This document shows, in pieces, positions 1 to 24,845 of a stretch of 24,845 nucleotides of DNA; position 1 is the first letter of the stretch, and every line of letters starts with the position of its first letter. A program made the translations under genes and the position numbers. Source of the DNA: a virus; IMG/VR virus record IMGVR_UViG_3300042507_000986, positions 1-24,845 of that record, one strand, 5' to 3'. The notes below the pieces were generated by a model. The model did not search any database. It was given only the letters and a program-made list of their open reading frames with translations, and was not told the DNA's origin.

Positions 1-59
1 TCGGTAGCAACTATATTACTTCCCTTTGCCGTTAATTGACTTATCTTTACGTTTGCCAT
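1..59 (-). CDS. Partial phage virion protein, N-terminus only
   Basis: Reading leftward from an ATG at 57-59, the visible N-terminus is MANVKISQLTAKGSNIVAT and then the window ends. The pattern KISQLTAKG at the N-terminus is one I recognise from structural proteins of Bacteroidota phages, often fibre- or decoration-like proteins of unknown detail. It follows the connector and portal genes, which fits a virion protein. The start lies inside the small frame at 16-123, in a different reading frame. Only 19 codons are visible, so no domain can be assigned; the role is inferred from the N-terminal resemblance and position. Confidence 0.6.
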   Translation of the reverse strand, partial: MANVKISQLTAKGSNIVAT

Positions 60-123
60 TTTGCTTACTTAAATACGTTAATAATTTCTTTATGTTTTCG
101 TCTTTTGGTTTGTAGTTCTTCAT
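16..123 (-). CDS. Small basic 35-aa protein, hypothetical
   Basis: A 35-codon frame starts with an ATG at 121-123 that overlaps the TGA stop of the connector gene as ATGA, the same coupling used by many gene pairs here. The protein is lysine-rich (starts MKNYKPKDENIKKLL, ends NGKGK) and has no recognisable domain. Its last 44 bases overlap, in another frame, the start of the KISQLTAKG-type virion protein. It may be a real coupled small gene, or only a translational bridge that carries ribosomes to the next start. Evidence is limited to the overlap and the basic, non-random composition. Confidence 0.4.
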   Translation of the reverse strand: MKNYKPKDENIKKLLTYLSKQNGKRKDKSINGKGK

Positions 124-854
124 AAACACCAGGGACTGTAGTTATTATTTGTGTCCGGGTACATATCCCCGTTTGAATTGCTATTATATTCAGGGAACAA
201 ATCGTTATTAAATGCTATATAATCAATAAACCTTTCAGTGTAATGCTGTGCAATAGAACGCTCTTTTTCTATTAAGAAATCAATTTCTACCTTTTCAACG
301 TTCGTAGCGTTTTCCGAATTGTGTTTATATACCCCTTTATTCGCTATTGTATAAGCCGCAAAGGGTAAATATTCAGCCATAGCCCAATGTATTAGCATCG
401 GTTTAATATACGTAACTAAAAGGTTTTTGTAGTTTGTAGGTATATCGTAAATTGAACTTATTGTAACCGCTCCATTTGTGCCGCCCGTTACCGTTGCCGT
501 ACTTCCTACCGTGTAACCAGTGCCAGCCGTGTTAATTGTAGCTGCAGTAATTAAACCACCAGCCGCCGTAATATTTAACTTTAAGCCCGTTCCCGTTGTA
601 CTTGTTGTATTTATAGCAGTTCCCGTAGTGTAACCCGTTCCTTGGTTGCTTATTGTAATGGCTGTCGGTATTCCTGAAGCCGCTAAAATAATTTCGGACT
701 TTAATTTTTCAAGTAAATCAGTACCCAAGTAATTTTGTATGTGAATGTCTTGCGAAATTTTGACGTACTGAATAAAATTGTCCGTGTCTACGTTGCCATT
801 CATTGCAGTGAATTTAACAACGTCTTGTCGTGTTATGAGTAAAGCTTCAGCCAT
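120..854 (-). CDS. Head-tail connector (adaptor-like) protein with inserted beta-repeat domain
   Basis: This 244-residue protein resembles the connector/adaptor proteins found after the portal in Bacteroidota siphophages. Residues 1-60 and about 135-244 form the core, including an HWAMAEYLPFAAY segment, NKGVYKHNSEN, and a C-terminus with FPEYNSNSNGDMYPD. Between them, residues about 65-134 are a Gly/Thr-rich insertion with two copies of a TIxxxGTGYTxG motif (TISNQGTGYTTGT near 67-79 and TINTAGTGYTVGS near 106-118). In uninterrupted relatives, as I remember them, the helical core runs straight through this point. Its start overlaps the portal stop as TAATG. The adaptor role is inferred from family resemblance and from the place directly after portal. 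Confidence 0.65.
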   Translation of the reverse strand: MAEALLITRQDVVKFTAMNGNVDTDNFIQYVKISQDIHIQNYLGTDLLEKLKSEIILAASGIPTAITISNQGTGYTTGTAINTTSTTGTGLKLNITAAGGLITAATINTAGTGYTVGSTATVTGGTNGAVTISSIYDIPTNYKNLLVTYIKPMLIHWAMAEYLPFAAYTIANKGVYKHNSENATNVEKVEIDFLIEKERSIAQHYTERFIDYIAFNNDLFPEYNSNSNGDMYPDTNNNYSPWCL

Positions 855-2728
855 TATTCCCCGTATATTTTATTAGTTGGTAAAAATCCGTTATTTGGCA
901 TATCCTTAGGTAATTGACTTACTTTCGGATCGTTCTTTACAACGTATCCAAGTTTTTCGGCTTTCTTTACCGCAACTTGTTTTAATTCTTTGCTATTAAC
1001 ATCAATTGCTTTACCGCTAAATGTAGCGTAAACCCTTTTATTCCAACGATGCCTACAATTTCCACCGCCTTTATAGAAAAATATATTGTAAGTATCAGCG
1101 CCTTTCGGGCCCCAACCAGCATTAACGACTTGCGAACTCATTTTAATAATGTCTTCTTTACGGTAAATTTTATTAGCCGCTATCATTCTACGACAAAACT
1201 CACGGCTTTTAGCACTTGTTTCTCCAGCGTAAACGTATCTCGTAATGAATTTAACGCCATCAATTACTTCGTCTTGCTTACTTGTTATATTAGGTCTATT
1301 GTCGCCCGTCTTAACCAAGTTAACTAATTTGCTTAATAAGGATTGTTTAGGCTCTTTTGAAAGCGTTTCGTTCTCTTCGTCGTCTTTGTCATAGTCTACT
1401 TCGTATTCGTCTATTAAAATCGAGTTTTCGGGTTCGTCTTCGCCTACGTTAATTAGTAATTCAGCTATTTTAAAATCTTTGCTTAATAATTCGGGCGCTA
1501 AATCGTTACCGCCTTGTTCGGGTGGTAAACCTACAATACTACGAATTTCGTTAGCCGTTAACGTTTCAATTACTTTATTCGCTACTAAAGGACTTAAATT
1601 ATTTATTGAATCTAACAAACGTTTTTTATCGCTATTAGTTGTTAAATCTCCAGCCGAATCAAGCGGGTTTAACGTTTCAAAATACATCTTTAAAGTAATT
1701 CCGTTATAATGTAGGACAGTTTCAAACGCATCTATAATTTGGTCTTGAACTGGCTTAACTACCATGTTTTCAAATAGCACTTGTGCGTTGCGTAATTCAT
1801 CAGCATTTGAACTAAAACCATTAGCCGAACCTAAACCGAAAAGAAGTGGCGAAGTAACGTTATGCGCTAACATAATTTTCTTAACGCACTCCTCACTTAA
1901 GTAAGTGTAATGTTCTGGCGCATCGTTTAACGGTAAATCGTCTACCGTTGTTTTACTTTCTTGGTTGTTGTTAAAAGCTACAATAACTTTTTGTCCTCTC
2001 GAACCCGTTAACTGGCTTAACACCTTGCTTTTAATTATACTTTGTTGTTCTTCAGTAGGTACGCCATTATTGAAGTTTACTACTTTCGTTCCCGAAAAAC
2101 CGTTTTGAACTTCATTAATTAAATAATCAGCAATTTCTTCTTCTAACTTTGCATACGGTAAACCACCTTGGTAATCAGGCAAAGCGTAATATTTCATTCC
2201 TACCGCATACGGCTTCGAATAAAGTATTTCTATTTGTTCGTTTGAATATCCGAAAGCGGGAATTCTTTTAGGAGCGTATTTTTTTACGTCTAACCAATTA
2301 TCTGAATAATAATACCCTTCTATTTCGCCGTCTTTATTACACTTTTCAGCACGTAATAAATTAACGGGTATATGATAAGCCTTTAAAATTCTTTTGTGGT
2401 CTTGTGAGTAATGTATTTGCATTGCAAACTGTCCGAACATTTTCCTATCAAGTACTATTTTACGAATACAATCAGCATTGAATAAAGCCATCATTTGAGC
2501 GTACTCGTTAGGCTTTTTACTTGCGTCTAAAGCACTTAAGCCACGACCGTAAATTAAACGGCTTACATTGTTTATAACGCTTGAATTAGTTGTCGAATTA
2601 ACGTACCTATCTATAATAAATTGAAAGTAGTTATTATCTTCTCCGAATTCAACCCAAGCATCTCGTTTTGATTCTTGAATTACGGGCGTTGTATAGGAAC
2701 TTAATTCTAAAACGTGTATATTATTCAT
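854..2728 (-). CDS. Portal protein with C-terminal MuF-like domain
   Basis: The 624-residue product has portal-like organisation in residues about 1-420: a mixed N-terminal domain, a long helical stretch near 195-250, a TSPLLFGLG segment near 292-300 followed by SSNADELRNAQVLFENMVVKPVQ, and the helix-rich end typical of portal stem and crown. Portal forms the dodecameric ring at the capsid vertex through which DNA passes. After an acidic linker (about 428-458) comes a second domain, about 488-575, with SREFCRRM (Cys512) and GGGNCRHRW (Cys558, His560), resembling the metal-binding region of MuF/minor head proteins. The gene overlaps the preceding one by 8 nt and the following one as TAATG. Portal assignment is fairly strong; the MuF-like part rests on motif resemblance only. 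Confidence 0.8.
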   Translation of the reverse strand: MNNIHVLELSSYTTPVIQESKRDAWVEFGEDNNYFQFIIDRYVNSTTNSSVINNVSRLIYGRGLSALDASKKPNEYAQMMALFNADCIRKIVLDRKMFGQFAMQIHYSQDHKRILKAYHIPVNLLRAEKCNKDGEIEGYYYSDNWLDVKKYAPKRIPAFGYSNEQIEILYSKPYAVGMKYYALPDYQGGLPYAKLEEEIADYLINEVQNGFSGTKVVNFNNGVPTEEQQSIIKSKVLSQLTGSRGQKVIVAFNNNQESKTTVDDLPLNDAPEHYTYLSEECVKKIMLAHNVTSPLLFGLGSANGFSSNADELRNAQVLFENMVVKPVQDQIIDAFETVLHYNGITLKMYFETLNPLDSAGDLTTNSDKKRLLDSINNLSPLVANKVIETLTANEIRSIVGLPPEQGGNDLAPELLSKDFKIAELLINVGEDEPENSILIDEYEVDYDKDDEENETLSKEPKQSLLSKLVNLVKTGDNRPNITSKQDEVIDGVKFITRYVYAGETSAKSREFCRRMIAANKIYRKEDIIKMSSQVVNAGWGPKGADTYNIFFYKGGGNCRHRWNKRVYATFSGKAIDVNSKELKQVAVKKAEKLGYVVKNDPKVSQLPKDMPNNGFLPTNKIYGE

Positions 2729-3053
2729 AAACTATAAATTCGTTGGTGGTACTATTCGCAGTATATTGTCCGTTGTTTACTGAAAAGGCGTTCACACTTT
2801 GATTAGTACAAAATATCCTATCCTTATAAACTACGACCGCACCGTTAATAAATACCAAATCGTAAAAATGATTTTCTACTAAATTAAATTCAGCTTCAAA
2901 TGTATCGTAGTATTCGCCTTGTGTATACGTGTAACCCGTTATTTCAGTTGTTACATTCGTTTGATCGTCCGTAATTGCTACGTAATCAAAAACTTTATTT
3001 CGTGGTATAAACACAAAGTCTTGGTCATTTGTAGAAGTAGTTAGAATAATCAT
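2721..3053 (-). CDS. Small beta-rich virion-associated protein, function unknown
   Basis: This 110-residue protein starts MIILTTSTNDQDF and is dominated by alternating hydrophobic and polar residues suggestive of a beta-sandwich, with a conserved-looking VVVYKDRIFCTNQ segment near 73-85. I recognise the general type as a short protein encoded near portal or capsid genes in Bacteroidota phages, but no function is known to me. It follows the terminator at 3090-3121 and overlaps the portal start by 8 nt, so portal translation is probably coupled to it. A candidate promoter at 3067-3093 would give a very short leader. A minor head or connector component is possible. Confidence 0.6.
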   Translation of the reverse strand: MIILTTSTNDQDFVFIPRNKVFDYVAITDDQTNVTTEITGYTYTQGEYYDTFEAEFNLVENHFYDLVFINGAVVVYKDRIFCTNQSVNAFSVNNGQYTANSTTNEFIVYE

Positions 3054-3066
3054 ATATTATAAACGT

Positions 3067-3093
3067 CAAAAGTACGAATTTGTCCTTAAACAA
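3067..3093 (-). promoter_or_regulatory. Candidate Bacteroidota-type promoter before the portal block
   Basis: On the minus strand TACTTTTG (3067-3074) matches the -7 consensus TAnnTTTG, and a TTG (3091-3093) lies 16 nt upstream, slightly closer than the 19 nt of the better promoters in this window. The TTG falls in the T-tract of the upstream terminator. The start codon at 3053 is only about 14 nt past the -7 box, so the leader would be very short. It would restart transcription after the terminator. Confidence 0.35.
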
Positions 3094-3121
3094 AAAACAC
3101 CTACCGAAGTAAGTGTCTTTT
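3090..3121 (-). terminator. Intrinsic terminator with UUCG tetraloop after the tail-tube gene
   Basis: The minus-strand RNA forms an 8-bp stem (3109-3116 with 3097-3104, one U-G wobble) closed by a C(UUCG)G tetraloop and followed by a run of at least five U. It is placed 25 nt after the stop codon of the 3146-3721 gene and before the portal block. Confidence 0.8.
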
Positions 3122-3145
3122 GCGCAAGTATATAGAAGAAAGGAA

Positions 3146-3721
3146 TTATGCAGTAACTATTTGTGCGTCCGTTCCCGAACCGTCTTCAAATAAAGTTTTT
3201 AAACCAGCTTCGTCAGTAATGTCAAGGAAATTAGCAGGGCTTACTTCCATCGCTTCGAAAGTTAGGTTGTATCCGTTGAAGTCACCTAAAGCGCTTCCTG
3301 AAGAAACAGTCCCCGCTGTAACATCAGCACCTTGTGTAAGTCCCATCAAAAAGAATTGGTCGGTCATTGTTCTAACAACTATTCTTGGTCTACCGTAAGC
3401 AAGTAGTTTAACGTTTTTATGCGTTGTAACGTCTTGTCTTTTTAATTGAATAGTAAGCGTTTGCTGAAAGAAAGTCGTACCGTTGTCGCGGCTTGAATTA
3501 ATTGTAGTTTCAAAGCTATTAGCACCTTTTAATTCGTACTTGTACAACTGTAAAGCACCAGTTCCAACTGGAGTCCAATCAGTAATTAAGTCCGTATCCG
3601 TGTTATCGTATGTAACAGCGTCGGAATTTAAGTCGTCGTAGTTAATAAAGTAAATCGCTTTCAATCCTGAAACCGAATCTTTACATTGCTCTATACGACC
3701 GTTTGTTATATCACAACTCAT
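3146..3721 (-). CDS. Probable major tail tube protein
   Basis: The product is 191 residues. The N-terminus MSCDITNGRIEQCKDSVSG and the later GDFNGYNLTFEAMEVSPANF segment (about 147-166) are of a type I associate with Bacteroidota phage structural proteins annotated as tail tube; the G-[DA]-x-N-G-Y-x-L-T-F-x(3)-E-x(3)-P-A pattern resembles tail tube subunits. Between them are long beta-strand-like segments (TTFFQQTLTIQLKRQ, NVKLLAYGRPRIVVR). Such a protein would stack in hexameric rings around the tape measure. It lies directly after the major capsid gene and is flanked by intrinsic terminators on both sides, as expected for a product needed in large amounts. A capsid-associated protein is the main alternative. 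Confidence 0.55.
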   Translation of the reverse strand: MSCDITNGRIEQCKDSVSGLKAIYFINYDDLNSDAVTYDNTDTDLITDWTPVGTGALQLYKYELKGANSFETTINSSRDNGTTFFQQTLTIQLKRQDVTTHKNVKLLAYGRPRIVVRTMTDQFFLMGLTQGADVTAGTVSSGSALGDFNGYNLTFEAMEVSPANFLDITDEAGLKTLFEDGSGTDAQIVTA

Positions 3722-3743
3722 TTTATTTAGTTTTTTATGTTTA

Positions 3744-3775
3744 ACAAAAAAGGCGGCGTTTATTGCACCGCCTTA
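3744..3775 (-). terminator. Intrinsic terminator after the major capsid gene
   Basis: The minus-strand RNA folds into a GC-rich 9-bp stem (3766-3774 with 3750-3758, one U-G pair) with a 7-nt loop, followed by six or seven U (3744-3750). It begins 18 nt after the capsid stop codon. No good promoter is visible between it and the 3721 start, so partial readthrough is expected. Confidence 0.85.
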
Positions 3776-3792
3776 CTTTAGTTTATGTTATT

Positions 3793-4764
3793 TTAGTTAG
3801 CGTTGTTTGTAATACCGTAAGTAACTAAATCTGAAGCAAAACCGTATTTAGCATCAGCCGAAAAACGCATTACTACGCGGATGTTCTGAGATCCGTCGAT
3901 ATCTCCTAAATCAATAACTTTAACTTCGTTCATGTCACTCATTAAAGAAGTAGCAAAGAATAAGTTTGAAGTTTGAGCAAGTAACGCAGTATTTGCAGCA
4001 AGTCCGTTAGCCAAGAATACTTTAACACCGTCGAAATACAAGTCATTTAATACTTGGTTTGTTCCTTTGTTATCGTAACCATTTGCGCCTACTCCTGAAG
4101 CAGCGAAGCCACCTAAAGCACGAACGTAAGCTCTATAAATGTTATTAGAAACATAAAGAGTCAAATCTTCTTTACCGTACAAAGCAGAAGGCAAAGCGTC
4201 AATCATTGAACCTAATTGTGCAATAACGTTAGAAGCGTTTACCCCACCACCTACTGCAGCAATTTCTTGCGTTGAAGGTAAAGCAGCATCAGTTGTTAAT
4301 TGTGTCATTAAACCAGCGAATTGTCCAGCCGTTGCGTTAACACCTTGCCAAATTGAAGTTTCCATTCCAGCAGCAACTTTTTCTGCAGCGTGTGCAATTA
4401 AGAAATCAGCAAATGATTTAGGCAAAACGTCGAACGCAGAATACCCCATTTGAATGGCATCCCAATCTTGTCTAAAATCACTTTTACACAATTGTAGGTT
4501 AACTTGAAAATATTCAGGTTGCAATACACGTTCAGTTAACGTTACTGTAGAAGTAGGATCGAAATCGCAAGTAGCGTTACGGATAATATCGTCCGTTGCA
4601 ACTCTTTTAATTACTTGTTTGAATTTTACATTCGGCATGATAGTAATACCGCCTTTCTCCAAGGTTGGAGCGCTTAATAAAGCAGCAGCGATATATTTTC
4701 CAGCGAACTCACCAGCATACGTAGTTGTAATGCTTTGAGTAGTTGATAGGTTAATTTTTTCCAT
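3793..4764 (-). CDS. Major capsid protein, HK97-fold type
   Basis: The 323-residue protein has the size and pattern of an HK97-fold major capsid protein. The N-terminus is followed by an E-loop-like region (residues about 38-80, KFKQVIKRVATDDIIRNATC), then a long helix-containing segment (FADFLIAHAAEKVAAGMETSIWQG, about 118-141), a Gly-rich region, and a C-terminal strand-rich part ending with RVVMRFSADAKYGFASDLV. Such subunits build the icosahedral shell. It lies after the protease, scaffold-like and decoration genes, the classical head cluster, and is followed at once by a strong terminator. No large N-terminal delta domain is present, in keeping with a separately encoded scaffold upstream. 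Confidence 0.85.
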   Translation of the reverse strand: MEKINLSTTQSITTTYAGEFAGKYIAAALLSAPTLEKGGITIMPNVKFKQVIKRVATDDIIRNATCDFDPTSTVTLTERVLQPEYFQVNLQLCKSDFRQDWDAIQMGYSAFDVLPKSFADFLIAHAAEKVAAGMETSIWQGVNATAGQFAGLMTQLTTDAALPSTQEIAAVGGGVNASNVIAQLGSMIDALPSALYGKEDLTLYVSNNIYRAYVRALGGFAASGVGANGYDNKGTNQVLNDLYFDGVKVFLANGLAANTALLAQTSNLFFATSLMSDMNEVKVIDLGDIDGSQNIRVVMRFSADAKYGFASDLVTYGITNNAN

Positions 4765-4785
4765 TTTTATTTTTAATTAATTAAT

Positions 4786-5208
4786 TTATACTACGGTTAA
4801 AGTAATTGCACCAGCAGCAGTACCAAGTCCGAAAACATACCAGTTAGAACCGTCTGAATGTAATTCTACGAAATCTCCAATTGTGTCAGCTGAAGCAGAA
4901 AAAGTAATTGTGTTTTCATCAGCTCCCGGTACGTTAGTACTGTTCACGATAACACCACCTTGAATTTTGTTTGAAGCCGCTTTAATAGTCCAAGCAGTTG
5001 TTGCAAATAATGCACCTACTACGAACTTGTAAGAATGTCCAGTTGCATCAGCAACGGCTGGTAATGTGATTTGCGCTCCAGCAGCAGCGTTTAGAATAAA
5101 TACTTTACCGCTATCTTCAGCAGTCAAAGTTGTTGCACCCGTCAATGTTTCAATTACACCTACTTGACGTAAAGGATCATTTGAGATACTTGTAAATGTT
5201 GTACTCAT
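4786..5208 (-). CDS. Probable capsid decoration or head-fibre protein
   Basis: This 140-residue protein lies immediately upstream of the major capsid gene. It has a short N-terminal tail (residues 1-20) and then a compact beta-domain with the pattern GAQITLPAVADATGHSYKF, ...NKIQGG..., and DFVELHSDGSNWYVFGLG. This LPxxxxxxGxxY...DGxxW arrangement is common in trimeric beta domains of phage fibres and surface proteins. The position beside the capsid gene suggests a decoration protein or capsid fibre on the head surface. A tail fibre is less likely from position. The function is inferred; the fold is a pattern-based guess. Confidence 0.55.
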   Translation of the reverse strand: MSTTFTSISNDPLRQVGVIETLTGATTLTAEDSGKVFILNAAAGAQITLPAVADATGHSYKFVVGALFATTAWTIKAASNKIQGGVIVNSTNVPGADENTITFSASADTIGDFVELHSDGSNWYVFGLGTAAGAITLTVV

Positions 5209-5229
5209 TTTTTATTGTTTTTTAAATTA

Positions 5230-5814
5230 TTACTTATTTAGTTTGTTTAAAACTGAATCCATTATTGTGCGTGGTCTTTTAGACGCAAATTTTATAGACT
5301 CAACTTTGTTTTCGTTTTCAGGGTTAAAAGAAATTGGTTTAACTTCTTCGTCTTTTGATAGTTCAACTTCTTTAACCTCGTTCAATTTGCTTAGTTCAGC
5401 TTTAAGCGTTTCGTTCTCTTTTTTCAACGCTTCAATTTCCGAAAAGAAACTTTCCTTAATTACGCTTTCAACTACTTTTTTAGGAGCGCTTTTAGCTGTT
5501 TCCATTTCTTGTTCTTTTTTCGCTTCCTCTTCGATAGGTTCTTCAACTTCTACTTCTTCCTCTTCTTCTTCTTTTTCTTTAATTTCGGAAATAATTCCTT
5601 CTTCAACAACGATCAACATACGCCCGTCTTCCATTTCGTATTCTCCTACTGGCACGGGTATTTTTTGTTCGTCTTCCGTTACTACGAAAATTTCGTTACC
5701 AGCTTCAAACATATCAGCTTCAAGAACTGTTACGCCATCCATTAGTTTCATTTGTTCAAGTTTTACTTCCATTCCAAGTAAAGTTTTGATTTGATTGATT
5801 AGGCTATTTTTCAT
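5230..5814 (-). CDS. Scaffold-like acidic coiled-coil head protein
   Basis: The 194-residue product has three parts: an N-terminal domain (about 1-76) with MDGVTVLEADMFEAGNEIFVV and VPVGEYEMEDGRML; an extremely acidic stretch (about 77-104, runs of Glu); and a coiled coil (about 115-150) followed by a basic C-terminus with FASKRPRTIMDSV. An acidic helical middle with a basic C-terminal end just upstream of the capsid gene is typical of scaffolding proteins, which guide procapsid assembly and are removed by the protease. The VxLxxxxxxxGxxxFV N-terminal module recurs in Bacteroidota phage head proteins as I know them. No catalytic motif is visible. Confidence 0.6.
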   Translation of the reverse strand: MKNSLINQIKTLLGMEVKLEQMKLMDGVTVLEADMFEAGNEIFVVTEDEQKIPVPVGEYEMEDGRMLIVVEEGIISEIKEKEEEEEEVEVEEPIEEEAKKEQEMETAKSAPKKVVESVIKESFFSEIEALKKENETLKAELSKLNEVKEVELSKDEEVKPISFNPENENKVESIKFASKRPRTIMDSVLNKLNK

Positions 5815-5831
5815 TTTTATTTATTTTAAAT

Positions 5832-6227
5832 TTATGCTAAAGGAATATTTCCTATTTCTTTGTAAAACGTATCGTAATCTTTTACTTCTTGTTGAAGTTT
5901 TGCAATCTCTTTTAATTCAGGAACGTTTGAAACATCAATACCTAAATCTTTTGCTTTTGTTGTGAATACTTTTGATTGTTCGTTAGCGTAATTTAAAACT
6001 AAACTTTTTGAACTTGCTAAAGCATCAGCATAACCTCTTTTAGTTTTTTCGGCTTTTGATAGCTCGTTAAATAATTGGTCACCTATTTTTTCTAAATTCG
6101 CAAAACTACTTTTAGCATCGGAAATTATTTTTTTTAATTCTTGAATAGAAGCAAGTTCAACTTCGTGCGAAGCCAATTGAGTTTCTTCTTTGAATAGTTT
6201 TCCGAAAACTGTTTTTAGTGTATTCAT
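5832..6227 (-). CDS. Small helical head-cluster protein, hypothetical
   Basis: The 131-residue protein is almost entirely predicted helix, with heptad-like spacing through residues about 14-75 (ELKKIISDAKSSFANLEKIG) and again near 95-125. It carries no known catalytic motif. It lies between the Cys-rich small protein and the scaffold-like gene in the head cluster, with an 17-nt gap to the scaffold gene. A second scaffold component, a scaffold-binding partner or a minor head protein are all possible; the sequence alone does not decide. Confidence 0.55.
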   Translation of the reverse strand: MNTLKTVFGKLFKEETQLASHEVELASIQELKKIISDAKSSFANLEKIGDQLFNELSKAEKTKRGYADALASSKSLVLNYANEQSKVFTTKAKDLGIDVSNVPELKEIAKLQQEVKDYDTFYKEIGNIPLA

Positions 6228-6264
6228 AACTTATTAACTTTTAAAATTTTTACTTGTTCCTTTT

Positions 6265-6459
6265 TTAGCCGTTTTGCCGTACTATCGTTCGTACCCCGTT
6301 GTTATCTGTTACCGTTACATTTTGCGGCGTTACGCTGGCTGTTTTGCCTATCCCTTGCGCTTCTAAACTACCGTCACAACAATCTTTGTGATATTTTCCG
6401 TCTTTACATAGGCACCCACGTTTACCACCACGGGGACTAACTTTACTTGCTGTTCTCAT
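6265..6459 (-). CDS. Small Cys-rich protein with CLC...CC motif
   Basis: The 64-residue product has a basic N-terminus and a CLCKDGKYHKDCCDGSLEAQG segment (Cys16, Cys18, Cys27, Cys28). The four closely spaced Cys could bind a metal or form disulphides. Proteins with a GCLC-x(8)-CCDGSLxAQGIG pattern are frequent near the protease and scaffold genes of Bacteroidota phages in my recollection, but I know of no function. Its start codon directly abuts the end of the protease gene (6459/6460), so the two are probably co-translated. Confidence 0.6.
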   Translation of the reverse strand: MRTASKVSPRGGKRGCLCKDGKYHKDCCDGSLEAQGIGKTASVTPQNVTVTDNNGVRTIVRQNG

Positions 6460-7353
6460 TTATTTATTATCTATTTGTTCTAACTTTCTTTGCGCCCACT
6501 CAATACCAGCGTCACCACCCCAACTTAACCACATTAAACGTCCGCATCCGTCCCCTAATTCCTTTTGTGAATTTTCTTTGTGACGTGCAAATGAAGCCAT
6601 TCGAGAAATTGTTTCTCTACTTATATTTTCTCCATTAGCTAATTGATTAGCACGTGCTTTTCCTACGGGCGTACCGCAGTCACCCCAACCGTTTTCTTCA
6701 GCGTAGCGTAATGCAATCTTTGCGTTTTCGCTTGCTTCTTTCGGATAGTCGTTATACGTTTCTAATTTAGTATCGAGTATTTCTTTTAAGAATGCTATTA
6801 TTTCGTCTTCTTCATTTTGTTGTAAACTCATTTCGTACTTGTCTACAAAGTGACCTTCAATGCTAAATCCTTTTACTTCGCCGTCTTTTACCTTTTGCCA
6901 AACATCGTCATTGTTTACTTTCATTGAAATCATCCAAGTTCCTTTAGGTAAATTAAAGTTGTATAATCGGCTTTTATCCGTCTTTTCATCTTCAATTATC
7001 CAGCTTTCAACTACACTCATTCCGTCAAGCATTTTGCGTTCATGTTCTAACGTAGCGTTATTTTGATTTGAGCGCATTAAAAATAATTCACTTGCTTTAC
7101 GTACCGTATCTTCACTGAAGTAAATGTAGAATTCTTTGTCCTTGTTTCTACGGTAAATTTGTTTATTAGGCACTAAAGCCGCACCCATCAAAATACGTTT
7201 TTCAGCATCTACTTCTTTTAGTTCAACTTCATGCTTTTTTAACGCTATAAAATTCTCCTCGATTGCTGGACTTTCAACAACGGATACCGCATTAATACCA
7301 GCTTCTAATTTTGTTTCGTCAATTAGTAGTTCTATTATTTCAACTTTTGCCAT
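6460..7353 (-). CDS. Prohead protease, XkdF-like (S78_2 type), with C-terminal accessory domain
   Basis: Residues about 53-172 match the XkdF-like prohead protease pattern: LMGAALVPNKQIYR near 55-68, then a histidine in ATLEHER (His104), VVESWIIEDEK (114-124), and GFSIEGHF with Ser164, the expected nucleophile next to the conserved EVKGFS. His104 and Ser164 are the proposed catalytic pair. Residues about 198-297 form a second module with GWGDCGTPVGKARANQLANGE, SRMASFARH and a Trp-rich end (MWLSWGG...GIEWAQRK), a domain often appended to such proteases. The enzyme would cleave scaffold and capsid precursors during head maturation, and scaffold, decoration and capsid genes follow directly. Confidence 0.85.
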   Translation of the reverse strand: MAKVEIIELLIDETKLEAGINAVSVVESPAIEENFIALKKHEVELKEVDAEKRILMGAALVPNKQIYRRNKDKEFYIYFSEDTVRKASELFLMRSNQNNATLEHERKMLDGMSVVESWIIEDEKTDKSRLYNFNLPKGTWMISMKVNNDDVWQKVKDGEVKGFSIEGHFVDKYEMSLQQNEEDEIIAFLKEILDTKLETYNDYPKEASENAKIALRYAEENGWGDCGTPVGKARANQLANGENISRETISRMASFARHKENSQKELGDGCGRLMWLSWGGDAGIEWAQRKLEQIDNK

Positions 7354-7364
7354 AATTATTAAAC

Positions 7365-9350
7365 TTATAAAGTTGCGTTTTGTACTCTATTTCTATCTAA
7401 AGCTTGTGCGCTTGTTACTTCGCCACTCACTACGTAAGCCTTTGCGGGCGTTTGTTGTAATTGTGCTAATTGATTAACACCGCTTGAACCTATTGTGTTA
7501 AAGTTAGCAGTCATAGGCGCACCCGCTGGAGCGTTTGAACCACCACCGCCACCGCTTGAACTACTTTGAAATTGTTGCGAAGCTATTTTTTTAACGTTAA
7601 TTAAACCCGCAGTAATAGCCGCAGCCATAGCAATATAATTAAACGGTGGTGGTGAACTTGCTAAAGCCGTGTTTGCCGCTTTGTAAGTGTCTATAACCGC
7701 ATTCGCTATATTAACCGCCTTTTGTATTTGAAACGCTTTCTTTTGTTGTTTAACGCTTTTACCAGCGAATAATTCAGTAAGGTCTGAAACTACTTGTAAC
7801 GTGTCTTTAGCAGCGTTTAACCTATATTCGTTTAAGGCTTTTATTCGTGCCTTTTCTTCATCGTCGTATTTCTTTTGATTAGCCGCCTTTTCTTGGTTTG
7901 CTTGAACTTCTATTTCAATCTCTTTCATTTTATCGTCTTTCAACGCTTGAATAGAAAAACCACGTGCTTTTAAAGTATCGTCAAAATATTTAGTGTCTAA
8001 TGCTTTTAAATCTTTTTTAAGATTATCGTCAATTAGTTTTTGCGTTTTAGCGTATTCTTCTTGGTCGTATATTTTACCCTCAATTGATTTAGCTAAATCT
8101 TCTTTTTCTCGTTTTGCTTTTTCTTCTAAAGTCCGTTTTTCTTTGTCGAATCCGTCCTCCATTAACTCTATTTCTTTGTCTATTCTTTGACGGGTTAAAT
8201 CAAGACTTTCTTTTTGTGCGTCTTTTTCAGAATTAGAACGGTCTTGAGCCCCTTGTTTACCTAAATTAGTTATTTGATTTTCAAAACCAGCCTTTTGATT
8301 TTTCATTGTTTGAATACCTAATTCAAGTTCCTTTATAGTAGCATCCGATTTAGCTTTAGTTTCGGCTGGGTCAAATAATAAATTAGCTAAAAATTTAGAA
8401 CCAGATTCAGTTAATTTAGTAATTTCTTTGTTTATGTTTGACGTTACTACTTTACCTAAACCCAACGCTTCGCTAACTTGGTTCGCAGTTTCTAAAACCA
8501 TATCAATAGGCGCAGCCATAGCACGAAATACCAACGCTTGACCTTCTAACCATAATCGAAAAAACATTTCAGCGTAACCCCTATTACGTACCGCAGCATC
8601 GTATTCAGCTTTTGCAGTTTGTTTAGTTGTACTTAACTTTGTTTCGGCTAAAGCTATTTCACCGTCTATTTGTTTGATTTTGATTTGTAGAATTTCCTTT
8701 TCAGATTTACCTTGTTGTTTAAGTATCTCGTCTTGGTTGTCTAACATTTTACCCTTGTGTTCTTGGGCTGCTATATCTTTATCAATTTGTTTGTTTAATT
8801 TCTTTTGTTCGTCACTTACACCACCAACAGCCGCCTTAATATCGTCCCAGTAAGCAACCGCAGTACCTAAAGCCACTACAAAAACACCTATACCAGTAGC
8901 AATTAATTCCGTTTTAATTCCTTTTAATGCAGTTTTAGCAACCGTACCTAATTGACTAAACGCGTCTTTCGCTTGCATTACGCCATTAATACCTTGTGTT
9001 AAAGCCATAACGCTTTGAACACGTAATAACGCTTCTTGTACTTTGTCACTTTCTACACCTATCAATGCTAAACCACCTTCGAACGCTTGAAAGCCATTCA
9101 TTACGCCATTGATAGCACCTTCGACCGCTTGAAATTTAGCATCAGGATTAAAGCCTTTTATTAAGTCTTTACTAAATTCTATTTGGTCTTTTAGTTCAGC
9201 AGCTTTTTTTGCAGCCATAGCCGCTTGGTCGGACGTTTCACCGTATGTTGCGGCAAGCTTTTGTAGTTCTTGTACGGCTTCGCGATATTGTTGTTTTAAT
9301 GACTTACTATTGTCTTGTATTTCTAATTCTATTGTCCGTTTTTCTGCCAT
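7365..9350 (-). CDS. Tail tape measure protein
   Basis: The 661-residue protein has the usual tape-measure layout: long coiled-coil helices (about 15-65, 355-460, 480-530), a hydrophobic segment near 147-167 (LIATGIGVFVVALGTAVAYW), and a C-terminal part with KAVNIANAVIDTYKAANTAL, a Gly/Ser-rich linker and a conserved-looking AYVVSGEVTSAQALDRN end. It sets tail length by lying inside the tail tube; at the usual 1.5 angstrom per residue the tail would be near 100 nm. A small gene (9329-9484) overlaps its start by 22 nt. It is odd that the prohead protease follows it directly, since tail genes normally come after the head genes. Confidence 0.85.
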   Translation of the reverse strand: MAEKRTIELEIQDNSKSLKQQYREAVQELQKLAATYGETSDQAAMAAKKAAELKDQIEFSKDLIKGFNPDAKFQAVEGAINGVMNGFQAFEGGLALIGVESDKVQEALLRVQSVMALTQGINGVMQAKDAFSQLGTVAKTALKGIKTELIATGIGVFVVALGTAVAYWDDIKAAVGGVSDEQKKLNKQIDKDIAAQEHKGKMLDNQDEILKQQGKSEKEILQIKIKQIDGEIALAETKLSTTKQTAKAEYDAAVRNRGYAEMFFRLWLEGQALVFRAMAAPIDMVLETANQVSEALGLGKVVTSNINKEITKLTESGSKFLANLLFDPAETKAKSDATIKELELGIQTMKNQKAGFENQITNLGKQGAQDRSNSEKDAQKESLDLTRQRIDKEIELMEDGFDKEKRTLEEKAKREKEDLAKSIEGKIYDQEEYAKTQKLIDDNLKKDLKALDTKYFDDTLKARGFSIQALKDDKMKEIEIEVQANQEKAANQKKYDDEEKARIKALNEYRLNAAKDTLQVVSDLTELFAGKSVKQQKKAFQIQKAVNIANAVIDTYKAANTALASSPPPFNYIAMAAAITAGLINVKKIASQQFQSSSSGGGGGSNAPAGAPMTANFNTIGSSGVNQLAQLQQTPAKAYVVSGEVTSAQALDRNRVQNATL

Positions 9351-9484
9351 TGTTTACGCTTTTTTTGATTATAAACTTTTTTAATATCGTCCGTTAGTTC
9401 GTGTTTTCCTTTCGCTACGTCTACTATTTCACTTACCCCGAAAAAATTATCAGCTTTTAATAGTTCTAAAATTAGTTGTATCAT
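9329..9484 (-). CDS. Small 51-aa protein between tail protein and tape measure
   Basis: An ATG at 9482-9484 overlaps the TGA of the 770-residue tail gene as ATGA and opens a 51-codon frame ending in TAG at 9329, 22 nt inside the tape-measure gene. The product begins MIQLILELLKADNFFGV and has a basic tail with KKVYNQKKRKQWQK. This frame fills the otherwise empty 130-nt gap between the two genes. Function is unknown; a TMP-associated or tail-assembly accessory is possible from position. Confidence 0.65.
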   Translation of the reverse strand: MIQLILELLKADNFFGVSEIVDVAKGKHELTDDIKKVYNQKKRKQWQKNGQ

Positions 9485-11793
9485 TGTTGTAATATTTGAA
9501 TTTGATTTGCTACTTGTTGACCGTTACTCAAAGTGTATGTTACCGTTAAAGTAATAACTTGTACATCTGAATTTTCCGTTACTATATTTTGAAATTCTTC
9601 AGTAATTAAACTATCTGAATTTTCAGCTAAAATATTTGAAGGTGTGTTCGTGTTTTCAGGAATACACACCGAAATAAATTGCGAAGAAGTTATTGTACTT
9701 GGTGAAATTGTAACACCAGGAAAGTCGGTTGTTATATCAGCACTAACAGCACCGTTTACCCACTTAATAGGAATGTTTAAACATTGTGCTTCAAAACTCG
9801 GTACGTACGGTTTACCGCTTGTAATTGGTCGAAAGTCTAAATACAAACTAAAGTCAACTTGTCCCGTACTTAAGTTGCTTTTCATTTCGTTTATTATATA
9901 GCGTTTATCTCTTATAATAAGACGATCGTTTAATTGTAGGTTCGTAAGTAAAGAAACGGGTAAATTCGTTTTTACGTGAACTAATCTATTCTTAAGGTTG
10001 AACAAATTAATTAAATACGAAAAATAGTATTCAGCGAATAATCCTTGTTGAATTGTTTCTAAATGAATTATAGAATTATCAGCGCCAAAATTTAAACTAT
10101 ATTTTTCGTTTTGATAAGTAAGGTCTTGACCGAATAAAGCGAACGTGTCAATATTTAAATGCGTTGCTCCAGTATAGAATTTAATGTCATGAGGCAAAGG
10201 GTCACTTTCACCGTATAAATAAAGTAATATCGGCTTTGGCGTGTACGCTTGAAAATTCTCGTTTAACGTATACCCGAAAATAGCGTAGTTACCTGAATTA
10301 TCTATTGACCTTTGAAACAATAAATTTTCAAAAGGAACTTCAATTGTGTATTCGTCCCCGTCGTAATTGTATTGATATTCTAAATCTCCGTATTGTTGGT
10401 TATATGTTTTAAAATAATTCTTGTTTGCAAAGGACTCACTTTGTTGATATTTGAAAGCTATCTTTTTATACAACTTAATTCGTTCAATATCAATAGAATC
10501 TACATCCGTGTATTGCGTAATATCTACTATTGCGCCTTGTGAATACCAATCTTCTAAAGGTAATATTTCAAAAGTGTTTACATCAGTAGCTACGCAAGTA
10601 CAATTGAATTCTTTTAACACCCCCGAAAAGAAGTCACTAACTTTTATATCGGGTAAAACGTTATTTATATTTACGTTACCTGAAAGCGAAGTTGTAACCG
10701 TACTCATTTGAGCGTAATTAATTACACCGTTGTTTCCGTTTATTTGGTAGATAATATTCATGTCTACATCCATTATTGCATCAGCACGTAATTGAAAAGT
10801 TACGTCCGTGTCCAAGCCACTTGTATTTATGAAAGTTACATTTCCGAAAACTCCCGTCGTAGTACCTTGTACGGTTTGATAATAATTACCGTCTTGAAAA
10901 ATATCAATGTACCATGTACCCGCAACCGATTGACTTAAAATATCAAATGTTATAATATGCGCATAAACTCCAGGAAGTTCTTCAATGTTTATTTTGCTTC
11001 CGTATATGTCTACGTAATTAGCGGGGTTCGGTAAACTCGGGTCTACTACCGTTGCCGTTATTTGGTCAATATCGATATTACTGGCTTCGCTTATCCAAGT
11101 GTATTCCGTTGTATTTTTACCGTATAAAAAAACTTGGTCAAATCGCGGGTCACTTAAAAACGTTCCCGTAAAAGTAACGCCGTAATCATTTGCAATTGCT
11201 TGAAACAACCTACTAATTTTTATAGCGGGAAATAATTCATCGTAGCGTATAGCTTTTGAATTAGTAGTTACGTCTTCAGTACCGTGGTGGTATTGCCATA
11301 ACCTACTACTTGCAATTAGAGGATAACGAACGTCGTAATCCGTTGTTAAGTCCGTTATTCTATTGTAAATTTCCGTAGCGCTAAATGTAAATTCGTAAGC
11401 GCTTAAGTCTAATATGTTTAATTTATCTTCGCCAAATAAATCTTTGAGCGTTCGTATTTCACCGTAAAAAGTTATTTGATAGTTTTCAGCATGACTGTTT
11501 TTTATATTCGCCTTTTCAATTTGAATTTTACCTCGTCTAAATGTAGTAAGGTCTATTTCTATTAAACCGTTTCTTCTTATGTTATGGTCGATAGTACCGT
11601 CAACATCCGATTGATAAAAGTGTTGAAATATTTCATTGTTAACAGTCGAAGCGGGAACAGTAAAGCTTTGTGAAAAGTCCGTAAATACTTTTGAAATATC
11701 GTTAATATTTTGAACGCTCGAAGTAACGTTAATTTGTTCGTCTTCAAATAGTTCAACCTTTTGTCCTTCAATATAAACTTGTACTTGCCTCAT
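9481..11793 (-). CDS. Large tail/baseplate structural protein
   Basis: The 770-residue protein starts MRQVQVYIEGQKVELFEDE and contains SSVQNINDISKVFTDFSQSF near 25-45, a signature I associate with a large tail protein of Bacteroidota siphophages. The rest is beta-rich with few charged runs, a segment NVNINNVLPDIKVSDFF near 374-390 and NLQLNDRLIIRDKRYIINE near 625-643. The last ~90 residues (from about 675) look like a separate Ser/Thr-rich beta domain, possibly Ig-like. Position after a companion tail gene and before the tape measure suggests a distal-tail or baseplate hub role. No peptidase or hydrolase motif is evident. Confidence 0.65.
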   Translation of the reverse strand: MRQVQVYIEGQKVELFEDEQINVTSSVQNINDISKVFTDFSQSFTVPASTVNNEIFQHFYQSDVDGTIDHNIRRNGLIEIDLTTFRRGKIQIEKANIKNSHAENYQITFYGEIRTLKDLFGEDKLNILDLSAYEFTFSATEIYNRITDLTTDYDVRYPLIASSRLWQYHHGTEDVTTNSKAIRYDELFPAIKISRLFQAIANDYGVTFTGTFLSDPRFDQVFLYGKNTTEYTWISEASNIDIDQITATVVDPSLPNPANYVDIYGSKINIEELPGVYAHIITFDILSQSVAGTWYIDIFQDGNYYQTVQGTTTGVFGNVTFINTSGLDTDVTFQLRADAIMDVDMNIIYQINGNNGVINYAQMSTVTTSLSGNVNINNVLPDIKVSDFFSGVLKEFNCTCVATDVNTFEILPLEDWYSQGAIVDITQYTDVDSIDIERIKLYKKIAFKYQQSESFANKNYFKTYNQQYGDLEYQYNYDGDEYTIEVPFENLLFQRSIDNSGNYAIFGYTLNENFQAYTPKPILLYLYGESDPLPHDIKFYTGATHLNIDTFALFGQDLTYQNEKYSLNFGADNSIIHLETIQQGLFAEYYFSYLINLFNLKNRLVHVKTNLPVSLLTNLQLNDRLIIRDKRYIINEMKSNLSTGQVDFSLYLDFRPITSGKPYVPSFEAQCLNIPIKWVNGAVSADITTDFPGVTISPSTITSSQFISVCIPENTNTPSNILAENSDSLITEEFQNIVTENSDVQVITLTVTYTLSNGQQVANQIQILQQ

Positions 11794-12863
11794 ATTACGT
11801 TATTTATTGCATTAAAGGCAAAGTCAAACTCTAAAGAATAGTTAATCATTTTTTGATTTATGTTTTTGAATAACTCGGTTTGCTTCGTGTTAATTTTAGC
11901 GGGTAGGCTATTTAGTAATATTCGTTCGCTTGCCATGAGTTGTTCAAGTAAATCATTATAGCTTTCAGTTACCCAGTCCGTATTTACTTTAATGCTACGT
12001 TTCGCCGTTGTGTTAAACGTTTTTCTTTGACCTTCTAATGTATTGTAATTCGGGAACGTGCTTTGCATTAAATTGTATTCCGTGTTTTCAATACTGAAGA
12101 TGTCATTAGACGCAGCGAAAAACCAGGTTCTTTGCCAACATCCGTACTTATTCACAAAGTCGCATAAAACGGGCGTATATCTACAATTCTCGTAAGGCTT
12201 GAAATATCCAGTCCAAAGTACGTTATTACTACCGTCTAAAATTTCTAATTTATTACCGCCAGCATAATACGAACCACTACCGAAATAAACGCGTGGCACG
12301 TCAACTACCGTATTATTTGTTAAGGCTTGCGTTTGTGTCGCAGCCGTTGCAAGGTTTGTATATTTCGCTTGGTAGCCCGTACCCGTTTTAACCATTATGT
12401 GACCAGCTCGTAAACTTGAAAAAGTCGCGGGGCTTGAACCGTTGTAATAATAAAAAAACGTTCCCTCGTCGTGTAATATGTCGTAACTCAAACTCGGATT
12501 GTATCCTTGTTCGTACCACCCGAAACCGTCAAACGCAACTAAATCCGTAGTGTCTAAAAGTGTGTACGTACCGCTATCTAATTTATAGCGTTTAAATTGA
12601 ACATTGCATTTTTGCGAAGTATTACTTGCGGGAAAAGTGTTATAAATTTCTTGTCTTGTATTCCAACTTAAATACTCACGAATATACGGACTGATATTAT
12701 AGTACGTGTTTACGTTGTTTGAAGCGGGTATTAATTTACTCAAAGTGTATTGAGGGCTTGCTGGCGTCGTACCAGTGTTCCAGATAAATAATTCAACCTT
12801 CGAACCGTCTTGTCCCGTTTCGGATATTTCTACTATATAGGGTGAACGTGCGAAAATACTCAT
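11790..12863 (-). CDS. Tail structural protein, distal-tail-like
   Basis: The 357-residue protein is rich in Tyr, Asn and Thr and beta-strand patterns. It begins SIFARSPYIVEI and has a distinctive CDFVNKYGCWQRTWFFAASN segment near 236-255 and NVNTDW-like KVNTDWVTESYNDLLEQLMAS near 298-318. I recognise it as the regular partner of the large MRQVQVYIEG-type tail protein in Bacteroidota phages; the two genes overlap by 4 nt (ATGA). A distal tail or baseplate component is likely. The exact role is not shown by any catalytic motif. Confidence 0.6.
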   Translation of the reverse strand: MSIFARSPYIVEISETGQDGSKVELFIWNTGTTPASPQYTLSKLIPASNNVNTYYNISPYIREYLSWNTRQEIYNTFPASNTSQKCNVQFKRYKLDSGTYTLLDTTDLVAFDGFGWYEQGYNPSLSYDILHDEGTFFYYYNGSSPATFSSLRAGHIMVKTGTGYQAKYTNLATAATQTQALTNNTVVDVPRVYFGSGSYYAGGNKLEILDGSNNVLWTGYFKPYENCRYTPVLCDFVNKYGCWQRTWFFAASNDIFSIENTEYNLMQSTFPNYNTLEGQRKTFNTTAKRSIKVNTDWVTESYNDLLEQLMASERILLNSLPAKINTKQTELFKNINQKMINYSLEFDFAFNAINNVI

Positions 12864-13384
12864 TTTTTAGTCTTTAAATTTTGGTCTAATATTTCGGTTA
12901 AAAGCTGTTCGGCATCTAAACCGTACTTATCTATTAACGTATCGGGTAAAGTTTTGTAGGCAGCCTCAAATGGCTTCGTAAAAAATAGGCTCGGACGTAT
13001 TCCGTATTTTTGTATATGTACGGATAAAGCGAATTTAATACTTGAACGGCTAACGAATTTACCACCCGCACCCCGTGGTGCTAAACCTTTTTTAACTACC
13101 CATTTATCGAAGTGCCTCGGACTTGGTCTATTTGTTATTCCGCTTTTATATGAATAAGGCGTGTCGAATTTTCGCTCCGTTCCTGAAACCCCTTTATCCT
13201 GAAAGTTACCGTACGGTTCCATCTCAAAATAAATACCTATTGAATTAGGCATTTCCTTTACTTCGCCTTTTATTGAATTCGATAATTTACCGCTTGAATT
13301 TTTACCCAACCTTTGTAAATTAGCTTTCGCTTCAGCAACTACTAAATCACGAAACTTTTCAAGCGCCTTTAATCTTTCACTCAT
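12860..13384 (-). CDS. HK97 gp10-like neck/tail-completion protein
   Basis: The protein of 174 residues has a basic helical N-terminus (SERLKALEKFRDLVVAEAKANL) and a NSSGKLSNSIKGEV motif typical of HK97 gp10-type proteins, which join neck and tail. The pattern PYGNFQDKGVSGT further supports this family. The longer frame that begins at 13390 would start with TTG; the ATG at 13382-13384 overlaps the TAA of the preceding gene as TAATG and is the better start. It ends overlapping the next tail gene by 4 nt. The neighbouring small protein upstream is a candidate tail terminator, giving a coherent neck pair. Confidence 0.7.
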   Translation of the reverse strand: MSERLKALEKFRDLVVAEAKANLQRLGKNSSGKLSNSIKGEVKEMPNSIGIYFEMEPYGNFQDKGVSGTERKFDTPYSYKSGITNRPSPRHFDKWVVKKGLAPRGAGGKFVSRSSIKFALSVHIQKYGIRPSLFFTKPFEAAYKTLPDTLIDKYGLDAEQLLTEILDQNLKTKK

Positions 13385-13839
13385 TAACAAACGGTCATTT
13401 CATTAGGAACTAAAATATCAAAGGTCATAGTCCAACCAGCTAAATAATTCTCGAACCTTTCAGCAAAGGCTTCTAATGTAGGGTTGCCGTCTACTTGAAA
13501 AGCATCAGTAAATAAGTCGCCACGTCGAAGTTCTTCGTATAACCTATTCAATACTGATAGCATAGTATTAAGTACGTAAATCTCATTATCGTTACCGTCG
13601 AATATATTTGTGTCTTCGTCTTTTGACTTGTTTACAATATCCATTGCCATAATGCTTACGTTAAAACGAATTATATTGCTTTCAAAAGTTGCGTTGTTAA
13701 CTATAATGTGGCACAAAGGAAATATAGTTTGTTTTGCTAAATCAACCGCAAAGATATCGCCTTGCGTTACCGTGTTAATAAACGGATCGTTTTCTAAATT
13801 GCTTTTCAGCGTGTCAAGTATCGTGTAATAATTAGCCAT
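13384..13839 (-). CDS. Probable tail terminator / neck protein
   Basis: The 151-residue protein starts MANYYTILDTLKSNLENDP and carries a NTMLSVLNRLYEELRRGDLF segment (about 91-110) and a C-terminal FENYLAGWTMTFDILVPNEMTVC. The order of an N-terminal helix, central strands and a terminal pair of strands resembles small tail-terminator proteins, and I recall this type next to gp10-like proteins in Bacteroidota phages. The start at 13839 is overlapped by the -1 frame extension of the chaperone gene, which ends 8 nt inside it, so translation may be coupled to frameshifted ribosomes. The tail terminator role is inferred. Confidence 0.6.
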   Translation of the reverse strand: MANYYTILDTLKSNLENDPFINTVTQGDIFAVDLAKQTIFPLCHIIVNNATFESNIIRFNVSIMAMDIVNKSKDEDTNIFDGNDNEIYVLNTMLSVLNRLYEELRRGDLFTDAFQVDGNPTLEAFAERFENYLAGWTMTFDILVPNEMTVC

Positions 13840-14107
13840 TTTTTGTCATTCTTTTAATTTCCCTTTCTTCTATTTCTCGTTTTTGCTTTTCGTAGGTAAG
13901 CCATGTAAGACACTTTCGAACTCCCAGTCCGGTAACTTCATCAAATTTTGTAAGGTCGCCTTGAGCAATTGCATAGATTGAATTATACCATCCCCATCTT
14001 TTATTAAATTGCGCTCTTTCGCTGAAGTCATTAATTTCTTGTTCGTCTTCAGTTGGTTCTCCAAATAAGTAAGCGTATGTTGAACTAAGTCGTTTCCTAA
14101 ACTCGAA
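13832..14107 (-). CDS. -1 frameshift extension of the tail assembly chaperone (91 codons)
   Basis: The -1 frame after the T-run is open from 14107 to a TAA at 13832. It reads like a genuine protein, not a shadow: STYAYLFGEPTEDEQ, then FNKRWGWYNSIYAIAQGD, LTKFDEVTGLGVRKC and a charged helix EKQKREIEEREIKRMTKNG. The GWYxSIYxLAxGDxxKFDEVT pattern is one I know from Bacteroidota phage chaperone extensions. It has no start of its own in the T-run region, so it needs a -1 shift after residue 163 of the 241-residue protein, giving a 254-residue product. It covers the gap between the unshifted stop and the next gene. Confidence 0.75.
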   Translation of the reverse strand, partial: FEFRKRLSSTYAYLFGEPTEDEQEINDFSERAQFNKRWGWYNSIYAIAQGDLTKFDEVTGLGVRKCLTWLTYEKQKREIEEREIKRMTKNG

Positions 14108-14595
14108 AAAAAAACCGTTGCACCCATGACAACATTTAACGGTGCGTATTTCATCAGCTCCGAAAATTCATCCGTTCCCGTGTATTCAAATATCTCGTAC
14201 CGCTCTTTGTGTTTCTTTGTGATAGGTCGGTACATTACCGCCATCGCTTTGTGAAAAGTTTCTACGTTTGAAATATTACTTTCTAAATCAATGTATTCTC
14301 CGAAACTCATATCCTCCAAATTAGGAATGAAACCGAATTCAGTATCTTGAATTTTAAACGTAGCTTGAAATTTAGGCTTTGCTTTGAATATTTCGTTTAA
14401 ATGTACGGTTAACTCTTTTACGTCGCTCCATTTTACTTTTACAACGTCTTTCATTTTTAAGCCGCAAAATATCTCGATAGTCTTTTGACCTATAAATTCT
14501 TCGTCATTCGACTTTTCAACTACCCGCATAAATTCCTGATAACTCTTTAACGGTATTTCACTTAATGAAGTAGGTATTACAATTTCAGTTTTCAT
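13870..14595 (-). CDS. Tail assembly chaperone, unshifted product (241 aa)
   Basis: The 241-residue protein begins with the IVIPTSLSEIPLKSYQEFM motif typical of Bacteroidota tail assembly chaperones and continues with KTIEIFCGLKMKDVVK. These proteins bind the tape measure during tail assembly and usually come in a short and a frameshifted long form. A T9 run at 14106-14114 provides an in-frame slippery site after residue 163. Downstream of it the zero frame also looks protein-like (LGNDLVQHTLTYLENQ and GDGIIQSMQLLKATLQNLM), so both C-termini seem to be used. It follows the large terminase after 91 nt and precedes the neck genes, whereas it normally sits just before the tape measure. Confidence 0.75.
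   Translation of the reverse strand: MKTEIVIPTSLSEIPLKSYQEFMRVVEKSNDEEFIGQKTIEIFCGLKMKDVVKVKWSDVKELTVHLNEIFKAKPKFQATFKIQDTEFGFIPNLEDMSFGEYIDLESNISNVETFHKAMAVMYRPITKKHKERYEIFEYTGTDEFSELMKYAPLNVVMGATVFFSSLGNDLVQHTLTYLENQLKTNKKLMTSAKERNLIKDGDGIIQSMQLLKATLQNLMKLPDWEFESVLHGLPTKSKNEK
14107..14113 (-). promoter_or_regulatory. Slippery heptamer T-TTT-TTT for -1 frameshifting
   Basis: In the chaperone frame the codons read GTT TTT TTT TCG, so the last T of GTT plus two TTT codons make a canonical X-XXY-YYZ heptamer in the correct register. The whole T-run is nine bases, which could also allow polymerase slippage. Only a short GTTT-AGG-AAAC hairpin is visible just downstream; no strong pseudoknot is evident. 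Confidence 0.7.
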
Positions 14596-14686
14596 TCTAT
14601 ATATTAACTTTTAATTCGTGTTTTTGTAGTTTGTAAATATAATTCACACTATTTGCATACTTGAACGGGTGCGAAATATTATTTAT

Positions 14687-15847
14687 TTACCAAATGTGAT
14701 ACTTACCGTAGTTAGAATTCATTCCTAACGTTTCCATTTCATGATAGCGCAGCGCATCGATAGCGTGGTTGTTCGTGTCAATCGGTTTGTTTAAGCGTGT
14801 GCCTTGCTTATCCGTGTCCCAACAATACGCCCGAAGTTCTTTAATTAAGTTGGTGCTATTTGAAGTAACTAAATATTCGTTACGTTGCATAACATCTATT
14901 CCGTAGTTTATTGAATCTTTGCCCTTTGTAACGCCTTTAATTGTTATTCCGTAGCGTTTTATTTCTTCAATGCTTTTAGGTTCGCTTGAATCAGCGTAAA
15001 CGGGTACGTGTTTCGGTAGTGCGTTTGCAATATCGCTGTTTAACATTCCCGTTTGGTACTTCAATTCGTTTATTATTCGTTGCCCGTTGTAATTGTATAT
15101 TTCAATTATTGCGGTCGGGTCGTTTGTATACCCGAAGTCTAATCCTATTCCTATTAAATTCGCTTCTTTAGGTAGTATATCAATAGTTTTCCAGTTACTG
15201 AATATAACGCCTTCAAGCATTCCTATTTCGCCTAATCCGTATACACGCCACCAATTAGCCCAGTATGCGCTTGTTTCCGCTTTTAAACGGTTCTTTTCAA
15301 TTTGTTGTACAATACTATTATCAAGGGCTTCGTTGTCTTTGTATGTAAGAATTAAGAAGTCGCTGTCTTGTTCGTCTTTTAGTTCGGTGTGTACCCAAAA
15401 TTCATTAGCGGGGTTGAAGTCTAAATAAATAGCTTTCTTTGTACGTATTGCAAGTTCGTTATAAGACTCAAAGGTTACGTTGTTACATTCATTTATATAA
15501 AGTACGTCACGCCTTGCACCCCTTAATTTACTTGAATCGTCCGCACTAAAAAACTCAAAGCTACTACCGTTTAAAAATTGATAGGTTAACAACGATTTGT
15601 TAAATTGGTTTTCGTGCCATTTATTCATCCACTTCATTAGCTTAATAAAGTCCTTTAACGCACCCCTACGTAAATGCGGAATACTTTCAGCAACTACGCT
15701 AATTTCAAGACCGTGTATTGCAGAAGCACGCGCTATTAAAACGGATAATATTCCGTACGTCTTGGCAGCCGACGTGCCACCCTGAATAATACGAACCCTT
15801 TTTTTAAGTTTGAGTATTTTATTCGTCGAAGTCGTCCGCAGAAACAT
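14687..15847 (-). CDS. terL: Terminase large subunit
   Basis: The 386-residue motor has the full ATPase/nuclease layout: Walker A GGTSAAKT (23-30), Walker B VLYINE (115-120) with catalytic Glu120, and an RNase H-like nuclease with Asp237 in GLDFGYTNDPTA, Asp286 in YADSSEP and Asp364 in NNHAIDALRY. It pumps DNA into the prohead through the portal and cuts it. It is overlapped by the small-subunit gene by 29 nt, and the ATG at 15845-15847 is the only good start. The portal gene is far away at 854-2728, unusual because portal normally follows TerL. The 91-nt gap to the chaperone gene contains no convincing promoter. Confidence 0.92.
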   Translation of the reverse strand: MFLRTTSTNKILKLKKRVRIIQGGTSAAKTYGILSVLIARASAIHGLEISVVAESIPHLRRGALKDFIKLMKWMNKWHENQFNKSLLTYQFLNGSSFEFFSADDSSKLRGARRDVLYINECNNVTFESYNELAIRTKKAIYLDFNPANEFWVHTELKDEQDSDFLILTYKDNEALDNSIVQQIEKNRLKAETSAYWANWWRVYGLGEIGMLEGVIFSNWKTIDILPKEANLIGIGLDFGYTNDPTAIIEIYNYNGQRIINELKYQTGMLNSDIANALPKHVPVYADSSEPKSIEEIKRYGITIKGVTKGKDSINYGIDVMQRNEYLVTSNSTNLIKELRAYCWDTDKQGTRLNKPIDTNNHAIDALRYHEMETLGMNSNYGKYHIW

Positions 15848-16154
15848 CAGGAAATATAGGTTGTTCTAAAACTGTTTGTTCAATTTGTTGTAATGGCGCA
15901 CCGTAACCGCTATCCATTAATGCCTTATATGCTGCTACATCGCCCTCACGTGCTTTTTTAATTAGCGCCAAAGTCATTAAATCTTCTTGCGACATTGTTT
16001 CTTCAGCACCCGTTAAAGGGTTTTTAAGCTTTTGATTAACCTCCAGCCAATACTTTGCTATTGTGCTTCTATTCTTTGCTCCTTTAGGTCGTCCGTTAGG
16101 GTTTCCGCTTTCGCCTTTTTCCCAACGTGGTTCTATTTGTCCTTTACCTGCCAT
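15819..16154 (-). CDS. terS: Terminase small subunit-like DNA-binding protein
   Basis: The 111-residue protein has the N-terminal ESGNPNGRPKGAKNRSTIAKYWLEV segment (about 15-39), whose GNPxGRPKG element is typical of DUF5681-type small terminase proteins. A second helical part, QEDLMTLALIKKAREGDVAAYKALMDSGYG, fits a short oligomerisation region, and the end is acidic. It would recognise packaging sites and load TerL. Its 3' end overlaps the TerL start by 29 nt in a different frame, a usual TerS-TerL arrangement. Confidence 0.75.
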   Translation of the reverse strand: MAGKGQIEPRWEKGESGNPNGRPKGAKNRSTIAKYWLEVNQKLKNPLTGAEETMSQEDLMTLALIKKAREGDVAAYKALMDSGYGAPLQQIEQTVLEQPIFPDVSADDFDE

Positions 16155-16175
16155 TGTACGTTGTTTATTCGTTGT

Positions 16176-17381
16176 TTATTTTAATTCAACTCCGTTCTTC
16201 TTAATAATTAAACTTGGGTCAAGTTTTTTCATACGGTCAACTATCACTTGGCAATATTTCGGGTCTAATTCCATTCCGTAGCATTTGCGTTTAAGTTGGT
16301 GTGCAGCTACAATTGTAGTACCACTTCCAGTAAAAGGCTCAAATAAAAGCATTTTTTCTTTAGTAAATAATTTTATACCATTAGAAGGTAATTCAACTGG
16401 AAAACAAGCCTTATGATGTTCAATTTGAGTTTTAGCATTTGATATTTCCCAAACATTTTCATTATAAGCGTTTTTTTCTTGATATGAAAAATCTAATTCG
16501 TCTTTTTGAAATACAAAAATAAATTCAAAAGCACGAGATAAACCTTTTGATAAAGGAATAGCATTTTTTTTCCATATTATTGTTTCAGTTAATAATAAAC
16601 CAGAGTCAATAAATCTATTTATATTTTTAATAAACGATTGCCTTGAATTATTATTATACATTATATTCCAGCAAACAATACCTTTTGATTTTAAAATTGT
16701 ATAAAATGAATTTTTTATTTCGTCTAAAAAAATCAAATATTCTTCTTCTGTTTTATTATCTAAATCATTATTTAAATACAATTTTCCTTGTGGTGTTTGA
16801 GTGTTTCCGTTGTAAGGTGGTGAAGTAAATATTAAATCAGCCTTTTGCCCGTTCATTAACTTTGCCACTTGGTCGCTATCCGTACTATCTCCACAAAGTA
16901 AACGATGTTCTCCTATTTCAAATAAATCTCCTATTACTATGTCCGTGTTTATCTCGTTAGGTATTTCGTAATTATCTTCTTCAGCTTCGAGTTCTTCTTG
17001 AACGCTTAAATCAACTGGCAAATCTAACCCCCAATCATCTAACTTTTCAGCATCCCATTCATTTGCTAAACTATCCCAGTCCCATTCTCCAAAACCTACA
17101 TTGTCTTTTATTAAAAATTCGTTTTTTTGTTCCTCCGTCCACTCGTCTGCTACTATAATCGGTATTTCTTTTAATCCTATCTCTTTACAGGCTTTTAAAC
17201 GCATATTACCACCTAAGACAACGTATTTATTATCCACGTCAGTAAAAACGATTAGAGGGCGTTTATTTAGCATATCAGGAAATTCTTGAATAGACTTAAC
17301 TAACTTTTGAAATTTGCCGTCTTTTATTATTCTTGGGTTCTTCGGGTTGGGTTTAACCTCGCTTATCTTAACTATTTGCAT
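16176..17381 (-). CDS. ParB-like domain fused to DNA methyltransferase
   Basis: The 401-residue protein has an N-terminal ParB/Srx-like module (about 1-95: PNPKNPRIIKDG, VVLGGNMRLKACKEIG) and a C-terminal methyltransferase. The catalytic TSPPY is at 186-190 and the SAM-binding FEPFTGSGTT at 347-356, so the catalytic motif precedes the SAM motif, the order of beta-class N6-adenine or N4-cytosine enzymes. The target-recognition region in between (about 195-340, DNA 16360-16800) is much more AT-rich than its flanks (15-30% GC against about 40%), suggesting replacement by recombination. Such orphan phage methyltransferases commonly shield phage DNA from host restriction. The gene overlaps its upstream neighbour by 14 nt. 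Confidence 0.85.
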   Translation of the reverse strand: MQIVKISEVKPNPKNPRIIKDGKFQKLVKSIQEFPDMLNKRPLIVFTDVDNKYVVLGGNMRLKACKEIGLKEIPIIVADEWTEEQKNEFLIKDNVGFGEWDWDSLANEWDAEKLDDWGLDLPVDLSVQEELEAEEDNYEIPNEINTDIVIGDLFEIGEHRLLCGDSTDSDQVAKLMNGQKADLIFTSPPYNGNTQTPQGKLYLNNDLDNKTEEEYLIFLDEIKNSFYTILKSKGIVCWNIMYNNNSRQSFIKNINRFIDSGLLLTETIIWKKNAIPLSKGLSRAFEFIFVFQKDELDFSYQEKNAYNENVWEISNAKTQIEHHKACFPVELPSNGIKLFTKEKMLLFEPFTGSGTTIVAAHQLKRKCYGMELDPKYCQVIVDRMKKLDPSLIIKKNGVELK

Positions 17382-17763
17382 CGTACGTGTTAAATAATAT
17401 CTCTAATTTATTCATAACATCACGTAGACACGAACCGCAAGAAGTTGGTTGCATATTTACTTTAAATACTCTATTATAAATTCTTAATAGTTCCTTTTGT
17501 TCGGTAGGCTTCATTGAATAACGTGTTTCAGAATACCATTCTTTTAAATATTCGTATTCGTCTTTTAGTAAACATTCAGGTTTACGATACGGAAATAAAG
17601 CGTTTAACTTTGCTTTGCGTTCATCACAACCACAGTCTTCACCAAGTAACCATTTCGCCACCTTTGATACTCCCGTAGCTTCTAAAACCTTTTCTACTGT
17701 ATCTCCTAATCCTTCGCTTTTAGCCGCTAATATTTCGGCTTTTGTTCGTCTTTTTCTTGTCAT
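17368..17763 (-). CDS. Cys-rich conserved phage protein, function unknown
   Basis: The 131-residue protein has a basic N-terminus (MTRKRRTKAEILAAKSEGLG) and Cys pairs at 44/46 (GEDCGCDERK), Cys64 in RKPECL and 109/112 (TSCGSCLRDV), suggesting a zinc site. The GLGDTVEKVxxATG and CGCDxRxxxLNxLFPYxxPECL patterns are familiar to me from Bacteroidota phages, always without known function. It sits between the sigma-like factor and the methyltransferase and overlaps the latter by 14 nt, so it is part of the same transcription unit. A DNA- or RNA-binding adaptor is possible. Confidence 0.6.
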   Translation of the reverse strand: MTRKRRTKAEILAAKSEGLGDTVEKVLEATGVSKVAKWLLGEDCGCDERKAKLNALFPYRKPECLLKDEYEYLKEWYSETRYSMKPTEQKELLRIYNRVFKVNMQPTSCGSCLRDVMNKLEILFNTYDANS

Positions 17764-17766
17764 GTT

Positions 17767-18303
17767 TTATTTTATTAGTTCGTAATCTTCGTTAATTAAA
17801 TCTTCGTAGTGTTCCCCTACATTTTCTTTTAAACGTATTTTACAAATCTTAATTGTTTTCCATACGCTTTTAAAACTTATACCCGTTACCCCTTCAATTT
17901 GTCGTGTACTCATTCCGGAAGTTCTATACAAATCAAATAACAGTTGATCGTACCAATGCCAGCTTTTTATTTCCGCTATCATTTTTATTTCAAAACGTTT
18001 CTTCGCTTCTAATATTTCGGGTTGGTATTCGTCTTTTAGTTGCATAGCTTCAGTTAAATTTACCTTTACTATCCGTGACTTACTTTTTTTATAGTCAAAA
18101 GCCATGTTACGTAATACCGTCCAAACAAAGTTCTTATTGAGTTTACCGTTTATGTAGAACCGTTCGACTTTATCCAGCTTTGCCATTTTTAAATACATTT
18201 CTTGAACGATATCTTCGCAGTAATAATCTTCGCCAAAAGTAGAAACAATCTTTACCCATTCGTTATGATGCTTGCTTAATTCTATTAAAAATATATTACT
18301 CAA
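17767..18303 (-). CDS. Sigma-70-like factor, probable late-gene regulator
   Basis: The 178-residue protein has a region-2-like helix (EDYYCEDIVQEMYLKMAKLD, about 25-45, then FVWTVLRNMAFDYKKSKSR) and a C-terminal helix-turn-helix resembling region 4 (MSTRQIEGVTGISFKSVWKTIKICKIRLKENV, about 131-162). This is the arrangement of small sigma factors, which direct RNA polymerase to particular promoters. It lies just before the terminase and virion genes, so a role in late transcription is a reasonable inference. The start is TTG (18301-18303), overlapping the stop of the membrane gene; the next in-frame ATG is inside region 2, so no ATG start is possible. Confidence 0.75.
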   Translation of the reverse strand: MSNIFLIELSKHHNEWVKIVSTFGEDYYCEDIVQEMYLKMAKLDKVERFYINGKLNKNFVWTVLRNMAFDYKKSKSRIVKVNLTEAMQLKDEYQPEILEAKKRFEIKMIAEIKSWHWYDQLLFDLYRTSGMSTRQIEGVTGISFKSVWKTIKICKIRLKENVGEHYEDLINEDYELIK

Positions 18304-18500
18304 AAAATTGAAATTGAATATTCAACAACTAATAAAACTAATAACCCTACGCAAACACGATGAATAGAATCTAATATTAATTCGTCTTTATATACCCAGT
18401 CTTCAAATTTAGGAACACTTTTCCAATATACCAAAACCAAAAAAGCCCTGTCCAAAACGAACAAGGCTATAAAAAACGGTAATAGTAGAATGTATCTCAC
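18300..18500 (-). CDS. Small membrane protein with two TM segments
   Basis: The 66-residue product has hydrophobic segments at about 2-24 (RYILLLPFFIALFVLDRAF) and 48-66 (VCVGLLVLLVVEYSISIF), separated by a charged loop with KDELILD. It starts with GTG (18498-18500), because no ATG is available in frame. The gene overlaps the sigma-like gene at its end. The two-TM form resembles small holins but no lysis neighbour such as an endolysin is near, so a regulatory or unknown membrane role is as likely. Confidence 0.45.
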   Translation of the reverse strand: MRYILLLPFFIALFVLDRAFLVLVYWKSVPKFEDWVYKDELILDSIHRVCVGLLVLLVVEYSISIF

Positions 18501-18522
18501 ATTACAAAGTTATACTTTTTTT

Positions 18523-18873
18523 TTAATATCTCTCATCACGTCGTAATTCTTGCCAGTATAAAAGTTCTTCAGCTTCGTCTTCGTACTCAAAACCGAATGC
18601 AGTAGGATTGTCGTAAATTAGTTCTTGTAAGGACTCACAAATTAGTTTTGAATTACGGTTGTTTAGTATTCCGTGTTTTACGTAGTTGTAATCAGCGTCG
18701 TATAAATCGTATCTCGTTAAATAAACTTGTGCTTCTTCTACTTCGTTCCCGTCACGGGTAAATTCTACGTCAAATTGTAACTCCATGTAACCAAATCTAC
18801 CAAGGTTAATGTCGAAATAACCAGTTCTGTTGTAGAAATCTACCGCTTCAATTTTCCAATTACGTGTTTTCAT
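18523..18873 (-). CDS. Acidic hypothetical protein, first gene after a strong promoter
   Basis: The 116-residue protein is acidic and rich in Tyr (TRYDLYDADYNYV, EYEDEAEELLYWQELRRDERY). Its N-terminal part (residues 1-55) looks like a beta-sheet with FGYMELQFDVEFTRDG, and its C-terminal part is helical and charged. I do not recognise a family. It is the first gene behind the promoter at 18898-18927 and lies 22 nt upstream of the membrane-protein gene, so it may be made early in this transcription unit. A role in host or transcription takeover is only a guess. Confidence 0.6.
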   Translation of the reverse strand: MKTRNWKIEAVDFYNRTGYFDINLGRFGYMELQFDVEFTRDGNEVEEAQVYLTRYDLYDADYNYVKHGILNNRNSKLICESLQELIYDNPTAFGFEYEDEAEELLYWQELRRDERY

Positions 18874-18897
18874 AGTGCTTTGCTTTAATTATTTCTT

Positions 18898-18927
18898 CAA
18901 AATTAATATAACTTTTTAAATAAACAA
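18898..18927 (-). promoter_or_regulatory. Promoter, TTG-N19-TAATTTTG, upstream of the switch region
   Basis: On the minus strand TTG (18925-18927) is followed after exactly 19 nt by TAATTTTG (18898-18905), a full match to the Bacteroidota -33/-7 consensus TAnnTTTG. The ATG at 18873 is 25 nt downstream of the -7 box. It shares a longer downstream sequence (TAATTTTGAAGAAAT) with the promoter at 21509-21538. It likely drives the 18873 gene and the sigma, methyltransferase and terminase genes behind it. Confidence 0.8.
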
Positions 18928-18954
18928 CACTTTTAGAAAAAAAATAACAATAAT

Positions 18955-19013
18955 TAAAAAACCCCTCCCTTGCATTTATCTAAAATTCCCAGGTTTTGAT
19001 TTGAAGGAGGGGC
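18955..19013 (-). terminator. Intrinsic terminator ending the recombination operon
   Basis: The minus-strand RNA has outer arms CCCCTCC (19007-19013) and GGAGGGG paired in a 7-bp GC stem, extended by about two more pairs, around a loop of ~35 nt that itself contains a short AAAA/TTTT helix. The stem is followed by TTTTTT. It follows the XRE gene and separates it from the promoter at 18898-18927. Confidence 0.75.
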
Positions 19014-19034
19014 TGTTGCTTTGCCGAGCCTGAA

Positions 19035-19244
19035 TTACATTCCTTTTTCATTTAGGTATTTCGCTAAACGTTGGATCGTTTTACTTGTTAAAGACTTGCC
19101 ATTTAAAAACGTGTGAATATTACTTTGATGAAGTTTAGCATCTAAACAAAAAGCATTCAATGATAGTTCGTGTTTTTGTAGGTAGTCCCGTAACATTTTA
19201 CGCGTTATCTCATCGCTATTTGCTATTATTTTACTTGCTTTCAT
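19035..19244 (-). CDS. XRE-type helix-turn-helix transcription regulator
   Basis: The 69-residue protein is essentially one HTH domain: LRDYLQKHELSLNAFCLDAKLHQSNIHTFLNGKSLTSKTIQRLAKYLNEKG. The segment with SLNAFCLDAKLHQSNIHTFLNG has the spacing of helices 2 and 3 of XRE/Cro-type proteins, and the small size resembles a single-domain repressor or antirepressor. It is the last gene of the early operon, just before its terminator. Palindromic spacers in the promoters at 20843-20872 and 21509-21538 are possible binding sites (inference). Confidence 0.7.
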   Translation of the reverse strand: MKASKIIANSDEITRKMLRDYLQKHELSLNAFCLDAKLHQSNIHTFLNGKSLTSKTIQRLAKYLNEKGM

Positions 19245-19478
19245 TTAGAAATCATTTAAGAAGTCGGATATATCATTGCTTTGTGGCTTCGCTTGTTGTT
19301 CTTCAGCTGGCTTTATTGACAAACTTAAATAGTTTTTACCGTTGTTACTTTGTTTTTTCCAAGCGCTTATGTAAAATTCACGTCCTAAAATTGTTATTTT
19401 ACCGTTCATGTCGGGGTGTGTTTCTTTCGTCTTTTTGTCGTTTGTGAATAACGCTCCGCTGTTGTCTCTCTTTTCCAT
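19245..19478 (-). CDS. Small protein with SSB-like acidic C-terminal tail
   Basis: The 77-residue product has an N-terminal beta-domain (about 17-56: GKITILGREFYISAWKKQ, GKNYLSLSIKP) and an acidic tail NDISDFLNDF ending in Phe. An OB-like beta-core followed by a flexible Glu/Gln-rich linker and an acidic terminal D-x-x-x-F is reminiscent of single-stranded DNA-binding proteins, whose tail recruits partner enzymes. The family NSGALFxN...KxxxKNYLSLSIKP is familiar as a phage hypothetical protein near recombination genes. It abuts the XRE gene without a gap and follows the 51-aa coiled coil and nuclease genes, in line with a recombination role. The SSB likeness is an inference. Confidence 0.55.
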   Translation of the reverse strand: MEKRDNSGALFTNDKKTKETHPDMNGKITILGREFYISAWKKQSNNGKNYLSLSIKPAEEQQAKPQSNDISDFLNDF

Positions 19479-19479
19479 T

Positions 19480-19635
19480 TTATTTTACTTTTAATTTTAA
19501 CATTTTAATTACTAAAGAATCAGCATTTACAGTATTGCCTTCATCTGTTACAGTTAACAAGGCTTCAATTAATTGCTTTATTTCTTTTAGTTCTTTTTTT
19601 AAGTCTTGTATTTCTTGGTTCACTTCCGGGTTCAT
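19480..19635 (-). CDS. Small 51-aa coiled-coil protein
   Basis: An ATG at 19633-19635 overlaps the TGA of the exonuclease gene as ATGA and opens a 51-codon frame to a TAA at 19480, one nt from the next gene's start. The product begins MNPEVNQEIQDLKKELKEIK and is strongly heptad-like for its first 27 residues. It fills an otherwise empty 153-nt gap in the operon. Its tight fit on both sides supports it; the function is unknown. Confidence 0.7.
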   Translation of the reverse strand: MNPEVNQEIQDLKKELKEIKQLIEALLTVTDEGNTVNADSLVIKMLKLKVK

Positions 19636-20306
19636 ATTAAGTCTATTATTTCGTTATAGTATTCGTTACACTCTTCTATTCGTGTTTTAATAGCTTCGAT
19701 AACTTCATCGTCACGCTTTACTACGTGCGTTTTAACGCGCTTTTCAACAGGTATGTGTCCGAATGTATGCTTATCTTCTACAAACTCTCTTAAATCGGAA
19801 CTTTCACTAATTAGGTTTTGTTTCCAGTGTTCCCTTCTAATTTCGTCTTCTACTATTTGTAATGGCGTATCTACTAAACAATAGCATAATAAAGCTTCTT
19901 GTTTGTCCGTTAGCCACATATAGCCCTGAAGCTGGTAGTAATAATCTTTGTTTTTTAGTTCGTCTTCTACTACCTTTTCAAAAAACGTAAACGCATCCCA
20001 AGAACTTTTAACATCGATCAGTACGTCCGTGTTTACATCAGGTACACCCGTTATATATTCGTTCGTTATTCGTTCTTCATTCTTGTAAATAAAGCCTACG
20101 TTTAAAACTTCGCCTACTAACTTAATAGCTTCGTCTTCTACTTCAACACCTTTGTCCGTGTATCTACTCCAGAACTCTTTGTGTATTCCGTATTTCTCTT
20201 GTATTGCTAATTCTAAAATGTAGCTTTTAGTAGTTAGCGAAAGACGTTCCCCCTTTGTACGGGGGTTCGTCATTATTTTTCCGATTTGTGAACAACGTAT
20301 TTTCAT
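19632..20306 (-). CDS. PD-(D/E)XK nuclease, YqaJ/lambda-exonuclease-like
   Basis: The 224-residue protein has the motifs of a PD-(D/E)XK exonuclease: a glutamate in KGVEVEDEA (about 52-60), GVPDVN with Asp90, IDVKSS with Asp98 and Lys100, and Gln125 in YYYQLQGYM. These enzymes resect double-stranded DNA ends in phage recombination. It starts 4 nt inside the upstream ERF gene (ATGA), the usual exonuclease-annealase pair. The length and motif order fit the YqaJ-like group; a Cas4- or RecB-like nuclease is less likely because no Fe-S cysteine cluster is visible. Confidence 0.8.
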   Translation of the reverse strand: MKIRCSQIGKIMTNPRTKGERLSLTTKSYILELAIQEKYGIHKEFWSRYTDKGVEVEDEAIKLVGEVLNVGFIYKNEERITNEYITGVPDVNTDVLIDVKSSWDAFTFFEKVVEDELKNKDYYYQLQGYMWLTDKQEALLCYCLVDTPLQIVEDEIRREHWKQNLISESSDLREFVEDKHTFGHIPVEKRVKTHVVKRDDEVIEAIKTRIEECNEYYNEIIDLI

Positions 20307-20821
20307 AACAATAATGCTTTTTCTTGTGCTTCACTTAATTGAAATTTCTCTTTTAACTTTTCGATAGTTATTTTACCTTCGTTAATTGCTTTCAAAGCAT
20401 CGGTAAATCTTTTGTTATCCAAGCTTTCTTTTTTAGGTTTTTCTTGTTCGCCTGAAGCGTCCGTGTCTTTGTCGGTTACTAATCCTAAAATTGAACTTAA
20501 ACAGTACCTACGAAAATACGTAACACCCGAACCGAAACTTTGAAAGTCATTCATTCCTTTTAGTTGTACATACGGAATCATGCAGTTACTTTCTATTTGT
20601 TCCCCGCTTTCTACATGAAATACTACCGTAGCTAAATAGTTAACGCCTTCTTTAGTGTTTATTAATTGCGTAAATCCTAATCCGTGTTTTTGTAGTAACG
20701 GGTTTATTTCGCTAAATATTTTAGGGAGATCCGAATATGAGTACCCGTACCCTTGTGTTGCTTTGTGAATTACTTTCACTTCTTGCTGGAACGCTGCCAG
20801 ACTTTTTAATAAATGTTTCAT
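20303..20821 (-). CDS. erf: ERF-family ssDNA annealing protein
   Basis: The 172-residue protein carries the ERF signature in residues about 22-115: GYGYSYSDLPKIFSEINPLL, GLGFTQ and FGSGVTYFRRYCLSSILGLVTDKDTDA. ERF proteins anneal single-stranded DNA in phage recombination. The C-terminal part (about 125-172) is a Lys/Glu-rich linker followed by a small helical segment. It is the first gene behind the promoter at 20843-20872 and overlaps the exonuclease gene by 4 nt, giving a two-gene annealase-exonuclease cassette followed by a small SSB-like protein. Confidence 0.85.
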   Translation of the reverse strand: MKHLLKSLAAFQQEVKVIHKATQGYGYSYSDLPKIFSEINPLLQKHGLGFTQLINTKEGVNYLATVVFHVESGEQIESNCMIPYVQLKGMNDFQSFGSGVTYFRRYCLSSILGLVTDKDTDASGEQEKPKKESLDNKRFTDALKAINEGKITIEKLKEKFQLSEAQEKALLL

Positions 20822-20842
20822 AATAACTTTGTTTAATTTTTA

Positions 20843-20872
20843 CAAATTTAATATTAATTTTTAATATAACAA
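20843..20872 (-). promoter_or_regulatory. Promoter, TTG-N19-TAAATTTG, upstream of erf
   Basis: TTG at 20870-20872 is followed after 19 nt by TAAATTTG (20843-20850). The ATG of erf is 22 nt further down. The spacer contains a palindrome, ATATTAA-AAA-TTAATAT, nearly the same as that of the promoter at 21509-21538, which could be an operator. Confidence 0.8.
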
Positions 20873-20888
20873 TAGCTTTTAAAAAAAA

Positions 20889-21251
20889 CTACAAAAATTT
20901 CTTAAGACCATTCGCACAACGTTCTATTGAATTCGCGCGTTCCTGAAGGCTTGTTATTTGTTCGAGTATAGTTTGCTTACAATCACTTGTAAAATACCCG
21001 TGTGACGTAGCTATTAACGGTATTAAGCCGTTTGTACGTATATAGTTTACTAACTTTCGTAAACGTGGTTGCGTTAGCCTTATTTTATATCCGTTTTCTT
21101 GTAGGTAGTTATTCATTCGAGTAACTATTAACTCCGCTTTTATCGGGTTCGTCTTTTTGTAGTGCCTAAAACCGTTTACTACTAATTGCAAAATTTGCAT
21201 TTCTTCAGCCGTTAACTCGCTGGTGTGTTCTTCAAAGTTCTTTATACTCAT
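20889..21251 (-). CDS. Winged-helix-like conserved phage protein
   Basis: The 120-residue product has an N-terminal helix with ELTAEEMQILQLVVNGFRH, a central part with ELIVTRMNNYLQENGYKIRLTQPRLRKLVNYIRTNGLIPLIATSHGYF, and a C-terminal coiled segment with ITSLQERANSIERCANGL. The centre (about 42-87) fits a winged helix-turn-helix in which RLRKLVNYIRTN is the recognition helix and the GYF turn belongs to the wing. I know the type as an unnamed DNA-binding-like protein of Bacteroidota phages. It is coupled to the upstream gene by an ATGA overlap and is followed by the erf promoter. Confidence 0.6.
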   Translation of the reverse strand: MSIKNFEEHTSELTAEEMQILQLVVNGFRHYKKTNPIKAELIVTRMNNYLQENGYKIRLTQPRLRKLVNYIRTNGLIPLIATSHGYFTSDCKQTILEQITSLQERANSIERCANGLKKFL

Positions 21252-21484
21252 TTCTCAAAAGTTTGTTCGTAATACATTTCTCCAGTTAACCAATATTCGT
21301 AATTCGTGTCGCCTTTGCTTTTTTTCAATTTATTTCCGTGCGCTTGAATTATGTGTTGTTTTTCAAGTTCTAAAAACTTGTGAAAGTTATTTACAAAGTC
21401 CCTACCCTTTTCGGTGTAAATGTCAAATAATGACGGATGAAGCTTTTCTAATTCCGTGAATGCTTCTTGTAATGCTGTTTTCAT
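21248..21484 (-). CDS. Small conserved phage protein, function unknown
   Basis: The protein of 78 residues (MKTALQEAFTELEKL...) is helical at both ends, with a C-terminal GEMYYEQTF segment. An upstream extension to 21493 would begin with TTG; the ATG at 21482-21484 is the likelier start and lies 25 nt behind the promoter -7 box. The pattern of a helix, LEKEKQxIIxAxxxG and GExYYxxTF is familiar as an unnamed protein of Bacteroidota phages. It opens the operon with the winged-helix-like gene and erf. Confidence 0.6.
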   Translation of the reverse strand: MKTALQEAFTELEKLHPSLFDIYTEKGRDFVNNFHKFLELEKQHIIQAHGNKLKKSKGDTNYEYWLTGEMYYEQTFEK

Positions 21485-21508
21485 AATACTCAATTTAATT
21501 TATTTCTT

Positions 21509-21538
21509 CAAAATTAATATTATTTTTTAATATAACAA
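21509..21538 (-). promoter_or_regulatory. Promoter, TTG-N19-TAATTTTG, opening the recombination operon
   Basis: TTG (21536-21538) and TAATTTTG (21509-21516) are separated by exactly 19 nt. The spacer has an ATATTA-AAAAA-TAATAT palindrome. It overlaps the end of the ninG gene by a few bases at most and precedes the 21484 ATG by about 25 nt. The sequence after the -7 box matches that of the promoter at 18898-18927 for more than 10 nt. Confidence 0.8.
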
Positions 21539-22072
21539 CTATATATCAAAATTCTTTATCTTTTTTTTATAGGTGTTAATTATTTCTTTTAATTCCTCGA
21601 TCGTAAACTTTCGTGTTTTATTGGCTTCAGCTTCTAAAAGTGTTAATTGTTCAATTCCTATCTTGTTAATTAATCTACTTCTATATTCAATTAAATTACC
21701 GCTTAAATATTGATTGCAATTAATACAAGATGAATGTACGTTAAATTCATTAAAACGAACGTTCCAATGATTATTAGCATTGAAGTAATGCGAAGCGTTT
21801 ACACGTCCTGTAATTGGCTTGTCGCAACTTATACAAGGCAATCCGTTATCTCGTAGGTTAATATATTTGTTGAATACTTGTTGAGCTAATTTTATATAGT
21901 CCTGAATAGTCATTAAATCGGCTTTTAACTTCGCTTTTTTCTTTTGCCAGTTCTTTTGTTTTACATCGTTTATCCATTCAGTTACGCAGTTAGGGTCGAA
22001 GCAATTTTTTTGAAGCGTTGTAATCGGCGAAAAGACGGATCTACAATACTTACATTTTCGTGTTTTCATCAT
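21539..22072 (-). CDS. ninG: NinG/Rap-like recombination protein
   Basis: The product (177 residues from ATG 22070-22072; a second ATG follows at once) begins with a zinc-ribbon-like MKTRKCKYCRSVFSP...CFDPNC and continues with a helical, Lys-rich region (QKKKAKLKADLMTIQDYIKLAQQVFNKYINLRDNGLPCISC), NASHYFNANNHWNVRF and HSSCINCNQYLSGN. The four Cys pairs and the RDxGLPCISC and NASHYF motifs are those of phage lambda NinG (Rap), a recombination endonuclease of HNH-type character acting at branched DNA. An upstream start at 22078 would be TTG. It overlaps the preceding gene by 23 nt. Confidence 0.85.
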   Translation of the reverse strand: MMKTRKCKYCRSVFSPITTLQKNCFDPNCVTEWINDVKQKNWQKKKAKLKADLMTIQDYIKLAQQVFNKYINLRDNGLPCISCDKPITGRVNASHYFNANNHWNVRFNEFNVHSSCINCNQYLSGNLIEYRSRLINKIGIEQLTLLEAEANKTRKFTIEELKEIINTYKKKIKNFDI

Positions 22073-22232
22073 AATCAATCCAGTTTATATCTTTTAAATC
22101 TTCTAATGGTGTCATTTTACCAACTGAGTCAAAATGTACAAAACCAAATTTTACGCCTTTTAATAAATCTTGTTCTTTTTTCTTCATTGCTTTCATTAAT
22201 TTGTCTGTAAATTTTTTCTTTTTCTTTTTCAT
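22050..22232 (-). CDS. Small Lys-rich hypothetical protein
   Basis: The 60-residue protein starts with a poly-lysine stretch (MKKKKKKFTDKLMKAMKKK) and has an acidic C-terminal part with LKDINWIDYDENTKM. It overlaps the coiled-coil gene by 4 nt (ATGA) and ninG by 23 nt, so it lies within a tight translational chain. No domain is recognisable; it could be a nucleic-acid-binding accessory of the recombination module. Confidence 0.55.
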   Translation of the reverse strand: MKKKKKKFTDKLMKAMKKKEQDLLKGVKFGFVHFDSVGKMTPLEDLKDINWIDYDENTKM

Positions 22233-22519
22233 ATTTCACCGCTTATTAACATTTCTAAATGCTTATTCAAACTCTTATTCTCTTGTTTTAGTTTTATGTT
22301 TTCAAGTTCTAATTCGTGGTTTCGTCTATTCGTAGCCATTAACATTTTGTCTACGTGGTTTAAATATTGCACCGCTTCGCCTACTTCAGTTAAACTCTTT
22401 TCCATTGATTCAATTAGGTCGGTACGGTGTTCGTGTTTTTCTTTGATATTATCTAAACTAAATTTTATCTTCCAGTAAACTACGTTTAAACCCGCTTTAC
22501 GTTTTATCATTTCTAACAT
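22229..22519 (-). CDS. Coiled-coil hypothetical protein
   Basis: The 96-residue product is almost entirely helix: residues about 15-60 include HRTDLIESMEKSLTEVGEAV and residues 60-96 show heptads such as NHELELENIKLKQENKSLNK. Such short coiled coils commonly serve as oligomerising accessory factors next to replication or recombination genes. It begins 10 nt after the helicase gene and is followed by an ATGA-coupled small gene. Function unknown. Confidence 0.55.
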   Translation of the reverse strand: MLEMIKRKAGLNVVYWKIKFSLDNIKEKHEHRTDLIESMEKSLTEVGEAVQYLNHVDKMLMATNRRNHELELENIKLKQENKSLNKHLEMLISGEI

Positions 22520-22529
22520 ACTTTTTTAT

Positions 22530-23543
22530 TTAAAATGGCATAGTCATTTCGCCATTCTTGTTTTCAATTGGTTTTAATTCTTCAAATGCGCCTTGCTTCA
22601 TTCTTTCACTAAACGAAAGTAATTCTTTTCCGTTTACAATATCAGGCTTTAATACAGATTGTTTGACGGGGAAGCCGTTTGATGTCTTAGGTCGAAACTC
22701 TTTTAACGGGTCAACTTCATTTATTTTAAACCCTAATCCAAAATTGTAGTCGCAGTAAATTGGATCGTTTAACCCCGTATGTTTACCACCTGTGTCAGTG
22801 TCTTTTACTTTTTCAACGTTTACCCAAGTTACAAACTTCATTGTTTCATGTTTTACTAAACGATGAATAACAAACATATCGTCGCATCTATTTATAAAAG
22901 CCTTACCCCCTTCAATATGGTCTTTTAACGGTGCTTTTAAATGTCCTTGATATAAACCATCAGTATATAGATTGCCACTTCGACCGCTTTCACTATTAGG
23001 GTGCGTGTTTATGTATACAGTTATACCGTATTTATTGCAATAGTCACGGCATTGATTCAAAAATAAGTAATTACTTTGAAAGTCCATTTGTCTATCTAAA
23101 CCCGTAAACGGGTCAATCAATGCTACATTACATTCAGATTCTTTAAAAATGTTCAAAAGGTCTTTAGGTTTGTATAATTCAGCATTATTTACAAAGTAAA
23201 ATTGTTGTTCTAAAATAGTCATACCGCTTTTTATTTGCTCGTATGTCAAATCTTTGAACTTTATACCGTAGTACATTTGAATTAAGTCACGTAATATATT
23301 ACCCTTCTTGTTTTCACCGCTCCAAATACAAAACTTTAGATTGTGCCTTAAGGCTAAATTTAGAAAGTACCAATTTATCCAGTATGTTTTTCCTACGTTG
23401 TCGTGTCCTAAAATTATATTTAATTGATTAGGTTTAAATCGTAGGTATTCATCAAGGTAACACCCTATTCCTAATCCGTCTTTTATTTTACCGTCTTTGT
23501 AATCTAACAAATATTGTAAGCTATCTCCAGAAGTTGTTATCAT
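22530..23543 (-). CDS. DnaB/RecA-fold replicative helicase-like ATPase
   Basis: The 337-residue protein has Walker A GHDNVGKT (46-53), a WSGE segment with Glu77 that fits the catalytic glutamate position, Walker B in NVALIDPFTG (139-148, Asp144), and YINTHPN (177-183) as the sensor-like histidine motif. This is the pattern of DnaB-type or related phage RecA-fold replicative helicases, without the N-terminal primase-binding domain of full DnaB. It follows the DnaD-like initiator after 2 nt, so the initiator probably loads it at the origin. The C-terminal ~60 residues (after 270) look flexible. Confidence 0.8.
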   Translation of the reverse strand: MITTSGDSLQYLLDYKDGKIKDGLGIGCYLDEYLRFKPNQLNIILGHDNVGKTYWINWYFLNLALRHNLKFCIWSGENKKGNILRDLIQMYYGIKFKDLTYEQIKSGMTILEQQFYFVNNAELYKPKDLLNIFKESECNVALIDPFTGLDRQMDFQSNYLFLNQCRDYCNKYGITVYINTHPNSESGRSGNLYTDGLYQGHLKAPLKDHIEGGKAFINRCDDMFVIHRLVKHETMKFVTWVNVEKVKDTDTGGKHTGLNDPIYCDYNFGLGFKINEVDPLKEFRPKTSNGFPVKQSVLKPDIVNGKELLSFSERMKQGAFEELKPIENKNGEMTMPF

Positions 23544-23545
23544 TA

Positions 23546-24202
23546 TTAAGGTTTTAAAAATCCAAGTTTAATTGCTTTTAGTTCTTCAGGTGAAACACCT
23601 TCTTGTTGTTTAGGCTGGTTTCTATTTAACCAATTTTTAGCAGTCAAATATAAAGAACTAAATTTTTTATTTTGAGAATAATTTTCAATTTGGTCTAAAA
23701 TGTCATCAACTTGTTGTTTTGTATAATCAACACACAACTTATTAAACTCATCAAATGAAATATATAAATGTGAAAATTTTCTATATATATTTTCTTCTTT
23801 TAATTCTTTTAATTCTTGTTTGTTTCCGTCTGGTTTATTATTTGGTTTTCTATTTGGTTTACTATCTGCTTTACTGTCGCATTGATATTCTTTGTAATTA
23901 ACTATTGATATTAAGGTAGTTACGTTTGTTTTTTGCCTTATTATTTGATTGTCATTTTCAAGCATCTGCATAAACCTTTCAACCTTACCTCTTGACCATT
24001 GCCAACGTTTACCTAAAGTATCTAAATCATAACCTATTTGACCTACTTTTACTTCAACACGAATCCCACGTTTAAAGAAATAATTATCTGCATGATTAGC
24101 AATTAATAACATATCTACCCAAGCCATTGACCTATTGAATGGTTCTGAAAAGTATAGCGGGTTTTCCGTTATTTTTCTATGAAGTTTTATCCAACCGCTC
24201 AT
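23546..24202 (-). CDS. DnaD-like replication initiator
   Basis: The 218-residue protein has an N-terminal winged-helix domain (about 1-105: MSGWIKLHRKITENPLYF, FKRGIRVEVKVGQIGYDLDTLGKRWQWSRGKVERFMQML), a linker with five tetrapeptide units of the form [DN]-x-K-[PA] (about 109-128), then KQELKELKEEN and a C-terminal helical domain with YTKQQVDDILDQIENY and SLYLTAKNWLNRN, resembling the DnaD-tail that contacts DNA and helicase. Phage initiators of this build bind origin repeats and load the helicase encoded next door. The gene is more AT-rich than its neighbours (about 18-27% GC in places), and the linker DNA is a tandem repeat (see 23831-23878). Confidence 0.8.
   Translation of the reverse strand: MSGWIKLHRKITENPLYFSEPFNRSMAWVDMLLIANHADNYFFKRGIRVEVKVGQIGYDLDTLGKRWQWSRGKVERFMQMLENDNQIIRQKTNVTTLISIVNYKEYQCDSKADSKPNRKPNNKPDGNKQELKELKEENIYRKFSHLYISFDEFNKLCVDYTKQQVDDILDQIENYSQNKKFSSLYLTAKNWLNRNQPKQQEGVSPEELKAIKLGFLKP
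23831..23878. repeat. Four tandem 12-bp repeats inside the initiator gene, candidate iterons
   Basis: Four contiguous 12-bp units (consensus TGGTTTactATt on the plus strand) run from 23831 to 23878; units 1-3 begin TGGTTT and unit 4 TGCTTT. A degenerate fifth copy lies at 23819-23830. They encode the tetrapeptide repeat DSKA-DSKP-NRKP-NNKP of the linker. A very AT-rich stretch with TATATATA tracts lies just beside them at 23755-23815. The arrangement resembles the lambda O gene, where iterons sit in the linker between initiator domains. Confidence 0.55.
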
Positions 24203-24435
24203 TCGTTAATATCTGTTTCTCTATGAATTCTATAAGTGTATTTATATTCAATATGTTCATAAGGTTCGTATAATATAGAACATAAAATAAAAGTATAATG
24301 AGTTTCTGGAACAGGAATTTTATAAATTGTCTTCTGGGAGTTTAATGCAATATTCTCAACATAAGCCAGTAATTCATAATTAATCGTTTTGTACCCAATA
24401 AAGGTATCTAAATTTAAAATAATTAGTTTTTTCAT
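24199..24435 (-). CDS. Small AT-rich hypothetical protein before the initiator
   Basis: The 78-residue protein begins MKKLIILNLDTFIGYKTINY and is rich in Tyr, Ile and Glu, with EHIEYKYTYRIHRETDINE at its end. No family is recognised. It overlaps the initiator gene by 4 nt (ATGA) and starts 19 nt after the leader terminator (U-tract 24454-24460). It would be the first gene affected by termination or readthrough in that leader. Its low GC matches the initiator gene. Confidence 0.6.
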   Translation of the reverse strand: MKKLIILNLDTFIGYKTINYELLAYVENIALNSQKTIYKIPVPETHYTFILCSILYEPYEHIEYKYTYRIHRETDINE

Positions 24436-24453
24436 AATTTAATTTTTAAGCAT

Positions 24454-24480
24454 AAAAAAAGCCCCTGAAATCCTTGGGCT
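24454..24480 (-). terminator. Intrinsic terminator of the leader RNA
   Basis: Arms AGCCC (24476-24480) and GGGCT (24460-24464) form a 5-bp stem with an 11-nt loop, followed by seven U (24454-24460). It lies 19 nt before the start of the 24199-24435 gene. Confidence 0.6.
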
Positions 24481-24545
24481 CTCACATCCAATTCATTCAA
24501 AGGCTTAATAACTTCTTTAAGTTCGTATAGTGTGAGAGCGAACCG
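24454..24545 (-). ncRNA. Structured leader or small RNA with alternative stems
   Basis: A predicted ~90-nt transcript starts near 24545 just after the promoter and ends in the terminator. It contains a 9-bp perfect inverted repeat GCTCTCACA/TGTGAGAGC (24531-24539 with 24478-24486), an inner AACTT-AAAG-AAGTT hairpin (24510-24523), and competing pairings: GTTCG (24539-24543) with CGAAC (24521-24525), and AAGCC (24502-24506) with GGCTT (24459-24463). The 9-bp stem shares bases 24478-24480 with the terminator stem, so the two cannot form together, as in attenuators or riboswitch-like leaders. It could also be a free sRNA. I do not recognise a known family. Confidence 0.5.
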
Positions 24546-24549
24546 AGAA

Positions 24550-24576
24550 CAAATATACTAATTATTTTTTAATCAA
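24550..24576 (-). promoter_or_regulatory. Candidate promoter TTG-N16-TATATTTG for the leader RNA
   Basis: TATATTTG (24550-24557) matches the -7 consensus; a TTG (24574-24576) lies 16 nt upstream, shorter than the 19 nt of the best promoters. The spacer holds ATTAAAAAATAAT, shared with the promoter at 21509-21538. The -33 part overlaps the end of the 40-aa gene. Confidence 0.5.
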
Positions 24577-24691
24577 ACTCATTATTAATCCATTTTTTTA
24601 AAACTTTTCTTTTCCAGTATTGAAATACTCTATTGTTACGCACCGTTAAAGGCTGGTGGTGGTATCGTGTTAAATTACGTCTTACTTTCAT
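24569..24691 (-). CDS. Small basic 40-aa protein, hypothetical
   Basis: An ATG at 24689-24691 overlaps the TGA of the gene at the right edge as ATGA and opens a 40-codon frame to a TAA at 24569. The product is strongly basic and aromatic (starts MKVRRNLTRYHHQPL, contains YWKRKVLKKWINN). It may bind nucleic acid. The tight overlap and sharply biased composition support coding; its function is unknown. The leader promoter begins within its last codons. Confidence 0.55.
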   Translation of the reverse strand: MKVRRNLTRYHHQPLTVRNNRVFQYWKRKVLKKWINNEFD

Positions 24692-24845
24692 CTTACACCA
24701 CGTTTTAAACCTTCAATAAATTGATGGCGTGTTACTACGCTTAACTTGTTTTTAAAGTCAAAGAATTCAAACACGCTACCTTCATATCCAAAATCTATTT
24801 TCTTAGCCTTAGATTGAATAGTAAAGAAATAGTTTATTTCGTCTT
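24688..24845 (-). CDS. C-terminal end of an unknown protein (partial)
   Basis: A frame open from the right edge runs 52 codons to a TGA at 24688. The visible end includes NYFFTIQSKAKKIDFGYEG, FEFFDFKNKLSVVTRHQFI and a basic terminus LKRGVR. No family is recognised from this part. It is coupled by ATGA to the 40-aa gene and probably belongs to the early or replication operon. Confidence 0.6.
   Translation of the reverse strand, partial: DEINYFFTIQSKAKKIDFGYEGSVFEFFDFKNKLSVVTRHQFIEGLKRGVR

Follow-up and report, generated by a model that had tools for sequence, protein, structure and literature searches.

We analyzed a window of 24,845 bases, which is the whole of an incomplete viral record. 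Its main genes all lie on one strand, and the GC skew, which is monotonic along the fragment, gives no indication of where replication starts. At one end, a gene for a 218-amino-acid initiator is located at 23546 to 24202 on the minus strand, as identified from a match to phrog_2514, a predicted structural model, and homologues. The adjacent gene, at 22530 to 23543 on the same strand, encodes a RecA-fold/DnaB-like ATPase. This product matched phrog_18375 (E = 4e-21) and phrog_239 (E = 1e-19), both described as "DNA primase/helicase," and also phrog_19, described as "DnaB-like replicative helicase" (E = 4e-7). It is probably the replicative helicase partner of the initiator C-terminal domain. 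The genes around these two are those for single-strand annealing, exonuclease, SSB, and NinG, and by its predicted gene content, the locus is an ordinary phage module for replication and recombination.

The initial annotation had described the initiator as DnaD-like, which holds for the N-terminal part of the protein. Residues 1 to 138 match phrog_2514, "DnaD-like helicase loader" (E = 3e-24), and the profile and the predicted model together place a winged-helix domain at residues 1 to 107. In the model, this domain is followed by a disordered linker at about residues 108 to 137 (pLDDT < 50 at 110 to 136), which is rich in K, N, D, S, and P, and by a small helical C-terminal domain at about residues 139 to 195. 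The DnaD domain itself (PF07261/TIGR01446) was not found in the window protein by Pfam and NCBIfam searches, although the same searches detected it in the proteins of TP901-1, phi575, SA780, and poppyseed. Because the window protein has no Pfam or NCBIfam DnaD domain, the label fits its N-terminal family only. A lambda O-like family was absent from its family-profile matches. When solved structures were searched by sequence, weak matches to winged-helix regulators were obtained. A fold search of the model against the PDB returned winged-helix proteins only, with nothing below an E value of 0.001. In this search, the N-terminal domain weakly resembled MarR/CRP-like folds, and the RepA N-terminal domains (4pql and 4pt7) appeared at an E value of about 0.03 among many winged-helix proteins; the protein had no RepA_N match in Pfam. 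Among predicted viral structures, the model matched "replisome organizer" entries.

Other features were observed in the window. A perfect 9-nt inverted repeat (GCTCTCACA and TGTGAGAGC, with 44 nt between the arms) lies at 24478 to 24539, close to an A-rich run in the gap that precedes the initiator operon. It could be a regulatory RNA element or a terminator; an Rfam search returned no match, this inverted repeat included. Beside the terminase genes, a gene at 16176 to 17381 on the minus strand encodes a ParB N-terminal domain fused to an N6/N4 DNA methylase (PF02195 and PF01555). A DUF6712 protein is encoded at 120 to 854 on the minus strand, and its Pfam match is confined to residues 141 to 230; its residues from about 65 to 135 contain Gly/Thr-rich repeats of the TGTGYT type and resemble an inserted surface domain.

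Repeats, core element, and AT-rich DNA inside the initiator gene

A self-match scan and TRF detected an iteron array of five 12-bp units with the consensus CARAYRGTAMAM at 23821 to 23880 on the minus strand. In coding-strand order and in the register of the homologues, the units are gcGACAGTAAAG (23869 to 23880), CAGATAGTAAAC (23857 to 23868), CAAATAGAAAAC (23845 to 23856), CAAATAATAAAC (23833 to 23844), and CAGACGGAAACA (23821 to 23832), that is, four units and a degenerate fifth. The repeats occupy codons 108 to 127 and thus fall inside the predicted disordered linker between the two folded parts. TRF reported a 12-bp array of 3.8 copies at 23831 to 23875 as the top-scoring array of the window. 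Among lags 7 to 40, lag 12 gave the best self-match in the entire contig, with a score of 24, and the runner-up, an acidic coding run at 5539, scored 19. The array score was compared with a synonymous null in which the peptide was fixed and the codons were drawn from the contig's own usage. A score of 24 was reached in 16 of 5,000 recodings (null mean, 12.5) and, when the maximum was taken over all lags from 8 to 40, in 1 of 150. The DNA copies resemble one another more closely than encoding the peptide would demand. These tests confirmed the earlier claim of in-phase 12-bp tandem repeats in the linker-coding part, at the place where it had been made. Taken alone, the window array is only moderately significant, and this evidence is suggestive and short of conclusive. 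Beyond scattered single matches, no further copies of the iteron array were found in the window.

A conserved core element, ACAAACAAGAAT, recognized by a pattern found across homologues, is located at 23812 to 23823 on the minus strand and has a single exact copy in the window. It is read as (G)NKQE in the window and as TNKN in most homologues. Three 9-bp AT-rich direct repeats (AAGAATTAA, AAGAATTAA, and AAGAAGAAA) are located at 23791 to 23817 on the minus strand, and those of the homologues are of the AAGAATGAT type. The core and the 9-bp repeats, which lie between the array and the AT-rich stretch, were absent from the initial annotation.

The extremely AT-rich stretch that had been claimed beside the repeats was also found. 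A region of low duplex stability with TA runs, a candidate DNA-unwinding region, extends from 23754 to 23813. The 60 bp starting at 23754 have the third lowest duplex stability in the contig (99.8th percentile), and the segment from 23757 to 23817 is 87% AT, which is the 99.4th percentile of equal windows. The two contig windows of still lower duplex stability sit at or beside gene junctions.

Linker DNA of the homologues

Viral contigs supplied 17 close relatives and up to 80 of greater distance, 73 came from contigs of bacterial and archaeal genomes, and named phages were also included; 145 distinct relatives sharing the N-terminal domain were retained. The linker of nearly every relative contained a short-period DNA repeat, and the best linker period was 12 in 70 of 146 cases and 11 in another 70. 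The 12-bp period is kept in the nearest homologues (L001 to L016, L029, L030, and L037), and 11-bp linker arrays are found in Staphylococcus phi575, Bacillus poppyseed, Enterococcus EH-TP1, and Vibrio F89. Since 11 is not a multiple of 3, the frames rotate, and 11-bp arrays give no peptide repeat of that period. Significance was tested against synonymous recoding (P ≤ 0.01) in 91 non-redundant relatives with N-domain identity below 70%. Lag 11, which is out of codon phase, was significant in 48 of the 91 linkers and in none of the N-domain or C-terminal controls. For lag 11 or 12, 59 of the 91 linkers were significant, compared with one N-domain and no C-terminal matched control, and lags 10, 13, and 14 were at background. 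Some homologues' linkers lacked a significant repeat in the synonymous-recoding test, and the copy number of the repeats differs among homologues. Homologues that keep the tetrapeptide with scrambled codons, the refuting observation named in the initial annotation, would have spoken for the peptide; the opposite was seen, the DNA repeat being kept while the peptide varies. Contrary to the earlier suggestion that DNA and protein functions may share one sequence, the tetrapeptide repeat probably arises as a side effect of the DNA repeat and does not serve a second function.

In most homologues, the element ACAAACAA(G/T)AAT followed by AT-rich 9-bp repeats was found 3' of the array; the pattern search did not find it in 39 of 146 linkers. 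The core is read as TNKN or TNNN in 68 cases, as NKQE, HKQE, or PEQE in 22 (window included), and as QTI in 4. On the N-domain tree, these readings require at least 9 frame changes, compared with 20 to 26 for shuffled labels. The count of 9 is approximate, since the tree rests on few columns and is weakly supported. The minority frame is nevertheless found in branches that are not related to one another, namely, the window clade, L088/L089, L095, L097 to L106, L107, and L116 to L123. Of 42 TN[KN]N peptides, 40 use AAC for the first Asn and 41 use AAT for the last, whereas at other positions of these genes, the AAC:AAT ratio is 530:610 (Fisher P = 4e-20). This codon bias indicates that the constraint acts on DNA. 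Part of the conservation seen at its core positions follows from the pattern used to find the element; this circularity does not affect the codon test, the comparison of reading frames, or the DNA-only scan described below. The 50 bp after the core are at a median of the 98.4th AT percentile of their own locus (n = 63). In L097, L101, L104, and L106, where the core is read HKQES or HKQER, the 9-bp repeats after it differ, and these four possibly represent a divergent origin type.

In the DNA-only scan, the exact 19-mer ACGGACACAAACAAGAATG was searched in IMG/VR viral contigs. It was found in 15 stretches, and all 15 are inside genes of the initiator's family, at 36 to 63 bp past the N-domain end; the stretch in L189 uses the other frame. 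The substitution pattern was then compared between domains. Among seven close relatives, the linker had a pS of 0.170 and a pN of 0.163, and the N-domain had a pS of 0.448 and a pN of 0.062. Near the window, synonymous change was thereby 2.6-fold lower and amino acid change 2.6-fold higher in the linker than in the adjacent N-domain. Between the window and L008, the 22 linker codons contain 1 synonymous and 14 amino acid differences, compared with means of 7.7 and 5.6, respectively, in N-domain stretches of 22 codons. Low synonymous change together with high amino acid change indicates selection on the linker DNA and not on the peptide. Judged from these sequences, the linker is kept as DNA, not merely as peptide. 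The comparison establishes the anatomy of the site, its conservation in homologues, and DNA-level selection on it.

The protein character changes between phages directly after the core element. The window, L001, L029, and L030 have one C-terminal domain in common, a second type is found in L003 to L007 and L017, and a third is found in L008 to L016. The neighboring ATPase of the NIILGHDNVGKTYW type occurs with the first and third C-terminal groups, the TTYIGAAPASGKTELW type occurs with the second group and L037, and other types again occur in L043, L052, L055, and L107. The C-terminal half and the ATPase gene are thus exchanged between close relatives, with the break immediately after the origin element; this comparison covered 22530 to 23543 and the 3' half of 23546 to 24202 in the window, together with L003, L005, L008, L037, L043, L052, L055, and L107. 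The grouping of C-terminal domains and ATPases implies that the N-domain and the iterons travel together and that the C-terminal domain and its partner are exchangeable. This would fit a two-sided protein, one half of which recognizes the origin and the other half the helicase.

Known embedded origins and the function of the array

The design of an origin embedded in its initiator gene is already known. As positive controls, our repeat scan recovered the iterons of lambda O, the annotated origin of 80alpha, and a repeat in the middle of TP901-1 rep. The likeness to lambda O that had been proposed for the window was borne out, since the same scan recovers the annotated iterons inside O; in both, iterons lie in the initiator gene between the DNA-binding and the helicase-interacting parts. 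The reading frame also shifts along the annotated lambda iterons, whose steps are 20, 24, and 23 bp. The lambda iterons differ in being 18 bp long at 20- to 24-bp spacing, compared with the close-packed 11- or 12-bp units of the window family. The window protein has no O-like match, but homologue L025 joins the N-domain to an O-like C-terminal half (phrog_391).

In SPP1, gp38 binds the direct repeats of oriL within gene 38, beside an AT-rich unwinding region; this binding has been demonstrated, and theta replication from oriL has been reconstituted in vitro (PMC6316719). Compared by description, the window likewise has direct repeats and an AT-rich region in the gene of the origin-binding protein. 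SPP1 (gp38/gp39/gp40) differs in that its loader, gp39, is separate and in that it has another origin, oriR, in addition to oriL; the window fragment showed no second array. According to another report, the repeats bound by ORF13 of TP901-1 and by ORF16 of Tuc2009 are located within the genes of these proteins and function as the origin (PMC8965321). On that account, TP901-1 rep and Tuc2009 rep2009 resemble the window in that their repeats lie within the replisome organizer gene, and in TP901-1 rep, our repeat scan places the repeat in the linker region. The TP901-1 and Tuc2009 proteins have a 15-bp period and a C-terminal DnaD domain, in contrast to the 12-bp period and undetected DnaD domain of the window, and their N-domains show no meaningful BLASTP similarity to the window protein. 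In 80alpha, the origin was proposed to be inside ORF20, and ORF20 and ORF21 were reported to be necessary and sufficient for autonomous replication (PMC5499656); the record NC_009526 annotates the origin inside the initiator gene gp20. As in the window, repeats are followed by AT-rich DNA, which is Asn/Thr coding in 80alpha. However, gp20 has another N-terminal sequence, a 15/30-bp period, and a DnaC-like loader partner, whereas the window has a RecA-fold helicase gene. The phrog_2514/phrog_186 proteins of phi575, poppyseed, EH-TP1, and F89 have the window's N-terminal domain and the same repeat location. They differ from the window protein in their 11-bp arrays and, in several cases, in a true DnaD C-terminal domain.

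In the window, direct repeats lie inside the initiator's own gene, between its DNA-binding and C-terminal domains, and the adjacent AT-rich DNA is computed to melt easily. We are highly confident in reading the linker DNA as an iteron origin that is embedded in the initiator gene and bordered by an unwinding region, of the lambda O, SPP1, and TP901-1 type. Iteron binding, melting, helicase loading, and origin firing are the steps that we infer from the sequence. The N-terminal winged-helix domain would bind the close-packed 12-bp iterons in its own gene. The filled array, with sites of about one helical turn each, would distort or strain the neighboring DNA, and the core element and the 9-bp AT-rich repeats would melt. 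The C-terminal domain, on its flexible linker, would then recruit the product of the neighboring gene, the RecA-fold helicase.

Three other explanations were weighed against this origin. The repeats might encode only a low-complexity flexible linker, with the DNA repeat a passive result of the tetrapeptide and AT-rich codon usage. The predicted disorder of the linker, its K/N/D/S/P-rich composition, which is frequent in flexible linkers, and the codon phase of the 12-bp period in the window agree with this explanation. However, the array exceeds the synonymous-codon null, half of the homologues have 11-bp arrays out of codon phase, and the core element is the same in three frames, so the frame data contradict it. 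The linker pN is also about equal to pS through low pS and high pN, and we regard a linker-only explanation as very unlikely. Recent, nearly neutral expansion by replication slippage readily produces tandem arrays of identical period, and the copy numbers do vary among homologues. Nevertheless, synonymous change is suppressed and not just unaccumulated, as the N-domains of the window and L008 differ at 59% of synonymous sites. Moreover, only periods 11 and 12 recur, and 10, 13, and 14 do not, and the core element is outside the tandem array; slippage is a very improbable source of this pattern.

The comparative data prove a DNA-level function without saying which, and the array could be an operator autoregulating the initiator gene or the replication operon, not a replication start. 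Winged-helix proteins are often repressors, and the weak MarR/CRP-like resemblance of the N-domain model would fit such a role. Against this, the site is in the middle of the gene and not at a promoter, and the anatomy around it, with iterons, a conserved core, and AT-rich repeats, is that of an origin. In addition, the counterparts in SPP1, TP901-1, and Tuc2009 have been demonstrated to act as origins (PMC6316719 and PMC8965321). An operator in place of an origin is therefore improbable, although the two functions can coexist at the array.

To our knowledge, the origins of most phages seen only in metagenomes are unknown. We found no description in the open-access literature of the 11- or 12-bp arrays of this N-domain family, of its core element, or of the frame change. 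If the embedded origin is real, sequence could reveal the origin, the site bound by the initiator, and the breakpoint at which modules are exchanged across a whole phage class that spans several bacterial phyla. It would also be a clean case in which a DNA function dictates a protein linker: a change from 12- to 11-bp spacing moves the reading frame, and the peptide is whatever that frame spells. The conserved core beside the iterons would be a candidate helicase-loading or unwinding site.

A large group of phage initiators from viral contigs and from prophages of Bacteroidota, Bacillota, and Proteobacteria may have a core in common. It would consist of ACAAACAA(G/T)AAT and, after it, A-rich 9-bp repeats in triplet phase. 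On the bottom strand, T recurs at every third position of these repeats, which would allow the core to act as a single-strand loading site. We tentatively propose, as a possibility with considerable doubt, a single origin core that has kept the same DNA through the frame changes counted above and is possibly a strand-specific loading site of this kind. The recognition element of Bacillus subtilis DnaD consists of pairs of 5'-TnnT-3' (PMC10201434). A resemblance of the core to this element or to DnaA-trios could be considered, as a lead only. In the common frame, triplet-phased A on the coding strand equals the synonymous null (0.89 versus 0.89); it is therefore explained by N/K/D/E codons and was rejected as a signal in the DNA. 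Triplet-phased A exceeds the null only in the minority frame (0.69 versus 0.48, n = 8).
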